DNA from: Barnesiella viscericola DSM 18177
GTDB taxonomy: Bacteria > Bacteroidota > Bacteroidia > Bacteroidales > Barnesiellaceae
Length of the DNA stretch: 64,000 bases
Direction of reading: 5' to 3'
NCBI RefSeq assembly: GCF_000512915.1
Contig: NZ_CP007034.1
Coordinates: 2,170,001-2,234,000 of the forward strand
Position numbers and translations under genes: made by a program. The notes under the pieces are model-generated. The model had not been told where the DNA came from and made no database searches. It saw only the letters and a program-made list of their open reading frames with translations. Shown in pieces: positions 1 through 64,000 of this stretch. Within the stretch, counting starts at the first letter, position 1; each line of letters begins with the position of its first letter.

Positions 1-8
1 AAAATAGC

Positions 9-183
9 TATCTTTTATATGCGATAGGATTCAGTTCGGTATAGCCAAACTTGAAAACTGTGTTTTCGTTTGCCTCTACTCTCACCTTTCACTATCTTTG
101 TAGAAGATAGGAGTCGGCTCGGCCTTGTCAAACTTGAAAACACCGTTTTCGTTTGCCACGGCTCTCGCCTTTCACTATCTTTG
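9..183 (+). promoter_or_regulatory. Tandem promoter-repeat array upstream of the CBS/nadK genes
   Basis: Three consecutive promoter-like units. The first keeps only a degenerate -7 box (TATCTTTT at 9-16); its upstream part lies outside the window. The second has GAAAACTGTGTTTTC at 53-67, TTTG at 69-72 and TATCTTTG at 93-100. The third has GAAAACACCGTTTTC at 136-150, TTTG at 152-155 and TATCTTTG at 176-183. In both complete units the palindrome is 1 base from TTTG and TTTG is 20 bases from the -7 box, matching the Bacteroidota sigma-ABfr promoter form. The -7 boxes are 84 and 83 bp apart. Nearly the same 83-bp segment recurs upstream of rsgA. The last unit should drive the gene starting at 234. 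Confidence 0.8.
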
Positions 184-233
184 TATTATCTTTCGTGCAA
201 AAATAATACGATTTACAGAAATATGTGCAATAA

Positions 234-890
234 ATGAAAGCAAAAGATATGATATTGCCCGAAATACCTTACTTGTCGGCCGAGATGACGGTGGGGCAGG
301 CCCGTGCGGTGTTGGATCGTTCGGGTCGGTCGAGTCTGCCGGTGGTCGATGCGGGGGAGTATGTGGGCATTCTTCACCGTCGGGAACTGGCTGGCGAATC
401 CGATGGGGATACGGTCGGACGGGAGAATCTGAGGCAGCCTGCCGTGCGGGAGGAGACTCACCTGCTCGACGTGGTGAACCAGTTTGCCCAATATACCGAC
501 GACGTGCTTCCCGTGGTCGACCGGAACCGCCGTTACGTGGGGGCTATCCCCATTCATGCGGTGATGGTGGCCGTGGCCCGGTTGTGTCAGACCTCGTCGT
601 CGGGGGCCATCATCGAGCTGGAAATTCCTCGGGCCGACTACTCGGCAACCGAACTTACCCGGCTGGTGGAGGATAACGGTTGCCGGGTGATGAATCTGAT
701 GATACGCCCCGACGAGAAGTCGGGCCTGTGGCGGGCTTGCCTGCGTATCGACCGTGAGGACGCCACGCCGGTGTTGCGCTCGTTGGAGCGGTTTGACTAT
801 CGGGTGCTGAGCTGTTACCAGCTGCACAGTGTGATGGACGACCGCATCGAGCAGCGTATCAAAGAGTTGATGTATTATTTGGAAATGTGA
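234..890 (+). CDS. CBS-domain protein (AcuB-like)
   Basis: A 218-residue soluble protein with two CBS motifs, about residues 6-60 and 70-130. A C-terminal segment (about 136-200) resembles a small ACT-like regulatory fold, as in AcuB-type proteins. CBS pairs generally bind adenosyl nucleotides and modulate a partner. No catalytic residues are visible. The stop codon lies 8 bp before the NAD kinase start, so the two genes are almost certainly co-transcribed from the promoter array upstream. An adenine-nucleotide sensor beside NAD kinase is suggestive, but a functional link is inference. The ATG at 234 follows the last -7 box by about 50 bp and is preferred over upstream frames that merely translate the repeat. 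Confidence 0.8.
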   Translation: MKAKDMILPEIPYLSAEMTVGQARAVLDRSGRSSLPVVDAGEYVGILHRRELAGESDGDTVGRENLRQPAVREETHLLDVVNQFAQYTDDVLPVVDRNRRYVGAIPIHAVMVAVARLCQTSSSGAIIELEIPRADYSATELTRLVEDNGCRVMNLMIRPDEKSGLWRACLRIDREDATPVLRSLERFDYRVLSCYQLHSVMDDRIEQRIKELMYYLEM

Positions 891-898
891 GGTGTGTG

Positions 899-1774
899 AT
901 GAAAATTCTCTTGTTTGGACATAATTATCAGGGTTCTCGCTTGGCTCAGGTGCACGAGGTGTTGCAGGTTTTGTCGCGCATGAAGGCTTCGCTGGCGGCC
1001 CACCGCGAGTTTTACGAACTGCTCTCCCGCGAATGGCCCGACGTGTGCCAGAGCATCGAACCTATCGACTGTTGCAGCGATTATCCGGCCGACATGGCAT
1101 TGAGCATCGGGGGCGACGGCACGTTTTTGCGGGCCGCCGAGAAGATTGGCGACCGGGGTATCCCCGTGCTGGGGGTAAATATCGGGCGTCTGGGATTCCT
1201 AGCCGATGTCCCGGCCGAGGAGACCGAGGCGGTCATGACCGAGATTATCGAGGGGCGTTACAAAATCGAGGAGCGGTCGTTGCTGCAAGTGGAGTTCGAC
1301 GGTCGTCCGGCCGATTTTTGGCCCTATGCTCTCAACGAGGTGGCCGTGTTGAGGCAGGAGATTTCGTCGATGATTTCAATTCACACGACGGTGGGGGATA
1401 GCTTTCTCAACACCTACCAGGCCGATGGCCTTATCGTGGCTACGCCTACCGGCTCGACCGCCTATTCGATGAGTGTGGGTGGCCCCATTCTCATGCCGCA
1501 GACGGCCAACTGGGTAATCTCGCCGGTGGCTCCTCACAGCCTCACCATCAGACCGCTGGTGGTGAACGACGATACCGACATTACCCTCCGGGTCGACAGC
1601 CGCAACCACAGCTATCTGCTCAGTCTCGACGGCCGTTCGATTATGCTCGGGACCGATACGCAGGTGGTTTTGCGCAAGGCTCCTTTCCCCGTCAGAGTGG
1701 TGAAGCGGTTGGGGCACAGCTTCTCGGAGACGCTGCGGGCCAAACTGATGTGGGGGGTCGACAAGCGCGAGTAA
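899..1774 (+). CDS. nadK: NAD kinase
   Basis: A 291-residue ATP-NAD kinase, which phosphorylates NAD+ to NADP+ in the cytosol. The diagnostic GGDGT motif is at residues 71-75, the conserved NE pair near 146-147, and the TPTGSTAYS segment at about 182-190. Length is normal for the family. The ATG at 899 is chosen because the family starts with the beta strand KILLFGHN; an in-frame GTG at 887 overlaps the upstream stop and adds nothing recognisable. It follows the CBS gene by 8 bp and ends in a strong terminator shared with the opposing PspC gene. Confidence 0.96.
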   Translation: MKILLFGHNYQGSRLAQVHEVLQVLSRMKASLAAHREFYELLSREWPDVCQSIEPIDCCSDYPADMALSIGGDGTFLRAAEKIGDRGIPVLGVNIGRLGFLADVPAEETEAVMTEIIEGRYKIEERSLLQVEFDGRPADFWPYALNEVAVLRQEISSMISIHTTVGDSFLNTYQADGLIVATPTGSTAYSMSVGGPILMPQTANWVISPVAPHSLTIRPLVVNDDTDITLRVDSRNHSYLLSLDGRSIMLGTDTQVVLRKAPFPVRVVKRLGHSFSETLRAKLMWGVDKRE

Positions 1775-1802
1775 CTTCTGCCGGGTGATGGAAACCGCAT
1801 GG

Positions 1803-1847
1803 CAAACGCCCCGGGCTATCCGATAGTCGGATTGCCCGGGGCGTTTG
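1803..1847. terminator. Bidirectional terminator between nadK and the PspC gene
   Basis: A perfect 14-bp inverted repeat, CAAACGCCCCGGGC (1803-1816) against GCCCGGGGCGTTTG (1834-1847), with a 17-base loop. It lies between two convergent genes. U-tracts are short, so termination strength is inferred from stem stability and position. Confidence 0.75.
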
Positions 1848-1869
1848 GGTATTTAAGGGTGGAAGCTGT

Positions 1870-2958
1870 TTACAGAATCATCAGCTCTTGGCCGGGTATG
1901 GCGACGAAGGTGGCGAAGAAGAGCCCCGCCAGTGAGAGCAGCCACAGCACGGACAGGAAGATGTTGAGCGCTGTCGATTGTGATTTCCAGTGGAAAATCG
2001 ACCCCAGCACCAGGCGCAAGATGGCGTAGAGGGGTATGCCGAAGGTGAGCAGCAGCGATACGGTGAAGAGAATCAGTTCCCAATGGCCGTTGACGACGTC
2101 GATGTGTCCCGGGAAAATTGAGATGAACGGGGTGACGACGGCTGTGGAACCCAGGAAGAGGAGGCTCAGCAGGCTGACGATGCAGGTGACCAGCGCCCCG
2201 ATAATCGAGAGGGCGATGAGGGCGCCTATACCGATGAAGAAGACCTTGAATACCCCGCGGAAGATTTCGCCCAGCGTGTGCGAGAGTGCACTGCCGGTCG
2301 GGGCGCTGCTCCCCTGCTCCTCTTCGACGGCACGGCGTATGTTGTCGACGTTGGGAGTCTCGCCCCGCATTTCGAGCTTTTGGGCGGTGGTGCGGGCTTC
2401 GGGAACGCAAATCCACAAGAGCAGGTAAATCCATATCGACGAGGCCCACAGGGGTAACAGCAGGACCAGAATGACCCGGATAACCACCACGTCGATGCCT
2501 ATGTAGTGGGCGATACCCGAGGCCACACCGCCCAAGATGCGGTTGTCGGAGTCGCGATAGAGCCGGCGTCGCCGGGGGGTGGCAGCTTCTGTCGCAGGGT
2601 CGGCGTGGCAAGTCGTATCGGAGTCGGGATTTGATTTTGAATCAGAATCGGGATTCTTCTCACCGGTTGTTTCGTCGGAGGTTTCGCCTTCGAGCGGGTT
2701 CTCGATTTCGTCGGGGCGTCCCATGATGGCAATCACCTCGTTCACCTCCTGGCAGGTAATAACCTGCATGCCATATCCCAGCCGCTCCTTGAACAGCTCG
2801 GCTATGCGGCTCTCGATGTCGTTCAGAATCTCTTCACCGCCCTTTTCGTGGGCAAAGTGGTCGTTCAGCGATTTCAGGTAGGCGTCGAGTATTTCGTAGG
2901 CATCGTCGTCGATGTTGAAGATGGTCTTGTCGAGGTTGACGGTTACAGTCTTTTTCAT
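1870..2958 (-). CDS. PspC-domain membrane protein
   Basis: A 362-residue protein. The N-terminal ~90 residues are cytoplasmic and acidic, of the type found at the head of Bacteroidota PspC proteins. A charged serine/aspartate-rich linker follows, then a PspC domain at about 134-190 (LYRDSDNRILGGVASGIA followed by a hydrophobic helix), then three or four further hydrophobic segments to the C-terminus. PspC proteins belong to envelope-stress (phage-shock-type) responses. The PadR-family regulator lies immediately upstream, 13 bp away on the same strand, the usual Bacteroidota pairing, so PadR probably controls both. The membrane role is inferred from the family. Confidence 0.85.
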   Translation of the reverse strand: MKKTVTVNLDKTIFNIDDDAYEILDAYLKSLNDHFAHEKGGEEILNDIESRIAELFKERLGYGMQVITCQEVNEVIAIMGRPDEIENPLEGETSDETTGEKNPDSDSKSNPDSDTTCHADPATEAATPRRRRLYRDSDNRILGGVASGIAHYIGIDVVVIRVILVLLLPLWASSIWIYLLLWICVPEARTTAQKLEMRGETPNVDNIRRAVEEEQGSSAPTGSALSHTLGEIFRGVFKVFFIGIGALIALSIIGALVTCIVSLLSLLFLGSTAVVTPFISIFPGHIDVVNGHWELILFTVSLLLTFGIPLYAILRLVLGSIFHWKSQSTALNIFLSVLWLLSLAGLFFATFVAIPGQELMIL

Positions 2959-2971
2959 ATAGCAGTCTGAT

Positions 2972-3298
2972 TTATTGTTCTTTGATATGAGTAATCACCT
3001 GGTTCAGTTCGTCCCAGGCCGTGTCGAGTTCGCTGAGGAAGAGTTCGCCTTCGTCGGTCAACTCGTAGTATTTGCGCGGTGGGCCCTGGGTCGACTCCTC
3101 CCACACGTAGGTGAGTAGCCCCGAGTTTTTGAGCCGGGTGAGCAACGGGTATAGCGTGCCCTCCACCACAATGAGCTTCGAGGCTTTGAGCGACTGGATA
3201 ATATCCGAGACGTAGGCCCTTCTTTTTTGCAGAATAAGCAGTGTGCAATACTCCAATATCCCTTTGCGCATCTGCGACTTTACATTGTCGGTGTTCAT
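2972..3298 (-). CDS. PadR-family transcriptional regulator
   Basis: A 108-residue winged-helix protein. The N-terminal helix starting MRKGILEYCTLLIL, the recognition segment with EGTLYPLLTRLKNSGLL and the wing GPPRKYYELT are typical of PadR regulators; the C-terminal helix (about 85-108) is the usual dimerisation helix. Members are mostly ligand- or stress-responsive repressors that autoregulate. It is first in a two-gene unit with the PspC protein. Its promoter carries direct repeats that could be its own operator. The effector cannot be read from the sequence. Confidence 0.9.
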   Translation of the reverse strand: MNTDNVKSQMRKGILEYCTLLILQKRRAYVSDIIQSLKASKLIVVEGTLYPLLTRLKNSGLLTYVWEESTQGPPRKYYELTDEGELFLSELDTAWDELNQVITHIKEQ

Positions 3299-3318
3299 GT
3301 TCAGTACCTTTTACGACA

Positions 3319-3363
3319 CAAATATAGGTATTATACAGTAACTTGTATTACATAGTACTTGTA
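3319..3363 (-). promoter_or_regulatory. padR promoter with direct repeats (candidate operator)
   Basis: On the minus strand the -7 box TATATTTG occupies 3326-3319. Upstream of it lie two close repeats, AGTAACTTGTA at 3337-3347 and AGTACTTGTA at 3354-3363 (plus-strand reading), covering the -33 region. A repressor bound there would block the promoter. Autoregulation by PadR is inference. Confidence 0.5.
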
Positions 3364-3424
3364 AATAATATATTTTAACAGATTGAACAACGGGGACAAT
3401 CATTTGAAAAGAGGCGGGCAGAGG

Positions 3425-3455
3425 TTGTTTTGAGTGTTGAATCGCATTACATTTG
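3425..3455 (+). promoter_or_regulatory. Promoter of the metallopeptidase gene
   Basis: TTG at 3425-3427 and TACATTTG at 3448-3455, 20 bp apart. This places transcription start about 20 bp before the ATG at 3484 and argues against starts inside the promoter. Confidence 0.6.
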
Positions 3456-3483
3456 CAGGGAAAAGAGCGGGAGGGTTTCTATT

Positions 3484-4194
3484 ATGTATGAATTTCGTGA
3501 TGCTGAGTTTGGTCTTGTGCGGGTGAGGGTTGACAGTCGGGCCCGCAGGCTGATATTCCGGGTAAAGGAGGGGGTGATGGTTATCACCTCGCCGGCGGGC
3601 TATTCGCTCGAGCAGGTGCGTCGGTCGGTCGACGAGTATCGCGGGCGGTTGAGGCGGTTGATGGCCCGGGGCGAAGCTGTGCAGGAGCGGTGTCGGCTGT
3701 CGGTAGGTGACCGCATACCCTGTTACGGAGGCGACATTGCGTTGGTGGCCGGGGTGGTGCGCGACCGTTTTCTCTTTCGGTATGAGGGTGATAGCCTGCA
3801 AGTGCTCTGCCCGCCGGGAGCCGACCTGAACGACCCGCGGGTGCGGAAACGCCTGGCACAAGGCGTGTGCCGGCTGCTCTACCGGAGGGCTCAGGAGCTG
3901 TTGCCCCGGCGGCTGGCTCAGGTGGCCTGCCGGGTGGGGGCCGAACCTCGTGCCGTGTCGATAGGTCGGGGACGTCGCAAGCTGGGTCATTGCACCCGCA
4001 GCCGCGAGATACAACTCTCGTTCTACCTCATGTTCCTGCCCGAGCCGCTTGTCGATTATGTCATTTGCCACGAACTGGCCCATTTGCAGCAGATGAACCA
4101 CGGCCCCCGATTCCACGATTTGTGCAACCGCTATTGTGGTGGGCAGGAGCTTGCGCTGCGCAAACAGTTGCGCGCCTTCACCTTTTTGTTTTAA
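3484..4194 (+). CDS. YgjP-type zinc metallopeptidase (DUF45)
   Basis: A 236-residue protein of the YgjP/M48-like family. The zinc-binding motif HELAH is at residues 196-200, followed by NHGPRFH with the likely third ligand around 206-211. The N-terminal half is beta-rich and arginine-rich, as in the family. An upstream in-frame start would place the N-terminus inside the promoter, so the ATG at 3484 is used. It is monocistronic, with no obvious partner. YgjP-like proteins are widely annotated as metal-dependent hydrolases but the physiological substrate is not established; I infer proteolytic chemistry only from the motif. Confidence 0.85.
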   Translation: MYEFRDAEFGLVRVRVDSRARRLIFRVKEGVMVITSPAGYSLEQVRRSVDEYRGRLRRLMARGEAVQERCRLSVGDRIPCYGGDIALVAGVVRDRFLFRYEGDSLQVLCPPGADLNDPRVRKRLAQGVCRLLYRRAQELLPRRLAQVACRVGAEPRAVSIGRGRRKLGHCTRSREIQLSFYLMFLPEPLVDYVICHELAHLQQMNHGPRFHDLCNRYCGGQELALRKQLRAFTFLF

Positions 4195-4275
4195 TAAATA
4201 AGATTATACAATGTAAAAAATAATTAAATAATAGGGGCGAAATATTCTATTTTACGGGCTGTCAAGCCGTCGCAG

Positions 4276-4306
4276 TTGTGTAATATATAATATTGTACTA
4301 TCTTTG
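4276..4306 (+). promoter_or_regulatory. Promoter of rimP-nusA-infB
   Basis: TTG at 4276-4278 and TATCTTTG at 4299-4306, spaced 20 bp. Transcription should start about 4313, just ahead of the leader hairpin. Confidence 0.75.
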
Positions 4307-4323
4307 CAGCGATAGGAATGGAA

Positions 4324-4353
4324 GAGGGGGCAACGATGTCCCCTCGTTTTTTT
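4324..4353 (+). terminator. Terminator-like hairpin in the rimP leader (possible attenuator)
   Basis: GAGGGGGCA (4324-4332) pairs with TGTCCCCTC (4337-4345), with one G-U pair and a four-base loop, followed by G and seven Ts (4347-4353). This has the form of an intrinsic terminator, yet lies between the promoter and the rimP ATG at 4370. It could attenuate the operon; NusA, encoded downstream, is a natural candidate to act on it. That link is inference. Confidence 0.6.
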
Positions 4354-4369
4354 CACGACAACGACCGTT

Positions 4370-4837
4370 ATGATAGACAAAAAAGAGTTAGAGGCACTGG
4401 TTCAGGAGGGGTTGGCAGGAACCGACTGTTTCCTGGTCGATGTACAGGTGAGTCCCGATAATGTACTGGTGGTGGAGATCGATAACGAAGAGGGGGTGGA
4501 CATAGATCGCTGTGTGGCCCTGCACCGTTTTTTGGAGTCGAAGCTCGACCGCGACGTTGAGGATTATGAACTCGAAGTGGGTTCGGCCGGCATCACCTCG
4601 CCCTTCAAGGTGTTGGGGCAGTACAAGAAGAACATCGGCAACGAAGTGGAGGTGCTCACCAAGGACGGGCGGAAGCTGTCGGGCATCTTGAAGAGTGCCG
4701 ACCCCGAGAAGTTTGTCGTGACCGTGACCAAGAAGGTGAAGAGCGAAACCAGCAAACGCAAAGTAGAGGTGGAAGAGGACTGCACCTTGACCTACGATGA
4801 AATAAAATATACAAAATATCTAATCAGATTTAAATAA
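4370..4837 (+). CDS. rimP: Ribosome maturation factor RimP
   Basis: A 155-residue protein that assists maturation of the 30S subunit in the cytosol. The N-terminal alpha/beta domain ends in the family pattern with ELEVGSAGITSPF near residues 64-76. The C-terminal part (about 80-155) is the small SH3-like barrel. Size and position directly before nusA and infB are the standard arrangement. It ends one base before nusA starts, implying tight co-transcription. The 5' leader holds a terminator-like hairpin. Confidence 0.95.
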   Translation: MIDKKELEALVQEGLAGTDCFLVDVQVSPDNVLVVEIDNEEGVDIDRCVALHRFLESKLDRDVEDYELEVGSAGITSPFKVLGQYKKNIGNEVEVLTKDGRKLSGILKSADPEKFVVTVTKKVKSETSKRKVEVEEDCTLTYDEIKYTKYLIRFK

Positions 4838-4838
4838 T

Positions 4839-6092
4839 ATGGCAAAAAAAGAGGAACCCGTAAGCATGGTCGATACCTTTGCTGAGTTCAAAGAGTTGAA
4901 GAACATCGAGATAACCACGATGATCAGTGTGCTGGAAGAATCTTTCCGGAATGTGTTGGCAAAGATGTTCGGGACCGATGAAAATTTCGACATAATCGTG
5001 AACCCTACCAAGGGCGACTTTGAGATATGGCGTAACCGTGAAATCGTTGAAGACGGTGCCGTGACCGACAGCAACTTGCAAGTGTCGTTGTCGGAGGCTC
5101 GCAAGACCGACCCCGACTTCGAGGTTGGCGAGGAGATGACCGACGAGGTTCATTTCGAGAAATTCGGCCGTCGGGCCATCTTGAACCTGCGCCAGACGTT
5201 GGCCTCGAAGATTCTCGATTTGCAGAAAGATGCCATTTACAACAAATACAAGGATAAAATCGGCGAGTTGGTAAGCGCCGAGGTTTACCAGATTTGGAAA
5301 AAGGAGATGTTGCTCATCGACGACGACGGCAACGAGTTGCTGCTGCCGAAGACCGAGCAGATTCCGTCGGACTTCTACCGCAAGGGCGAGACCGTGCGGG
5401 CTGTGGTGCTCGATGTCGACAACAAGAACAACAATCCCAAGATTATCGTTTCGCGCACGTCGAACGACTTCCTGCGCCGCCTGTTCGAACTCGAAGTCCC
5501 CGAGATTCATGACGGCCTCATTCTCATACGGGCCATTGCCCGCATTCCGGGCGAGCGTGCCAAAATCGCCGTCGAGTCGTATGACGACCGCATCGACCCC
5601 GTAGGAGCCTGTGTGGGTGTGAAAGGTTCGCGTATCCACGGCATCGTGCGGGAGTTGCGCAACGAGAATATCGACGTCATCAACTACACCTCCAACCCCT
5701 CGCTCTTCATACAGCGTGCCCTGAGTCCTGCCAAGATTTCGTCCATACGGTTGAACGAAGAGGAGAAAAAGGCCGAGGTATTCCTCAAACCCGAAGAGGT
5801 TTCGCTTGCCATCGGTAAGGGCGGTTTGAACATCAAGCTCGCCTGCATGCTCACCGGTTACAATATCGATGTATATCGCGACATCGACGAGGACGAAGAG
5901 GAAGATATCTACCTCGACGAGTTCAGAGACGAAATCGACGACTGGGTAATCGAGGCCTTGAAGGGTATCGGTTGTGCCACGGCCAAGAGCGTGCTGGCTT
6001 TGCCGCGCGAAACCTTGATCGAGAAAGCCGATCTCGAAGAGAGCACCGTCGACGAGGTACTCTCTATCCTGAAAGCGGAGTTTGAAGAATAA
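4839..6092 (+). CDS. nusA: Transcription termination/antitermination factor NusA
   Basis: A 417-residue protein that binds RNA polymerase and nascent RNA to modulate pausing, termination and antitermination. In order: N-terminal polymerase-binding domain (about 1-130), S1 domain (about 135-210), tandem KH domains (about 235-355, including GVKGSRIHGIVRELRNE and a second KH loop AIGKGGLNIKLA), an acidic linker, and a C-terminal helix-hairpin-helix segment (about 365-417). It lacks the gammaproteobacterial acidic repeats and is of normal length for Bacteroidota. It lies one base after rimP. Confidence 0.97.
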   Translation: MAKKEEPVSMVDTFAEFKELKNIEITTMISVLEESFRNVLAKMFGTDENFDIIVNPTKGDFEIWRNREIVEDGAVTDSNLQVSLSEARKTDPDFEVGEEMTDEVHFEKFGRRAILNLRQTLASKILDLQKDAIYNKYKDKIGELVSAEVYQIWKKEMLLIDDDGNELLLPKTEQIPSDFYRKGETVRAVVLDVDNKNNNPKIIVSRTSNDFLRRLFELEVPEIHDGLILIRAIARIPGERAKIAVESYDDRIDPVGACVGVKGSRIHGIVRELRNENIDVINYTSNPSLFIQRALSPAKISSIRLNEEEKKAEVFLKPEEVSLAIGKGGLNIKLACMLTGYNIDVYRDIDEDEEEDIYLDEFRDEIDDWVIEALKGIGCATAKSVLALPRETLIEKADLEESTVDEVLSILKAEFEE

Positions 6093-6185
6093 TCCGCTGC
6101 GGAGGGGGCGCCGAGTGCCGCTCCCTTGTGCCTTCGAGAAAGGCCTCTTTTTATTCTTCCAAATATTTATAAACTAAAACTGAGT

Positions 6186-9083
6186 ATGTCGATAAGGTTA
6201 AATAAAGTAGCAAGAGATTTAAATGTAGGAATCCAGACCGCTGTCGAGTTCCTGCAAAAGAAAGGTTTTACGGTAGAGGCTAATCCCAATGCCAAGATAA
6301 CCGACGAACAGTATGCCCTGCTCGTGAAGGAGTTTAGCAAGGACAAGAGTTTGAAACTCGAGTCGGAGAGCATTAGTCTCGAACGGCACAAAGAGCGCAT
6401 CAAAGCTGCGGCATCGGCCGAGGCCGAAAACAATGCTCAGGCCAAGGGAGAACCGAAAGAGGTAAAAACCGTTATTCCCGAGCCCCAGCGACCCAAGGTG
6501 GTGGGGCATGTCGATCTCGACGCCCTCAACCGTCCCAGAACGGCCGACCACCACAAACCCAAGGAGACTGTGGTCGAGAAGCCGGCCGAAGAGCAGCCCA
6601 AGACTGTGGAGAAACCGGTTGAGGAGAAGAAGGTGGAGGCTGCTCCGGTTCAGCCCGAAGTGAAACCTCAGCCCGAGACTCCGGCGGCATCGGCCCGGCC
6701 CGAAACTCCTGTCGAGCCGCAAAAACCGGCTCCGGCTCCCGTTGCCGAAACTCCGGCTCCCGCACCGGCCGAAAAACCTCAGGAATCTGCTACTGCCTCC
6801 CAATCGCACGACGACGAGGTGTTTACTCTCGGCCGTCCCGCCTTCACCTCGAATATCAATGTGGTGGGGCATATCGACCTCGACGCTCTTAACCAGCAGA
6901 CTCGCCCCAAGAAAAAGACCAAGGAGGAGAAACGCAAGGAGCGCGAGAACAAGGAGAAACAACGCCAGGAGGCTCACAAGCCTGCTACTGCCGGCAATGG
7001 CGACGAGGCCAACGCACAAGGCGGCGAACGTCGCAAACGCCAGCGTATCAGCAAGGAGAAAGTCGACATCTCGAAGAGCATATCGTCGATGGGCGGCAAC
7101 CAGCCGGCCCGGGGCGGAAACAACAAGAACAACAATAACAATAAACCGAACAAACAGAAACAACGCCCCATCAAGGCCGAGGTAAGCGAAGAGGACGTTC
7201 AGAAACAGATCAAGGAGACTCTCGCCCGCCTTACCACCAAGGGGCAGAAGAAGTCGGCCAAGTGGCGTAAGGAGAAACGCGAAGCCTTCTCGAACCGTGA
7301 GCGCGAACTTGCCGAGATGGAAGAGGCCGAGAGCAAGGTATTGAAGCTGACCGAGTTTGTGACGGCCAATGACCTGGCTTCGATGATGAACGTGCCGGTC
7401 AACGAGGTTATCGCCACCTGCATGAGCATCGGCATCATGGTCTCCATCAACCAGCGCCTCGATGCCGAAACCATCAATATTGTGGCCGAGGAGTTCGGCT
7501 TCAAGACCGAGTATGTGAGCGCCGAGGTAGTCGAGGCCATTCACGAGGAGGAAGACAAGGAGGAAGACTTGCAGTCGCGTCCGCCGGTCGTAACGGTGAT
7601 GGGTCACGTAGACCACGGTAAGACCTCGTTGCTCGACTACATTCGCAACTCCAATGTGATTGCCGGCGAGGCCGGAGGTATCACCCAGCACATCGGAGCC
7701 TACAACGTGAAGCTCGACGACGGCCGTCGCATCACCTTCCTCGATACGCCGGGTCACGAAGCCTTTACCGCCATGCGTGCCCGTGGTGCCCAGATGACCG
7801 ATATTGCTATCATCATCGTGGCTGCCGACGACAACGTGATGCCGCAGACCGTCGAGGCCATCAACCACGCATCGGCCGCAGGTGTGCCCATCGTCTTTGC
7901 CATCAACAAAATCGATAAGCCCAATGCCAACCCCGACAAGATTAAGGAGGAGCTGGCCAATATGAACTACCTGGTTGAGGACTGGGGCGGTAAATACCAG
8001 TCGCAGGAAATCTCGGCCAAGAAAGGTACCGGCGTACACGAGCTTATGGAGAAGGTGCTGCTCGAAGCCGAACTGCTCGACCTGAAAGCCAACCCCAACC
8101 GCAAGGCCACGGGTACGATCATCGAGTCGACCCTCGACAAGGGTCGGGGCTACGTAGCCACCGTACTGGTACAAAACGGAACACTGCACAAGGGCGACAT
8201 CGTCTTGGCCGGGACCAACCACGGTCGTGTCAAGGCCATGTTCAACGAGCGCAACGCCCGCATCGATTCGGCCGGTCCGTCGGCCCCGGTACAGATACTG
8301 GGATTGAACGGAGCCCCTCAGGCCGGCGATACCTTCCACGTGATGGATACCGAACAGGAGGCACGCGAGATTGCCAACAAGCGTGAGCAACTGCAACGCG
8401 AGTTGGGCCTGCGCACCCACAAGCTGCTCACCCTCGACGACATAGGCCGCCGCATCGCCGTCGGCAACTTCCAGGAGCTGAACCTCGTGGTCAAGGGCGA
8501 CGTGGACGGTTCGGTAGAGGCTTTGAGCGACTCGCTCATCAAACTCTCCACGCCTCAGATTCAGATCAACGTGCTGCACAAGGCCGTGGGGCAGATTTCC
8601 GAGTCGGATATTACGCTGGCCGCCGCCTCCAACGCCATCATCATAGGCTTCCAGGTGCGTCCTTCGGTAGCTGCCCGCCGGTTGGCCGAGAAAGAGGGTG
8701 TGGACATACGTCTCTACTCGATTATCTACGACGCCATCGAAGAGGTGAAAGCCGCCATGGAGGGTATGTTGTCGCCCGAAATCAAGGAAGAGATTCTGGG
8801 TACGGCCGAGGTACTGGAAACCTACCACATCACCAAGGTGGGTACCGTGGCCGGCTGTATCGTGAAGGAGGGCAAGATCAAACGTTCGAGCAAGGTGCGC
8901 CTGATACGCGACGGTATCGTCATTTACAGTGGCGACCTGGGTTCGTTGAAGCGCTTCAAGGACGATGTCAAAGAGGTGGCTACCGGCTTTGAGTGCGGTT
9001 TGAACATAGCCAACTACAACGATGTGAAGGTAGGCGACCTGATCGAAGCCTACGAAGAGGTAGAGGTAAAGAAGACCCTTTAA
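6186..9083 (+). CDS. infB: Translation initiation factor IF-2
   Basis: A 965-residue GTPase that delivers initiator tRNA to the 30S subunit. After an N-terminal helical IF2 domain comes a long low-complexity region rich in P, E, K, Q and N (about 80-400), which carries the motif [10 protein letters not shown] near 105 and [10 protein letters not shown] near 226. The G domain has GHVDHGKT at about 473-480, followed by DTPGHEAF and NKID; domains II-IV complete the protein. The start at 6186 is used because [12 protein letters not shown] is the family N-terminus; an in-frame start 20 codons upstream adds unrelated residues. Third gene of the rimP-nusA-infB unit, followed by a terminator. Confidence 0.97.
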
Positions 9084-9107
9084 AACATAAGGAGTTTATA
9101 ATAGGAC

Positions 9108-9140
9108 AAGGCTGCCCTGCTGCGCGGGGCGGCCTTTGTT
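9108..9140 (+). terminator. Terminator after infB
   Basis: AAGGCTGCCC (9108-9117) pairs with GGGCGGCCTT (9127-9136), with one T-G pair and a 9-base loop, followed by TTTGTT overlapping the stem end. It separates the rimP operon from cvpA. Confidence 0.65.
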
Positions 9141-9195
9141 ATCCGTCTTTAACGCATAATAAGACCGAAAACTCTGCCATTCAAAATAAAAGAAG

Positions 9196-9203
9196 TAATT
9201 TTG
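9196..9203 (+). promoter_or_regulatory. -7 box of cvpA-suf
   Basis: TAATTTTG fits the TAnnTTTG consensus 28 bp before the cvpA ATG. The -33 element is weak. With the terminator upstream it suggests cvpA and the suf genes have their own promoter. Confidence 0.5.
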
Positions 9204-9230
9204 CGCTGCTAAGAAACGCGTGTTGAAACG

Positions 9231-9809
9231 ATGAACTATATCGATTTTATCATAGTGCTGATTGTCCTCGTGGGTGCCTTGTACGGGCTCATCAAGGGCG
9301 TGTTCCGTCAGTTGGGGTCGTTGGGCGGTTTTGTGGCCGGCATACTGGTCTCGCGGTTGTTCGGCGGTTCGTTTGCCGGGCTGCTGCAACAGATGTTCGA
9401 CCTGCCGGCAGGCGTGAGCCGCATCGTCGCCTACTCGGTGCTGTTCTTGCTGGTCTACCTGGTATGCCTGCAACTGATGCGGCTCATACACCACATTTCG
9501 CATCAGGTGGCGCTGGGGTGGCTCGACCGCTTGGGCGGAGCCCTTTTCGGGGCGGCCAAGTACCTGGTAATTCTCAGCATTCTGTTGAATCTCGTTCATC
9601 TGGTCGATTCCAAAATACGGGTGCTGCCGTCGCATGCGGTAGCTACCGCTCATCTCTATCAGCATACGCTGCGTGTGGCTCCGGCGCTTTTTTCGATAGC
9701 CCAGGAGCAGTTGGCCGCGGGAAACAAACCCGATGACCGATTGTTTATTCCTTGTGCAACGGCAAGCGACGAGCCCTATCTCTGTTGTGAAAATAGTAAA
9801 GACGATTGA
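9231..9809 (+). CDS. CvpA-family membrane protein
   Basis: A 192-residue protein with about four hydrophobic helices in the first 130 residues (starting [19 protein letters not shown], then [17 protein letters not shown]) and a polar tail. This is the CvpA/colicin V production-protein fold, an inner-membrane protein needed for purF-linked colicin export in E. coli and of unclear general role. It ends 2 bp before sufB, so it is probably co-transcribed with the iron-sulfur genes. The significance of this linkage is unknown. Confidence 0.88.
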
Positions 9810-9811
9810 AA

Positions 9812-11263
9812 ATGAAACAGGAGAATCCGAATGAAATATTAAACGACGTTACCGCTAACGAGTACAAATACGGTTTCGTCACCGATATTGAGACCGATAT
9901 TATCCCCAACGGTCTGAGCGAGGAGATTATCCGCCATATCTCCGAGAAGAAGGGCGAGCCCGAGTGGCTGCTCGAATTCCGGCTCAAAGCCTATGCCTAC
10001 TGGAAGACGCTCGAGATGCCTCATTGGGCGCATCTGACGATTCCCGAAATCGACTATCAGGCCATCAGCTACTATGCCGCTCCCAAGACCAAGACGGCTC
10101 CCAAGAGCCTCGAAGAGGTGGATCCCGAGTTGCGCAAGACTTTCGACAAGCTGGGCATCTCGCTCGAAGAGCAGATGAAGCTGTCGGGGGTGGCCGTCGA
10201 TGCCGTGATGGACAGTGTGTCGGTGCGCACCACCTTCCGAGAGAAGCTGGCCGAGCTGGGTGTCATCTTCTGCTCGTTCAGCGAGGCGGTGAAAGATTAC
10301 CCCGACCTGGTGAAACGCTATCTGGGTTCGGTCGTGTCGTATCGCGACAACTTCTTTGCCGCCCTCAACTCGGCCGTGTTCAGCGACGGCTCGTTTGTCT
10401 ATATCCCCAAGGGGGTGCGCTGCCCCATGGAACTGTCGACCTACTTCCGTATCAACGCCGCCAATACCGGTCAGTTCGAGCGCACGCTCATCGTGGCCGA
10501 CGACGACAGCTATGTGAGCTACCTCGAAGGGTGTACGGCCCCCATGCGCGATGAGAATCAGCTGCACGCTGCCATCGTCGAGATTGTGGTGCACGACCGG
10601 GCCGAGGTGAAATACTCGACCGTGCAGAACTGGTATCCCGGCGACAAGGAGGGGAAAGGTGGTATCTACAATTTCGTGACCAAGCGCGGCATGTGCAAGG
10701 GCGACCATTCGAAACTGTCGTGGACCCAGGTCGAGACCGGTTCGGCCATCACCTGGAAATACCCCAGTTGCGTGTTGGCAGGCGACCACTCGGTGGGCGA
10801 GTTCTACTCCGTTGCCGTCACCAACAACTATCAGCAGGCCGACACGGGTACCAAGATGATACACATCGGCAAGAACACCCGCAGCACCATCGTCTCGAAA
10901 GGTATATCGGCCGGTCGCAGCCAAAACAGCTACCGCGGTCTGGTGAAGGTATTGCCCGGTGCCGAAAATGCCCGCAATTTCACCCAGTGCGACAGCCTGC
11001 TGCTCAGTTCCGACTGCGGGGCGCACACCTTCCCCTATATGGATATACAGAACGATACCGCTATCGTCGAGCACGAGGCCACCACCTCGAAAATCAACGA
11101 AGACCAGATTTTCTACTGCAACCAACGGGGTATCCCCACCGAAGATGCCGTGGGGCTTATCGTCAACGGCTATGCCAAGGAGGTGATGAACAAGCTGCCC
11201 ATGGAGTTTGCCGTAGAGGCTCAGAAGTTGTTGCAGATTTCGCTCGAAGGTTCGGTGGGATAA
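9812..11263 (+). CDS. sufB: Fe-S cluster assembly scaffold SufB
   Basis: A 483-residue SufB, the scaffold subunit that assembles Fe-S clusters with SufC and SufD in the cytosol. The N-terminal helical part is followed by the right-handed beta-helix core that contains [15 protein letters not shown] and the conserved [15 protein letters not shown] stretch, and a helical C-terminus with [11 protein letters not shown]. Size is typical. The ATG at 9812 is preferred to a TTG two codons earlier that overlaps the cvpA stop. First of the sufBCDS set. Confidence 0.97.
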
Positions 11264-11339
11264 GGCGTTGCCGGCGGGGAGGCCCTACCGCTTCCCGGCC
11301 GTGGAATAGAATGAAAGAAAAAAATAAAATCAGATATCT

Positions 11340-12095
11340 ATGTTGAAGATTACAGACCTGCATGCCAGTATCAATGGCAAAGAGATATTGAAGGGCATCA
11401 ACCTCGTGGTGAAACCGGGCGAGGTGCATGCCATCATGGGACCCAACGGATCGGGCAAGAGTACGCTCTCGGCCGTGCTGACCGGTAATCCCGCCTACGA
11501 GGTGACCCACGGTTCGGTCGAGTTTTACGGCAAGGACCTCCTGGCCCTTTCGCCCGAAGACCGTTCGCACGAGGGGCTCTTCCTCAGTTTCCAGTACCCG
11601 GTCGAAATTCCGGGGGTGAGCATGGTCAATTTCATGCGCACGGCCGTGAACGAGCAGCGCAAGTATCGCGGACTCGAACCCCTCTCGGCCTCCGATTTCC
11701 TGAAACTCATGCGCGAGAAACGTGCGATTGTCGAGCTCGACAACAAGCTGGCCAGCCGCTCGGTCAACGAGGGTTTCTCGGGCGGTGAGAAGAAACGCAA
11801 CGAGATTTTCCAGATGGCCATGCTGGAGCCCCGTCTCTCGATTCTCGACGAGACCGACAGCGGTCTCGACATCGACGCCCTGCGCATCGTCGCCGGGGGG
11901 GTGAACAAGTTGAAGAGCGAGAAGAACGCCACCATCGTCATCACCCACTACCAACGGTTGCTCGACTACATCGCTCCCGATTTCGTACATGTGCTCTACA
12001 AGGGCCGCATCGTGAAGTCGGGTGGATCCGAGTTGGCCTTGGAGCTCGAAGAGCGCGGTTATGACTGGATTAAGAAAGAGTTGGGTGAAATTTAA
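11340..12095 (+). CDS. sufC: SUF ATPase SufC
   Basis: A 251-residue ABC-type ATPase that powers conformational changes in the SufBC2D complex. The Walker A motif GPNGSGKST is at residues 34-42, the ABC signature appears as [11 protein letters not shown] near 140-150, and Walker B as [10 protein letters not shown], the usual SufC variant. It has no membrane segments. It sits 76 bp after sufB and 7 bp before sufD. Confidence 0.97.
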
Positions 12096-12102
12096 GAGAG
12101 TT

Positions 12103-13458
12103 ATGAGTGCAGTACAGCAATATATAGATTTATATCATGCGCAGAGGGATTTGATTACGGGCCATTCGTCGCCGGTGATGAACGCCTTGCGCGACGAGGC
12201 GGTTGCGCTGCTCGAAAGCCGGGGCCTGCCCACGCTCAAAGACGAGGAGTTCCGCCGCACCGACATCGAGGCCCTCTATGCCCCCGACTATGGCTTGAAC
12301 CTGGGACGGGTCAACATCGAGGTCAATCCCTATGAGGTGTTCCGTTGCGATGTGCCCAACCTGAGCACGTTGCTCTATTTTGTGGTCAACGATACCTTCT
12401 ATGCGCAGGCCCAGCCCGCAGCAACCAAGTTGCCCGAGGGTGTCCTCGTGGGCAGCCTTTGCGAGATGGCCTGGCAATATCCGCAACTGGTGGAACGCTA
12501 TTACGGTCGTGCCGCCGACATGAAGCGTGACGGTACGGTGGCGCTCAACACCGCCTTTGCCCAGGACGGCTTTTTCATCTATATCCCCGACGGGGTGGTT
12601 GTTGAAAAGCCCATTCAGCTGGTGAATATCCTGCGGGGCAATGTCGATTTCATGGTCAACCGCCGGTTGCTCATCGTGGTGGGCAAGGGGGCGCAGGCCA
12701 AACTGCTGGTGTGCGACCACTCCGACGAGTCGTCGGTACGCTTCCTCGCCTCGCAGGTGTGCGAGATTTTTGTCGACGACGATGCCGTGTTCGACTACTA
12801 CGACATGGAAGAGTCGTCGGAGAATACGGCCAAGGTGGCCTCGGTATTCGTGCGTCAGGGAGCCCGGTCGAATGTGCTGGTAAATGGTATCGTGTTGCAC
12901 AACGGCATCACCCGCAGCAACTACTACTCGACCTTCGCCGGCGAGCATGCCGAGTTGTCGCTCTGCGGCATGGGCATTGTCGACAAGGAGCAGTCGGTCG
13001 ACACCTATACCTTCATCGACCATGCCGTTTCGCATTGCCACAGCAACGAACTGTTCAAATACGTACTCAACGACTCGGCCCGCGGTTCCTTCTGCGGCCG
13101 TATCCTGGTGCGTCACGGGGCTCAGAAGACCGAGGCCTATCAAGGCAACAAGAACCTGTGCGCCTCGCCGCTGGCCAAGATGTACACCAAACCTCAGCTC
13201 GAAATTTATGCCGACGACGTGAAGTGCAGCCACGGAGCTACCATCGGACAGCTCGACCAGAATGCCCTGTTCTACATGCGGTCGCGCGGTATCACCGAGG
13301 CCGAGGCCCGCATGTTGTTGATGTTTGCCTTTACCAACGATGTCATCGAGCAGGTACGTCTCGACGCCCTCAAAGACCGGTTGCGCCAGTTGGTCGAGAA
13401 GCGGTTCCGCGGGGAGCTGGCCAAGTGCTCGGGCTGCCAGGCGTGCCGTCAGGATTAA
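12103..13458 (+). CDS. sufD: Fe-S cluster assembly protein SufD
   Basis: A 451-residue paralogue of SufB that completes the SufBC2D scaffold. The beta-helix core and the C-terminal DDVKCSHGATIGQLD motif (with a conserved Cys and His) are present. The start at 12103 avoids overlap with sufC; an in-frame start 27 codons upstream lies inside sufC. The C-terminal tail ends with CSGCQACRQD, an extra CxxCxxC cluster outside the beta-helix. Whether it binds metal is unknown. Confidence 0.95.
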   Translation: MSAVQQYIDLYHAQRDLITGHSSPVMNALRDEAVALLESRGLPTLKDEEFRRTDIEALYAPDYGLNLGRVNIEVNPYEVFRCDVPNLSTLLYFVVNDTFYAQAQPAATKLPEGVLVGSLCEMAWQYPQLVERYYGRAADMKRDGTVALNTAFAQDGFFIYIPDGVVVEKPIQLVNILRGNVDFMVNRRLLIVVGKGAQAKLLVCDHSDESSVRFLASQVCEIFVDDDAVFDYYDMEESSENTAKVASVFVRQGARSNVLVNGIVLHNGITRSNYYSTFAGEHAELSLCGMGIVDKEQSVDTYTFIDHAVSHCHSNELFKYVLNDSARGSFCGRILVRHGAQKTEAYQGNKNLCASPLAKMYTKPQLEIYADDVKCSHGATIGQLDQNALFYMRSRGITEAEARMLLMFAFTNDVIEQVRLDALKDRLRQLVEKRFRGELAKCSGCQACRQD

Positions 13459-13479
13459 AAAGAAGAAAGGAGTTCCACC

Positions 13480-14697
13480 ATGTTGGATATTGAGAAGATA
13501 AGAGACGATTTCCCCATTCTGAAACGGGAGGTATCGGGGCGTCCGCTGATTTATCTGGACAATGCGGCCACCTCGCAGACCCCCCGATGCGTAGTCAACC
13601 ACATTGCCGATACCTACTACCGGGTGAATGCCAACGTGCATCGCGGGGTGCATACCCTCAGCCAGGAGGCTACCGATGCCCACGAGGCGGCCCGTCGCCG
13701 GGTACAGCAGTTCATTGGTGCCGCTTCGCCTTCCGAGATTATCTTTACGCGGGGGACGACCGAAGCCATCAACCTGGTGGCCTCGTCGTTCGGCGACGAG
13801 TTTCTGCACGACGGCGACGAGGTGATTCTCACCGTGATGGAGCACCATGCCGATATCGTGCCCTGGCAACTCCTGCAACGCCGGCGCAAGATCAAGTTGC
13901 GGGTAGTCCCCATCAACGAGCGGGGCGAACTGCAACTCGATGTCTATAAACAGCTCTTCAATGAGCGCACCCGTCTGGTAGGCGTCGCACAGGTCTCCAA
14001 CGTGCTGGGTACCATCAACCCGGTGCGCGAGATGATTGCCTATGCCCACTCCCAGGGGGTGCCGGTGCTGGTCGACGGCGCTCAGGCCATACCTCACCTG
14101 CGGGTGAATGTGCAGGATCTCGATGCCGATTTTTATGCCTTCTCGGCCCACAAGATTTATGGCCCTACGGGTATCGGCATACTCTATGGCAAGGAGAAGT
14201 GGCTCGATGCCATGCCTCCCTATCAGGGGGGTGGCGAGATGATTGCTCACGTCGACTTCTCGGGAACCACCTTCGGCGAACTACCCTTCAAGTTCGAGGC
14301 GGGAACGCCCGACTATGTGGGTACGGCCGCCTTTGCTTCGGCACTCGACTATGTCGACAGTATCGGGCTGGAAGCCATCGCCGCCCATGAGAATGAGCTG
14401 ATGCGCTACACCACCGCCCAGATGGAGCAGATCGAGGGTATGCGCATCTTCGGCACCTCGCCCCACAAGAGCTCGGTCATCTCGTTCCTGGTCGACGGCA
14501 TACACCACTACGACATGGGCATGCTGCTCGACAAGTTGGGGGTAGCCGTGCGCACGGGTCACCACTGCGCCCAGCCGCTCATGACCTCGCTCGGTATCGA
14601 GGGGACGGTGCGGGTGTCGTTTGCCATGTACAATACCCGGGCCGAGGCCGACGCCTTTATTGCCGCCCTGCATCGGGTAGTGAAGATGTTTCGCTAA
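13480..14697 (+). CDS. sufS: SUF cysteine desulfurase SufS
   Basis: A 405-residue PLP enzyme of the SufS/CsdA class, converting cysteine to alanine and passing persulfide sulfur to the SUF scaffold. The PLP lysine is in FSAHKIYGPTG near residue 225, and the catalytic cysteine in RTGHHCAQPL near 363. Length is typical. It is last in sufBCDS and is followed by a terminator. No sulfur-transfer partner (SufE or SufU) is in this window, so it must be encoded elsewhere or be dispensable. Confidence 0.96.
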   Translation: MLDIEKIRDDFPILKREVSGRPLIYLDNAATSQTPRCVVNHIADTYYRVNANVHRGVHTLSQEATDAHEAARRRVQQFIGAASPSEIIFTRGTTEAINLVASSFGDEFLHDGDEVILTVMEHHADIVPWQLLQRRRKIKLRVVPINERGELQLDVYKQLFNERTRLVGVAQVSNVLGTINPVREMIAYAHSQGVPVLVDGAQAIPHLRVNVQDLDADFYAFSAHKIYGPTGIGILYGKEKWLDAMPPYQGGGEMIAHVDFSGTTFGELPFKFEAGTPDYVGTAAFASALDYVDSIGLEAIAAHENELMRYTTAQMEQIEGMRIFGTSPHKSSVISFLVDGIHHYDMGMLLDKLGVAVRTGHHCAQPLMTSLGIEGTVRVSFAMYNTRAEADAFIAALHRVVKMFR

Positions 14698-14722
14698 GAA
14701 AACTGTACGGAAATAAATCGAG

Positions 14723-14762
14723 GGTTCTGGGGTGGCCGGTGGTCGCCTCAGAACCTTTTTTT
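14723..14762 (+). terminator. Terminator after sufS
   Basis: GGTTCTG (14723-14729) pairs with CAGAACC (14749-14755), with additional GC pairing inside, followed by seven Ts (14756-14762). It overlaps the last codon of the opposing glycosyltransferase gene. Confidence 0.75.
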
Positions 14763-15743
14763 ACCTTTGAGAAAGTAGTCGATGGTGATGTTTCGTCCCG
14801 TCTCGGGGAATCGTCCCAGCAGGTTCTCGTCGGGGTAGCGGGTGTATTGCTTGCGCATCTTGCGGAAGTCGTTGTGGGCCCGCAGTATGGCCCGGGCGTG
14901 GGGTAGCTGTCCCAACATGACGAATCGTGCAAAGGCCAGCGTGTCGTAGAGCCTGCGGATAAACAGAATCTTTTTCCCCTCCTGCCTGGGCAGGTTCTTG
15001 TGCAGCATGAGCAGGTTGTTGCGGAAGTTGAGGTAGGTCTTTCGCGGATTGGAGGCATCGAGCGAGGCTCCACCCTGGTGGTAGACCACACTTTGCGGCA
15101 CCACGGCAATGCGGTGCCCGGCCAGGTGAATGCGCCAGCAGAGGTCTATCTCCTCCATGTGGGCGAAGAAGCTGGGGTCGAGACCGCCTACCGCGCGGTA
15201 GACGGCCGTGCGCACGAAGAGGGCGGCGCCGCTGGCCCAGAAGATGTCGAGCGGGTCGTCATACTGTCCGTGGTCGGTTTCGAGCGTGCCGAACAGACGT
15301 CCCCGGCAGAAGGGGTAGCCATAGCGGTCGATAAATCCGCCGGCGGCTCCGGCATATTCGAATTTCTCGGGTTCGCGCAACGCCCGTATCTTGGGCTGGC
15401 AGGCAGCCACGTCGGGGTGAGCCTCGACGAAAGCGAGCAGCGGTTCAATCCACTGGGGGGTCACCTCGACGTCCGAGTTGAGCAGCACGGCATATTCGTA
15501 GTCGAGCGCGTCGAGCGCCCGGTTGTATCCCTCGGCAAAGCCGTAGTTGCGGGGGAAGAGCAGGGTGCGCACCTGGGGAAACTCCCGGTTGAGAATCTCG
15601 ACCGACGTATCGTCCGACCCGTTGTCGACGACAACCACGTCGGCCAGCCGGTCGTTGGTGTGGGCGCATACCGAGGGGAGGAAGCGGCGCAGCAGGGCGG
15701 CACCGTTCCAGTTGAGAATGACGACGGCGACTTTCTTTTTCAT
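14748..15743 (-). CDS. Family 2 glycosyltransferase
   Basis: A 331-residue GT-A enzyme. The N-terminal VAVVILNWNG strand, the VVVDNGSDD nucleotide-binding segment near 37-45 and the DXD-equivalent LLNSDVEVTP near 88 identify a rhamnosyl-type GT2 protein; EEIDLCWR later in the protein is the usual catalytic ED region. Such enzymes add sugars to cell-surface polysaccharides or lipids at the cytoplasmic face. It starts 4 bp after the acyltransferase ends, suggesting joint envelope assembly. Substrate is unknown. Confidence 0.9.
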   Translation of the reverse strand: MKKKVAVVILNWNGAALLRRFLPSVCAHTNDRLADVVVVDNGSDDTSVEILNREFPQVRTLLFPRNYGFAEGYNRALDALDYEYAVLLNSDVEVTPQWIEPLLAFVEAHPDVAACQPKIRALREPEKFEYAGAAGGFIDRYGYPFCRGRLFGTLETDHGQYDDPLDIFWASGAALFVRTAVYRAVGGLDPSFFAHMEEIDLCWRIHLAGHRIAVVPQSVVYHQGGASLDASNPRKTYLNFRNNLLMLHKNLPRQEGKKILFIRRLYDTLAFARFVMLGQLPHARAILRAHNDFRKMRKQYTRYPDENLLGRFPETGRNITIDYFLKGKKRF

Positions 15744-15747
15744 ATTC

Positions 15748-16659
15748 TCAGGTATTGGGAAAGTTTTCGTGTTTGTATTTCCAGCGTTTGTGGGTCCAGA
15801 GCCACCCCCAGGGTTTGCGCATGATGGTCTGCTCCATCAGGGCGGTATAGCGGTCGGTGATTTCAAACTCGGGCAACTCGTTGGGGTGCAGGGCAATCTC
15901 CCGGATTGTAGCCTTGTAGTATCCCCGTTTCACCATCTCGACATCGAAGTAGAGCACGGCAAAGTCGGCCTTGCGGGCAATCTTTTCGTAGCCGGTGAGC
16001 ACGGGCGAGTCCTGTGAGAGGAATCGGGCCCAGTGGTGAATGTTGGCCGGCGAGGGGGTCTGGTCCGACATGAAGCCGGTGATGGAGGGACGGCCCGAGC
16101 GTTTCATCTGCAAGATGGCCCGCAGGGTATCTTTCTTGGCGATGCAGACGGTGCCGAAGCGGGAGCGCAGTTTCAGGAAGAAGCGGTCGAACCATTTGTT
16201 GTTCAACGGGCGGTATATCTGGCCCGAGATGGCTTCGGGGTGGTGTATCCACAGGGTGACGGAGGGTACCCACTCCCAGTTGCCGAAGTGGCCCAGCAGA
16301 ATGATGATGGAGCGGTTCTGGTCAAACAGGCGGTCGATGATGTCGGTCTGCTCGAATACCATGCGGCGACGCATCTCGCTGTCGGAGATGTGCAGCAGCT
16401 TTATCGTCTCTACGACGTAGTCGCAGAAGTGGCGGTAGAATCGCTTTTCGAGCTGCCGCAACTCCCGGTCGCTCTTGTCGGGGAAAGAGTTGCGCAGGTT
16501 CTCGAACACCAGCTTGCGGCGGTAGTGCACCACGTAGTAGAGCGGGTAGTAGAGCAGGTCGGCCAGCAGGTAGAGCACTCGCATGGGCAGCAGCGCATGC
16601 AGCTTGAACCAGAGGTAGAGCGGCGAGTAGAGGATATTTTGGAGCGTCTCTTTTTTCAT
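15748..16659 (-). CDS. Lipid A biosynthesis-type lysophospholipid acyltransferase (LpxL/HtrB family)
   Basis: A 303-residue membrane-associated acyltransferase. The catalytic HX4E motif is in GHFGNWEW, with His at 124 and Glu at 129. A hydrophobic N-terminal stretch (about 22-45) would anchor it to the inner membrane. The family transfers a secondary acyl chain to the lipid A precursor. The start at 16659 is chosen since an upstream in-frame start would overlap mtaB. It lies between mtaB and a GT2 gene on the same strand. Exact lipid substrate is inferred from the family. Confidence 0.9.
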   Translation of the reverse strand: MKKETLQNILYSPLYLWFKLHALLPMRVLYLLADLLYYPLYYVVHYRRKLVFENLRNSFPDKSDRELRQLEKRFYRHFCDYVVETIKLLHISDSEMRRRMVFEQTDIIDRLFDQNRSIIILLGHFGNWEWVPSVTLWIHHPEAISGQIYRPLNNKWFDRFFLKLRSRFGTVCIAKKDTLRAILQMKRSGRPSITGFMSDQTPSPANIHHWARFLSQDSPVLTGYEKIARKADFAVLYFDVEMVKRGYYKATIREIALHPNELPEFEITDRYTALMEQTIMRKPWGWLWTHKRWKYKHENFPNT

Positions 16660-16669
16660 GTCGTGCAAG

Positions 16670-17986
16670 TTATATTTCAGTGGCAATGAGCGCATCGCCT
16701 GCCGCGTTGAAATCGCCCAGCCGCACCGGTCGGCAGGTGTTGACCCACTCTTTGCGGTAGGGCATCTCCACCCGTATGTAGTTGTCGGTGAAGCCGTGCA
16801 TGGGAGCCCCCTTGCGCGGTTGCTCGAACAGCACGGGGCGTGTCGACCCCTGGAATCGGGTGTAGAAGTCGTGCAGTTTCCGTTCCGATATTTCGAGCAT
16901 GCGGCGGCAGCGTTCGTGTCGCTCGGGAATGGGCACGACCGGCTCGATTTTCAACGCCTGCGTGCCGGGCCGCTCGGAGTAGGTAAAGACGTGCAGCTGA
17001 GAGATGTCGAGCCCCTCGACAAAGCGGCGGCTCTCCTCGAACAGCTCTTCGGTCTCGCCCCGTACCCCGGTGATGAGGTCGACCCCGATAAAGGCGTCGG
17101 GCAGCAGGCGGCGAATGGTCTCAATCTTGTGGGCGAACAGCGCGGTGTCGTAGTGGCGGTGCATCAGTTTCAGCACCGTGTCGCTGCCCGACTGCAACGG
17201 TATGTGAAAGTGGGGGGCAAAGCGTTTCGAGGTGGCGACGAAGGCGATAATCTCGTCGGTGAGCAGGTTGGGCTCTATCGAGGAGATGCGGTAGTGGGCG
17301 ATACCCTCGACCTGGTCGAGCGACTTGATGAGGTCGAGGAAGGTCTCGCCCGTCTGTTTGCCGAAGTCACCGATGTTTACCCCCGTGATGACAATCTCCT
17401 TGCCCCCGGCAGCCGCTACCTCGCGGGCCTGAGCGGTGAGCTGTTCGATGGTGCCGCTGCGACTGCGTCCCCGGGCAAAGGGTATGGTGCAGTAGGTACA
17501 GAAGTAGTCGCACCCGTCCTGCACCTTCAAGAAGTAGCGGGTGCGGTCGCCCCGCGAACAGGAGGGCGAGAACTTGCGAATGTCGCGGGTAGGGGTAGTG
17601 ACTACATGACCCGATTCCTGTTTGTGCAGGTCGCCCAGATATTGCAAGATGTCGAGTTTCTGTTCGGCACCCAACACCAGGTCCACGTCGGGTATATGGG
17701 CAATCTCGTCGGGTTTGAGCTGGGCATAGCAGCCGGTCACGACGATAAAGGCCTGCGGGTGTTGCCGGGCAATCCGGCGAATGGTCTGCCGGCACTTCTT
17801 GTCGGCCAGTTCGGTCACCGAGCAGGTGTTGATGACACAGATGTCGGCTTTCTCGCCCGGACGTACCTTGCGAATGCCGTGCGCTTCGAGCATCTTCCCA
17901 ATGGTAGAGGTCTCGGCAAAATTGAGTTTGCAACCCAGGGTGTAGTAGGCCGCGGTTTTATCTTGAAATGTATTTACATCGATCAT
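16670..17986 (-). CDS. mtaB: tRNA (N6-threonylcarbamoyladenosine) methylthiotransferase MtaB
   Basis: A 438-residue radical-SAM enzyme that converts t6A37 to ms2t6A37 in tRNA. The N-terminal MTTase domain carries cysteines in LGCKLNFAE and NTCSVT; the radical-SAM CxxxCxxC motif appears as CDYFCTYC mid-protein; a TRAM-like segment closes the protein. The start at 17986 gives the expected short lead before the TLGCKLN strand. A -7 box lies 34 bp upstream. It heads a three-gene minus-strand unit with the acyltransferase and GT2. Confidence 0.95.
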   Translation of the reverse strand: MIDVNTFQDKTAAYYTLGCKLNFAETSTIGKMLEAHGIRKVRPGEKADICVINTCSVTELADKKCRQTIRRIARQHPQAFIVVTGCYAQLKPDEIAHIPDVDLVLGAEQKLDILQYLGDLHKQESGHVVTTPTRDIRKFSPSCSRGDRTRYFLKVQDGCDYFCTYCTIPFARGRSRSGTIEQLTAQAREVAAAGGKEIVITGVNIGDFGKQTGETFLDLIKSLDQVEGIAHYRISSIEPNLLTDEIIAFVATSKRFAPHFHIPLQSGSDTVLKLMHRHYDTALFAHKIETIRRLLPDAFIGVDLITGVRGETEELFEESRRFVEGLDISQLHVFTYSERPGTQALKIEPVVPIPERHERCRRMLEISERKLHDFYTRFQGSTRPVLFEQPRKGAPMHGFTDNYIRVEMPYRKEWVNTCRPVRLGDFNAAGDALIATEI

Positions 17987-18019
17987 ACGACAGGTGGTTT
18001 CAAAAGCCAATATAGGCGA

Positions 18020-18027
18020 CAAAGTTA
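18020..18027 (-). promoter_or_regulatory. -7 box of mtaB
   Basis: On the minus strand this reads TAACTTTG, matching TAnnTTTG, about 34 bp before the mtaB ATG. Confidence 0.5.
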
Positions 18028-18103
18028 CTCATTTCGTTTAAAAATGTGCCACCCTCTCTTTTGAATAGTTGTGTAGGAATGTATGATTTTACAAACAAAG
18101 TCG

Positions 18104-18111
18104 TATATTTG
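18104..18111 (+). promoter_or_regulatory. -7 box of the acyl-CoA synthetase gene
   Basis: TATATTTG, 25 bp before the ATG at 18137. No convincing -33 element is seen at the expected distance. Confidence 0.5.
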
Positions 18112-18136
18112 CTACCAAACTAGTTAGATTGGGAGT

Positions 18137-19798
18137 ATGATTTCTGAAAATTTCATTAAGATATACGAGTCGAGTTTTCGTGAAAACTGGGACTTGCCGG
18201 CGTTGACCGACTATAACGAACAGCGCACCTATACCTATCAGGACATGGCTCGCGAGATAGCCAAATTGCATATCCTCTTCCGCCATTGCCAAATCAGGCG
18301 AGGCGACAAAATCGCCCTCGTGGGGAAAAACACCCCCAACTGGTGCATCGCCTTTATGGCCACGGTATCGTATGGCGCCATTCTGGTACCCATCTTGCAG
18401 GAGTTCAATCCGCACGACATACACCACATTATCAACCACTCCGACTCGGTATTGCTCTTCGTGGGCGAGAACATCTGGGAGAATATCGAGATGGAGAAAC
18501 TGCCCGAGGTGCGTGCCGCCATTTCGCTGCAAGATTTCTCGTGCCTCGTGCAACGCGACGGCGAGGAGATAGCCAAGTGTCTGCGCGACATGAAACGCCG
18601 TTTCAAGAATACCTATCCGAACGGGTTCAGCCGCGACGACATTCGCTATGCCGACCTCGACAACGACAAGGTGGTACTCATCAACTACACCTCGGGGACG
18701 ACCGGATTCAGCAAGGGCGTCATGCTCACGGGCAACAACCTGGCGGGTAATGTGATGTTCGGCATTCGGTCGCACCTGCACTACAAGGGGAGCAAGTGCA
18801 TCTCGTTCCTGCCGTTGGCTCATGCCTATGGTTGTGCATTCGACCTGCTGGTGCCGTTGGCCGTGGGTACGCACATCACTCTTCTGGGAAAAATTCCTTC
18901 GCCCAAAATTCTGTTGAAGGCGTTGGAGGAGGTTCGTCCCAACCTGATAATCTGTGTGCCGCTTATTCTCGAAAAGATATACAAGAAGCAGATACAACCG
19001 CTGCTCAACAAGACTCCCATGCGCTGGGCGTTGAACATACCCATTCTCGACAACCGCATCTACGGGCAGGTGAGAAAGAAACTGATCGATGCCTTCGGTG
19101 GCCGCTTCGAAGAGGTGATTGTGGGCGGTGCCCCCATCAACCGCGAGGTGGAGCAGTTCCTGCACAAAATCAAGTTCCCCTTTACCGTGGGCTATGGCAT
19201 GACCGAGTGTGCCCCGCTGGTGAGCTACACGTCGCACCGCGAGTTCCGTCCCGGATCGGCCGGCCGCACGCTGTTCGGGTATGTCGAGACCAAAATCGAT
19301 TCGCTTGACCCGGAGAATATTCCCGGCGAAATCTGCGTGCGGGGCGAGCATGTGATGAAGGGCTATTACAAGAACGAGGAGGCTACCAAAGCCGTGCTCG
19401 ATGAAGACGGGTGGCTGCACACCGGCGACATGGGTACCATGACCCCCGATGGCACCATCTACATCAAGGGCCGCAGCAAAACGATGATTCTTACCTCGAA
19501 CGGGCAGAACATCTACCCCGAGGAGATTGAGGCCAAGTTGAACAACATGCCCTTCGTGATGGAGAGCCTGGTAGTCGAGCGTGACGGAAAACTGGTGGCG
19601 CTCGTCTGTCCCGATTACGACGCCATGGACAGTTACGGCGTGTCTAACCACGATTTGCCCATGGCCATGGAAGAAGTTCGGGGCAATCTCAACAAAATGT
19701 TGGCTCCCTACGAGCAGATTACCCGAATCCAACTCTATCCGAATGAATTTGAGAAGACCCCGAAGCGTAGCATAAAGCGCTATTTATATGATAATTGA
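18137..19798 (+). CDS. Long-chain acyl-CoA synthetase-type AMP-binding protein
   Basis: A 553-residue ANL-superfamily enzyme that activates a carboxylate to an acyl-adenylate and then an acyl-CoA. The P-loop-like motif YTSGTTGFSKGVML is near residues 180-193, GYGMTECAP near 352, and the hinge/adenylate-binding TGDMGTMTPDG near 430. The C-terminal catalytic lysine segment is in TPKRSIKRYL at the end. Long-chain fatty acid is the likely substrate by similarity, but specificity cannot be read from the sequence. It is monocistronic. Confidence 0.92.
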   Translation: MISENFIKIYESSFRENWDLPALTDYNEQRTYTYQDMAREIAKLHILFRHCQIRRGDKIALVGKNTPNWCIAFMATVSYGAILVPILQEFNPHDIHHIINHSDSVLLFVGENIWENIEMEKLPEVRAAISLQDFSCLVQRDGEEIAKCLRDMKRRFKNTYPNGFSRDDIRYADLDNDKVVLINYTSGTTGFSKGVMLTGNNLAGNVMFGIRSHLHYKGSKCISFLPLAHAYGCAFDLLVPLAVGTHITLLGKIPSPKILLKALEEVRPNLIICVPLILEKIYKKQIQPLLNKTPMRWALNIPILDNRIYGQVRKKLIDAFGGRFEEVIVGGAPINREVEQFLHKIKFPFTVGYGMTECAPLVSYTSHREFRPGSAGRTLFGYVETKIDSLDPENIPGEICVRGEHVMKGYYKNEEATKAVLDEDGWLHTGDMGTMTPDGTIYIKGRSKTMILTSNGQNIYPEEIEAKLNNMPFVMESLVVERDGKLVALVCPDYDAMDSYGVSNHDLPMAMEEVRGNLNKMLAPYEQITRIQLYPNEFEKTPKRSIKRYLYDN

Positions 19799-19884
19799 GC
19801 TTTTTTGAGGTGATTTTTCACAGAAAAAACAAAATATTCTGAAAAAAAAATAAGATTAGGAGTACAACATATAAAAAGAATATA

Positions 19885-19892
19885 TACCTTTG
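19885..19892 (+). promoter_or_regulatory. -7 box of the small lipoprotein gene
   Basis: TACCTTTG fits TAnnTTTG. It precedes the ATG at 19942 by about 50 bp, within a very AT-rich segment of the kind found in front of strongly expressed genes. Confidence 0.55.
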
Positions 19893-19941
19893 TAGCGTTT
19901 TTGAAGCAAAAAAATATTGTTTTATCTTTAATTTGAAGGAA

Positions 19942-20142
19942 ATGAAAAAGTTAGTTTTGTTCTTCGCTGTTGCTTTTGCAATGTCTTTCGCTTCTTGTGG
20001 TAATAAAGCCGCTGAGTCTACTGAAGCTGTTGATAGCGTTGCTGTTGTAGAAGAAGTTGCTGTTGAAGCAGTTGATTCTGCCGCTGTTGACTCTGCTGCT
20101 GCTGATACTACTGTAGAAGCTGCTGCTGTTGTTGCTGAATAA
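19942..20142 (+). CDS. Small Ala/Val/Glu-rich lipoprotein
   Basis: A 66-residue protein with a lipoprotein signal peptide and a cysteine at 19 (SFASCGN). The mature part is almost entirely A, V, E, D, S and T, in short repeats such as AVDSVAVVEEVAVEAVDSAA. No known domain is recognisable. Codon choice is unlike its neighbours: GCT, GTT, TCT and GAA dominate, against GC-ending codons around it, a pattern typical of very highly expressed genes. An AT-rich leader with a good -7 box and a strong terminator right after fit a short abundant mRNA. The function is unknown; an abundant structural envelope lipoprotein is one possibility. Confidence 0.8.
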   Translation: MKKLVLFFAVAFAMSFASCGNKAAESTEAVDSVAVVEEVAVEAVDSAAVDSAAADTTVEAAAVVAE

Positions 20143-20169
20143 TTTACAGCAAGAACTGAGAAAGAATTG

Positions 20170-20204
20170 GGGCTATCCCTCGGTGAGGGTTAGCTCTTTT
20201 TTTT
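20170..20204 (+). terminator. Terminator of the small lipoprotein gene
   Basis: GGGCTATCCCTC (20170-20181) pairs with GAGGGTTAGCTC (20185-20196), with one mismatch, one G-U pair and a 3-base loop, followed by eight Ts. A textbook intrinsic terminator. Confidence 0.9.
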
Positions 20205-20284
20205 ATCCTGCTGATGTAGCGGTCGATTTTCCTCGAAAGGGAGAAAGAGACGAGCGATTCTATCGCGGGTAGTATACACATAAG

Positions 20285-20319
20285 ACGAGGGCGACTCTCC
20301 TGACGGGAGCCGCCCTCGT
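20285..20319. terminator. Terminator downstream of alkaline phosphatase
   Basis: ACGAGGGCGACTC (20285-20297) pairs with GAGCCGCCCTCGT (20307-20319), with one A-C mismatch and an internal CC/GG pair. It lies between converging genes and should act mainly on the minus-strand phosphatase transcript. Confidence 0.7.
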
Positions 20320-20345
20320 TGTTTGTTGTCCCCGGGGAAGGGGAA

Positions 20346-21746
20346 TTATTTTATTTTCATGATTTTGCGTATCGTGTTGGGAATCTCGGTGTTGTCGTTC
20401 AAGGTGCCGAACTGTTGGGCCTGGCAGCCGATGGCATAGAGGGGAACGAAACTGCCGGTGTGCGAGAAGGTGGTCCACCCTACACCTATTTTTCGGGCCA
20501 ACAGAGCGATGGCTTCGGCTACGAGCGGTTCGTTGCGGGAGTATAGCGTAATCTCCTGTTCGGAGTTCTTCTTGACGATGGTCTCGTAGTAGCATTGCAT
20601 GAGTTTCGCCTCTTCGCCGGCATTCACGGGAATCTTGTCCCACAACCCGGTATTCTCGGCCAGGATTTTCCGAGCCTTTTCCCAGGTGTCGATTTCACCC
20701 GTCTTTCTCAGGCGTTGGAACAGATTTGAGAGCGACTCTTTGGACATCTTCTGGTAGTTAACATACTCCCAGTGGAAAGGTTTCATACTGGTTTCGCCCA
20801 AGGTGAGTCCGCCGGTTTCATGGTCGGCCGTCACGATGATGAGGGTTTCGTCGGGGTGTTGTCGGTAGAACTCGTAGGTCAACTTGACACAGCGGTCAAA
20901 CTCGGCACCCTCTTTCACGGCAGTAGCAATGTCGCAGGGGTGCGAGGCGTGGTCGATGCTGGCCCCCTCGATCATCATGAAGAAACCCTTCTTCCCCTTT
21001 TCCCGGCTGAGTTTGTCGATACCGGTCTTGACCATAAATTCCAAACCCATGGCTTCGGGGTCACGTTCGATGACGTAGGGCAGCCAAGAGCGCAGCGTTG
21101 TGTCGGCATCGAGCAGGAGAACCTTGTCGGCCTGGGCATCGAAGCCGTCGATACCCCGGCATATTGTGTAGCCCTTTTGACGGTAGTAGTCGTAGAGCGA
21201 AGGTTGTTTCTGGTCCTTGCCGTAGGGCTGTTTCAGGGCGCTGCCGGCCAGATAATCGAACTGGCTGTCGGCACCGTCGCGCCCGATGAGGTAGGCATCT
21301 TTGCGCATTTGCGAGGCATAGAAGGCGGCCGGAGTGGCGTCGTCGATTTGTCCGCTGGTCACGATGCCGATGGCATAACCTTTGTCGCGCAGCTGTTTGG
21401 CGATTGAGGTGAGCGGTTTCCCCTCGGGGTCGATACCCACAAAATCGATGTTGGTCCTATGGCCGGTAGCCAGTGCCGTACCCGCTGCGGCCGAGCAGGT
21501 GATGAGGCTGTTGTTGGCGTAGGTCCTGATGGCCGACCGCACCGGGAAGTCGAGAATGGCGAGCGACTCCTTGCCGTTGGGGTTGTTGCCGTGTTCGTAG
21601 TAGAGTTGGGTGGCCATGACGTGGGCGAAGCTCATGCCGTCGCCGATACAGTAAAAGATGTATTTGGGGGTCTTGGCCGACAATAAGGTAGTGGAGATGA
21701 GTAGGATAACCAGAGTTAAAACCCATTTTTGTGCATTCCTTTTCAT
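20346..21746 (-). CDS. Alkaline phosphatase (PhoA family), exported
   Basis: A 466-residue metal-dependent phosphomonoesterase with a cleavable signal peptide (about 1-24), acting in the periplasm. The first metal ligand is D36 in FYCIGDGMSF, the nucleophile is S85 within ITCSAAAGTALATG, and TADHETGG provides later metal ligands. The residue before the nucleophile is Cys, where E. coli PhoA has Asp. Length is normal. It is monocistronic with its own weak -7 box and terminators on both sides. It would release phosphate from organic phosphates. Confidence 0.9.
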   Translation of the reverse strand: MKRNAQKWVLTLVILLISTTLLSAKTPKYIFYCIGDGMSFAHVMATQLYYEHGNNPNGKESLAILDFPVRSAIRTYANNSLITCSAAAGTALATGHRTNIDFVGIDPEGKPLTSIAKQLRDKGYAIGIVTSGQIDDATPAAFYASQMRKDAYLIGRDGADSQFDYLAGSALKQPYGKDQKQPSLYDYYRQKGYTICRGIDGFDAQADKVLLLDADTTLRSWLPYVIERDPEAMGLEFMVKTGIDKLSREKGKKGFFMMIEGASIDHASHPCDIATAVKEGAEFDRCVKLTYEFYRQHPDETLIIVTADHETGGLTLGETSMKPFHWEYVNYQKMSKESLSNLFQRLRKTGEIDTWEKARKILAENTGLWDKIPVNAGEEAKLMQCYYETIVKKNSEQEITLYSRNEPLVAEAIALLARKIGVGWTTFSHTGSFVPLYAIGCQAQQFGTLNDNTEIPNTIRKIMKIK

Positions 21747-21772
21747 AGCTGTTTATCTGTTTGTTTCGGGGA

Positions 21773-21780
21773 TAAAGGTA
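21773..21780 (-). promoter_or_regulatory. -7 box of the alkaline phosphatase gene
   Basis: The minus strand reads TACCTTTA, one base off the TAnnTTTG consensus, 27 bp before the start codon. Confidence 0.4.
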
Positions 21781-21806
21781 TAAAAACTCGTTGAGAAAAG
21801 AAGAAC

Positions 21807-21840
21807 CCCCGTCGTTACCAAAATGTTACAACGGGGATTT
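21807..21840 (-). terminator. Terminator downstream of pyrC
   Basis: CCCCGTCGT (21807/8-21815) pairs with ACAACGGGG (21828-21836) with one mismatch. Reading the minus strand, the stem is followed by a T-rich stretch. It separates pyrC from the phosphatase gene. Confidence 0.6.
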
Positions 21841-21882
21841 TATAGAAATTTAAGAGGTGTCTTTGAATGTGGACAGGCTGAT

Positions 21883-23244
21883 TTAGTCTTCGACTGTTTC
21901 GGGGTGGAAGGTGAGTCGTTTGCCCGGGGTGCGGTTCAGAAGCCGCCCCTCGGCAAACACCTCGTTGCCGTTGACAAAGGTCCGTTCGATTGAGGAGGGG
22001 AAAGTGTGCCCCTCGAAGGGCGACCACCCGCATTTCGACAAGATGTTGTCGCGGGTAACGGTGTAGGGCTTGTGGGGATCGACCACCACGAGGTCGGCAT
22101 AGTAGCCGGGGCGCAGATAGCCGCGTCGCTCTATGCGGTAGAGTTGAGCCGGGGCATGGCACATCTTCTCGACAACCCGTTCGAGCGGGAACTCGCCCCG
22201 TTGCGACAGTTCGAGCATCACTTGCAGGGAGTGCTGTACCAGGGGACCACCCGAGGCCGCTTTGAGGCATGAGCCCTGCTTCTCGCTCCACAGGTGCGGG
22301 GCGTGGTCGGTTGCTACCACATCGAGACGATTGTTGCGCAGGGCTTCGAGCAAGGCTTTGCGGTCGCCGCAGGTCTTGATGGCAGGATTCCATTTGATGC
22401 GGTTGCCGTATTGGGCATAGTCGTTGTCGTCGAACCAGAGGTAGTGCACACACACCTCGCCGGTAATGCGTTTCTGGGCGAGGGGCGCCGCATCGAGCAG
22501 CGACATCTCGCGGGCCGTCGAGAGATGTAGCAGGTGCAGCCGGGTGCCATATTGCGAGGCCAGTTCGGCTGCCCGTGACGACGAGGCATAGCAGGCCTCG
22601 GCACTGCGGATAAGGGGGTGGAAGAAGATGGGCAACTCCTCGCCGAACCGCTCGGTGTAGTACTTTCGGTTGGCCTGTATGATGTGCTCCTCTTCGCAAT
22701 GCACGGCGATGAGGGCGGGAATCTCGGCAAAGATGCGGCGCAGTGTCTTTTCGTTATCGACAAGCATGTTGCCGGTCGACGAGCCCATGAAGATTTTCAC
22801 GCCGCACACTTGTGAGAAATCAACCTGTTTGAGCACCTCGAAATTATCGTTGGTGGCACCGATGTAGAACGAGTAGTTGGCCGGTGACACCTGGGCAGCC
22901 CGCTCATATTTCCAATCGAGGGCTTCGAGTGTGGTCGTCTGAGGTTTGGTGTTGGGCATATCCATGAACGAGGTGACACCACCGGCCACCGCGGCTACCG
23001 ACTCGGTGGCGATTTCGGCCTTGTGGGTAAGCCCCGGTTCTCTGAAATGCACCTGGTCGTCGATAGCACCGGGCAGCACCCATTTGCCCGTAGCGTCGAT
23101 GATGCGTTGGGCAGTGCCAGCCACCGTTTCGGGCAGTTCACCCCGAATGATGCTGTCGATACACACCCCGTCGATGACGACCGAACCCGTAAACCGTTCG
23201 CCGTCGTTTATGATTGTGCCGTTTTTGATAATCGTTTTGCCCAT
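21883..23244 (-). CDS. pyrC: Dihydroorotase
   Basis: A 453-residue zinc amidohydrolase catalysing ring closure of carbamoyl-aspartate in pyrimidine synthesis. FREPGLTHK near 67-75, DMPNTKP and the ATDHAPH metal motif identify the dihydroorotase branch. The usual HxH metal pair is here QVH (Q64, H66), in [11 protein letters not shown]; this form is, to my knowledge, common in Bacteroidota dihydroorotases. It precedes the Dpm1-like gene's 3' end by 40 bp on the same strand, so the two may be co-transcribed from the latter's promoter. Confidence 0.92.
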
Positions 23245-23284
23245 GTCGAGTGGTAATTATGAAGATTCCTCGATACCCGTCGGG

Positions 23285-24040
23285 TTACCGTTTGGGATAT
23301 TTGCGGAACCAGCTGTCTATTTTCAGTTTGATGACTCCGAATACGGCCTCGCCGAAAATGCTGCTGTTCATTTTGCTCTCGCCCAATACCCGGTTGATGA
23401 ATATGATAGGCACCTCCTTGATGACAAATCCGCACTTGTAGGCGGTGAATTTCATCTCGATCTGGAAGGCATAGCCCTTGAACCGAATCGAGTCGAGACC
23501 GATGGTTTCGAGCACCCGGCGACGATAGCAGACGAAGCCTGCCGTTGTGTCGTGAATCTTCATGCCGGTGATGAAGCGCACATATTTCGAGGCGAAATAG
23601 GACATCATCACCCGCCCCATGGGCCAGTTCACCACGTTGACCCCTGTCACGTAACGGGAGCCTATGGCCACATCGGCACCGCCGGTCTTGCAGGCCGCCA
23701 GCAGGTTCATCAGATCTTGCGGGTTGTGGGAAAAGTCGGCATCCATTTCGAAGATATACTCATAGCCGCGGGCAATAGCCCATTTGAACCCCGTGATATA
23801 GGCCGTGCCCAGTCCCTGTTTGCCGGGGCGTTCGAGCATGTGGAGTGCTCCGGGGAACTGCTTTTGCAGCGAGCGCACGATGTCGGCAGTCCCGTCGGGC
23901 GAGTTGTCGTCGATGATGAGGATATGAAAGGAGCGAGGCAACTCGAATACGGCATGGATAATTGCAGCAATATTCTCCTTCTCGTTATAGGTGGGAATGA
24001 GAACGATACAGTCTGATCTCGAAGGTGCAACAGGGTCCAT
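23285..24040 (-). CDS. Polyprenol-phosphate mannosyltransferase-like GT2 (Dpm1 family)
   Basis: A 251-residue GT-A glycosyltransferase with IPTYNEKENI near 14-23, DDNSPDGTADIV near 42-53 and the metal-binding MDADFSHNP near 100. This is the catalytic domain of Dpm1/polyprenol-phosphate sugar transferases without a C-terminal membrane domain. The product would be a polyprenol-linked mannose or related sugar used as a donor at the membrane. It is expressed from one of the dispersed promoter repeats upstream. pyrC follows by 40 bp. The sugar is inferred. Confidence 0.9.
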   Translation of the reverse strand: MDPVAPSRSDCIVLIPTYNEKENIAAIIHAVFELPRSFHILIIDDNSPDGTADIVRSLQKQFPGALHMLERPGKQGLGTAYITGFKWAIARGYEYIFEMDADFSHNPQDLMNLLAACKTGGADVAIGSRYVTGVNVVNWPMGRVMMSYFASKYVRFITGMKIHDTTAGFVCYRRRVLETIGLDSIRFKGYAFQIEMKFTAYKCGFVIKEVPIIFINRVLGESKMNSSIFGEAVFGVIKLKIDSWFRKYPKR

Positions 24041-24067
24041 ATGATTTTTGTTTGGATATTACAGGAG

Positions 24068-24115
24068 CAAATATAGTGAAAGGCGAGCGCAAAGGCAAAT
24101 GAAAACGTAGTTTTC
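24068..24115 (-). promoter_or_regulatory. Single promoter-repeat copy upstream of the Dpm1-like gene
   Basis: On the minus strand: palindrome GAAAACTACGTTTTC (24115-24101), one base, TTTG (24099-24096), 20 bases, TATATTTG (24075-24068). Spacing is identical to the array at the left edge. The spacer ends in the shared CGCCTTTCAC. It is the only copy at this locus. Confidence 0.8.
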
Positions 24116-24151
24116 AGAATTGCCTTGGTCGGGGGTATTCTAGCCGAGAAT

Positions 24152-25837
24152 TTATCGAGGGGCAATTCCCCGGTGCTCGAATGCCCGATAGTCCTCCTCG
24201 TCGAAAGGAAGATACTGTATCGGTATCGGGGTATTGCGCTCACCCAGGTAGTAACGTTTGTCGAGGTGGAACGAGGGGCTTACGAGCGAGAGGGTATCGT
24301 TACGATAGTCGGTGTCGATACCACCGATGGCCAGCAGCGTGTGGAAGACTACCCGCGAGTCGAAGGGGGTGGTGTGGCGCTCCCGGGCCTGTTGTATCTC
24401 TGTGGGGAATTGTTGGGCATACTGCGGCGAGAACCACAGGATAAAGGGTACATGTAATTGGTAGTAGGTGGGAACGGGTGAGGCGTGCAGAAACCGGTTG
24501 CGGTCGTCGTCGAGCAGGTCCTCGCCGTGGTCCGACAGGTAGAGCATGGCCGCTGTCTTGCCACTTTGGGCGAGACGTTCGATTATCTGGTCGAGAAACC
24601 GGTCGGTTGCTACAATCGAGTTGTCGTAGGCATTGATCATGGCCTGTCGGTCTTTGCGGTTTATCTCGCTGATACGGTCGGGGGTGAATACCCGGCAATC
24701 GGCCGGGTATCGCTCGCAGTAGTTGAAATGAGATCCGTAGGTGTGCAGCACAATGAGTTGCTTGGTGGCTCCGCTGCGGAGCAGTGAGTCGACAACGGGC
24801 AACAGCGCATCGTCGAGTACGTGAGGCTTGTTTTTGGGGGCAATAAGATATTGTGTGCAGTCGGCTTCGTCGGCAAAGAAGTCGGTAAACGAGCTGTTGT
24901 GCAGCTGGTTGGAGATGAATGCCGTGCGGAATCCGGCCTGTTTGAAGGCGGAGATGAGGCTCTTTTGGCGGTAGATTTGGTTGAAATCGAGTGCGTCGGC
25001 CGGAGAGAGCATGAGGGGTACACTCTTGTGGGTAGCGTTGATTTGGGTGAGCACATCGTCGAAGTGAATTACATCGCGTCGGGCTCTCAGTCGGGGAGTG
25101 GTGTTGCGCTCGTATCCGTAGAGTCCCCAGTTCCCGGCTCGGCCTGTCTCGCCGATGACAAAGATATAGACTTCGGGTTGCCTGGGGTCGCGGGTCGAGG
25201 AGGCGTGGTAGTTAAAGTCGCGCGAGGTGCGTTTGTAGTTTTTGGAGGCCTCCCAACTGCGCACGGCAAACCGGGCGTTGTTGAAGGCGTTGATGGGGTA
25301 AAGGTTGTCGAGCCGAGCCCGATGTGGGGCTTTGCGATGGGCTGGTGTATAGACCAGTACACCGCTTCCCAGCATGAGCATGGTCAGCATGAATATCCGT
25401 TTTCGGAAGAGCGGAGAGAGGGTGTCGCTTCGTCGTATGGAGTAGACGGCCAGAGCCAGAGCCGGCAGGTAGAGCACGAATACACCCACGACGGCTGGGG
25501 CCAGCTTGTCGAGCAACTCGAAGGCTTCGCCGCTGTTGGTGGTGAATATGTTGAGGAACATGTCGGAGGCGATGATGGAGTTCCCGAAGAGGTAGAGCAA
25601 AACCAGTTGGACGGCGCTGATGAAATGCAGCGGCAGTAGTGCCCAGAATGTAATACCCGGTTTGCGCGACAGGTTGAGCAGCACTAGATAGAGGGCTCCC
25701 GGTATGAGGATATACGAGACCTTAAACAGCGCGGGCAGATGCTCGGTGAAGCACAGGAATATGTTGGGCACCAGCATGATGACCGCAAATATCCAGAAGA
25801 TACGCCGTTGTGTGAAGAGTCGATTAAAATGCTTCAT
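24152..25837 (-). CDS. Phosphoethanolamine transferase-like membrane sulfatase-fold protein
   Basis: A 561-residue inner-membrane protein with about five hydrophobic helices in the first ~190 residues and a periplasmic alkaline-phosphatase/sulfatase-fold domain. Visible motifs are FVIGETGRAGN, the likely catalytic threonine in NATHKSVPL near 260-270, and LSDHGEDLLDD with metal ligands. This matches EptA/CptA-type enzymes that move phosphoethanolamine to lipid A or core sugars. The start at 25837 overlaps the upstream outer-membrane gene by 14 bp; a start 13 codons earlier lies deeper in that gene. The acceptor is inferred. Confidence 0.9.
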   Translation of the reverse strand: MKHFNRLFTQRRIFWIFAVIMLVPNIFLCFTEHLPALFKVSYILIPGALYLVLLNLSRKPGITFWALLPLHFISAVQLVLLYLFGNSIIASDMFLNIFTTNSGEAFELLDKLAPAVVGVFVLYLPALALAVYSIRRSDTLSPLFRKRIFMLTMLMLGSGVLVYTPAHRKAPHRARLDNLYPINAFNNARFAVRSWEASKNYKRTSRDFNYHASSTRDPRQPEVYIFVIGETGRAGNWGLYGYERNTTPRLRARRDVIHFDDVLTQINATHKSVPLMLSPADALDFNQIYRQKSLISAFKQAGFRTAFISNQLHNSSFTDFFADEADCTQYLIAPKNKPHVLDDALLPVVDSLLRSGATKQLIVLHTYGSHFNYCERYPADCRVFTPDRISEINRKDRQAMINAYDNSIVATDRFLDQIIERLAQSGKTAAMLYLSDHGEDLLDDDRNRFLHASPVPTYYQLHVPFILWFSPQYAQQFPTEIQQARERHTTPFDSRVVFHTLLAIGGIDTDYRNDTLSLVSPSFHLDKRYYLGERNTPIPIQYLPFDEEDYRAFEHRGIAPR

Positions 25838-27029
25838 TGATGTTGAATAAAAATCCCGATTGTCCTTTCTTGCCAAATCCGTAGTCGAGTCGCAGATTCA
25901 CCCGGTTCTTGAACTCCCAGCGGTAGCCAATCCCGTAGTTGGGCAGTGTGTGGTTCCACTTGAAGCCCGAGAATGAGGGGAAGACGTTTCCGGCTCCCAC
26001 CCACACGGCGATACCGTTGCGTCGCCAGATGTGCTGCCGCAGTTCCAGTTGGGTTTCAATGAGGTTCTTGTCGCGGTAACGCCCTTCGTAGTATCCTCGC
26101 ATACGGGTCGAACCACCCAGCGAGGCAAGCATGTTCCAGGGCACATCGCCGTAGTTGAATTCGCCGTGCAGGTCGAAGGCGAGAATCGCTCCCTTCCATA
26201 ACCGCTGGTAAGCGTCAAAGACAAAAGCGGTGCGGGTGAAGGGGTTTTTGTTGCCGAGAAACCGGGGAAAGAAACGTTGGTTTATGTTCAGATAAATTCC
26301 ACGGGCGGCATTGGGAATAAAGTCGCGGCTGTCGTAGGTGAGCACCAGTCCCACGCTGGTGCTGATGACTTCGTGCGGTTCGCCGTTGAGCAGTTCGGGC
26401 TTGGTAAAGCGCGAGCCCTTCACCCAGTTAAACCCCGTGGAGATACCTCCATAGAGATTCCGGTGGAAGCGGGCCAGCCAGTTGGCGAGCAGAATGGTTT
26501 CAAGCCGGTTGTAGCTGCTCTTGTTGGCGTTGTTGTTGCCGTTGTCGTAGCCAATTCCCCAAAAGTCGCTGGGGAAGGTATAGAGATAAAAATCGTAGTC
26601 GATGCGATATTTGTTTTCGGGGAAGAGGTTGTTGCCCTTCACCCCGATGAGCAGGAATCCTGTGGTGGTGGCATCGCCATAGAGCGATACGTTGGAGAGT
26701 TGTGTGAGTGAATCGCGACGCGTGCGATAGGTCCCTGATGCCACTATACCCAGCCCCAACTTGGTGGTCGACGAGTAGTGGGGACCGCCGATGATACCAA
26801 AATCGAATTTCTTTTCGGGCCGGGGCTCATTTGATTCGTTAAAATAGTTGATGACCTTTTGGAAGAGATTCAACTTTTTAGGGGCCGGTTCGGGAGAGAG
26901 AAGTGTGTCGATTGAAGCTATTGCAGTAGTGTTGTCGTTCCCGGTCGTAACCTGGGCTTTTGTAGAGCACAGTGTTCCTGCGGCGAGGAAGCCGAGGCAG
27001 AGGAGCGAATGTCGTACAAATAGTTTCAT
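25824..27029 (-). CDS. Outer-membrane D15/BamA-type surface antigen
   Basis: A 401-residue protein with a signal peptide (about 1-25, ending near STKAQ) and an Omp85-superfamily beta-barrel. The conserved GGSTRMRGYYEGRYRDKN stretch near 310-327 is the barrel motif that holds the inward loop, and the C-terminus ends in Phe. There are no POTRA repeats; only ~70 residues precede the barrel. It is therefore not BamA itself but a short single-domain relative of unknown role. It is followed, with 14 bp overlap, by a phosphoethanolamine transferase gene. A -7 box lies 35 bp upstream. Confidence 0.88.
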   Translation of the reverse strand: MKLFVRHSLLCLGFLAAGTLCSTKAQVTTGNDNTTAIASIDTLLSPEPAPKKLNLFQKVINYFNESNEPRPEKKFDFGIIGGPHYSSTTKLGLGIVASGTYRTRRDSLTQLSNVSLYGDATTTGFLLIGVKGNNLFPENKYRIDYDFYLYTFPSDFWGIGYDNGNNNANKSSYNRLETILLANWLARFHRNLYGGISTGFNWVKGSRFTKPELLNGEPHEVISTSVGLVLTYDSRDFIPNAARGIYLNINQRFFPRFLGNKNPFTRTAFVFDAYQRLWKGAILAFDLHGEFNYGDVPWNMLASLGGSTRMRGYYEGRYRDKNLIETQLELRQHIWRRNGIAVWVGAGNVFPSFSGFKWNHTLPNYGIGYRWEFKNRVNLRLDYGFGKKGQSGFLFNINEAF

Positions 27030-27064
27030 ATATAATTGGGTTAGGTTCTCTCACGAGTGGGTTG

Positions 27065-27072
27065 CAAATGTA
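27065..27072 (-). promoter_or_regulatory. -7 box of the D15/eptA-like pair
   Basis: The minus strand reads TACATTTG, matching TAnnTTTG. No good -33 element is seen. Confidence 0.5.
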
Positions 27073-27417
27073 TATCTTCTGAGTTTAATTGCCTAATCGC
27101 TTTTTAGTCAACTTGTTAACTTTTGTATAAATTTTCTTTTTGGAGGGACGCTCGAAAAAGCGATATCCCGGGAGAGGCCGATTCGTTTTTCCACGTAATA
27201 ACAAATTACGGTTCAGAAGGTTTGACTCGGTGACACTATTTATATAAAAAGTCTTTTGTTTAATAAATCGAGCCTGTCGAAGGAGGTAAACTTTTTGAGA
27301 TTTTTGTGACAGTTGCCCGAGAATTAATAGGTCTCAACAGACCTGCAAACTATTTGTTATAATTCTCGAAAATGCTCTTCTTGACCGCTTGGGCGGCGGC
27401 TCGGCAGAGTCCGACCT
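27073..27417. other. Gene-free stretch before the rpiB promoter array
   Basis: About 345 bp with no credible coding frame. It is AT-rich to about 27360. It holds a short hairpin, AGGTCTcaacAGACCT, near 27330-27345, and no promoter consensus on the plus strand that I can defend. Decayed repeat copies start right after it. Confidence 0.5.
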
Positions 27418-27695
27418 GAAAACGGTGTTTTCTATGTCGCTACTCTCGACTTTGGCTGATTTTGCTGGATACCGCATCGAGGTGCGGTATGACTTGCGGG
27501 TGTCACTTCGCGCTGTGACGTGGGGACCAGTTGGGGAGGCGTATCAAGAGATACAGCCCGGCAGAGTTCAACTCGAAAACTGTGTTTTCATTTGCCACGG
27601 CTCTCGCCTTTCACTATCTTTGTAGAAGATAGGAGGCGTCTCAGCATAAAAATCAAGCAAGCCTGTTTTTCTGCTTTCGACTTTCACTATCTTTG
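27418..27695 (+). promoter_or_regulatory. Promoter-repeat array upstream of rpiB
   Basis: A decayed unit keeps the palindrome GAAAACGGTGTTTTC (27418-27432) and a CTACTCTCGACTTTGG remnant, but no -7 box. A complete unit has GAAAACTGTGTTTTC (27575-27589), TTTG (27591-27594) and TATCTTTG (27615-27622). A third unit ends with TATCTTTG (27688-27695) and lacks the palindrome. The last two -7 boxes are 73 bp apart, and the 81 bp spanning them match 72 positions of the corresponding segment upstream of rsgA. The final -7 box is 13 bp before the rpiB ATG. Confidence 0.8.
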
Positions 27696-27708
27696 CTACC
27701 AAATAAAA

Positions 27709-28173
27709 ATGAACGCTATGAGTATATTGAAATCGGGAAAGCCGGTGGGGTTGGCCTGCGACCATGCCGGATATGAGATGAAACAAGTTGTGATGCAGGA
27801 ACTCGATGCTCGGGGTATTGCTTATAAAGATTTCGGTACCTATTCGACCGACAGTTGCGATTATCCCGACTATGCCCACCCCCTGGCCATTGCCGTGGAG
27901 CAGGGCGAGTGCTATCCGGGTATTGCCATTTGCGGTAGCGGCAATGGCATAAACATGACGTTGAACAAGCACCAGGGCATTCGCGCCGCCTTGTGCTGGA
28001 CCGAAGAGATTGCTTCGCTGGCCCGTCAGCACAACGATGCCAACGTGCTGGTGATGCCCGGTCGGTTCATTTCGGCCGATTTGTGCCGTCGTCTGGTCGA
28101 CATCTTTCTGAACACCGAGTTTGAAGGCGGTCGCCACCAACGTCGCATCGACAAGATACCGGTGAAGCAATAA
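27709..28173 (+). CDS. rpiB: Ribose-5-phosphate isomerase B
   Basis: A 154-residue RpiB/LacAB-family isomerase interconverting ribose-5-phosphate and ribulose-5-phosphate. ACDHAGYEMK near 17-26, the active-site CGSGNGINMTLNK from 75 and the QHNDANVLVMPGR segment near 107-119 are diagnostic. Catalytic Cys75 and His108 are present. Upstream in-frame codons translate the promoter repeat and are not part of the gene. ATG 27709 gives a very short leader from the last -7 box; ATG 27718 is an alternative. Confidence 0.95.
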   Translation: MNAMSILKSGKPVGLACDHAGYEMKQVVMQELDARGIAYKDFGTYSTDSCDYPDYAHPLAIAVEQGECYPGIAICGSGNGINMTLNKHQGIRAALCWTEEIASLARQHNDANVLVMPGRFISADLCRRLVDIFLNTEFEGGRHQRRIDKIPVKQ

Positions 28174-28191
28174 CGATCGGGGGTTGCAGGA

Positions 28192-28545
28192 TTACCACTC
28201 GACCACGACCGAGACGTCGCGAATATCGCCGGTAATGGGAGGTTTCTCTTTTGTCACGATGATCTTGCCGCCGGTGATGGAGGGGAATTGGTGGGTGAGA
28301 GCTGTAATGATGCGGCCGGCTACATGCTCGAGCAGTTGCGATGGGTGGGCCATCTCGTCGGCAATAACCTGATAGATGTCGGCATAGTTGACCGTGTCGG
28401 TCAGAGCGTCGGAGGTGAGTGCTCGCGAGAAATCGGTATAGAGCGTAGCCTCTACCCTGAAATAGTTGCCCGCTTTCTGTTCCTGCGGCAATACGCCATG
28501 ATAGGCATAGAAGCGCATGGAGCCGATGTGTATCGCTGTCTTCAT
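28192..28545 (-). CDS. folB: Dihydroneopterin aldolase
   Basis: A 117-residue FolB enzyme of folate synthesis, splitting dihydroneopterin to hydroxymethyl-dihydropterin and glycolaldehyde. The MRFYAYHGVLPQEQKAG segment near 9-25 and the C-terminal VTKEKPPITGDI with the conserved lysine near 100 are characteristic. Length is typical. It converges on rpiB with 18 bp between stops and is transcribed from a diverged promoter repeat immediately upstream. Confidence 0.93.
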   Translation of the reverse strand: MKTAIHIGSMRFYAYHGVLPQEQKAGNYFRVEATLYTDFSRALTSDALTDTVNYADIYQVIADEMAHPSQLLEHVAGRIITALTHQFPSITGGKIIVTKEKPPITGDIRDVSVVVEW

Positions 28546-28561
28546 AAGAAAAACTTTTGGG

Positions 28562-28609
28562 TAAAGATAGTGAAAGGCGAGAGTAGAGGCAAGCGGAAAT
28601 CCTATTTTT
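28562..28609 (-). promoter_or_regulatory. Diverged promoter-repeat copy upstream of folB
   Basis: On the minus strand: CTTG at 28593-28590 and TATCTTTA at 28569-28562, separated by 20 bases that share CTCTACTCTCGCCTTTCAC with the left-edge copy. One base upstream of CTTG, the palindrome position holds the diverged but still partly dyadic AAAAATAGGATTTCC. Confidence 0.65.
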
Positions 28610-28652
28610 GAGGAGGAACCCTAAACTAATATTTCGTCCTGAGAAAAAAGAA

Positions 28653-28694
28653 GAGGGGAACGAAAAAGTCAACGTTGACTTTTTCGTTCCCCTC
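28653..28694 (-). terminator. 42-bp perfect palindrome downstream of the porin gene
   Basis: A 21-bp arm, GAGGGGAACGAAAAAGTCAAC, is followed directly by its exact reverse complement, with AACGTT at the centre. Reading the minus strand, it is followed by a T-rich tail (TTCTTTTTT). It most likely terminates the porin/glp transcript. Perfect zero-loop palindromes of this length are uncommon for plain terminators. Confidence 0.7.
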
Positions 28695-28712
28695 GCTGTC
28701 TCTTATGGTCGC

Positions 28713-28741
28713 CCCAGCCTACTTATCACAAGTAGACTGGG
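28713..28741 (-). terminator. Second hairpin downstream of the porin gene
   Basis: CCCAG-C-CTACTT (28713-28724) pairs with AAGTAG-A-CTGGG (28730-28741) around a five-base loop with one mismatch. It lies between the porin stop and the long palindrome and may stabilise the 3' end. Confidence 0.55.
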
Positions 28742-28801
28742 CCTGTTGCCTGCGATTGCAGAGCGTGAAATAAGAACTGTTTTTACAGATATGTCTGTGG
28801 A

Positions 28802-30175
28802 TTAGAACTCAAAGGCAACCCGTGCCTGAATCGAGTGCAGATTCTTGTCGAGAGACATCGGCAAGTTGTATTGATTGTCTACCTTCTGGTACGAGTAGTT
28901 CAGTCTCGTTACGATGTTGTCGGTTACATAGTAGTTCAATCCTACGGTAAACGTATCGGCTTTACCTCCGGCAATACTTTGGTCTTTCAAACCAAAGGAA
29001 GCATGCAGGGAAGAGGTGTAGAATGCCCCGTTATAGAAGATGTTTCCATCGACAATATCGTTCAAATCGGTGTGGTTATAGCGAAGAACCAGTTCGAGCG
29101 TTTTGCCTTTGGGACGATTCATAAGAGCGTCCACTCTGTTGTAGCTGTAATTGCCGCCAAAGATGAGCACACCGGCTTCAACCGTATAGCCGCTGAAGCA
29201 GGCAGGGGTATCGGCACCCATGAATTTTTGATAAGCCTCCATGGTGGGGAACATGGTCGACAGTAGTGAACCCAAGGAACTTTGGAAATTATATTCCCAG
29301 TCTCTTTCACGGTTGTTGCGTGAATAAATGTATTCACCTTTTACGTAGATGTTACGGAAGTTGGCCATACCCTCGATTCCATATTTGAATACGCTCTTGA
29401 CGTTATTGACCGTGGCACTCAGGAATTTGGTTTGGTCGATACTCGACTCCAATCCCGAAGCATAAACGACGCTACGGTTGAAATCATCGCTACCGTTGGT
29501 GAACCCGTTGGCGTTGGGACGGCGATAGTTAACCGATCCACCGATGTGGAAGTTCCAGTCGTCGTTGGTCATACGGCCCAAGATTCTGGCCGAAGCACTG
29601 TATCCCATATCACCTTGGTTGTACTCTGTGGCCAGTTTTTGCGAGAACAAACCACCTTCAACCCAGAAATAGGGGTGGTAGTAACGGTACGATACACCTA
29701 ATGCACGACCTGTGCCCAAGGCCTCTACCGTAGCCGATTTGTTGATGAATGAATAGTCCATCGAGCTTTGAATGTTCTCAGCCGAGAACGGTTCGGCGTA
29801 GTTACCTACTTTCAAGAAACCGTTTTTGTTGGTGTGCCATCTCAGATAGGCATCTTTGATGACCGATGAAGAGGCCAGATCGAAGTCTAGTTTGATATCG
29901 AAGGCTTTTCCTATCTGGCTGAACAATCTGATACGGGCAGCCTGGAATTTTGCACCCGAACCCCGATCGGTGAAATCATCGAAATAGTAGGCTCCGTCCA
30001 TGGCAACTCTACCGCCTACACGGAAAGAGAAGTTGTTGTCTTTTGATTTGAATTTGACGATACCGTCGGCCATATAGGCGTCCAGTTCTTGCTGTGCTTC
30101 GGTTTTCTCTTGCGCAAATACGTTGGCGGCGCTGGTACAAAGACACAATCCTAAAATAAAAATATATTTTTTCAT
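28802..30175 (-). CDS. Phosphate-selective porin O/P-type outer-membrane protein
   Basis: A 457-residue outer-membrane beta-barrel with a signal peptide (about 1-21, ending FAQEK). Alternating amphipathic strands run throughout and the C-terminus ends in VAFEF, the classic barrel signature. The domain matches porin O/P (OprP-like) proteins, which favour anions such as phosphate. It lies 28 bp after the GDPD lipoprotein gene on the same strand, at the end of the glp locus. Its inferred job is outer-membrane entry of glycerophosphodiesters or glycerol-3-phosphate; substrate selectivity is not shown by sequence. Confidence 0.85.
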   Translation of the reverse strand: MKKYIFILGLCLCTSAANVFAQEKTEAQQELDAYMADGIVKFKSKDNNFSFRVGGRVAMDGAYYFDDFTDRGSGAKFQAARIRLFSQIGKAFDIKLDFDLASSSVIKDAYLRWHTNKNGFLKVGNYAEPFSAENIQSSMDYSFINKSATVEALGTGRALGVSYRYYHPYFWVEGGLFSQKLATEYNQGDMGYSASARILGRMTNDDWNFHIGGSVNYRRPNANGFTNGSDDFNRSVVYASGLESSIDQTKFLSATVNNVKSVFKYGIEGMANFRNIYVKGEYIYSRNNRERDWEYNFQSSLGSLLSTMFPTMEAYQKFMGADTPACFSGYTVEAGVLIFGGNYSYNRVDALMNRPKGKTLELVLRYNHTDLNDIVDGNIFYNGAFYTSSLHASFGLKDQSIAGGKADTFTVGLNYYVTDNIVTRLNYSYQKVDNQYNLPMSLDKNLHSIQARVAFEF

Positions 30176-30203
30176 GTTTTTCTAAGATTTAAAAGTGATG
30201 AAA

Positions 30204-31538
30204 TTAATAGCCCAGTTCGTCCAATACTTCTCGTGCGTCTCTTACGGGTTTGTTTTTGTGAATGTTGTCTTCGATACCAAGATTGCTATTGGAGCGGAAA
30301 TAGTTCAGACCTTGATCGGCATATTGTTGCAATTCGGTGTTGTAGAAGCGGATAGCCATATCGGCCAAGTTGGTAAATGCGCCGTCCAGGTAGTTTTTGT
30401 CTTCACCACCCTCTTTGTTGGGGTCGCACCACGGGCCGGTGTATTTCAAGTATTGTTCATTGGTGTTGAACGACCAAGCGTGAATGTGCATGCCTGTTCG
30501 ACGAATCATATCGCCTTGCCAAGGAAGCAGACTCGAAGGATAACCATCGACATAGTCGATCATCGGGCCCATGATGGTAGCGCCTGTTCTGATGGCAAAG
30601 TTAATCTTGTCGGCATAAGTGGCAGGATTACCGCTCATATCATACATCAAGTAAACTATAGGAATAAGTCTCTTGAATGCCTTGCGGAAGTTTGCCAAGC
30701 CGGCACCGTCAAAGGTCTGTACAATAATACGGGCGGGAGTATTGGCAATATCTACGGCACCCGGTTGTCCGTTCTTGTAGGCCACTTTCTTCATGTCGGC
30801 GATGTTGTCGGCATACCAGCCGTTTTCGGTCAAGCATTTGGCCAGAGCCTCTTCCATTCCCGAGAACAGGTAGGGAGCTTTCGTTTCGATGTAAACACCG
30901 GGACGGTTTCCGTTGTCGAAGGGGTCGTCTTCATATTCGGTTCTTACATAGTTGCCTTCTGCATCTGTTACGATGATACGTTTTCCGTTGGCATCACGTT
31001 TGATGCGTTTTCCTTCGGCAATGGCCAATACATCTTCCAAGGTCAAGATATCTTGTCCCACGAAAGAGGCGCGGGCCTGTTCGGGATTGGCCTCGTTGAA
31101 CCAGGAGCCGATATCCAGTTTAAGCAGTTCTTGATAGGTGAATGCGCTTGTATAGTCGTTCTTTCTGTTGGGATAGACAACTTCTACATCGGTCGTTCTC
31201 AGCAGACTTTCATCGTGAAGAGCGAGAATGACACCGTCTTTGGTCTTTTGAAGGTCACATTCGAGGTAATCTGCACCCATGTTTCTTGCCCATCTCATGG
31301 CAGCTTCGCTCTCTTCGGGAGCCCAGAATTCAGTTCCGCGGTGTGCAATAATGATATTTTTGGGTAAGTAGTTGATCACATCTTTTTGTTCCGAGCTGAG
31401 TGGTAGGAGCTCAGGGACATCGAACGTGGAGTAGCCGTCGGTGCGACCATCCTCCTGACACGATGTGAAGGTCGTCGAAAGAGTCGTTGCTAATGCTAAG
31501 GCATAGAGCAACCTTGAATGAATAGATTTTGCTTTCAT
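30204..31538 (-). CDS. glpQ: Glycerophosphodiester phosphodiesterase, lipoprotein (GlpQ-like)
   Basis: A 444-residue GDPD-family enzyme hydrolysing glycerophosphodiesters to glycerol-3-phosphate and an alcohol. IIAHRGTEFWAPEESE contains the first catalytic His; YLECDLQKTKDGV and LALHDESLLRTT complete the GDPD active site. A lipoprotein-type signal ends at Cys27 (TFTSCQ), so it is probably membrane-anchored facing the periplasm or surface. It lies between glpT and the porin on the same strand, so its product would feed straight into GlpT. A hairpin separates it from glpT. Confidence 0.92.
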   Translation of the reverse strand: MKAKSIHSRLLYALALATTLSTTFTSCQEDGRTDGYSTFDVPELLPLSSEQKDVINYLPKNIIIAHRGTEFWAPEESEAAMRWARNMGADYLECDLQKTKDGVILALHDESLLRTTDVEVVYPNRKNDYTSAFTYQELLKLDIGSWFNEANPEQARASFVGQDILTLEDVLAIAEGKRIKRDANGKRIIVTDAEGNYVRTEYEDDPFDNGNRPGVYIETKAPYLFSGMEEALAKCLTENGWYADNIADMKKVAYKNGQPGAVDIANTPARIIVQTFDGAGLANFRKAFKRLIPIVYLMYDMSGNPATYADKINFAIRTGATIMGPMIDYVDGYPSSLLPWQGDMIRRTGMHIHAWSFNTNEQYLKYTGPWCDPNKEGGEDKNYLDGAFTNLADMAIRFYNTELQQYADQGLNYFRSNSNLGIEDNIHKNKPVRDAREVLDELGY

Positions 31539-31610
31539 TTTAATTAAATTTTTAGGTTATAGAGTGTTTTTACATAATGTGCAAAGGAATGGGACTCCCC
31601 TTGAAGGGTC

Positions 31611-31636
31611 GTGAGCCCATTGATTTCAGGGCTCAC
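31611..31636 (-). other. Hairpin between glpT and glpQ
   Basis: A perfect 8-bp stem, GTGAGCCC (31611-31618) and GGGCTCAC (31629-31636), with a 10-base loop and no U-tract. Within a same-strand gene series it may act as partial terminator, RNA processing site or stability element. Confidence 0.5.
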
Positions 31637-31674
31637 AAACCTCCTTTATTCGGGGATAATTTCATGAAGAAATC

Positions 31675-33066
31675 CTATTTCTTGTTTTGAATCAGGTATT
31701 GTTCCTCTTTATAGGTAAAGCTAACAAAGAATATCGACAGGAAGCAGGCTGCCAGCAGCAGGATAAAGGTCCAGTCCCAACCGGCGTGCTCGGCTACGTA
31801 ACCGATTACGATGTTGGCCAGGATAGCGGTACCGAAGAAGTAACCGAAGAATCCCGTCAGACCGGCCGATGTACCGGCTGCGTTTTTCGGAGCCAGGTCG
31901 AGAGCCTGTACACCAATCAGCATCACCGGGCCGTAGATGAAGAAACCGATGGCGATAAGCGACAGGGTTACCAGCGTGTAGTTGTCGGAGAATTGCCAGT
32001 AGGTGAAGATAAACACGGCCACAATGAGCATGAAGATGATGGTGGTGATGGCCCGGCGGCCCTTGAAGAGTTTGTCGCTTACCCAACCGCAGAAGAGCGT
32101 GCCCGGTATGGCGGCAAATTCGTAGGCGAAGTAGGCCCAACCGGCCTCTTTGATGTCGTAGCCCTGAGCCTCTTTCAGGAAGGTGGGAGCCCAGTCGAGG
32201 CAGCCGTAGCGTACCATGTAGACGAAGGCGTTGGCGATGGCGATGAACCACAGCATCTTGTTGTTGAGCACATACTTGAAGAAGATCTCTTTCGTGGTCA
32301 GCACCTCTTCCTGTTTGGCGCTGTAATTGCGGGGATAGTCGTTGCGATATTTCTCAATCGAGGGCAGTCCGCACGATTGCGGGGTGTCGCGAATCAACAC
32401 GTAGGCGAAGAGAGCGATAAGGATAGCTACGGCCGACGGGAATACATAGGTTCCGATGAGGAAGTAGTGAGTCGTGTCGGCTCCGTAGAACCACGAACCG
32501 AACCAGATGGCGCCATAAACAGCCATCGGGCCTACCAGGGCGCCGCCCACGTTGTGAGCACAGTTCCAGATAGCCATCTTGGTACCACGCTCTTTTACCG
32601 AGAACCAGTGAGTCATCACACGTCCGCACGGGGGCCAACCCATACCGTTGAACCAACCTACCAGGAAGTTGAGGGCAGCCATCATGAAGATAGCCCAACC
32701 TTTATTTTCGGGGCCGAAGGCAACAACGGGAACAATCATGAACATCATGGATAGGGAGGCCAGAATCAAGCCCAACGGGAGGAATACCCGCGCATTGCTG
32801 CGGTCCGATACACTACCCATCAAGAACTTCGAGAGGGCATAGGCTATGGCGTTCATAGACAAAACGATACTCAGCTCTCCCTTTTCGTAGCCAAACTGAG
32901 CCAGCTCGGGAATGGCCATGGAGAAGTTCTTGCGGACAATGTAGTAACCTGCGTAACCAATAAAAATTCCTAAGAATACCTGCCATCTCAGACTCTTATA
33001 GCGGGAGTCTATCTGGTCGGCCGGGAGTTCCGGCTTGTAGGCAGGGGGTGCCATAAAGTTCCACAT
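31675..33066 (-). CDS. glpT: Glycerol-3-phosphate transporter (MFS, GlpT)
   Basis: A 463-residue organophosphate:phosphate antiporter of the MFS with about 12 membrane helices. The N-terminal RYKSLRWQVFLGIFIGYAGYYIVRKNFS and the NGMGWPPCGRVMTHWFS segment are characteristic of GlpT/UhpT proteins. It imports glycerol-3-phosphate across the inner membrane in exchange for phosphate. It sits between glpC (40 bp) and glpQ on the same strand, which supports glycerol-3-phosphate over hexose phosphate as substrate. Confidence 0.94.
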   Translation of the reverse strand: MWNFMAPPAYKPELPADQIDSRYKSLRWQVFLGIFIGYAGYYIVRKNFSMAIPELAQFGYEKGELSIVLSMNAIAYALSKFLMGSVSDRSNARVFLPLGLILASLSMMFMIVPVVAFGPENKGWAIFMMAALNFLVGWFNGMGWPPCGRVMTHWFSVKERGTKMAIWNCAHNVGGALVGPMAVYGAIWFGSWFYGADTTHYFLIGTYVFPSAVAILIALFAYVLIRDTPQSCGLPSIEKYRNDYPRNYSAKQEEVLTTKEIFFKYVLNNKMLWFIAIANAFVYMVRYGCLDWAPTFLKEAQGYDIKEAGWAYFAYEFAAIPGTLFCGWVSDKLFKGRRAITTIIFMLIVAVFIFTYWQFSDNYTLVTLSLIAIGFFIYGPVMLIGVQALDLAPKNAAGTSAGLTGFFGYFFGTAILANIVIGYVAEHAGWDWTFILLLAACFLSIFFVSFTYKEEQYLIQNKK

Positions 33067-33105
33067 GATAATTAGATTTTAATGTAAGATTTATAAGATA
33101 ATTGT

Positions 33106-34353
33106 TTATTTGTTCAGTTTCATGGTTCCTTCTACGTCGATGGCCTCGGCCAAGATGCTGATCGGGTGTTTCACCTCGTAGGGGGTGGACATCTCGATTT
33201 GCCATTTGCAGGTCTCGCAGTCGGTGGCTACGTATTGCACGCCTGCTGCCTTGATTTGGTTGAAGAGCGATTCGCCTATGCCTTGCGAGGTGGGGTAGTT
33301 CTCTTTCTTGAAGCCGTAGGTACCGCCTATGCCGCAGCATTGCGAGTCGAGCACGACCAGATCGAGATGGGGGATTTGCCGCAACAGTTCGATGGAGTAG
33401 TAGCCCCACCCCAGTTTCTCCATGTGGCAGGGAGTGTGGTAGGCGACTCTCACCGGTTGGGTGTCGCGGAATTTCAGTTTTACTTTCCCCTCTTCGAGCA
33501 GCCGGTAGATGAAGCGGGTGGCCAGTTCGACCGAGTCGCGCACGTCGTCGTTCTCGACTTGCAGCAAGTGGGGATATTCGTCGCGTATGGTGAAGGTACA
33601 GGTCGATGAGGCGGCGATAACCGGACGTTTCTCTTCGTTCACCGATTTGCGTATCGATTCGATATTGATGTGGGCCTGTTTCTTGGCCTGGTTGATGAGC
33701 CCGTTGGAGATGAGGGCCACGCCACAGCATTTCTCCTTTTCCAGCAGGTGCACGCCGTAGCCGATGGCATTCATCACCTTCACCACGTCCTTGCCCAGCT
33801 GGGGGTAGTTGTAGTTGATGTAGCAGCCGTGGAAGAAGCTCACGTGGTTGGGGTAGAGCTCCTGTTTGTCGGCGGCGTTTTTCTTGAACCAGCTGACAAA
33901 GGTTTGCCCGGCATACTTGGGGAAGGTACGGTGCTTGTCTATCTTCAAGACGCTGTCCATCACCGCTTTTACCGGTTTCAGCGCTACGGTGGTGTTGACG
34001 ATGGGAGCGAAGGTCGACGACAGGGTGCCCACGATGTCGGTATTGGCCAGAATCATGTCGCGCAACGAAGGTTTCTTCTGACTGTATTTGATGCGGGCCA
34101 GTTGGATAATGTCGCCGATGCGCACGTTGGAGGGGCAAGCCACCTCGCAGCGTTTGCAGTTCAGACAGTATTTGAGGGCTTCGTCAAAAAACTCGCCTCT
34201 TTTCAGCCGTAACCGTTCGCCGTCGGGACCCGCCTGTTTCGGACCCGGGTAGTTGGGATTTACGGGAACAACCGGACAATAGACGGTGCATACCGTACAT
34301 TTGAGGCATTGTTCAAAATTATTGTCGCTGATGTTATATTGTTGCGTATTCAT
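33106..34353 (-). CDS. glpC: Anaerobic glycerol-3-phosphate dehydrogenase subunit C
   Basis: A 415-residue iron-sulfur subunit that anchors the GlpAB dimer and passes electrons to menaquinone. Two 4Fe-4S motifs are present: C16, C19, C22, C26 and C63, C66, C69, C73. The C-terminal half carries CCG-domain motifs (KCCGVALISNG, HTPCHMEKLGWG, SQCCGIGG). Length and order glpA-glpB-glpC match E. coli. The gene lies 7 bp downstream of glpB. Confidence 0.95.
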   Translation of the reverse strand: MNTQQYNISDNNFEQCLKCTVCTVYCPVVPVNPNYPGPKQAGPDGERLRLKRGEFFDEALKYCLNCKRCEVACPSNVRIGDIIQLARIKYSQKKPSLRDMILANTDIVGTLSSTFAPIVNTTVALKPVKAVMDSVLKIDKHRTFPKYAGQTFVSWFKKNAADKQELYPNHVSFFHGCYINYNYPQLGKDVVKVMNAIGYGVHLLEKEKCCGVALISNGLINQAKKQAHINIESIRKSVNEEKRPVIAASSTCTFTIRDEYPHLLQVENDDVRDSVELATRFIYRLLEEGKVKLKFRDTQPVRVAYHTPCHMEKLGWGYYSIELLRQIPHLDLVVLDSQCCGIGGTYGFKKENYPTSQGIGESLFNQIKAAGVQYVATDCETCKWQIEMSTPYEVKHPISILAEAIDVEGTMKLNK

Positions 34354-34360
34354 CGTTACT

Positions 34361-35602
34361 CTATTTTTTCAAGTTATCGGCCACATACAGGGCAGTCAAC
34401 AGGGATACTCCGGCTCCGCAGCCCTCTTGCAGGGCATCGAAGCCGCTCAAAACCGAGCCGATTGCATATACATTCTCTTGGATTTTTCCGTGGATTTTTA
34501 TCCGGAACCGCTCGTCGGTAGCGACGCCGAAGGTGCGGTAGCGCTGTGAGGCGAATACCGAGGGGTTGTACCACGTGTTGCGGTTGGGGTCAAACTCGAC
34601 GTCGGCATCGAACACGGGGTCGAACACCCGGTCCATGAGGGCATACAGTCCGTTGCTGAAAAAGCTGCCCGATGCCAGCACGAAGTGGTCGGCCTGCAAG
34701 GCGATGTCGCCGTGATTGACGGTGTAGACGCTGTACACCCGTCCGTCGCCCGTCTCGGCATTGACTACGGTATCGCCCAGCATGTAGTATCCGCCGGCCT
34801 GCTCGAATACGTGGCGCAGCCGTTGCTGGGTGCGTATGCCGGGAACCGAGGGGGGCATGGTGGAAATGACGTATACCGGTATGTCGAGTTGTTTTTTCAG
34901 TGTGCTTACTGTCTGTGACGACGCAAGTCCGAAGATGGCCGGTACGGCTACGATGTCGAACCCTTTGCTCTTCTCTTGCAGCCGGGCGATAAAGGTTTCG
35001 AGAACGCTTCCCGATTCCATGACGCGGGCGATGTTGGCCGACCGCATCTCGGTGGGACTTTGGCGCAACCGTTCAAACTCGGGCAGCGAGATGGCGACAA
35101 TCTGGCACGAGGCTCCGGCGGTCTCGAAGGCGTCGGCCACGAACTTGGTGTTGAAATCGAGGAAGCCGGTGATGTTGACCAGCAATATCTTTTTGCCTTT
35201 CAGCTCGTCGGGTGATTCCAGCGTGGTGAAGTCGTCGAGCGTGAGCCAGGTAGGCAGGGCCGTTCCCATGGGCGATATGCGATAGGTGTTGTGTTTCGAG
35301 TCGCCGTGTACCCCAACGCCCGATGCGATGAGCAGCTGTTTGGCCTCTTGGGCATAGTGGGTAAAGCGGTCGCCTATCTTGGCGTAAGGGTGGCTCTTGT
35401 CGAGTTGAGCCACAGCCTCTTCGGGGTTGCTTACGGGAGTCCCGTCGGGTAGCTCGTTCAGCAAATCGAATGAACCCGAAGAAAAATGCAATGCACTCTG
35501 TCCGGCCGATACGATGGCACATTTCGTGCCTGCCTGCTGCAAGCGAATGCCACAAGTCAGGCCGGCCAAACCTCCTCCAATAATTACGGTATCGAATTTC
35601 AT
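34361..35602 (-). CDS. glpB: Anaerobic glycerol-3-phosphate dehydrogenase subunit B
   Basis: A 413-residue flavoprotein subunit of the GlpABC complex. The N-terminal dinucleotide-binding motif VIIGGGLAGLTCG is near residues 6-18, and a C-terminal flavin-contact segment (VYAIGSVLSGFDALQEG) lies near 385-400. Its start overlaps the glpA stop by 4 bp, which indicates translational coupling in a fixed ratio. Confidence 0.93.
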   Translation of the reverse strand: MKFDTVIIGGGLAGLTCGIRLQQAGTKCAIVSAGQSALHFSSGSFDLLNELPDGTPVSNPEEAVAQLDKSHPYAKIGDRFTHYAQEAKQLLIASGVGVHGDSKHNTYRISPMGTALPTWLTLDDFTTLESPDELKGKKILLVNITGFLDFNTKFVADAFETAGASCQIVAISLPEFERLRQSPTEMRSANIARVMESGSVLETFIARLQEKSKGFDIVAVPAIFGLASSQTVSTLKKQLDIPVYVISTMPPSVPGIRTQQRLRHVFEQAGGYYMLGDTVVNAETGDGRVYSVYTVNHGDIALQADHFVLASGSFFSNGLYALMDRVFDPVFDADVEFDPNRNTWYNPSVFASQRYRTFGVATDERFRIKIHGKIQENVYAIGSVLSGFDALQEGCGAGVSLLTALYVADNLKK

Positions 35603-37218
35603 TTCTCTTCCATTTTATTCATTCCACATAATCCTTTGTAGACCCATTGGGTATATTCGCCTTCCCGAAGGGCTTCGCCCCAGGCTACGGGGTACATGCC
35701 TTTCCAGCGTTCGTTCAGGAATCGGGCCAGGTCGGCTTTGGCCTGGTGGGCGCAGTTGTGCGCCTCGCTCAGCAGACCGGCGGCCCGGCAGGCGCAGAGT
35801 TCGCCTTGGCAGGTACCCATGCCCACGCGGGTGCGGTGGCGCAGGTCCTCCATGTTGTGTACGTCGAGCTCTTTCAGAGCATATTTTACTTCGCCTACCG
35901 ACACATCTTCGCATTCGCATACGAGGCTGTTGTCCACCTCGTTGTCGGTGGAAATCCGGGCAGCCAGGTCGCCGTGGCGGCCGATGGTCGAACGTCTGAT
36001 GGGGCTGGTGGCGTGTTTCTTGTCGGTCGATTCGGGCTCCTCGTTCCGTGAACCGGGCAGGGGCTCGTTCATGGTCGTGCAGGGTTTGTCGATACCCAGT
36101 TTGGCACAGGCCAGGTCGGTGGCCTTCTCGGCCATCAGGCGGTAGGTCATCAGTTTGCCTCCCGTGATGGTGGCAAAGCCGGGCACTCCGTCGCGGGTCT
36201 CGTGGTCGAGCAGCACGATGCCCCGGCTGATGTTGCGGCCCGTGGGGTCGTTGTCGGCGGCGACCAGCGGGCGCACACCGGCATAGGCGCGCAGGATACG
36301 CGTGGTGGCGAGGGCTGGGGCCAGTTTCTCGCCTTCGCGCAACAGCAGGTCGACCTCTTCCGAGGTTACCCGCATGTCGTCGACCTCGTCAAATCCCACG
36401 TGGCTCGACGTGGTACCGATGAGGCAGATGGTATCGCCGGGTACCAGGATGTCGGCATCGGCCGGTTTGCGGCAACGGTTGAGTACGACGTTGTTGACCC
36501 GGTGGCCGAAGATGAGCAGCGAACCTTTGGCGGGGTACATGCCTACCTCGATTCCGGCCATCTTGGCAATGTTGTGTCCCCAGATACCACCGGCGTTGAT
36601 GGTAAGCGGGGCGTAGTAGTTGGTCGACTCTTTTTTCTTGTGATCCCATACGGCAACGCCTATCACGCGGCCCTGCTCCTTAATGAGAGCCGTCACTTCG
36701 TGATAAACCAGTATTTGGGCACCGTGAGCCTTGGCGTCGATGATGTTGGCCAAGGTAAGCCGGAAGGGATCGACCGAGCCGTCGGGTACCTTGACCGCTC
36801 CGATCAGGTTGGGGTTGACCGAGGGTTCTATGCGACGGGCTTCGGCCGGGTCGATGATTTGGGCATCGATGCCGGCTTCGTGACACGATTCGACAAATTT
36901 GGATTGGAAATTTATATCGTCTTCGGGTAGAGAGATAAACAGCCCGTTGTTCTCTTCGACACAATGCCGAGCAATCTTTCGGAGTATCATGTTTTCCTTG
37001 ATACACTCCGAGGCCGATTCCTTGTCGGTGACGGCATAGCGGGCTCCGCTGTGCAACAAGCCATGGTTGCGACCCGTCGCTCCCGCAGCGAAATCGAAAC
37101 GTTCCAATAGCAAAACTCTCATACCTCGCAAGGAACAGTCTCTCGCTGTACCTGCTCCCGTTATGCCACCTCCGATGATGATGACATCATATTCATTGCT
37201 TTTGCCGTTGAGATTCAT
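35599..37218 (-). CDS. glpA: Anaerobic glycerol-3-phosphate dehydrogenase subunit A
   Basis: A 539-residue catalytic flavoprotein that oxidises glycerol-3-phosphate to dihydroxyacetone phosphate. The FAD motif VIIIGGGITGAGTARD is near residues 12-27. A C-terminal BFD-like iron-sulfur domain holds CECEDV and GTCQGELC cysteines near 435-490. The start at 37218 is chosen because MNLNGKSNEYDVIII gives the normal lead; an upstream ATG at 37269 sits almost on the predicted transcription start. It heads glpABCT. Confidence 0.94.
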   Translation of the reverse strand: MNLNGKSNEYDVIIIGGGITGAGTARDCSLRGMRVLLLERFDFAAGATGRNHGLLHSGARYAVTDKESASECIKENMILRKIARHCVEENNGLFISLPEDDINFQSKFVESCHEAGIDAQIIDPAEARRIEPSVNPNLIGAVKVPDGSVDPFRLTLANIIDAKAHGAQILVYHEVTALIKEQGRVIGVAVWDHKKKESTNYYAPLTINAGGIWGHNIAKMAGIEVGMYPAKGSLLIFGHRVNNVVLNRCRKPADADILVPGDTICLIGTTSSHVGFDEVDDMRVTSEEVDLLLREGEKLAPALATTRILRAYAGVRPLVAADNDPTGRNISRGIVLLDHETRDGVPGFATITGGKLMTYRLMAEKATDLACAKLGIDKPCTTMNEPLPGSRNEEPESTDKKHATSPIRRSTIGRHGDLAARISTDNEVDNSLVCECEDVSVGEVKYALKELDVHNMEDLRHRTRVGMGTCQGELCACRAAGLLSEAHNCAHQAKADLARFLNERWKGMYPVAWGEALREGEYTQWVYKGLCGMNKMEEK

Positions 37219-37276
37219 GGTAATTATATTATCCTTTTTCTTGTTGATATAAAACCTGTATTGTTTCATATCGCAA

Positions 37277-37284
37277 CAAATATA
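37277..37284 (-). promoter_or_regulatory. -7 box of the glpA operon
   Basis: The minus strand reads TATATTTG. Transcription would start near 37270, leaving about 50 bases of leader before the glpA ATG at 37218. The ~300-bp divergent region to glpR is AT-rich; I cannot point to a convincing operator dyad in it. Confidence 0.6.
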
Positions 37285-37343
37285 TAGAGTTTTTTAATAC
37301 AAATGAAATTTTTCTGCAATTTTTTTGTAACTGGAATGTAATA

Positions 37344-37372
37344 TTGTTTTCAAAACGAAATTCATATCTTTG
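37344..37372 (+). promoter_or_regulatory. Promoter of the DeoR-type regulator
   Basis: TTG at 37344-37346 and TATCTTTG at 37365-37372, 18 bp apart. The leader to the ATG at 37518 is long (about 140 bases). Confidence 0.5.
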
Positions 37373-37517
37373 ACTATATGTAATGGGGTTATATATCGAA
37401 GCATATTATAATAAGGCATGAAAGGGTTGGTCGATTCAGCTCTTTTAACACAAAACAGCCCCTTATTTCTTTAAAAATGAACTAACTTGCATTAAAAACA
37501 TAAATGATAGTGTTCTT

Positions 37518-38312
37518 ATGACGAAAGAAGAGAGACATTCCATTATTTTGGAGTTGTTGATGCAGCATAATTCCATACTGGTTACTGACCTGGCCGAGCA
37601 TTTGAATGTTTCGTCGGTTACGATACGAAAGGATTTGACCGATTTGGAGAAGGAGAAGAAACTCTATCGGAATCACGGGAAGGCGATTTTGATTAATCCA
37701 TATATCAACGACCGAAACGTAAACGAAAAGGAAAAGTTTTATACCGAAGAGAAGAGGCTTATCGGAATGCAAGCTGCAAGTTTAATTGCGAAAAAGGACT
37801 CCATTTTGATTGCGTCGGGGACGACCATGCATGCTTTGGCCCGCTGTATCCAGACGACCGACAAGCTCACCGTGATTACAGCTTCGCTGCAAGTCGCCAT
37901 CATCTTGTCGAAAGACCGCAATATCGACATTATCGAGTTGGGGGGGATCTTGCGGCACAGCAGTCTGTCGGTAGTGGGCAAGTATGCCGAGGCGGCACTT
38001 GCCGACTTTTCGTGCAGCAAACTTTTCCTGGGGGTCGACGGTATCGACTTGGATTTCGGGATTACAACGACCGACATGATGGAGGCGAGTCTCAACCGGG
38101 TGATGATGCGGACGGCCCAGAAGACCATTGTGCTGGCCGATTCGTCCAAATTCGGACGGCGCGGATTCAGCAAAATCTCTGACATGGAGGATGTCGACCA
38201 GATTATCACTGATTCGAAGGTCTCGCCGGCGATTGCCAAGCGCATTGAGGAGATGGGTATCGTCCTGACCATCGCCGATGATCCGTTGCCAATACCCTCC
38301 GGCCGCAGTTGA
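37518..38312 (+). CDS. glpR: DeoR-family transcriptional repressor, probable GlpR
   Basis: A 264-residue DeoR-type protein. The winged helix-turn-helix is at about 20-57 (LVTDLAEHLNVSSVTIRKDLTDLE). The DeoRC phosphosugar sensor domain runs about 75-235, with IASGTTMHALAR and FLGVDGIDLDFGITT. Members bind phosphorylated metabolites; GlpR in E. coli senses glycerol-3-phosphate. Divergence from glpA makes this the likely local repressor. The assignment rests on family and position; the effector is inferred. Confidence 0.85.
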   Translation: MTKEERHSIILELLMQHNSILVTDLAEHLNVSSVTIRKDLTDLEKEKKLYRNHGKAILINPYINDRNVNEKEKFYTEEKRLIGMQAASLIAKKDSILIASGTTMHALARCIQTTDKLTVITASLQVAIILSKDRNIDIIELGGILRHSSLSVVGKYAEAALADFSCSKLFLGVDGIDLDFGITTTDMMEASLNRVMMRTAQKTIVLADSSKFGRRGFSKISDMEDVDQIITDSKVSPAIAKRIEEMGIVLTIADDPLPIPSGRS

Positions 38313-38373
38313 TGAATGATTAAAAGGGACACACTCTATTAATACATAGAAAATCCTGTTGAAATATAGAGAG

Positions 38374-39747
38374 TTACTGGCTGGAGCCGATTGCTGTCGC
38401 CATGGCCCGATAGAGACGCGGTGACGAAATCTGGTAATAGATGAACCCGACAAGGTCGGCGATGAACCAACCGATGGGGATCGACCACCAGATGCCGGTT
38501 ACTCCTACGGCTGGCAGCGAGGCCAGGACGTAGGCCAGAGCTACCCGTGTGCCCAGCGACAGCACGGTGAGTATGACCGACATGCCCGGCATGCGCATCG
38601 ACCGATAGTATCCGTAGAGTAGGAAGAGAATGCCGATGAGGGCATAGAAGGCTCCCTCGATGCGCAGGTATTGGGCGCCGATGCGTAGTATCTCCTGTTC
38701 ATCGGGCTTGACGAAGATGAGCATGAGGGGTTCGGCAAAAATAAATATCAGTAGCGAAACGGCGAGGGAGAAGAGGCAGGTGATGAGTAGAGCCTGGCGC
38801 ATGCCCCGGCGAATGCGTTGCCGTTTGCAAGCCCCGAAGTTTTGGGCCACGAAGGTCGAGAAGGCATTGCCAAACTCCTGTACCGGCATATAGGCAAAGG
38901 AGTCTATCTTGACGGCGGCGGCAAAGGCGGCCATCACCACGGTGCCGAAACTGTTGACCAACCCCTGTACCAGCAGAATGCCCAGGTTCATCACCGACTG
39001 TTGCACACAGGTGAGAGTTGAGAAGGCGGTAATCTCTTTCAGCGTAGCCCGGTCGAAATAGAGATCGCGGCGGCGGATTCTCAGTTCGGGGCGTTTGAGG
39101 TGGGTGTACAGGGCGATACCCAGTGCGGCGGCACCTTGGGCGATGACGGTTGCGGCAGCAGCCCCTTGTATACCCCAGTGTAGCAGCAGGATAAAGAAGA
39201 GGTCGAGCCCGATATTGAGCACGACCGACAACGAAAGGAACCACAACGGAGTCACCGAGTCACCCACGGCACGCAGCAGGGCAGCATAGAAGTTATAGAT
39301 AAAGGTGAAGAGAATGCCCCAAAAGATAATCCACAGGTAGTCGCGCATGAGCGGGTAGACCTCGGCCGGTACTTGCAGAAATCGCAGTATGGGGTCGAGT
39401 GCAAGGAATGCGACCAGGTTGAGCACGAGGGTAATGGCCAGAATCAGGACGAAGGCCACATAGGTGCTGTGGCGCAGGGCCGGGAGATCGCCCCGGCCGT
39501 ATTGTTGGGAGAAGACTGTGCTGCTGCCCAGCGATAGACCCAGCAGAATCGAGCAGAGAAAGACCATGAGCGTATAGGCCGACCCTACGGCTGCCAAGGC
39601 CGCGGGGCCGATAAACTGCCCCACGATGAGGGTATCGGCGATGTTGTAGCATTGCTGCAACAGGGCTCCGGCCATCATGGGCAGGGTAAACCGCAGCAGG
39701 GTTCCGGTGATGCCCCCTTCGGTGAGGTTCAGGTGTGGGGTCGACAT
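38374..39747 (-). CDS. MATE-family efflux transporter
   Basis: A 457-residue inner-membrane protein with about 12 helices in two pseudo-repeats, of the MatE family (LRFTLPMMAGALLQQCYNIADTLIVG spans the first helix and conserved loop). These pumps use sodium or proton gradients to expel cationic drugs or metabolites. It converges on glpR with about 60 bp between stops. Its promoter -7 box sits inside a long hairpin. Substrate unknown. Confidence 0.92.
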   Translation of the reverse strand: MSTPHLNLTEGGITGTLLRFTLPMMAGALLQQCYNIADTLIVGQFIGPAALAAVGSAYTLMVFLCSILLGLSLGSSTVFSQQYGRGDLPALRHSTYVAFVLILAITLVLNLVAFLALDPILRFLQVPAEVYPLMRDYLWIIFWGILFTFIYNFYAALLRAVGDSVTPLWFLSLSVVLNIGLDLFFILLLHWGIQGAAAATVIAQGAAALGIALYTHLKRPELRIRRRDLYFDRATLKEITAFSTLTCVQQSVMNLGILLVQGLVNSFGTVVMAAFAAAVKIDSFAYMPVQEFGNAFSTFVAQNFGACKRQRIRRGMRQALLITCLFSLAVSLLIFIFAEPLMLIFVKPDEQEILRIGAQYLRIEGAFYALIGILFLLYGYYRSMRMPGMSVILTVLSLGTRVALAYVLASLPAVGVTGIWWSIPIGWFIADLVGFIYYQISSPRLYRAMATAIGSSQ

Positions 39748-39822
39748 GGTTGCGCTTGGGATTAAGTCGGGGCAAAGGTATAAAGAATCGGGCGATGTCG
39801 TCTCTTTCGGAACGCTCCTTTT

Positions 39823-39869
39823 TTCGGTACTCCCGGCAAATATACTCCTACTTTGCCGGGAGCACCGAA
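39823..39869. promoter_or_regulatory. Long inverted repeat enclosing the MATE-gene -7 box
   Basis: TTCGGTACTCCCGGCAAA (39823-39840) pairs with TTTGCCGGGAGCACCGAA (39852-39869) with one mismatch and an 11-base loop. On the minus strand TATATTTG occupies 39844-39837, across the loop and arm, about 90 bp before the MATE start. It lies between divergent genes, so a simple terminator role is unlikely. A repressor site or a 5' RNA hairpin are alternatives. Confidence 0.55.
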
Positions 39870-39933
39870 AATATTATTACCTCTTTTTGCAATGATTATC
39901 AGACCCGATGTGGATATTTCGGGAGATTCTTTC

Positions 39934-39941
39934 TACTTTTG
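39934..39941 (+). promoter_or_regulatory. -7 box of the bactofilin gene
   Basis: TACTTTTG matches TAnnTTTG, 90 bp before the ATG at 40031. The -33 element is not clear. Confidence 0.45.
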
Positions 39942-40030
39942 CACGAGATGTAAATATAGACTCTCGCCTGGGCAGGCGCAACTCGATGGCGGTTGGCATG
40001 GCCTTGTGGATATAAAAACAAGATACAGAT

Positions 40031-40396
40031 ATGGCAAAGGAGAATACTTTTTCGGGCATGGCGCACAATGCGCTCACCGCAGAGACTACCATTGTAGGTA
40101 AGATTGTTTCGCAGAAAGACATTCGTATCGACGGCACGCTCGAAGGACGATTGGAATGCCAGGGCAAGGTCGTTATCGGAGAGACGGGCCAAGTGATTGG
40201 CGACATCGTGGCCGTGAATGCCGAGGTGGTGGGTCGCATTACCGGCAACGTGATGGTGGCCGAGATGTTGGTGTTGAAAGCCACCTCGTCGCTCGAAGGC
40301 GATATACAGGCCCGTCGTCTAGCCATAGAACCGGGAGCGGTGTTGAATGGCAAATGCACCATGCAGCCGCCGCTCGACGAGAGCAGTGTGGCTTGA
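40031..40396 (+). CDS. Bactofilin (polymer-forming cytoskeletal protein)
   Basis: A 121-residue protein made of a bactofilin domain (about 18-105): short glycine-punctuated beta-helix turns such as DIRIDGTLEGRLECQGKVVIG and a hydrophobic core pattern. Bactofilins self-assemble without nucleotides into filaments at the membrane and take part in cell shape or division. Tails are short. The copA gene follows after 76 bp on the same strand but functional linkage is doubtful. Confidence 0.9.
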   Translation: MAKENTFSGMAHNALTAETTIVGKIVSQKDIRIDGTLEGRLECQGKVVIGETGQVIGDIVAVNAEVVGRITGNVMVAEMLVLKATSSLEGDIQARRLAIEPGAVLNGKCTMQPPLDESSVA

Positions 40397-40472
40397 TTCG
40401 TTTGGACGATCGGGGTGGGCGATGAGCAAAAACCGGCCAGGGGTGTTAAGAGTCTGACCGAAAGGAAAACGT

Positions 40473-42629
40473 ATGGAGAAACAAGTAATACCCGTTTTGG
40501 ACATGAGCTGCGCCGTGTGCGCGGCTACGGTCGAGAAGACCGTGAGCGAATTGCCGGGAGTGGCCGAGGCTTCGGTCAATTTTTCGGCCAACACCTTGCA
40601 GGTGGTTTATGATCCCAAGAAAATTTCGTTGAGAGATATGCAGACGGCTGTGCAGTCGGCAGGATACGATCTGGTCATCTCGGAGAATGCCGAGGCCGAT
40701 GCCGCCGATGCCGAACGCCGGCACTATGTTGCACAGAAACGCCGCACCGTGGGGGCCTGGATTTTCGGTATTCCGGTGATGGTGCTTTCGATGTGTTTTC
40801 ATGAGCCTCCGATTTGGCTGATGTGGCTTTTGATGGTGCTCACCTTGCCGGTGCTCTATCTGGGCCGCTCGTTCTATACCTCGGGCTGGAAGGCCGCCCG
40901 AAAGGGCCGTGCCAACATGGACACGCTGGTCATGCTCAGCACGGCCGTGTCGTTTGTTTTCAGTCTGTTCACGACCATCTATCCCCGGTTCTGGGAATCG
41001 CTGGGGCTGGTTCCCCACGTCTACTACGAATCGGTGGCGATGATTATCGCCTTTGTCCTCTCGGGCAAGTTGCTTGAAGCACGGGCCAAGCAGAGTACGT
41101 CGGCTTCGATTCGCTCGCTCATGGGACTGCAACCCAAGACGGCCCGTCTGGTCGACGAGAGCGGCGAGGAGCGCGATGTGCCCATCGGCATGCTGCGTCC
41201 CGGCAATCGGGTGAGTGTGCGTCCCGGCGAGAAGATTCCGGTCGACGGCGTGTTGCTCGAAGGGTCGTCGTATGTCGACGAGAGTATGATTAGCGGCGAG
41301 TCGGAGGCAGTGGCCAAGCAATCCGGCGACCGGGTGCTGGCCGGGACCCTCAACCAGCGGGGCGCTTTCCTCATACAGGTCGAGGCTTCGGGAGCCGATA
41401 CGGTACTCTCGCGCATGGTGCGCATGGTGCGCGAGGCTCAGGGAAGCAAGGCTCCCGTGCAGGGTATTGTCGATAAGGTGTCGGCCGTCTTTGTTCCCAC
41501 GGTTATCGCACTGGCCATACTCACCTTCACGATCTGGGTGGCCGTGTCTGGGTGGGGCATGTTCCCCTACGCTCTGTTGAGTGCCGTCTCGGTGCTGGTA
41601 ATCGCCTGCCCCTGTGCCCTCGGGTTGGCTACCCCCACGGCCTTGACGGTGGGGATAGGCAAGGCGGCACAGCAACATATCCTCATTAAAGATGCCTTTG
41701 CCCTGGAAAACATGTGCCGGGTCAATGCCGTCGTTCTCGATAAGACGGGAACCCTCACCGAGGGGCACCCGCAGGTAGTCGACGAGCAGCTCTATCCCGA
41801 TTTCGAACAGTTTGCCCCCGTGTTGCTGGCCGCCGAGACGCGGTCGGAACACCCGTTGGCCCTGGCTCTGGCCGATACGTTGCGGCAACGGGGCTATCGC
41901 CCGGCCGACGATTTGGCCGACTTTGAGAGCCTCACGGGGCGCGGGGTGACCTGCACCAGCGGCGGAACCACCTTCTGGGTGGGCAATCGGGCCCTGGCCG
42001 AGGAGCGCCTGCCGGGTGTTTCGGTGCCCGATGGATATACCGCCTATTTCGGGAACGACCGGGAGCTGTTGGCTCTCTTCGAGGTGAAAGATGCCTTGAA
42101 GGCCACCTCGCGCGAGGCGGTGGAGCAGTTGAAACGCTGCGGCATCGAGGTCTATATGCTCACCGGCGACAAGGAGTCGACCGCAGCCGAGGTGGCTCGG
42201 GCGGCCGGTATCGACCACTATCGGTGGGGCGTGTTGCCCGACGATAAGGAGCGCTTTGTAGCCGAGTTGCAACAGGCCGGCAAGTGTGTGGCCATGGTGG
42301 GCGACGGTATCAACGACTCGCAGGCGCTGGCCCGGGCCGATGTGAGCGTGGCCATGGGCAAGGGTACCGATGTGGCCATGGACGTGGCCATGGTGACCTT
42401 GATGAACTCCGACCTGCTGCTGTTGCCCCGGGCGGTGACCCTGTCGCGCCGGACGGTGCGGATTATCCGCGAGAATCTGTTCTGGGCCTTCGGCTACAAC
42501 GTGGTGTGTATCCCCGTGGCAGCCGGTGTGCTTTATCCCGTAGGGCTGTTGCTTACCCCCATGTGGGCCAGTGCGGCCATGGCATTCAGCTCGGTATCGG
42601 TAGTACTCAACAGTTTGCGGTTACGATAA
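40473..42629 (+). CDS. copA: Copper-exporting P1B-type ATPase
   Basis: A 718-residue heavy-metal P-type ATPase. It has one N-terminal HMA domain with C13 and C16 in [11 protein letters not shown], membrane helices, the TGES loop (appearing as SGESE), the transmembrane CPC motif near 378, the phosphorylated DKTGTLT near 423, the HP motif SEHPLALAL, and GDGINDS. The last helix ends with [15 protein letters not shown], the Cu(I)-ATPase signature. It pumps Cu(I) out of the cytoplasm. A CopZ-like gene follows by 30 bp. Confidence 0.95.
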
Positions 42630-42659
42630 AAAAATAACCCGTTTAAAAACAAAATAAAG

Positions 42660-42860
42660 ATGATACAAGTAAAGACTTCGGCCAAGTGTGCCGGTTGTGT
42701 AGCCAAGATTGGCGAACAGTTGAATCAGTTTCTTACTCCCGATCAGTGGAGCCTCGATTTGTCTACTCCCGATAAATTGCTGACTGTCAATGCCGACGTG
42801 TCCGCCGAGCGGGTGGTCGATGCCGTACGTGCGGCAGGCTTCAAAGCCGAATTACGGTAA
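42660..42860 (+). CDS. Heavy-metal-associated (CopZ-like) small protein
   Basis: A 66-residue single HMA domain with a CxxC metal site (KCAGC, Cys10 and Cys13) and the usual beta-alpha-beta-beta-alpha-beta pattern ending AAGFKAELR. Such proteins carry Cu(I) to CopA. It lies 30 bp downstream of copA, which supports a chaperone role. The 3' end overlaps the opposing PPTase gene by 9 bp. Confidence 0.88.
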   Translation: MIQVKTSAKCAGCVAKIGEQLNQFLTPDQWSLDLSTPDKLLTVNADVSAERVVDAVRAAGFKAELR

Positions 42861-43499
42861 GGGAGTGGCGCAGACCATCACCCACTCGTCGTGGGTGGCA
42901 TACCACAGGGTGTAGCGGTCGTGGGCCGATGTGCGGCTCTCGACGGCGGTAAAGAGCCCTTCGTGGTCGATTGTGTCGGGTGGAGTGACGTGCAGTTGTG
43001 TGCGAAAGTCTACCCCCGCCTCGGGCATCGCTTTGAATAGTGCCTCTTTGGCCGACCAGCACAGGTGCAGCCACAGGGTGTGCGAGTGAGGCGATTCGGT
43101 GTGCGCCTGCAACTCATTTTCGTTGAATACTCGAGCGGCTACGCGTTCTATTTGGGCGCCCTGCCGCTCGATGTCTATTCCCACGGGGCGTGTGGGGTGC
43201 CAGGCGATGGCCACCCATTGCCGGGTGTGCGAGATGGAGAGGTGTCCGGCACGGTTGGTCAGATAGGGCTGCCCCTCGCGTGTGTGGGCCAGAATACCTC
43301 CGCGGGTCTCGTCGAGGCGGTCCAGCAACAGCCGGGTGGCCGCCTGTTCACAGAATCGTTTGGGCGACAGTCCCTGGCTCGACAGTTGTCTGTACGCCTC
43401 GTCGCCGAGCAGGGACGCCAGAGTCTCCTCCGTTTCGGTGAGGTGCCAAAGGGCGATGCTTGCACCGGTCGGGGTCGATATGTGGGTGTGAAACGGCAT
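42852..43499 (-). CDS. 4'-phosphopantetheinyl transferase superfamily protein
   Basis: A 215-residue Sfp-type enzyme that transfers phosphopantetheine from CoA to carrier proteins. The metal-binding GIDIER is near 113-118, and WSAKEALFKA near 165-174 is the second conserved motif. Length fits the Sfp-like group rather than AcpS. It is last in the ssb-gldE-gldD-PPTase series, 2 bp after gldD. The carrier-protein substrate is unknown. Confidence 0.9.
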   Translation of the reverse strand: MPFHTHISTPTGASIALWHLTETEETLASLLGDEAYRQLSSQGLSPKRFCEQAATRLLLDRLDETRGGILAHTREGQPYLTNRAGHLSISHTRQWVAIAWHPTRPVGIDIERQGAQIERVAARVFNENELQAHTESPHSHTLWLHLCWSAKEALFKAMPEAGVDFRTQLHVTPPDTIDHEGLFTAVESRTSAHDRYTLWYATHDEWVMVCATPLP

Positions 43500-43501
43500 G
43501 G

Positions 43502-44125
43502 CTATCGGGCGGGAATTTCTATACTTTCGATGAGGTGGGCGATGTGGTCCGACAGGTCGTCGACGACGGGGGCGATGGAGTCGCTCTTACCCGGTTCGTC
43601 GAAATAGAGGGCACCCCGCAACAGGTATCGGGTGCTGTCGGTTACGATAAATTGCAACGGTGTGGCACTCTCGGCCGAGAGGTCGTAGAGGGTGGCATAA
43701 ATCTTCAAGCTGTCGTTTTCGTAATGGCCCGCCTGCACGACATCGGGGCGGATACTCTGGCGGTAGACCAGTTCGCGGCTCTCGTCGGTGAGCCGGTCGA
43801 GGTTGCCCCGCAAAGGGTGGTAGCTGCAATAGAGGGTGGCCCGATAGCGGGGGAACCGTATGTTGAGCCACTGTACGCCGTCGTGGCGGTGGGTCGAGTC
43901 GGGGTCGAGAGCCTCGGTCGTCCCTTCGGGAATCTCGAATGAGAGCCGGGTGCCCGGCAGGGTAGTGCGGCGGTAGGTCTCGGGGTAGGGGTCGATGCGG
44001 AAGTAGGCGTCGGGCTTCGGCGTATACTGGCGGCGGCAGGAGAGACTCGTCGTCGCTGCCGTGAGACCGAGCAGGAGATAGATCATCAGGCGGCCGGGAC
44101 GTATGGAAGAGGGGAACAGACTCAT
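43502..44125 (-). CDS. gldD: GldD-like lipoprotein
   Basis: A 207-residue lipoprotein with Cys30 at the end of a signal peptide (TSLSCRR). The YTPKPDAYFRIDPYPETY segment after it and the central NIRFPRYRATLYCSYH are characteristic of GldD, a protein first described in Flavobacterium gliding but widely conserved in non-gliding Bacteroidota. It follows gldE by 21 bp. The role in non-gliding species is unknown; linkage with GldE suggests an envelope function. Confidence 0.9.
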   Translation of the reverse strand: MSLFPSSIRPGRLMIYLLLGLTAATTSLSCRRQYTPKPDAYFRIDPYPETYRRTTLPGTRLSFEIPEGTTEALDPDSTHRHDGVQWLNIRFPRYRATLYCSYHPLRGNLDRLTDESRELVYRQSIRPDVVQAGHYENDSLKIYATLYDLSAESATPLQFIVTDSTRYLLRGALYFDEPGKSDSIAPVVDDLSDHIAHLIESIEIPAR

Positions 44126-44146
44126 GGCAGCAGGAGGTTTTCGGCG

Positions 44147-45472
44147 TTATTCGTCCTGAGGCGCAGCCGGGTTGATTTTTACCTTCACCTTGCCGATGCG
44201 TCGCTTGTCGAGTTCGAGCACCACGAAACTGCAACGGCCGTAGTCAATCTGCTCTTTCACCTTGGGGAAATCCTCCTTGATGTCGAGTATCAGACCGGCC
44301 AGCGTTTCGGCATCTTCGGCCTTGTCGCCGAACTCGCTTTCGTCGAGTCCCGTAATCTTGTAGAAGTCGTTCAGTACGGTTTTTCCCTCGAAGATATAGG
44401 TGTTGTCGTCGAGTTTCACGTAGTTTTTCTCCTCCTCGTCATACTCGTCGCTGATGTCGCCCACAATCTCTTCGAGAATATCCTCCATGGTGACGATACC
44501 CGAGGTGCCGCCAAACTCGTCGACCACGATGGCCATGTGGATTTTCTTCGTGCGGAACTCTTCCAGCAGGTCGTCGATCATCTTGGTCTCGGGCACGAAA
44601 TAGGCGCGGCGCATGAGTTTGCGCCAGTTGAACGAGGCGTCCTGCCCGATGTAGGGCAGCAGGTCCTTGCTGTATATGATGCCTTTGATGTCGTCTTCGG
44701 TGGTGTCGTAGACGGGCAGCCGCGAATAGCCGGTCTCGATGATGAGGTCGAGCAGCTCCTTGAAATCAGTACGAATCTCCACGTCGGTAATGTCGACCCG
44801 GGCCGTCATCACCTCCTGCACGGTTTTGCCACCGAACTTGATGATGCCTTCGAGCATCTCTTTCTCGTCGTTGGCCTCGACCTGAGTCATTTCGAGCGCC
44901 TGCGAGAGCTCGTTCATCGAGATGTTGGCCCGCTTACGCACCATGTGCTTGTTGACAATCTGGGTCGAGTTGACCAGCAGGTTGGCCAGCGGGGAGAAAA
45001 TCTTTTCCAGCAACGACAGTCCCCGGCAGCTCCTTTTTACCCACTTGACGGGCTTCTGGTTGGCATAGAACTTGGGCATCACCTCGCCGAAGAGCAGCAG
45101 CAGGAAGGTGAGCAGAATGGTCTGGAAAATGAAATCCAGCACATCGCTGTGAAAATGAAGAATGTCGGAAAAGAAAAAATTACAGAGGATAACGATAGCC
45201 ACGTTGACCAGGTTGTTCGAGATGAGTATCGTTGCCAGCAGATACTCGGGCTTGGCCAGTAGTTTCTTTACCAAGACGTTGGTGGTAGACTCGTCGTCGT
45301 CAAACTCGTGTAGCTCTTCGGACGAGAGCGAGAAGTAGGCTATTTCGGAAGCTGAAACAAATGCAGAGACACACAAAAACAATCCCGCCAGGATTATTGC
45401 CAGAATGGCACCGCCCGAGGGGGGCGTAACCTCGATGGCCGAGAAAACCGATAAATACGAATCAGGGTCCAA
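44147..45472 (-). CDS. gldE: GldE-like CorC/HlyC-family membrane protein
   Basis: A 441-residue protein with a DUF21 membrane domain (about 20-190, four hydrophobic segments), a CBS pair (about 210-335, including VYDTTEDDIKGIIYSKDLL and MAIVVDEFGGTSGIV), and a C-terminal transporter-associated CorC/HlyC domain (about 345-435). This is the CNNM/CorC architecture linked to divalent-cation efflux, here the GldE branch. It sits between ssb and gldD in the order conserved in Bacteroidota. Ion specificity is not evident. Confidence 0.92.
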   Translation of the reverse strand: MDPDSYLSVFSAIEVTPPSGGAILAIILAGLFLCVSAFVSASEIAYFSLSSEELHEFDDDESTTNVLVKKLLAKPEYLLATILISNNLVNVAIVILCNFFFSDILHFHSDVLDFIFQTILLTFLLLLFGEVMPKFYANQKPVKWVKRSCRGLSLLEKIFSPLANLLVNSTQIVNKHMVRKRANISMNELSQALEMTQVEANDEKEMLEGIIKFGGKTVQEVMTARVDITDVEIRTDFKELLDLIIETGYSRLPVYDTTEDDIKGIIYSKDLLPYIGQDASFNWRKLMRRAYFVPETKMIDDLLEEFRTKKIHMAIVVDEFGGTSGIVTMEDILEEIVGDISDEYDEEEKNYVKLDDNTYIFEGKTVLNDFYKITGLDESEFGDKAEDAETLAGLILDIKEDFPKVKEQIDYGRCSFVVLELDKRRIGKVKVKINPAAPQDE

Positions 45473-45534
45473 GAAACAATAGAATTAGTTAAACAATAGG
45501 CCCGCCGCCTCGTGTACCCGTTTGGCGGTATCCC

Positions 45535-45558
45535 CACCCCCGAATCGCTCCGGGGGTG
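45535..45558. other. GC-rich hairpin between ssb and gldE
   Basis: CACCCCCG (45535-45542) and CGGGGGTG (45551-45558) form a perfect 8-bp stem with an 8-base loop. Flanking CCTCGT and ACGAGG can extend the fold. No U-tract follows on either strand. It may partly uncouple ssb from gldE. Confidence 0.45.
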
Positions 45559-45601
45559 AGAAACGAGGCCCGTTAATTGCTTGCAAAATTACAACATAAT
45601 A

Positions 45602-46069
45602 TTAGAACGGCAAATCGTCGTCGCCACTATTTCCGCCCGTCGATGCAAATCCCGGGTTGGACGGAGTCTGGTAGCCTGCCGGTTGTGCCTGGGCTGGTGC
45701 TGCCTGTGGGGTGGAAGCCGATGCCGACTGGCTGTCGCGACGACCCAGCAGCTCCATGTTGTCGACATAAATCTCGGTTGTGTAGCGGCGAATCTTGTTC
45801 TGGTCCTCCCACGAGCGGGTGCGAATCTTCCCTTCGATGTAGAGCTGGGTACCTTTGCGCACGTATTTCTCGGCCACCTCGGCCAATCCGCGCCAGGCCA
45901 CGATGTTGTGCCACTCGGTCTTGTCGGGTATCTGGACTCCGCTTTGGGTGGTGTAGCCACGCTCGGTGGTAGCCAGGGTAAAGTTGGCCACGCACACGTT
46001 GTTTTCGATATATCTCACGTCGGGGTCTTTCCCCACGTTCCCTATCAGAATAACTTTGTTTACAGACAT
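45602..46069 (-). CDS. ssb: Single-stranded DNA-binding protein
   Basis: A 155-residue SSB. The OB fold covers about 1-110 (MSVNKVILIGNVGKDPDVRY at the start, then TEWHNIVAWRGLAEVAEKYV and GTQLYIEGKIRTR). A Q/A/P/G-rich linker leads to the acidic tail DDDLPF that docks partner proteins. It protects ssDNA in replication and repair. Its promoter is a diverged member of the dispersed repeat family. The region upstream has no confident gene for 760 bp. Confidence 0.97.
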   Translation of the reverse strand: MSVNKVILIGNVGKDPDVRYIENNVCVANFTLATTERGYTTQSGVQIPDKTEWHNIVAWRGLAEVAEKYVRKGTQLYIEGKIRTRSWEDQNKIRRYTTEIYVDNMELLGRRDSQSASASTPQAAPAQAQPAGYQTPSNPGFASTGGNSGDDDLPF

Positions 46070-46141
46070 AGTATGTTAAGTTGTTGATTGTACAATCGGA
46101 ATTTCTGGATTGGGTTCTGCCGAACCATATCCTATCTTTTA

Positions 46142-46189
46142 CAAAAATAGCCAAAAAAGATAGCCGAAACAAATGAAAGCCAAGTTTTC
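46142..46189 (-). promoter_or_regulatory. ssb promoter, diverged promoter-repeat copy
   Basis: Minus strand: GAAAACTTGGCTTTC (46189-46175), one base, TTTG (46173-46170), 20 bases, TATTTTTG (46149-46142). Architecture and spacing equal the intact repeats although the 20-base spacer sequence differs. One palindrome half carries a single change. Confidence 0.7.
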
Positions 46190-46203
46190 GGAGCCGAATG
46201 ATT

Positions 46204-46235
46204 AAAAAAAAGACTTCCCTTGTCAAAAGGAAGTC
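46204..46235 (-). terminator. Minus-strand intrinsic terminator upstream of ssb
   Basis: GACTTCC (46212-46218) pairs with GGAAGTC (46229-46235), extendable past one mismatch to a four-base loop. On the minus strand it is followed by eight Ts. No annotated minus-strand gene precedes it, so it probably ends a small transcript. Confidence 0.7.
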
Positions 46236-46333
46236 CAAGTAAAAGAGGTCAGGAATGTGCCGTTCTTTATGGCGAAACGGCTCTTTCTGTATGGTAGAGT
46301 CCCCATTGGTGAGTACAATTATTGTTTCTTCTC

Positions 46334-46365
46334 TTGCCTCAATAGCTTTTAGAGGCAATTTTTTT
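46334..46365 (+). terminator. Plus-strand terminator-like hairpin in the ssb-kinase gap
   Basis: TTGCCTC (46334-46340) pairs with GAGGCAA (46352-46358), followed by seven Ts. It would stop plus-strand transcription coming from the ssb side, although no plus-strand gene ends here. Confidence 0.6.
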
Positions 46366-46520
46366 GACGATAGTTATACTATCGCCGGTTTGTGCTGGCC
46401 TGTTGCAACAAATTGCCTAGGCACTTCATACTTTCTTTGACAAGTAACATTCCTGCCTTTATGTCCCCTCCCTCTGAATACCTTGTTCTTGAATCGTATG
46501 AAATAATATTGAAATTTATT

Positions 46521-46551
46521 CAAAGATAGAACGATAAAAATAATCCGGCAA
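46521..46551 (-). promoter_or_regulatory. Minus-strand promoter of the candidate small transcript
   Basis: The minus strand has TTG at 46551-46549 and TATCTTTG at 46528-46521, 20 bp apart, a full consensus. It points toward ssb, but a terminator intervenes. Confidence 0.6.
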
Positions 46552-46662
46552 CCGCTCTGTCTGATGTTTTTAGGATAACCGGACCAAATTGTGGATAAGC
46601 GGTAAAAAATAGGGATTGAAAGGATTGTTTTTATAAAATAGTGAATGAGTCGGAAAAAATCG

Positions 46663-46670
46663 TACATTTG
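46663..46670 (+). promoter_or_regulatory. -7 box of the sensor kinase operon
   Basis: TACATTTG matches TAnnTTTG. The leader to the ATG at 46830 would be about 155 bases and contains no recognised riboswitch. Confidence 0.45.
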
Positions 46671-46829
46671 TTGACTGCAAAACAGACGATGCTCGGTATC
46701 ATTAAGTAGGGGATTTGCTCTACTCTCGGCCATACGGTGTAGATATAGAGTAGGGTCCAAGCAGGGTATAGCCTGCGGCAATTCATTTCCTCCCAGAGCC
46801 TTGACTGTTTTATAGATAAGTTTTGAACC

Positions 46830-48848
46830 ATGAAAATAATACAGTTGTGGCGATTGGTTGCCTTGCTTTTGTGGCTGGTCTTGATAGGAAGCGGTTGTAC
46901 GTCCCGGAAATCCGAGGCAACATCGATCGATGCTATTAATCAGGAGATCGCCGATTCGTTTCGTACTCACAATCTGGATTTTGTCAAGCAGGCAATAAGC
47001 CAGGGAAAGAGGGAGGCTCGCGACAGTGATGCGTATTATAATTTTGTCGTGCAGGACATTATTCGCTATTTCTATACGGCGCAACTCGACTCGGTTCTGC
47101 TCAGTGCCGACAGCGTGATTCATTATCTGTCGGGGAAACCCTACTCGAAGCTGCGCAACGATCTGATGATAAAGTGCATGCAGGCCAAGGGGCTCTATTA
47201 TACCCAATATGCCTTTCATGCCGACTCGATGCTCTTTTATCAAAAGGAGGCGTGCCGGTATGCCGAGCGGGGAGGCGATGAGAACGACCGCCTGTTGAGC
47301 TATGCCAATCTGGCCGATGCCTACAAGTTCGGGGGCGACCTCTCCATGAGTGCGATGACCTACCGGCAAGCTATCGCTTTGGCCGATTCTATTCAGGCCG
47401 ATACGGCCAGCTACATTCCTCTGTATAGTGGTCTGGCGGCTACCTATACCACCCTTCGTGATTTTGGGCAAAGTAAGATCTGGTGGGACAAGTGTGACCG
47501 GTTGTGGAATCTGATGACCGTCTATGACCGGTTCAACTATCTGAACAGCCGGGGGAATGATTATTTCTATCAAAAGGATTACCGGCGGGCTTTGGAGACC
47601 TTCCTGCGTCTCGATACCTTCTTGTTGGCATACCCCGATATGGAGTGGGAGATTCATTTCTGCAAGGCCAACCTGTCGGATATTTATCTGAAACTTCACC
47701 AGCCCGAGCAGGCTCGGCCGCTCATTGCCGAGAACCTGGCCTATTTCGGAGCGAGCGGATATAACGAAATGGTCATGTCGCATCTGCATACCCAGCAGAT
47801 GGAGCTGGCCTTGCAGGACGGCGACTTCGGCCAAGCCGAGGCGCTGGCTGCCCGGTATCCGTATAGAGACGATATGCGGTCGGAGCAGGGGTTGCTTCGA
47901 CTCGACTTCCTGCGGCGGTTTGCCGGGGCGAAACACGATTGGAAAAAGGCTTTTGAATATGAAAAGGCCTATACCTCCCTCTCCGACTCCCTGCGCAGCG
48001 AGCGGGTGAGAATGAAAATTGCCGAGACTCGTATGCGCTACGAGCGCGATGCGACTATTCTGAACCAGAATCTGGTCATCAGTGACAAGGAGGCCGAGCT
48101 GATGCGCATTTACGCCCTGCTGGCCGGGGTGACGGCGATTGTGCTGGTGCTGATTCTCTTCAATGTGTATCGGCGCAAGCGGGTGAAGCAACGGGAGGAG
48201 CAGATGTTGCGCCGTATCGTGACCATGAAGATGGAGAATGCGCGCAACCGCATCACCCCGCACTTTATCTACAATGCCCTTAATCATGAGTTGCTGGCCC
48301 GGCAGGAGGGACGCCCTTCGTCACTGGGGGTATTGGTCGATATGCTCCGCCAGGGACAGTCGTTGGCCAGTGTGTTCTGCACGACTCTGCGCGAGGAACT
48401 GAACTTTATCGACCTGTATGTAGCGGTCGAAGGGGAATCGCTGGGCGAGAAGTTCGAGTACCGTGTGTCGGTAGCCGAGGGTATCGACCTGAATGCCGTG
48501 CGGCTGCCGTCGATGATGGTGCAGATATTTGTCGAGAATGCCATTAAACACGGGTTGAAGAAGAAACCCCTCGATGCCGAGAAGCGTCTGACCGTGCAGG
48601 TCAACCATCGCGACGGGGCCATTTACATCGAGGTTCTCAACAACGGGCCGCTGCCCGTGGTGCAGCGAGGAGGCGACAAGTCGCAAGTGGGGTTGAGGGT
48701 GGTTGCCCAGATTATACAGCTGCTCAATGCCCGCAACAAGCAACCGATGCGATTTGAGTTGGGGGGCTACCGTACTCCCGAAGGGGAGGAGGGGTGCCGC
48801 GCGCTGCTGGTTATCCCCGATGTCTATAATTTCGATATAAACGACTGA
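46830..48848 (+). CDS. TPR-containing sensor histidine kinase (LytS-type)
   Basis: A 672-residue kinase. An N-terminal signal with Cys23 (LIGSGCTSRK) suggests export and possible lipidation. Residues ~30-410 are helical repeats of TPR type facing the periplasm. One membrane helix lies near 425-447, then a short coiled coil leads to a His_kinase domain with H478 in TPHFIYNALN and a HATPase region with FVENAIKHGLKKK. The H-box differs from the usual NPHFLFNALN. It lies 1 bp before the LytTR regulator gene, its obvious partner. The signal is unknown. Confidence 0.92.
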   Translation: MKIIQLWRLVALLLWLVLIGSGCTSRKSEATSIDAINQEIADSFRTHNLDFVKQAISQGKREARDSDAYYNFVVQDIIRYFYTAQLDSVLLSADSVIHYLSGKPYSKLRNDLMIKCMQAKGLYYTQYAFHADSMLFYQKEACRYAERGGDENDRLLSYANLADAYKFGGDLSMSAMTYRQAIALADSIQADTASYIPLYSGLAATYTTLRDFGQSKIWWDKCDRLWNLMTVYDRFNYLNSRGNDYFYQKDYRRALETFLRLDTFLLAYPDMEWEIHFCKANLSDIYLKLHQPEQARPLIAENLAYFGASGYNEMVMSHLHTQQMELALQDGDFGQAEALAARYPYRDDMRSEQGLLRLDFLRRFAGAKHDWKKAFEYEKAYTSLSDSLRSERVRMKIAETRMRYERDATILNQNLVISDKEAELMRIYALLAGVTAIVLVLILFNVYRRKRVKQREEQMLRRIVTMKMENARNRITPHFIYNALNHELLARQEGRPSSLGVLVDMLRQGQSLASVFCTTLREELNFIDLYVAVEGESLGEKFEYRVSVAEGIDLNAVRLPSMMVQIFVENAIKHGLKKKPLDAEKRLTVQVNHRDGAIYIEVLNNGPLPVVQRGGDKSQVGLRVVAQIIQLLNARNKQPMRFELGGYRTPEGEEGCRALLVIPDVYNFDIND

Positions 48849-48849
48849 T

Positions 48850-49617
48850 ATGGAAAAGAGAATTGACACGGTCATCGTCGATGACGATAATCCGTCGATA
48901 CGAGTGCTGGCCGAGCGCTTGAAGGGTTATCCCGATGTGAATCTTGTGGCGACGGCGGGCAACGGCGAGGAGGGTTGGAACACGGTCATGCGCTACAAAC
49001 CCGAGTTGCTGTTTCTCGATGTAGAGTTGTCCGACACGTCGGGGTTGGAGTTCTTGTCGTCGCTCGACAAGCATATCGATTGGAACATGAAGGTGGTGTT
49101 TTACACTTCGTATGAGAAGTATCTGTTGCCGGCCTTGCGGTTACAGGCGTTTGACTTTCTGCTCAAACCGGTCAGCGACAGTGAGCTGTCGTTGATTATG
49201 AACCGCTTTCACCTGTCGCGTGAAGAGACTCTGCGGTCGGGGGGGCAACCGTTTCAGTCGAGCCCCCTGTCACAGCCGGCCCAGTCGATATTGATTACGA
49301 CCATTACCAACGACAAGCTCATTGTCCGTCCCGAGAATATCGGGTTCTTCAAATACGACTCGGAGCGCAAGTTGTGGCGGGTGGTGCTGAACAGCCTGCA
49401 ACATTTCATCTTGAAGCACCAGACAACGGCCGAGACAATCCTGAACTACGCTCCCGAGTTCATTCAGATTCATAAAACGTATATCATCAACATCAACTAT
49501 CTTTACCTCATTTCAGAGAACAGTTGCACGTTGCTGCCGCCGTTCAACAAGGTGTCGGAGTTGAAGGTGAGCAAGATGTACAAAAAGAAATTGCTGGACA
49601 GGTTTTACGACATGTAA
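48850..49617 (+). CDS. LytTR-family response regulator
   Basis: A 255-residue regulator. The receiver domain (about 1-120) has acidic pocket residues D11-D13, phosphoacceptor D57 in LLFLDVEL and the conserved lysine in FDFLLKP. The LytTR DNA-binding domain is about 150-250 (LIVRPENIGFFKYDSE, then FIQIHKTYIININYL). It is co-transcribed with the kinase. Target genes are not visible; convergent proC is separated by 40 bp. Confidence 0.95.
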   Translation: MEKRIDTVIVDDDNPSIRVLAERLKGYPDVNLVATAGNGEEGWNTVMRYKPELLFLDVELSDTSGLEFLSSLDKHIDWNMKVVFYTSYEKYLLPALRLQAFDFLLKPVSDSELSLIMNRFHLSREETLRSGGQPFQSSPLSQPAQSILITTITNDKLIVRPENIGFFKYDSERKLWRVVLNSLQHFILKHQTTAETILNYAPEFIQIHKTYIININYLYLISENSCTLLPPFNKVSELKVSKMYKKKLLDRFYDM

Positions 49618-49657
49618 CCCTTGCCCAGCAATAGTAGAATTTTGTTTGCTTATTCCC

Positions 49658-50446
49658 TTATTTCGAGGCTTTCAATCCCCGGATAACGGCTGCCGAGAAT
49701 CCTGCCATCTCCATCTCGTTCAATCCCTTGATGGTGATGCCGCCGGGGGTGGTCACCCGGTCAATCTCCACTTCGGGGTGGTTGCCGGTAGCCAGCAGCA
49801 GTTCGGCTGCCCCTCTCACGGTTTGCTCGACCACCAGCTGGGCGTCCTGGGCACGGAATCCCATTTCGACACCACCCTCGATGGCAGCCCGCATGTAGCG
49901 CATGGCAAAGGCGGTACCGCATGAACAGAGGGCTGTGCCGGCCTCCATGAGGCTCTCGTCGACCAGCAGGCTCTTGCCCAGACTGTCGAGCATGGCCCGA
50001 ACGCAGTCGACCTGTTCGGGGGTAGCGTTGTAGGGGGTGAAGAGGGTCATGCTTTCGCGAATGGCTATGGCCGTGTTGGGCATCACCCGGAAGATGGCCG
50101 GAATGGCATCGCCCGAGGTGAAGAGCGCAGCCAGCCGTTCGATGGTGGCGCCGGCAACGACCGATACAATCATCTGCCGGGGCAGGTCGAGCCCGTTGCG
50201 AATGTCGATGGCCACACTGTCGAGCACCCAGGGCTTCACGGCCAGAATGATGATGTCGGCATCTTGAATGGCCGCCTTGTTGTCGGTTGTGGTGTGAATC
50301 TGCGGGTTGTACGTTTTGAGCAGATCCAGTTTCTCCTGGCCCCGGTTGCTCACCGTAATATCGGCCGGGGTTAAAAAATCGCTTTTTGCCAGACCGCGGG
50401 CTATGGCACCGCCCATATTTCCGCCGCCTATGATTGTTATTTTCAT
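49658..50446 (-). CDS. proC: Pyrroline-5-carboxylate reductase
   Basis: A 262-residue NAD(P)H-dependent enzyme, the last step of proline synthesis. The Rossmann motif ITIIGGGNMGGAIARGL is near 3-19, and GGVEMGFRAQDAQLVVEQTVRGAAELL with TPGGITIKGL near the C-terminus is diagnostic. It overlaps argD by 4 bp and is last in the arginine operon, so proline and arginine synthesis share transcription here. Confidence 0.95.
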   Translation of the reverse strand: MKITIIGGGNMGGAIARGLAKSDFLTPADITVSNRGQEKLDLLKTYNPQIHTTTDNKAAIQDADIIILAVKPWVLDSVAIDIRNGLDLPRQMIVSVVAGATIERLAALFTSGDAIPAIFRVMPNTAIAIRESMTLFTPYNATPEQVDCVRAMLDSLGKSLLVDESLMEAGTALCSCGTAFAMRYMRAAIEGGVEMGFRAQDAQLVVEQTVRGAAELLLATGNHPEVEIDRVTTPGGITIKGLNEMEMAGFSAAVIRGLKASK

Positions 50447-51567
50447 GAGAGTATGGTTTTAAGTTTGCCGATAAAACAATCGGCTTGTTCTTGCGATAAC
50501 GACAGGGGGGGCAACAGGCGGATTACGTGGGTGCCCGAGGCCCCGGTAAATACGTGCTGTTCGAACAGCAACCGGTTGCGCAGCTCCTTGACGGGCTGGT
50601 CAAATTCGAGGCCTATCATCAACCCTTTGCCCCGCACCTCCTTGATTTGAGGTATCTCGCGGAGTCGGTCGATGAGGTATTGGCCTACGCGGGCGGCATT
50701 GTCGACCAAATGCTCGTCGCGCATGACGTCGAGCACGGCGCAGGCTGCGGCACAGGCCAGGTGGTTGCCGCCGAAGGTGGTCCCCAGCATGCCGTAGACC
50801 GGGGTGAACTGGGGGCTGATGAGGACGCCGCCGATGGGAAATCCGTTACCCATTCCCTTGGCTACGGTGATGAGGTCGGGGCGTATGCCGGCATATTGGT
50901 GGGCAAAGAACTTGCCCGTGCGGCCGTAGCCCGACTGTACCTCGTCGAGTATGAGTACGACGTGGTGACGGCTGCATGCCTCGCGCAACTCTTGCAGGAA
51001 TTGCACTTCGGGTATCTGGATACCGCCCACACCCTGTATCCCCTCGATGATGACGGCGCAGACGTCGCCGCCGGCCATCTCCTGCTCTACCCGGGCCATG
51101 TCGTTGAGGGGGAGGAAGGCCACCTCGAAGGTGTCGTTGATGGGGGCGACGATACGGGGGTTGTCGGTCACCTTCACCGCGGCCGAGGTACGGCCGTGAA
51201 ACGAGTGGGCAAAGGCGATGACTTTCTTCTTCCCGGTGTGGAACGAGGCCAGTTTCAAGGCATTTTCATTGGCCTCGGCCCCCGAGTTGATAAGGAAGAG
51301 CGAGTAGTCGTCATAGCCCGACAGTGCGCCTAGTTTGTCGGCCAGCTGCTGTTGCAGGCTGTTGACCACCGAGTTGGAGTAGAAGACGAGTTTTTTAGCC
51401 TGTTCGGTAATTCGGTTCACGTAGTAGGGGTGCGAATGGCCGATGGAGATGACGGCGTGGCCGCCGTACAGGTCGAGGTATTCGGTCCCGTGGGAGTCGT
51501 AGGTGTAGCACCCTTTTCCCGATACGATTTCCAAATCGAACAGCGGATATACATCGAATAGTTTCAT
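50443..51567 (-). CDS. argD: Acylornithine aminotransferase (ArgD family)
   Basis: A 374-residue class-III PLP aminotransferase. HSFHGRTSAAVKVT, the DEVQSGYGRTGKFFA segment and the PLP lysine in TVAKGMGNGFPIGG are present. It makes N-acylornithine from N-acylglutamate semialdehyde. In Bacteroides fragilis the pathway uses N-succinyl intermediates, so the acyl group may be succinyl rather than acetyl. Sits 13 bp downstream of argC and overlaps proC by 4 bp. Confidence 0.94.
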   Translation of the reverse strand: MKLFDVYPLFDLEIVSGKGCYTYDSHGTEYLDLYGGHAVISIGHSHPYYVNRITEQAKKLVFYSNSVVNSLQQQLADKLGALSGYDDYSLFLINSGAEANENALKLASFHTGKKKVIAFAHSFHGRTSAAVKVTDNPRIVAPINDTFEVAFLPLNDMARVEQEMAGGDVCAVIIEGIQGVGGIQIPEVQFLQELREACSRHHVVLILDEVQSGYGRTGKFFAHQYAGIRPDLITVAKGMGNGFPIGGVLISPQFTPVYGMLGTTFGGNHLACAAACAVLDVMRDEHLVDNAARVGQYLIDRLREIPQIKEVRGKGLMIGLEFDQPVKELRNRLLFEQHVFTGASGTHVIRLLPPLSLSQEQADCFIGKLKTILS

Positions 51568-51580
51568 AACGTTTCAGCAA

Positions 51581-52549
51581 TTAAAAAGCCGAGGCCTTCA
51601 AATGCAACCCCACCCGTTCGTGCAGGCCGAACAGGAGGTTCATGTTGTGTACGGCTTGTCCCGAGGCACCTTTCAGCAGGTTGTCGATAACCGACACGAT
51701 GAGCAGTTTGCCCTCGTGCTTTTCGAGATACAGGAGGCATTTGTTGGTGTTGACTACCTGTTTCAGGTCGGGCATCCGGTCGGTGAGAAAGGTGAAGTTG
51801 TGATCCTCGTAGTAGTTGTTGTACAACTCTTTGAGCAGCTCGAGCTCGACGGGACAGTCGAGGTAGAGCGTGGCAAAGATGCCCCGCGAGAAGTTCCCCC
51901 TGACGGGAATGAAGTTGATGGGGGCTGCGAAACTGGTTTGCAGTTTCGAGAGACTTTGCCGTATCTCGGCCAGATGCTGGTGGTTGAAAGGCTTGTAGAT
52001 GGAGATGTTGTCGTTGCGCCAGCTGAAATGGCTGGTGGGCGACGGTTTCTGCCCCGCACCGGTCGATCCGGTGATGGCATGCACGTGAATCTCGCTGTTG
52101 AGCAGGAGGTTCTTGGCCAGAGGGAGCAGCGCCAGCTGAATGGCGGTTGCGAAACAACCGGGGTTGGCCACCCGCTTGGAGCGAATGATATACTTCCGGT
52201 TCAGCTCGGGCAGCCCGTAGATAAAGTCGTTGTCGGTGGCGTCGAGCCGATAGTCGGCCGAGAGGTCGATGATGCGCAACTCGTCGGGCAGCGCGTGAGT
52301 CTCCATGAACTTGCGGGTGTCGCCGTGTGCCGTACAGAAGAAAAGCAGGTCGATGGCGTCGAAGGGCAGTTCGCGGGTAAATACCAGGTCGGTCTCGCCG
52401 AACAGGCCCGTGTGCACGTCGGTTACCCGGTTGCCGGCATTGCTCTCGCTGTGGACGAAGACAATCTCGACATCGGGGTGGTTGATCAACAATCTTATCA
52501 GCTCTCCGGCGGTGTATCCGGCGCCTCCTATAATACCTACTTTAATCAT
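51581..52549 (-). CDS. argC: N-acyl-gamma-glutamyl-phosphate reductase
   Basis: A 322-residue NADPH-dependent reductase. The N-terminal IIGGAGYTAGELIRLL is the nucleotide-binding turn, and the catalytic cysteine is in NPGCFATAIQLAL. HVHAITGSTGAGQKP is a further family motif. Length fits the shorter Bacteroidota form. It lies 49 bp after argG. The acyl group is acetyl or succinyl, not decided by sequence. Confidence 0.94.
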   Translation of the reverse strand: MIKVGIIGGAGYTAGELIRLLINHPDVEIVFVHSESNAGNRVTDVHTGLFGETDLVFTRELPFDAIDLLFFCTAHGDTRKFMETHALPDELRIIDLSADYRLDATDNDFIYGLPELNRKYIIRSKRVANPGCFATAIQLALLPLAKNLLLNSEIHVHAITGSTGAGQKPSPTSHFSWRNDNISIYKPFNHQHLAEIRQSLSKLQTSFAAPINFIPVRGNFSRGIFATLYLDCPVELELLKELYNNYYEDHNFTFLTDRMPDLKQVVNTNKCLLYLEKHEGKLLIVSVIDNLLKGASGQAVHNMNLLFGLHERVGLHLKASAF

Positions 52550-52598
52550 AAATCATCGTAAAGGGTTAGTAATTTGATTTCGGACTCTAAGCTACGAT

Positions 52599-53801
52599 TT
52601 ATTTTTTGTTTTTATTTTGTACGGCATAGAAAATTTTCATCTGGTTCCCCAAAATTTTGGTGAAGCCCTTTACGTCGTCGGCACTCCAAGCCTTGTTCAC
52701 CTCGCCGTATTCGCCAAAATCCGATTTCATCAGGTCGTAGTCGCTCTCGACGCCTACCAGTACATAGCGATAGGGGTGCAGCTCGACGATGACCCGGCCG
52801 GTGACGTTCTTCTGCGAGCTGTCGAGGAAGACCTCGATGTCGCGCATGACCGGTTCGAGGTACTGGGCCTCGTGCAGGAACATGCCGTACCAGGTGCCCA
52901 CCTGGTCTTTCCAGTATTGCTGCCACTTGGTGAGGGTGTGTTTCTCGAGCATCTTGTGGGCGGCGATGATGAGCATGGGGGCGGCAGCCTCGAATCCCAC
53001 GCGGCCCTTGATGCCGATGATGGTGTCGCCTATGTGCATGTCGCGTCCGATGGCATAGGGCGATGCGATGGCTTCGAGTGCCTGTATGGCCGCCACCTTG
53101 TCGTCGTAGGCCTTGCCGTCAATGCCGGCAATTTCGCCTTTTACGAAGTCGAGCGTGATGGTGCGGCTACCGGTGGCCGTCATCTGCGAGGGGTAGGCCT
53201 CCTCGGGCAGGGTCTGGTTGCTTTTGAGGGTCTCCTTCCCGCCGATGCTGGTACCCCACAGCCCTTTGTTGATGGAGTATTCCATCTTCTTGAAGTCGGC
53301 CGTGTAGCCATGCTTTTTGAGGTATTCGATTTCGTATTCGCGGGTGAGGGTCATGTCGCGGGTAGGGGTGAGGATACCAATCTCGGGCGCCAGAATCTGG
53401 AAGGTGAGGTCGAACCGCACCTGGTCGTTGCCCGCCCCGGTACTGCCGTGAGCCACATAGTCGGCCCCGATTTCCTTGGCGTAGTTGATGATGGCGATGG
53501 CCTGGAAGATGCGTTCGGAACTGACCGAGATGGGATAGGTACCGTTGCGCAGGATATTGCCGAATACCATGTATTTGATACTCTTTCGGTAATACTCCTG
53601 GGTGATGTCGAGGGTAGCGTGTTTGACGGCACCCAGCCGGTAGGCTCGCTCTTCGATCGATTTCAACTCTTCGGGACCGAAACCGCCGGTGTTGGCGATG
53701 GCGGTATAGACGTCGTACCCGCAATCTTCCGACAGGTATTTCACGCAAAAGGAGGTGTCGAGACCTCCGCTAAAAGCCAATACTACTTTCTTTTTAGCCA
53801 T
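52599..53801 (-). CDS. argG: Argininosuccinate synthase
   Basis: A 400-residue enzyme ligating citrulline and aspartate with ATP. The PP-loop SGGLDTS is at residues 11-17, and HGSTGAGNDQVRF and the GLWGTSIGG region are characteristic. It is of normal size and lies 9 bp after the GNAT gene in the arginine operon. Confidence 0.96.
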   Translation of the reverse strand: MAKKKVVLAFSGGLDTSFCVKYLSEDCGYDVYTAIANTGGFGPEELKSIEERAYRLGAVKHATLDITQEYYRKSIKYMVFGNILRNGTYPISVSSERIFQAIAIINYAKEIGADYVAHGSTGAGNDQVRFDLTFQILAPEIGILTPTRDMTLTREYEIEYLKKHGYTADFKKMEYSINKGLWGTSIGGKETLKSNQTLPEEAYPSQMTATGSRTITLDFVKGEIAGIDGKAYDDKVAAIQALEAIASPYAIGRDMHIGDTIIGIKGRVGFEAAAPMLIIAAHKMLEKHTLTKWQQYWKDQVGTWYGMFLHEAQYLEPVMRDIEVFLDSSQKNVTGRVIVELHPYRYVLVGVESDYDLMKSDFGEYGEVNKAWSADDVKGFTKILGNQMKIFYAVQNKNKK

Positions 53802-53810
53802 GGTGTGCAG

Positions 53811-54374
53811 TTATTTTTGAGGTTGGTTGTCGTTGTTTTCGTGTTCGTGGGGGTCGTAGAGCATGCCGGTGCAGAGGCACATGCGGCGGTTGTTGCGTTG
53901 CAGAATGTCAAAGTTGACGCAACTCTCGCACCCTTTCCAAAAGGCCGGGTCGTCGGTGAGCGAGGCGAATGCCACGGGCCGGTAGCCCAGCTCGTTGTTG
54001 ATTTTCATCACGGCTTCGCCCGTGGTGAGTCCGAAGATTTTGGCCTCGGGGAACCGCTCTCGCGACAGCTCGAAGGCTTTGCGTTTGATGCGTTTGGCCA
54101 GGCCGTGTCCGCGGTAGGTGTCGACCACGATGAGACCCGAGTTGGCTACGAATTGCTTGTTGCTCCAACTCTCGATGTAGCAGAAGCCGGCAAACCGGTC
54201 GCCGTCGAGGGCGATGATGGCTTTGCGCTCGAGCATCTTTTGTTTGACATATTCGGGAGACCGTTTGGCAATACCGGTTCCTCTTATCTTGGCGGCTTTC
54301 TCGATGGTGTCGAGAATGGTGTCGACGTATTTGATATGGCTTTCGTCGGCTACAATGACTTTGATTTCTTCCAT
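53811..54374 (-). CDS. GNAT N-acetyltransferase-like protein in the arginine operon
   Basis: A 187-residue GNAT-fold protein. The acyl-CoA pyrophosphate loop appears as VDTYRGHGLAKRIKRKAFE near 88-106. The C-terminus is unusual: CESCVNFD and then MCLCTG give four cysteines in about 25 residues, suggesting a metal or structural site. Its place between argR and argG makes it a candidate for the first, acyl-transferring step on glutamate, for which no argA or argJ is visible. Direct evidence is absent; a regulatory acetyltransferase is an alternative. Confidence 0.8.
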   Translation of the reverse strand: MEEIKVIVADESHIKYVDTILDTIEKAAKIRGTGIAKRSPEYVKQKMLERKAIIALDGDRFAGFCYIESWSNKQFVANSGLIVVDTYRGHGLAKRIKRKAFELSRERFPEAKIFGLTTGEAVMKINNELGYRPVAFASLTDDPAFWKGCESCVNFDILQRNNRRMCLCTGMLYDPHEHENNDNQPQK

Positions 54375-54438
54375 AATGGGTGTGACCTCTTCTCCTTAAA
54401 AGAGGGCTTTATAACGTCGTGTAAATAACAGATTATTA

Positions 54439-54924
54439 TTACTTATATAAATCGGGCATGAAGGGCGAGAGGGCCAGCATGGCCTGTTGGTGGTTGATGT
54501 TCTCTTCGAGAATCACCAGCACGGTGTCGTCGCCGGCAATGGTGCCGAGCACTTCGGGCGGTGTGTTGCTGTCGATGTCGTAGGCCAGGCTGCCGGCATA
54601 TCCCGGGCGGGTCTTGATGACGGCCAGGTTGCCCGAGAAGTTGATGGAGATGAAACTCCCCGATGCGGGTCGTTCGGGGTTGTCGGCAATCTTCTCCTGC
54701 ATCAGTTTGCCTACGCTGCCTATTTCGGGCATGATGTAGACGTAGGAGCCGTCGCTGCCGGGCACCTTGGCGATGCGCAACTGTTTCAAGTCGCGCGAAA
54801 GGGTGGCCTGGGTCAGGTCGAATCCCGACTCATGCAGTCGTTTCAGTATCTCGTCCTGGCTCTTTACTCGCGAGTGGATAATGATTTCTCGGATAGCTTG
54901 TAGGCGAGCAGATTTATTTTTCAT
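54439..54924 (-). CDS. argR: Arginine repressor ArgR
   Basis: A 161-residue hexameric repressor that senses L-arginine. The N-terminal winged helix (about 1-75) contains SQDEILKRLHESGFDLTQATLSRDL, and the C-terminal oligomerisation/arginine domain has GTIAGDDTVLVILE. It is first in argR-GNAT-argG-argC-argD-proC. An ARG-box-like dyad at its own promoter implies autorepression of the whole unit. Confidence 0.95.
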   Translation of the reverse strand: MKNKSARLQAIREIIIHSRVKSQDEILKRLHESGFDLTQATLSRDLKQLRIAKVPGSDGSYVYIMPEIGSVGKLMQEKIADNPERPASGSFISINFSGNLAVIKTRPGYAGSLAYDIDSNTPPEVLGTIAGDDTVLVILEENINHQQAMLALSPFMPDLYK

Positions 54925-54944
54925 ATTCCGGAGCTTTTAAGGTT

Positions 54945-54966
54945 GAATAATTATTCGGCAAATATA
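54945..54966 (-). promoter_or_regulatory. argR promoter -7 box with an ARG-box-like operator
   Basis: On the minus strand TATATTTG occupies 54966-54959. Two bases downstream is the perfect 12-bp palindrome GAATAATTATTC (54945-54956), within TTGAATAATTATTCGG. This matches the ArgR consensus TGAATwwwwATTCA except the last base. The site overlaps the expected transcription start, ideal for repression. Confidence 0.7.
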
Positions 54967-55065
54967 GGTAAAAAATCGTATAATGGAATAATATTTGCAT
55001 ATTTTTTTACAATGAAGCTGAAAATTTAAACTTCGATTGCATAGCTATGCAGTTGTATAAAATAG

Positions 55066-55093
55066 AAAAGGAGGATGCGGTACCCTCCTTTTT
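55066..55093 (-). terminator. Terminator downstream of surE
   Basis: AAAAGGAGG (55066-55074) pairs with CCTCCTTTT (55084-55092) around a 9-base loop, with A/T runs on both sides so that either strand gains a U-tract. It isolates surE from the arginine operon promoter. Confidence 0.7.
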
Positions 55094-55123
55094 GTGATAG
55101 GAAATAGTTGTTCGTGTTCTTTT

Positions 55124-55909
55124 TTACAGTCCCAGTATCGAACTCAACCTGGGCAGCGTGTTCACCGCCGAGCAGTCGGTCGAGCAGGGTACAATCGTGA
55201 CGTAGCCGCGGTCGAGCCAGTATTCGTCGGTATCGTCGGCATCGGGCTCGTTGTTCTTGAAGGTGCCGGTGAGCCAATAGTATTCGCGGCCGTGAGGGTC
55301 GACCCGGCAGTCATACTCCTCGGTCCAGTAGCCCTGGGCGGCCCGGCACATCTTTACCCCGTTGAGTTGCGGGGTCTTGGGAATGTTGACGTTGAGCCCG
55401 ATACCCTGGGGCCAGTCGGTGGAGGCCAACGCCTTGCGGCAGATATCGACTACCAGGTCGCGGCAGGGGTTGAAGTCGGCGTCGGGCTGGTGGTTGCAGA
55501 GCGAGAACCCGATGGAGGGAATGTGCAGCAGCGCCCCCTCGAAGACGGCACCCATCGTGCCCGAATAGATGACGCTCACCCCCGAATTGGAGCCGTGGTT
55601 GATGCCCGAGACAATGAGGTCGGGGTGACGGTCGAAGAGGATATTCATCGACAACTTGATGCAGTCGACCGGGGTGCCGTTGGTGCGAATCAGGCAGAAG
55701 CCCTCCTGCTCGTCGAGTACCTTCATGCGCAGGGGTGTGGTGACCGTAATGGCCGAACTCTGCCCCGAGCGGGGGCCGTCGGGAGCCACGACAACGATGT
55801 CGCCCAGCGGTTTCAGAAACTCGGCTACCTGTTGCAGCCCTTTGGCTTGAACGCCATCGTCGTTGGTGATGAGGATAAGCGGTCGGTGGGAATGTGTTAT
55901 TTTTTTCAT
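55124..55909 (-). CDS. surE: 5'/3'-nucleotidase SurE
   Basis: A 261-residue metal-dependent survival protein that dephosphorylates nucleoside monophosphates. The metal site is in LITNDDGV with D17 and D18, SGQSSAITV provides Ser, and SGINHGSNSG provides Asn. The start at 55909 gives the expected short lead; an upstream start ten codons earlier is close to the predicted transcription start. A -7 box (minus strand TACTTTTG, 55944-55937) lies 27 bp upstream. Confidence 0.93.
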   Translation of the reverse strand: MKKITHSHRPLILITNDDGVQAKGLQQVAEFLKPLGDIVVVAPDGPRSGQSSAITVTTPLRMKVLDEQEGFCLIRTNGTPVDCIKLSMNILFDRHPDLIVSGINHGSNSGVSVIYSGTMGAVFEGALLHIPSIGFSLCNHQPDADFNPCRDLVVDICRKALASTDWPQGIGLNVNIPKTPQLNGVKMCRAAQGYWTEEYDCRVDPHGREYYWLTGTFKNNEPDADDTDEYWLDRGYVTIVPCSTDCSAVNTLPRLSSILGL

Positions 55910-55936
55910 ATCGTGGAAACCAAATTTTGACACATG

Positions 55937-55944
55937 CAAAAGTA
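55937..55944 (-). promoter_or_regulatory. -7 box of surE
   Basis: The minus strand reads TACTTTTG, consistent with TAnnTTTG, 27 bp before the ATG. Confidence 0.45.
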
Positions 55945-56046
55945 ATGAATAAAAGCCTTAATCTTTTATATTTTAACGGATAATATGGAGTCCTAAAATA
56001 GATAAAAGAGGCGGGGCGGTTGGGCGGTTTTTTCTGAAAAAAAGTG

Positions 56047-56113
56047 TATCTTTACGCAGAAAAACAGCGAAGTGGCTCATGTGTTTATCAACAAAAGGGG
56101 CCACTTATCAACA
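56047..56113 (+). promoter_or_regulatory. parA upstream region: -7 box and paired TTATCAACA sites
   Basis: TATCTTTA at 56047-56054 may be the -7 box. Downstream are two TTATCAACA elements at 56085-56093 and 56105-56113, exactly 20 bp apart (two helical turns). They resemble DnaA boxes (TTATCCACA) with one mismatch. AAGTGGC (56070-56076) and GCCACTT (56100-56106) form a dyad that brackets the first element. Function is unproven. Confidence 0.4.
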
Positions 56114-56191
56114 ATTACTCTATTTTCGAGTTGCCGGGACAGTGGAATATGAATTAAAAAATATTCCTTTGTGAAGAGAAAAAATAACAGT

Positions 56192-56956
56192 ATGGGTAAA
56201 ATTATCGCTATCGCCAATCAAAAAGGAGGAGTCGGGAAGACAACGACTTCAATCAATCTGGCTACCTCGCTGGCTGTTTTGGAAAAGAAAGTTTTGCTCC
56301 TCGATGCCGACCCTCAGGCCAATGCATCGTCGGGGTTGGGCATAGACCCGCAGCAGGTAAAATCGTCGATTTACGAGTGCCTGGTCGGGCAGTCGTCGAT
56401 TAAGGAATCGGTGGTGAGTACCTGTGTCGACGGGCTCAGTCTGGTAGCTTCGCACATCGACCTGGTAGGAGCCGAACTGGAACTGATGAATATGAAAAAC
56501 CGGGAGCGGGTGTTGGCGCAGGCCTTGGACAAGGTGCGCGACGACTATGATTACATCTTGATCGACTGCTCGCCCTCGTTGGGGCTGATTACGGTCAATG
56601 CCCTCACCGCGGCCGATTCGGTGATTATCCCGGTACAGGCCGAATATTTCGCCCTGGAAGGAATCAGCAAGTTGTTGAATACGATTAAGATTATCAAGTC
56701 GAAACTGAATCCGAAGCTCGAAATCGAAGGTTTCCTGCTGACGATGTACGATTCGCGTTTGAGACTGGCCAACCAGATTTACGAAGAGCTGAAAAGCCAT
56801 TTCGGCAGTCTGGTCTTCAATACGGTAATCCAGCGGAATATCCGTTTGAGCGAGGCCCCCAGCCACGGGTTGCCCGCCCTGCTCTACGACTGCGAGTCGC
56901 GGGGCAGCGTCAACCACATGGAGCTGGCCAAGGAGTTGATTACGAAGAACCGTTAA
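56192..56956 (+). CDS. parA: Chromosome-partitioning ATPase ParA (Soj)
   Basis: A 254-residue deviant-Walker ATPase that positions chromosome origins with ParB. The motif KGGVGKTT is at 11-18, DADPQANASSGLG near 42-54, and DCSPSLGLIT near 122-131. It lacks the N-terminal DNA-binding extension of plasmid ParA, fitting the chromosomal Soj type. The start at 56192 removes seven residues unlike the family. parB follows by 31 bp. Confidence 0.95.
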   Translation: MGKIIAIANQKGGVGKTTTSINLATSLAVLEKKVLLLDADPQANASSGLGIDPQQVKSSIYECLVGQSSIKESVVSTCVDGLSLVASHIDLVGAELELMNMKNRERVLAQALDKVRDDYDYILIDCSPSLGLITVNALTAADSVIIPVQAEYFALEGISKLLNTIKIIKSKLNPKLEIEGFLLTMYDSRLRLANQIYEELKSHFGSLVFNTVIQRNIRLSEAPSHGLPALLYDCESRGSVNHMELAKELITKNR

Positions 56957-56987
56957 GCGGCAAAAAAGAAAAAAGGAGAAGAAAGAT

Positions 56988-57866
56988 ATGTCAGCACCTA
57001 AAAGAAGTGCATTGGGTAGAGGTCTGGACGCCCTGATTTCGATGGACGACATCGTGACCAGCGGAACCTCCTCGATCCATGAAATCGAACTGTCGAAGAT
57101 TGTTCCCAATCCCGACCAGCCCCGTCGCGAGTTCGACCAGGAGGCTTTGGAAGAGTTGGCCGCTTCGATTCACGAACTGGGCATCATTCAGCCCGTTTCG
57201 CTCCGGCAGTTGGCCGGTGGCGATTACCAGATTATCGCCGGTGAACGCCGTTACCGGGCTGCCCAGATGGCCGGTCTCGAAACGATTCCCGCCTATGTGC
57301 GCACGGCCGAAGACGAGACCCTCATGGAGATGGCTCTCATCGAGAACATTCAGCGGGAAGACCTGAACGCCATAGAGATTGCCCTCGCTTTTCAGAAACT
57401 CATCGAGCTCTACCAGCTCACCCAGGAGAAGCTGAGCGAGCGGGTGGGCAAGAAACGGACGACCATCGCCAACTACCTGCGGTTGCTGAAACTCCCGGCC
57501 GAGGTGCAGATAGGCTTGCGCGACAAGCGCATCGACATGGGCCATGCCCGGGCGTTGCTGTCGGTGGCCGACCCCGCCTTGCAACTCGAACTCTACGAGC
57601 GCATACTCTCCGACGGGTTGAGCGTGCGCAACGTCGAGGAGTTGGCCAAGACCCTGGCGGCCGGTGGCGAACGGGCTCGCAAGAAGGCGCAGAAGAAGGT
57701 GATGATGCGGCAGGAGTACAACGTGCTCAAATCGCACCTCTCCGATTTCTTCCAGGCCAAAGTGCAGTTCAGCTGCGACGAGAAAGGAAAAGGGAAAATA
57801 TCAATCCCGTTCAAGAACGAGGAGGATTTGGAACGAATTATCGGTTTGTTCGATAAATTGAAATAG
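56988..57866 (+). CDS. parB: Chromosome-partitioning protein ParB (Spo0J)
   Basis: A 292-residue ParB/Spo0J-type CTPase. The N-terminal KRSALGRGLDALI is the ParA-interaction peptide. The ParB/Srx domain carries IIAGERRYRAAQMAG and ENIQREDLNAIE. A helix-turn-helix domain for parS binding (LSERVGKKRTTIANYLRLL) lies near 145-165, and the C-terminal part dimerises. Located right after parA. Confidence 0.95.
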   Translation: MSAPKRSALGRGLDALISMDDIVTSGTSSIHEIELSKIVPNPDQPRREFDQEALEELAASIHELGIIQPVSLRQLAGGDYQIIAGERRYRAAQMAGLETIPAYVRTAEDETLMEMALIENIQREDLNAIEIALAFQKLIELYQLTQEKLSERVGKKRTTIANYLRLLKLPAEVQIGLRDKRIDMGHARALLSVADPALQLELYERILSDGLSVRNVEELAKTLAAGGERARKKAQKKVMMRQEYNVLKSHLSDFFQAKVQFSCDEKGKGKISIPFKNEEDLERIIGLFDKLK

Positions 57867-57888
57867 GGTTTTGAGACTATCGGGTAAC

Positions 57889-58686
57889 ATGGGCTGGAAG
57901 AGAGCCTCGGTGCTGGTGTGGATAATCGGGTGGTGGACCTTGTTGTCGTGGGGCGCGGTGTCCGAACCGTCGCGTCCCGTAGCTCAGGAAGAGAGGCCGC
58001 TGGTGGCGGACTCTGTGTGGAGCGGAGCAGGGGCGGTCGCACCCGATTCGGTGTCGGTGGCCGCCGGCGACAGCGTGGCTGCGCTGGGGCAAGACTCGGT
58101 GCCGCTGATGATTACCGACTCGCTGGGCTCGTTGATGCCGGGCGATTCGATAGCTACCCGTACCGAGACGCGTAAGCGGTGGCGCCCCTCGTCGTTCAAC
58201 CCCGACCCCATGCGGGCCGTGTGGCTGTCGGCCCTCTTCCCGGGACTGGGGCAGATTTACAACCGGCGCTACTGGAAACTGCCTATTGTCGTGGGCGGTT
58301 ATGTAGGACTCTTCTACGCCACCACGTGGAACAGCAACATGTTGGCCGATTACCAGCGGGCCTACCTCGACATCATGGACAGTGACCCCACGACCAACAG
58401 CTACATGGATTTCTTCTCCTCGGCCTACAAGGAAGAGGATATAGATAAGGATTGGCTCACCAGCGTATTGAAGCAACGCAAGGACTATTACCGGCAGTAT
58501 CGCGACCTGTGTATCATCTGCATGATTGGGCTCTATGCCGTGTGCATGATCGATGCCTATGTCGATGCCCAGTTGTATCATTTCGACATCAGCCCCGATC
58601 TGTCTATGCAGTGGCAGCCGGCGATTATCCCCACGGGGCGTTCGGCCTTGCCGGCGGTGGGGTTGCAGTGTGCGATTACGTTTTAA
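57889..58686 (+). CDS. DUF5683-family membrane protein
   Basis: A 265-residue protein with an N-terminal signal or anchor (about 5-30), a low-complexity D/S/A/V-rich region to about 90, and a DUF5683 domain starting near RAVWLSALFPGLGQIYNRRYWKLPI. At least two hydrophobic segments follow, and a CIICMIGLYAVCMIDAYVDAQL helix near the end. The start at 57889 is used because an upstream TTG has no support. The family is common after parAB in Bacteroidota but its function is unknown; co-location with a lytic transglycosylase suggests cell-envelope work. Confidence 0.82.
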   Translation: MGWKRASVLVWIIGWWTLLSWGAVSEPSRPVAQEERPLVADSVWSGAGAVAPDSVSVAAGDSVAALGQDSVPLMITDSLGSLMPGDSIATRTETRKRWRPSSFNPDPMRAVWLSALFPGLGQIYNRRYWKLPIVVGGYVGLFYATTWNSNMLADYQRAYLDIMDSDPTTNSYMDFFSSAYKEEDIDKDWLTSVLKQRKDYYRQYRDLCIICMIGLYAVCMIDAYVDAQLYHFDISPDLSMQWQPAIIPTGRSALPAVGLQCAITF

Positions 58687-58709
58687 TGAATAATGAAGGA
58701 AAGTAGTAG

Positions 58710-60242
58710 ATGAAGAAGAGGATATGGTTTATTTTGGCGGGATTGGGATTCTCGCTGGGTAGCTTTGCCCAAGATGCGGAGCTTGATGAAGAGTTGTATG
58801 TCGAGTCGGATACGGCCGAGGTCGTGATGCCCGATTCGTTGGAGCTGGCCTTGACCGACTCCATCGACAGTTCGGTGGTCTATCCCGAGAGCATGGAAGC
58901 CGGCTTGAATACGTTGCTTACCAACTGGTACATGCAGCAGTATGCCGTGGTCGACGACTCCTGTTTGGAGACCAGTGTGAATATCGACTACCCCGACTCG
59001 GTCTACATGCGCAAGCTGGCCCAACTGCCCACCGTCATCGAGATGCCCTACAACAGTGTGGTGCGGCGCTATATCGACATGTATGTGCAGAAGCGTCGGG
59101 CACTTGTCGAAAACCTGTTGGGATTGGGTACCTACTACATGCCTATCTTCGAGGAGGCTCTCGAACGCGAGGGGCTCCCGCTCGAACTCAAATACCTGCC
59201 CATCATCGAGTCGGCCCTGCGCCCCGATGCCACCTCGCGGGCCGGAGCTGCCGGATTGTGGCAATTCATGGTCCGCACCGGCAAGAGCATGGGGTTGGAG
59301 GTCAACAGCCTGGTCGACGAGCGCCGCGACCCCATCAAGTCGTCGGCCATGGCCGCCCGCTACCTCAAAGACCTCTACGCCATCTATCACGATTGGGCAC
59401 TGGCCATTGCCTCGTACAATTGCGGTCCCGGTAATGTGAGCAAGGCAATCCGTCGCTCGGGCGGCAAGACCGACTATTGGGAAATCTATCCCTATCTGCC
59501 TCGCGAGACGCGAGGATATGTGCCGGCCTTCATCGCCGTCAACTATGTGATGAACTATTACAGCGACCATAACATCTGCCCCGTGCTCACACGCCGTCCG
59601 CTCCTCACCGACACGGTACAGGTAAACCGCCGGTTGCATCTGAAACAGGTGGCCGACGTGTTGCAGATTCCGCTGGAAGAGATTCGCAGTCTCAATCCTC
59701 AATACCGTCGCGACATTATCCCCGGTAACGCTTCGCGTCCCTATGCCCTCATCTTGCCCTCGCAGCAGGTCTATGCCTATATCGAGGCGCAGGACGATAT
59801 TTTCGCCCACGATGCCGAACTTTATGCCCAGCGTCTCACGGTCGAGCCGGCCGGTATAGCGCCGGGTACGATGGTGTATCACAAGGTGCGCAAGGGCGAG
59901 ACCCTCTCGAAGATTGCCCGCAAGTATGGGGTTTCGGTGAGCAAGTTGCGGGCCTGGAACAATCTGGGCAAGAGTTCTTATCTGCGCATCGGGCAACGTC
60001 TGGCGGTGAGCAGCAAGGGAGCCGTGAAGAAGAGCAGCGGTACGACGGTGGCCGCCTCGTCCAAGAGCAAGGCCAAGGCTTCGTCGTCATCGTCGAAATA
60101 TCATACGGTGCGCAAGGGCGAGAGCCTGTGGACCATCTCCCAAAAATACAAAGGCGTTTCGGCCGAGGACATTCGGCGGGAAAACAATTTGAAAGGCAAT
60201 TCCATTCGGCCGGGTCAACGGTTGAAGATACCCGCTGCCTGA
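58710..60242 (+). CDS. MltD-like lytic transglycosylase with LysM repeats
   Basis: A 510-residue exported murein hydrolase with a signal peptide (1-20, SFAQ). The SLT domain (about 135-260) has the catalytic Glu167 in LPIIESALRPDATSRAGAAG, followed by GLWQFM and IASYNCGPGNV. Two clear LysM domains lie near 389-433 and 464-507 (YHKVRKGETLSKIARKYG and YHTVRKGESLWTISQKYK), after a degenerate LysM-like stretch near 310-355. A serine/lysine-rich linker separates them. It cleaves glycan strands to leave anhydro ends. Convergent with the NlpC/P60 gene. Confidence 0.94.
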   Translation: MKKRIWFILAGLGFSLGSFAQDAELDEELYVESDTAEVVMPDSLELALTDSIDSSVVYPESMEAGLNTLLTNWYMQQYAVVDDSCLETSVNIDYPDSVYMRKLAQLPTVIEMPYNSVVRRYIDMYVQKRRALVENLLGLGTYYMPIFEEALEREGLPLELKYLPIIESALRPDATSRAGAAGLWQFMVRTGKSMGLEVNSLVDERRDPIKSSAMAARYLKDLYAIYHDWALAIASYNCGPGNVSKAIRRSGGKTDYWEIYPYLPRETRGYVPAFIAVNYVMNYYSDHNICPVLTRRPLLTDTVQVNRRLHLKQVADVLQIPLEEIRSLNPQYRRDIIPGNASRPYALILPSQQVYAYIEAQDDIFAHDAELYAQRLTVEPAGIAPGTMVYHKVRKGETLSKIARKYGVSVSKLRAWNNLGKSSYLRIGQRLAVSSKGAVKKSSGTTVAASSKSKAKASSSSSKYHTVRKGESLWTISQKYKGVSAEDIRRENNLKGNSIRPGQRLKIPAA

Positions 60243-60243
60243 G

Positions 60244-60924
60244 TCATTCCGACAGATTATCCTCTTCAAAAGGTAGATCGTTGTCAACATCTTCGAGGTT
60301 GATGATGGCGTCGAGCAGTACGCTCTGGTCGATTTGGGCAAAATAGATGCGGCGGGCTCCCATGTATCGCAAGGCATAATAGGGCGAGGTGCTCCAATCC
60401 TCGCGTATCCCCTGTGAGGTCGAGGCGTGTATGAACTTGAACCGGCCGTCGGGATAGACCTCGGTCACGAGTCCCACATGCCCCACGGTGGAGCGGCGGC
60501 TGTTGCGACCCTTGAAAAAGACCAGGTCGCCCCGGCGTATCTTCTCGTCTTTCACCGAGATGCCTTGCAGATATTGCGATGCCGAGCTGGCGTTGAGCTC
60601 GCAGGAAAAGTGGTTGAATACATATTGCATGAATCCCGAGCAATCGAAACGGTTGGGCCCTTTCCCTCCCCGACGGTAGGGGGTGCCGGTATATTTTCGG
60701 GCAAAGACGATGAGGCTGTCGATTTGTTTGTCGACAAAGGTTTGGGACAGCGGGAGCGTCGAGAACCGTTCTACCGAGTCGGTATCGACAGTTGCTGCGG
60801 CTGTCTGGCGGGGAACGGGTTTCGTACTTCTCTTCTTCGCGGCGCTGGCCGATAGCGTGCAAGCCCCTATCAGGAGCACAAGCCAGGTATATCTGCAAAT
60901 GGTAATCAAGTTCCTTTTCATCAT
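60244..60924 (-). CDS. NlpC/P60-family peptidase, probable lipoprotein
   Basis: A 226-residue C40 cysteine peptidase cutting peptidoglycan stem peptides. The catalytic Cys95 is in NRFDCSGFMQY and His149 in STVGHVGLVTE, with a further polar residue near His166. A lipobox-like end of the signal peptide (LLIGAC, Cys22) suggests an outer- or inner-membrane-anchored enzyme. It ends 1 bp from the opposing transglycosylase gene, so two murein hydrolases sit tail to tail. Confidence 0.92.
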   Translation of the reverse strand: MMKRNLITICRYTWLVLLIGACTLSASAAKKRSTKPVPRQTAAATVDTDSVERFSTLPLSQTFVDKQIDSLIVFARKYTGTPYRRGGKGPNRFDCSGFMQYVFNHFSCELNASSASQYLQGISVKDEKIRRGDLVFFKGRNSRRSTVGHVGLVTEVYPDGRFKFIHASTSQGIREDWSTSPYYALRYMGARRIYFAQIDQSVLLDAIINLEDVDNDLPFEEDNLSE

Positions 60925-60985
60925 CTTTCTTGTTATCGTGTGCGAGTCGACCGGCGGTAGGGTCGGGGAGGGAGAGTCGGTGGGG

Positions 60986-61918
60986 CTAGAAGGCCTCCCG
61001 GTATTTCCCGTTGGAACTGTCGTCGATGATACTCAGGTAACTGGCATATCTCGATTCGCTTATCTCGTGATTTTCAAGTGCTTTCAGTACTGCACAGCCC
61101 GGTTCGTGCCGATGGGTGCAGTTGCTGAAACGGCACTCCTGCGAAATCTGAAAAATTTCGGGGAAGAAATGGGCCACCTCGCCGGGCTCGAAATCGATGG
61201 TACCAAACCCCTTGATACCCGGGGTGTCGATGAGGTATCCTCCTTGCGGCAGCGGGTACATCTCGGAGAAGGTGGTCGTGTGCATACCTTTGTGGTGGGC
61301 CGTCGACACGGCGCCTATCTTGATGTCGACACCGGGCAGAATGCGGCTGATGATGGTCGATTTGCCCACCCCCGAGTTGCCCGAGAGGAGGGTAATGCGA
61401 TCTTTCAGGCTGTCGGTGATGAAATCGAATCCCTCGCCGGTAGCCGCCGACACGCAGCGGCACTCGTAGCCGATAGTGCGGTAGAGGTGGCAGAGGGCCT
61501 CGGCATACTCCCGGTCGTCGGGCGAGAAGGTGTCGCATTTGTTGATGACAATGTGTACGGGAATGCGGTAGGCCTCGGCCGTAGCCAGGAACCGGTCGAT
61601 AAAGGTGGTCGAGGTGAGTGGTGAGTTGACGGTTACCACCAGCAGGGCCAGGTCGATGTTGGCCGCGATGATGTGCGACTCTTTCGACAGGTTGGAGGCC
61701 CGGCGTATGATGTAGTTTTTGCGCTCGTGTATGCGTGTGATAAAGGCGGTGCGGTCGGGGTTAAGCTCGATGTCGACACGGTCGCCCACCGACACGGGGT
61801 TGGTGCTGCGAATTCCCTTCAACCGGAAATTCCCCTTGATTTTACACGGTATCGACTCACCGGTTTCGGTGCGTACGATATACCAGCTTCCTGTATTTTT
61901 GATGACAAGCCCTTCCAC
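60986..61918 (-). CDS. rsgA: Small ribosomal subunit biogenesis GTPase RsgA
   Basis: A 310-residue circularly permuted GTPase. The OB fold starts with [15 protein letters not shown]4 (NKCD) precedes G1 (GNSGVGKST) and G3 (DTPGIKGFG), the hallmark order, and the zinc site [14 protein letters not shown] follows. It acts in late 30S maturation. The GTG at 61918 is the likely start: it gives the family N-terminus and lies 20 bp from the last -7 box. The in-frame ATG upstream would translate the promoter repeats. Confidence 0.93.
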
Positions 61919-61937
61919 GTCGTCAGTTTTTTCAGGA

Positions 61938-62142
61938 CAAAGATAGTGAAAGTCGAAAGCAGAAAAACAAGTCCACTTGATTTTTCTGCTGAGACGTATC
62001 TTATCTTCTACAAAGATAGTGAAAGGCGAGAGCCGTGGCAAACGGAAACGGAGTTTTCAAGTTTGACAAGGCCGAGCCGCCTCCTGTCTTCTACAAAGAT
62101 AGTGAAAGGCGAGAGTAATGGCAAGCGGGGAGCGAAGTTTTC
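61938..62142 (-). promoter_or_regulatory. Three-unit promoter-repeat array upstream of rsgA
   Basis: Minus-strand -7 boxes TATCTTTG end at 62094, 62011 and 61938, spaced 83 and then 73 bp. The middle unit is complete: GAAAACTCCGTTTCC (62058-62044), TTTG (62042-62039), 20 bases, TATCTTTG (62018-62011). The first unit has CTTG and a half-palindrome. The last lacks the palindrome. The 83-bp segment matches the left-edge array at 87 of 91 positions, and the 73-bp segment matches the rpiB array at 72 of 81. Confidence 0.85.
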
Positions 62143-62204
62143 GAGTAGAACTCGGTCGGGCCGCAGCCTCTCCATGCCTCTCGGGTGGCAGAAGGATAAA
62201 AGCA

Positions 62205-62234
62205 GAGGGCCTCCGGCATGAACCGAAAGCCCTC
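62205..62234 (-). terminator. Terminator downstream of frr
   Basis: GAGGGC (62205-62210) pairs with GCCCTC (62229-62234), with an inner CGG/CCG pair, giving a bulged stem. The minus strand continues TGCTTTTAT. It separates frr from the rsgA promoter array. Confidence 0.6.
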
Positions 62235-62260
62235 GAATCTGTTTTTGCGAAATCGGCCGT

Positions 62261-62821
62261 TTATACGGTGAGAATCTCTTTCTCCTTCTCGGCAAAGATA
62301 TCGTCGATTTTCTTCATGTATTTGTCGTGGAGTTTTTGAGCCGAGGCTTCACCGTCTTTGGCTACATCTTCGGCCATACCCTCTTTTTGAGCCTTTTTCA
62401 AGGCGTCGATGACATCACGGCGGGCATTGCGCACACTCACCTTGGCATTCTCGGCCTCCTGTTTCGACTGTTTCACGAGAGCCTTGCGCCGCTCTTCGGT
62501 CAACGGGGGAATGGAGAGGCGGATAATCTCGCCGTTGTTCTCGGGGGTGATACCCAGCTCGGAGTCCAAGATGGCTTTCTCGATTACCTTGAACATCGAT
62601 TTTTCCCACGGGGTGATTACGATGGTGCGGGCATCGGGCACCGAGATGTTGGCTACATTGGAGAGCGGAGCCTGACTGCCGTAGTAGTCGACCCGTATGC
62701 CGTCGAGAATCCGCGGATTGGCTTTGCCGGCACGGATATGAGCCAGCGCCTCGTCGAGAAATTCAATGGCCATGGTCATCTTTTCTTCGGCCGTGTTGAG
62801 ATATGTTTTTACGTCGTCCAT
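62261..62821 (-). CDS. frr: Ribosome recycling factor
   Basis: A 186-residue factor that, with EF-G, splits post-termination ribosomes. It is helical throughout, with [22 protein letters not shown] near 28-49 and the C-terminal [15 protein letters not shown] as family motifs. Normal length. It follows pyrH on the same strand, the usual order, after 79 bp with its own -7 box. Confidence 0.97.
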
Positions 62822-62859
62822 AATAAGTAAGGTTGAAATGTTTCTATTAGTTTGGTGAA

Positions 62860-62867
62860 CAAATGTA
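62860..62867 (-). promoter_or_regulatory. -7 box of frr
   Basis: The minus strand reads TACATTTG, 39 bp before the frr ATG, so frr can be expressed separately from pyrH. Confidence 0.5.
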
Positions 62868-62900
62868 CTCTTTTTTTCAGGAATGGCAAAGGGCGCGCTC

Positions 62901-63611
62901 TTAATATACCAGGGTCCCTATGTTTTCGCCCGACATCACCTTTTTCAAGTTGCCTACGGTATCCATGTCGAACACGATGATGGGCAGGTGGTTCTCCTTG
63001 CAGAGGGTCGTGGCCGTGAGGTCCATTACTTTCAGCCCTCGGGTATAGATTTCGTCGTAGCTGATTTTGTCGAATTTCACCGCCGTGGGATCCTTCTCGG
63101 GATCGGCCGTATAGATGCCGTCGACGCGGGTCCCTTTGAGCATGACGTCGGCCTCGATTTCGATACCCCGCAGGGCCGAGCCGGTGTCGGTGGTGAAGAA
63201 GGGGTTGCCCGTGCCGCACGAGATGATGGCGATTTCGCCCCGCTGCATGGCTTCGATGGCCTTCCATTTGCTGTAATGTTCGCCGATGGGAAACATGTTG
63301 ATGGCCGTGAATACCCGCGCCTTCTGACCTACCTTTTCGAGAGCCGAACTCAGAGCCAAGCTGTTGATGACCGTGGCGAGCATGCCCATCTGGTCGCCCT
63401 TGACCCGGTCGACTCCCTGGGTGGTTCCGCTCAGTCCACGGAAGATGTTTCCCCCGCCGATCACGATGCCGATTTCGATGCCCATCTCGGCAATCTCTTT
63501 GATTTGGGTGGCATATTCGTTGACTCTCTTTTCGTCGATGCCATACTGCTTTTCGCCCATGAGCGACTCACCGCTCAGTTTCAAAAGGATTCGTTTGTAT
63601 TGGTTACTCAT
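62901..63611 (-). CDS. pyrH: UMP kinase
   Basis: A 236-residue hexameric amino-acid-kinase-fold enzyme making UDP from UMP and [18 protein letters not shown] at the N-terminus, [12 protein letters not shown] near 45-56 and the [16 protein letters not shown] stretch near 124-139 are diagnostic. The start at 63611 gives the normal N-terminus; an in-frame start 13 codons upstream lies on the predicted transcription start. A -7 box (TATTTTTG, minus strand 63645-63638) supports this. Confidence 0.96.
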
Positions 63612-63637
63612 AACTGTCTGGTTGTTCGTTGATTTTT

Positions 63638-63645
63638 CAAAAATA
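63638..63645 (-). promoter_or_regulatory. -7 box of pyrH
   Basis: The minus strand reads TATTTTTG, 27 bp before the pyrH ATG. Confidence 0.5.
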
Positions 63646-63712
63646 CACAAATTTTGTTATTCTCTGAATTTTGAACCGATAAAAGTCGAGGTTTCGTTTT
63701 TTTAGGTCTCTC

Positions 63713-63747
63713 TTTGCCGATATTCCGCCAACGAATCACTATCTTTG
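63713..63747 (+). promoter_or_regulatory. Promoter of the last, truncated gene
   Basis: TTTG at 63713-63716 and TATCTTTG at 63740-63747. The spacing is 23 bp, longer than the usual 20. The TTTGCC and CACTATCTTTG ends resemble the dispersed repeats, so this may be a distant relative. Confidence 0.5.
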
Positions 63748-63773
63748 TAAATCTGTCAAAAATGGTTAAGCAT

Positions 63774-64000
63774 ATGGACAAGAGGCAAATAATAGGTATT
63801 ATTCTGGCGTGTGCGATTTTTTTGCCCGCTTTGGGCGTGATGCCCTACCGCACGGTGCTGCGGAAGGCCGATGACCACTTTGTCAATGCCGAGTGGCGCG
63901 ATGCACTTGCCCTGTATGATACCTTGCTCGAACGGCGTCCTGGTCGGGTGAAGACCTATGTCGATGCCGTGGTTGCCTCGGCCATGCTTGGCGATTCTGC
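63774..64000 (+). CDS. Truncated gene: exported TPR-like protein (5' end only)
   Basis: An open frame from the ATG at 63774 (or 63762, in frame) that runs off the window. The first ~76 residues have a signal or membrane anchor (IIGIILACAIFLPALGV) followed by a helical pattern, ADDHFVNAEWRDALALYDTLLERRPG, typical of a tetratricopeptide repeat. Divergent from pyrH with its own -7 box. Nothing more can be said of its function. Confidence 0.6.
   Translation, partial: MDKRQIIGIILACAIFLPALGVMPYRTVLRKADDHFVNAEWRDALALYDTLLERRPGRVKTYVDAVVASAMLGDS

Follow-up and report, generated by a model that had tools for sequence, protein, structure and literature searches.

In the window, the 64-kb stretch of Barnesiella DNA analysed here, promoter-like sequences lie in arrays of short units. 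We think it probable that these units are copies of a non-coding, palindromic mobile repeat, which carries what reads as a primary-sigma promoter and would use existing promoters as its landing sites. This reading draws on near-identical copies at unrelated loci and on relatives whose corresponding sites hold no unit. Promoter-carrying repeats of palindromic or MITE-like form are already known, Correia elements and BrickBuilt being examples; what seems to be new is that the repeat lands precisely at the -7 box, that its own end rebuilds both promoter and target, and that exchangeable arrays result. Closely related species with and without units at the same sites, some of them available as isolated strains, make the choice of target testable.

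Repeat units in the window and beyond

A unit spans from just 3' of one TTTG through the end of the next TATnTTTG. Upstream of rsgA, three minus-strand -7 boxes (TTTCACTATCTTTG) lie at 61938, 62011 and 62094 with the spacings of 73 and 83 bp that the original prediction had given. It had also matched the 83-bp module to window positions 93-183 and the 73-bp module to the rpiB array at 27615-27695, and an ungapped recount reproduced both values exactly (87 of 91 and 72 of 81 positions). The window as a whole has 15 sites that fit the box pattern with up to three mismatches, compared with a mean of 3.78 and a maximum of 10 in 100 shuffles. The units and their neighbours are the following.

9..16, plus strand: native -7 box TATCTTTT left of the left-edge insertion, its last base decayed, recognised from relatives without units
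17..100 (left end approximate), plus strand: first unit of the left-edge array
101..183, plus strand: gene-proximal 83-bp unit of the left-edge array; the sister species G001 has a 75-bp type at the same place
234..890, plus strand: CBS-domain gene downstream of the left-edge array
24068..24131, minus strand: lone TATATTTG-type unit upstream of a glycosyltransferase-like gene; two units here in G001
27376..27383, plus strand: probable decayed native -7 box TCTTCTTG left of the insertion at the rpiB locus, relatives compared by eye
27540..27622 (left end approximate), plus strand: 83-type unit of the rpiB array
27623..27695, plus strand: gene-proximal 73-bp unit of the rpiB array
27709..28173, plus strand: rpiB
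28562..28612, minus strand: lone diverged unit
60986..61918, minus strand: rsgA, 3' of its array, with a likely GTG start at 61918, 19 nt past the last TTTG
61938..62010, minus strand: gene-proximal 73-bp unit of the rsgA array, terminating in TATCTTTG
62011..62093, minus strand: 83-bp unit of the rsgA array, subfamily 'CGGCTCGGCCTTGTC'
62094..62176 (left end approximate), minus strand: leftmost, diverged unit of the rsgA array, common to G001; six other species have no unit

The lone and more diverged units at 24068 and 28562 indicate that the family is wider than the three loci of the window. We searched the complete genome to which the window belongs (G000, a single contig of 3,076,856 bases) with a 20-base pattern. 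Judged by RpiB, Barnesiella sp. An55 and An22 are its nearest named relatives. The original prediction had called for a self-comparison with a count of copies, and this count came to 93 matches (54 + 39, up to three mismatches), against 2 (1 + 1) for a reversed-pattern control. The matches group into 63 places, 25 of which hold two to four boxes. With a looser box that allows two mismatches, 29 arrays comprise 35 box-to-box units, 14 of them 83 bp long, six 73 bp and the other 15 between 75 and 88 bp.

The repeat was present in all nine Barnesiella genomes searched, with 22-83 matches each at up to one mismatch. Across the Bacteroidales, 274 of the 295 genomes searched had no match to the pattern; of the 21 with matches, 14 had at least six and the other seven had one to three, and single matches are near background since the reversed control matches once in four of the Bacteroidales genomes. 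Members of one genus can differ sharply at up to two mismatches: G076 has 45 matches and its congeners G180 and G272 have none, G096 and G197 have 37 and 33 against none in G284, and G036 and G243 have 22 and 28 against one in G149. One unit lies inside a -7 box of a 46-kb Phocaeicola massiliensis plasmid (OY726013; L158, 2990-3101). This patchiness within genera, together with the plasmid copy, points to horizontal spread of the repeat. Viral contigs scanned for the exact pattern had no match. Nine unannotated fecal records labelled 'Bacteriophage sp.' (MT836408, MT836672 and seven more) do match, one of them at four places, and host contamination is possible in these.

The modules are dispersed and exchanged. 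In a count that used 75 of the 93 matches, the nearest relative of an arrayed unit lay at another locus in 39 of 50 cases and in the same array in 11. The left-edge unit at 101..183 shares an identical 72-nt stretch with a unit 892 kb away, and G001 has other modules at both places. The net length difference between G000 and its sister G001 is 84, 84, 81 and 169 bp in four arrays, which corresponds to about one, one, one and two units; in other arrays modules have been replaced while the flanks still align. Nine pairs of near-identical units lose their similarity immediately past the box on the downstream side. In the upstream direction, four pairs are back at background level after a single unit and the other five retain some similarity, which we attribute to additional units beyond the first. 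In G005, the rpe-cutC segment (L045 compared with contig C4, 49882-54911) is inverted relative to its neighbour with breakpoints at convergent arrays, an arrangement that recombination between inverted copies would produce. The proposal made from the window, of a dispersed repeat that carries promoters and has interchangeable modules, is therefore borne out by the location of nearest relatives and by the differences between orthologous arrays.

Orthologous sites with and without units

The left-edge gene of G002 and G004-G007 has no unit and is preceded by a native promoter containing TATCTTTG or TATATTTG; in the other species, counted by eye, there are two units in G000, two in G001, one in G008 and three in G003. 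The native box of G000 persists on the left as TATCTTTT, and the TATCTTTG of the last unit abuts the native downstream sequence. At rpiB, the G000 units are flanked on the left by TCTTCTTG, probably the native box in decayed form, and on the right by native downstream sequence; read by eye, G001 has a degenerate unit and the other seven relatives have none over the stretch read. At ispD, G006 has no unit and reads ...ACTACTTTTG/TCATCATAG, and G002 reads ...ACTATCTTTG/one unit/TCATCATAC. In all three cases the join immediately follows the TTTG of the native -7 box, which stays on the left and is sometimes decayed, and the unit supplies a new right-hand box co-oriented with the gene.

Other loci show similar variation to differing degrees of clarity. 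There are no units at rpe in G004 and G002 or at cutC in G008, and at both genes the other species differ in the number and type of units. At rsgA, three units (by eye) are common to G000 and G001, G003 has five or so of its own and six species have none; no native box was recognisable left of the G000 array. The priA promoter of G004 and G005 resembles the right half of a unit, and these sites may or may not be unit-free.

A target duplication was not seen at ispD beyond the shared box, and a few bases past TTTG may be duplicated at the left edge. The clearest result against a uniformly clean junction is the only match in G149 (L325, 1421-1560), where a unit precedes a tRNA-Gly gene and a copy of the tRNA leader plus the first bases of the gene lies left of the unit. 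This duplication is about 28 bp long with one mismatch and reaches past TTTG into the tRNA. Mapped on the species tree, some nodes of which are weak, the distribution at the left edge calls for about three gains or else for three to four exact losses, and exact loss of a unit is possible because the flanking boxes are direct repeats. The original prediction had held that identical arrays with equal divergence in all orthologues would indicate old, vertically inherited promoters; the comparison instead found sites without units, and module type and number that differ between species.

Hairpin and promoter sequence of the unit

Each unit is one long imperfect palindrome whose right arm terminates in the TATnTTTG -7 box. 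A left arm resembling AAGATAG, which can pair with the CTATCTT of the same unit's -7 box, is recognisable in 83 of 85 distinct Barnesiella box-to-box units. It starts exactly 3 nt past TTTN in 65 of these 85 and in 19 of 25 units from other genera. Other unit types keep the outer arms, and their central hairpin is swapped wholesale.

Covariation was assessed in an alignment (A1) of 47 units. Of 75 distinct units, 55 measure 80-88 nt, and eight of these were left out as odd, doubtful or built on another central hairpin. In the 28-pair hairpin of the alignment, 91.8% of cells are paired, and double changes occupy 69 cells compared with 20.1 in shuffles. The covariation score is 0.170 against 0.079 for shuffled alignments, none of 500 shuffles reaches it, and slid structures score at most 0.053. 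The fourth base of the -7 box takes part in this, forming GC with the left arm in 28 units, TA in 10 and other combinations in nine. When the unit's own box and the preceding box were compared to ask which one the left arm tracks, the two mostly agreed. RNAalifold, run unaided, found only 15 inner pairs, and folding of 10 chosen units gave z of -2 or below in eight as RNA and in five as DNA.

On the top strand of the 47 units, A.C mismatches (47) outnumber G.T pairs (21). This excess gives no encouragement to the idea of a selected top-strand RNA, but it may say little, since promoter constraint also acts on the right arm. Matched arms could arise without selection if imperfect palindromes are corrected by template switching, and homogenisation of inverted-repeat arms by that process has been described (PMC7202029, PMC8604942). 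Rfam models at gathering scores had no match in the window and, at four other loci, none on the units. The sole strong match at those loci was the sRNA FopS in L321 (1975-2043, minus strand, genome G029), off the units and a few hundred bases beyond a multi-unit array.

By sequence, TATnTTTG, joined in 83-type units by a TTTG 20 nt upstream, fits the consensus of the primary sigma factor, sigma-ABfr, as quoted in PMC7366714, where the -7 box is described as common to the phylum. We defined 38 of the 63 places as strong (a best match with at most one mismatch, or more than one box), and none of these falls within a reading frame; the next frame downstream is on the same strand at 30, on the opposite strand at five and absent at three. 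In four of the five opposite cases a co-directional, family-matched gene starts 27-104 nt downstream, so the mechanical choice of frame was wrong there. A co-directional frame of at least 80 codons follows within 450 nt at 46 of 50 places, and within 50 nt at 35; this count considered same-strand frames alone, so it is no test of orientation, and 13 lone weak matches had been excluded by eye from the 63. Pfam was run on 42 of the 46 downstream proteins, and the other four were covered wholly or nearly by another annotation pass. The downstream genes are diverse and many are housekeeping genes, including rpe, ispD, priA, recR, ftsK, dapB, rsgA and rpiB, a UvrD-type helicase, an argS-type synthetase and an RNB-domain nuclease. 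Among them is also a tyrosine recombinase gene, perhaps of Xer type, which lies downstream of a unit at G000:C1:1729008 (L057), where G001 has one extra unit.

Boxes within an array do not appear to be kept equally. In G000, the last G is retained in the gene-proximal box of all 29 arrays and in 23 of 35 upstream boxes, and all 12 upstream boxes that deviate from TATnTTTG do so at the last base. Full-consensus boxes number 28 of 29 in the gene-proximal position against 23 of 35 upstream (Fisher p = 0.004). The contrast is weaker in G001, where the last G is present in 25 of 27 gene-proximal and 26 of 34 upstream boxes and the full consensus in 24 of 27 and 24 of 34 (p = 0.12). As decay of the last G is confined in G000 to upstream boxes, the promoters of an array are probably not all used equally, though most upstream boxes are intact. 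The label 'tandem promoter arrays' in the original prediction may therefore be misleading.

Proposed mechanism of insertion and its rivals

If the repeat is mobile, a unit would be copied from elsewhere and inserted 3' of a TTTG, probably by way of a folded single strand and with no constant target duplication. A putative factor would act at the TTTG of melted -7 boxes, and the single-stranded -7 region of the open promoter is a plausible candidate explanation for the choice of target. The TTTG at the end of the unit would remake both promoter and landing site, so that the gene stays transcribed and further units can be added head to tail, after which the upstream boxes would drift. It is possible, and we offer it tentatively, that this amounts to a new kind of mobile element, with active core promoters as its homing target: a hairpin repeat ending in a -7 box, which a putative factor inserts into the bubble after TTTG, rebuilding promoter and landing site, leaving genes unsilenced and turning promoters into arrays of exchangeable cassettes. 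If so, a selfish-looking repeat would repeatedly replace the promoters of housekeeping genes and be tolerated for the matching promoter that it supplies. This would explain fast promoter turnover in gut Bacteroidales, offer a route to the study of mobile DNA inside core promoters and provide a compact natural set of exchangeable promoter parts.

Insertion in one orientation beside a short motif, with no constant target duplication, is typical of IS200/IS605, IS91 and integron cassettes; their movement possibly involves folded single strands, and integron cassettes form tandem arrays. In its near-single orientation, short motif, head-to-tail arrays and apparent lack of a constant duplication, the Barnesiella repeat resembles such insertions. 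It differs from them in that its targets are promoters, and in the enzyme domains of the genomes that carry it. Domain searches covered 28 genomes, several of them incomplete drafts, and 19 of these were carriers with at least six repeat matches. The Y1 transposase domain (PF01797, which includes RAYT) occurred in 5 of the 28, in 2 of the 19 carriers and not in G000; control genomes were positive in 5 of 14. IS91/Y2 was rejected, as PF04986 occurred in one of the 28 genomes, G297, itself without a repeat match, and in none of the 19 carriers; the positive controls were also negative (0 of 14), so that control was silent. The integron attC core has the form RYYYAAC/GTTRRRY, and inspection of the unit ends in alignment A1 by eye revealed no such core. 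Reverse transcriptase (PF00078) was found in 11 of the 28 genomes and 7 of the 19 carriers, and is the only one of the three domains in G000. Reverse transcription of a transcript from the hairpin foot was an attractive idea because the arm mostly begins 3 nt past TTTN; we rejected it since PF00078 is missing in 12 of the 19 carriers (several being incomplete drafts) and there is no top-strand excess of G.T.

The main rival to a mobile repeat, and a serious one even though we rate it as rather unlikely, is enzyme-free template switching between -7 boxes. Here a polymerase would switch template at a shared 8-9 bp -7 box, copy the unit from another locus and switch back at the next box; homologous recombination and slippage among copies would account for the remaining changes, with quasipalindrome correction keeping the two arms matched. 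Such switching accounts for co-orientation, landing at the -7 box, the absence of a constant target duplication, replacement of modules with conserved flanks, the long duplication in G149 and the fact that no enzyme was found, and homologous recombination between arrays fits the inverted rpe-cutC order in G005. Distribution speaks against it: the -7 box is phylum-wide, yet 274 of 295 Bacteroidales genomes are matchless and congeners have dozens of copies or none, which suggests a lineage-specific factor. In addition, native boxes in unit-free relatives often differ from TATCTTTG (e.g., TACTTTTG and TACATTTG), so the shared homology may be TTTG only, if those boxes are unchanged since insertion.

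A classical MITE, derived from an insertion sequence and mobilised by a DDE transposase acting on its terminal inverted repeats, is improbable. Its traits are present in that units of 73-88 bp are short, non-coding, palindromic, intergenic, promoter-bearing and multicopy with terminal inverted repeats (AAGATAG/CTATCTT), but no constant target duplication was seen, and the units have nearly one orientation and a single target motif. We consider it very improbable that the arrays are ancient tandem promoters passed on vertically, or the operators of a single regulon. They do lie upstream of genes, many of them housekeeping; their presence, number and module type nevertheless differ between congeners at the same genes, and central hairpins are swapped wholesale. 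A regulon or operator reading was rejected because the downstream genes are diverse and have no evident common function. REP elements have GTAG at their feet. REP/REPIN elements moved by RAYT share hairpins and a junction that often reads GTAG before the hairpin, but they are hardly credible here, since the units hold a whole promoter and form ordered arrays at -7 boxes and the defining partner, PF01797, is absent from G000 and from 17 of the 19 carriers. REP/REPIN hairpin repeats are reported to be kept for long times at moderate copy number (PMC8049555). The 'REP- or MITE-like' label of the original prediction accordingly loses its REP half, with RAYT in 2 of 19 carriers and none in G000, and keeps a weak MITE half, no constant target-site duplication having been seen.

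Two known repeats come closer in promoter content. Correia elements have a TA target duplication and variable orientation. Like the Barnesiella repeat, the Correia elements (NEMIS) of Neisseria are short, dispersed, promoter-carrying repeats that lie mostly just upstream of genes (reviewed in PMC10969869); they belong to another phylum and promoter type. The Barnesiella repeat, unlike Correia elements, inserts at the TTTG of a -7 box in nearly one orientation and forms head-to-tail arrays, and neither a TA duplication nor variable orientation was seen. BrickBuilt of Porphyromonas gingivalis, from the same order as Barnesiella, is MITE-like and always intergenic with demonstrated promoter activity; it differs in having a 23-nt direct repeat between leader and tail and bidirectional promoters, and its terminal inverted repeats have been compared with those of local IS elements (PMC4596501). 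No description of the Barnesiella repeat was recognised in the published literature covered, a coverage that lies outside subscription journals and preprints.

A second dispersed palindromic repeat was observed at window positions 27468-27530. It consists of two hairpins, GATACCGCATCG.GGTGCGGTATGAC and GTCACCCCGCGCTGCGACG.GGGGTCCAG, and each hairpin has 10 matches with up to four mismatches in 445 kb chosen around arrays. Further copies lie in G000 at 1353245, 1353403, 2301522-2301581, 2308536, 2308701 and 2521968, and several copies are found just upstream of or inside promoter arrays.
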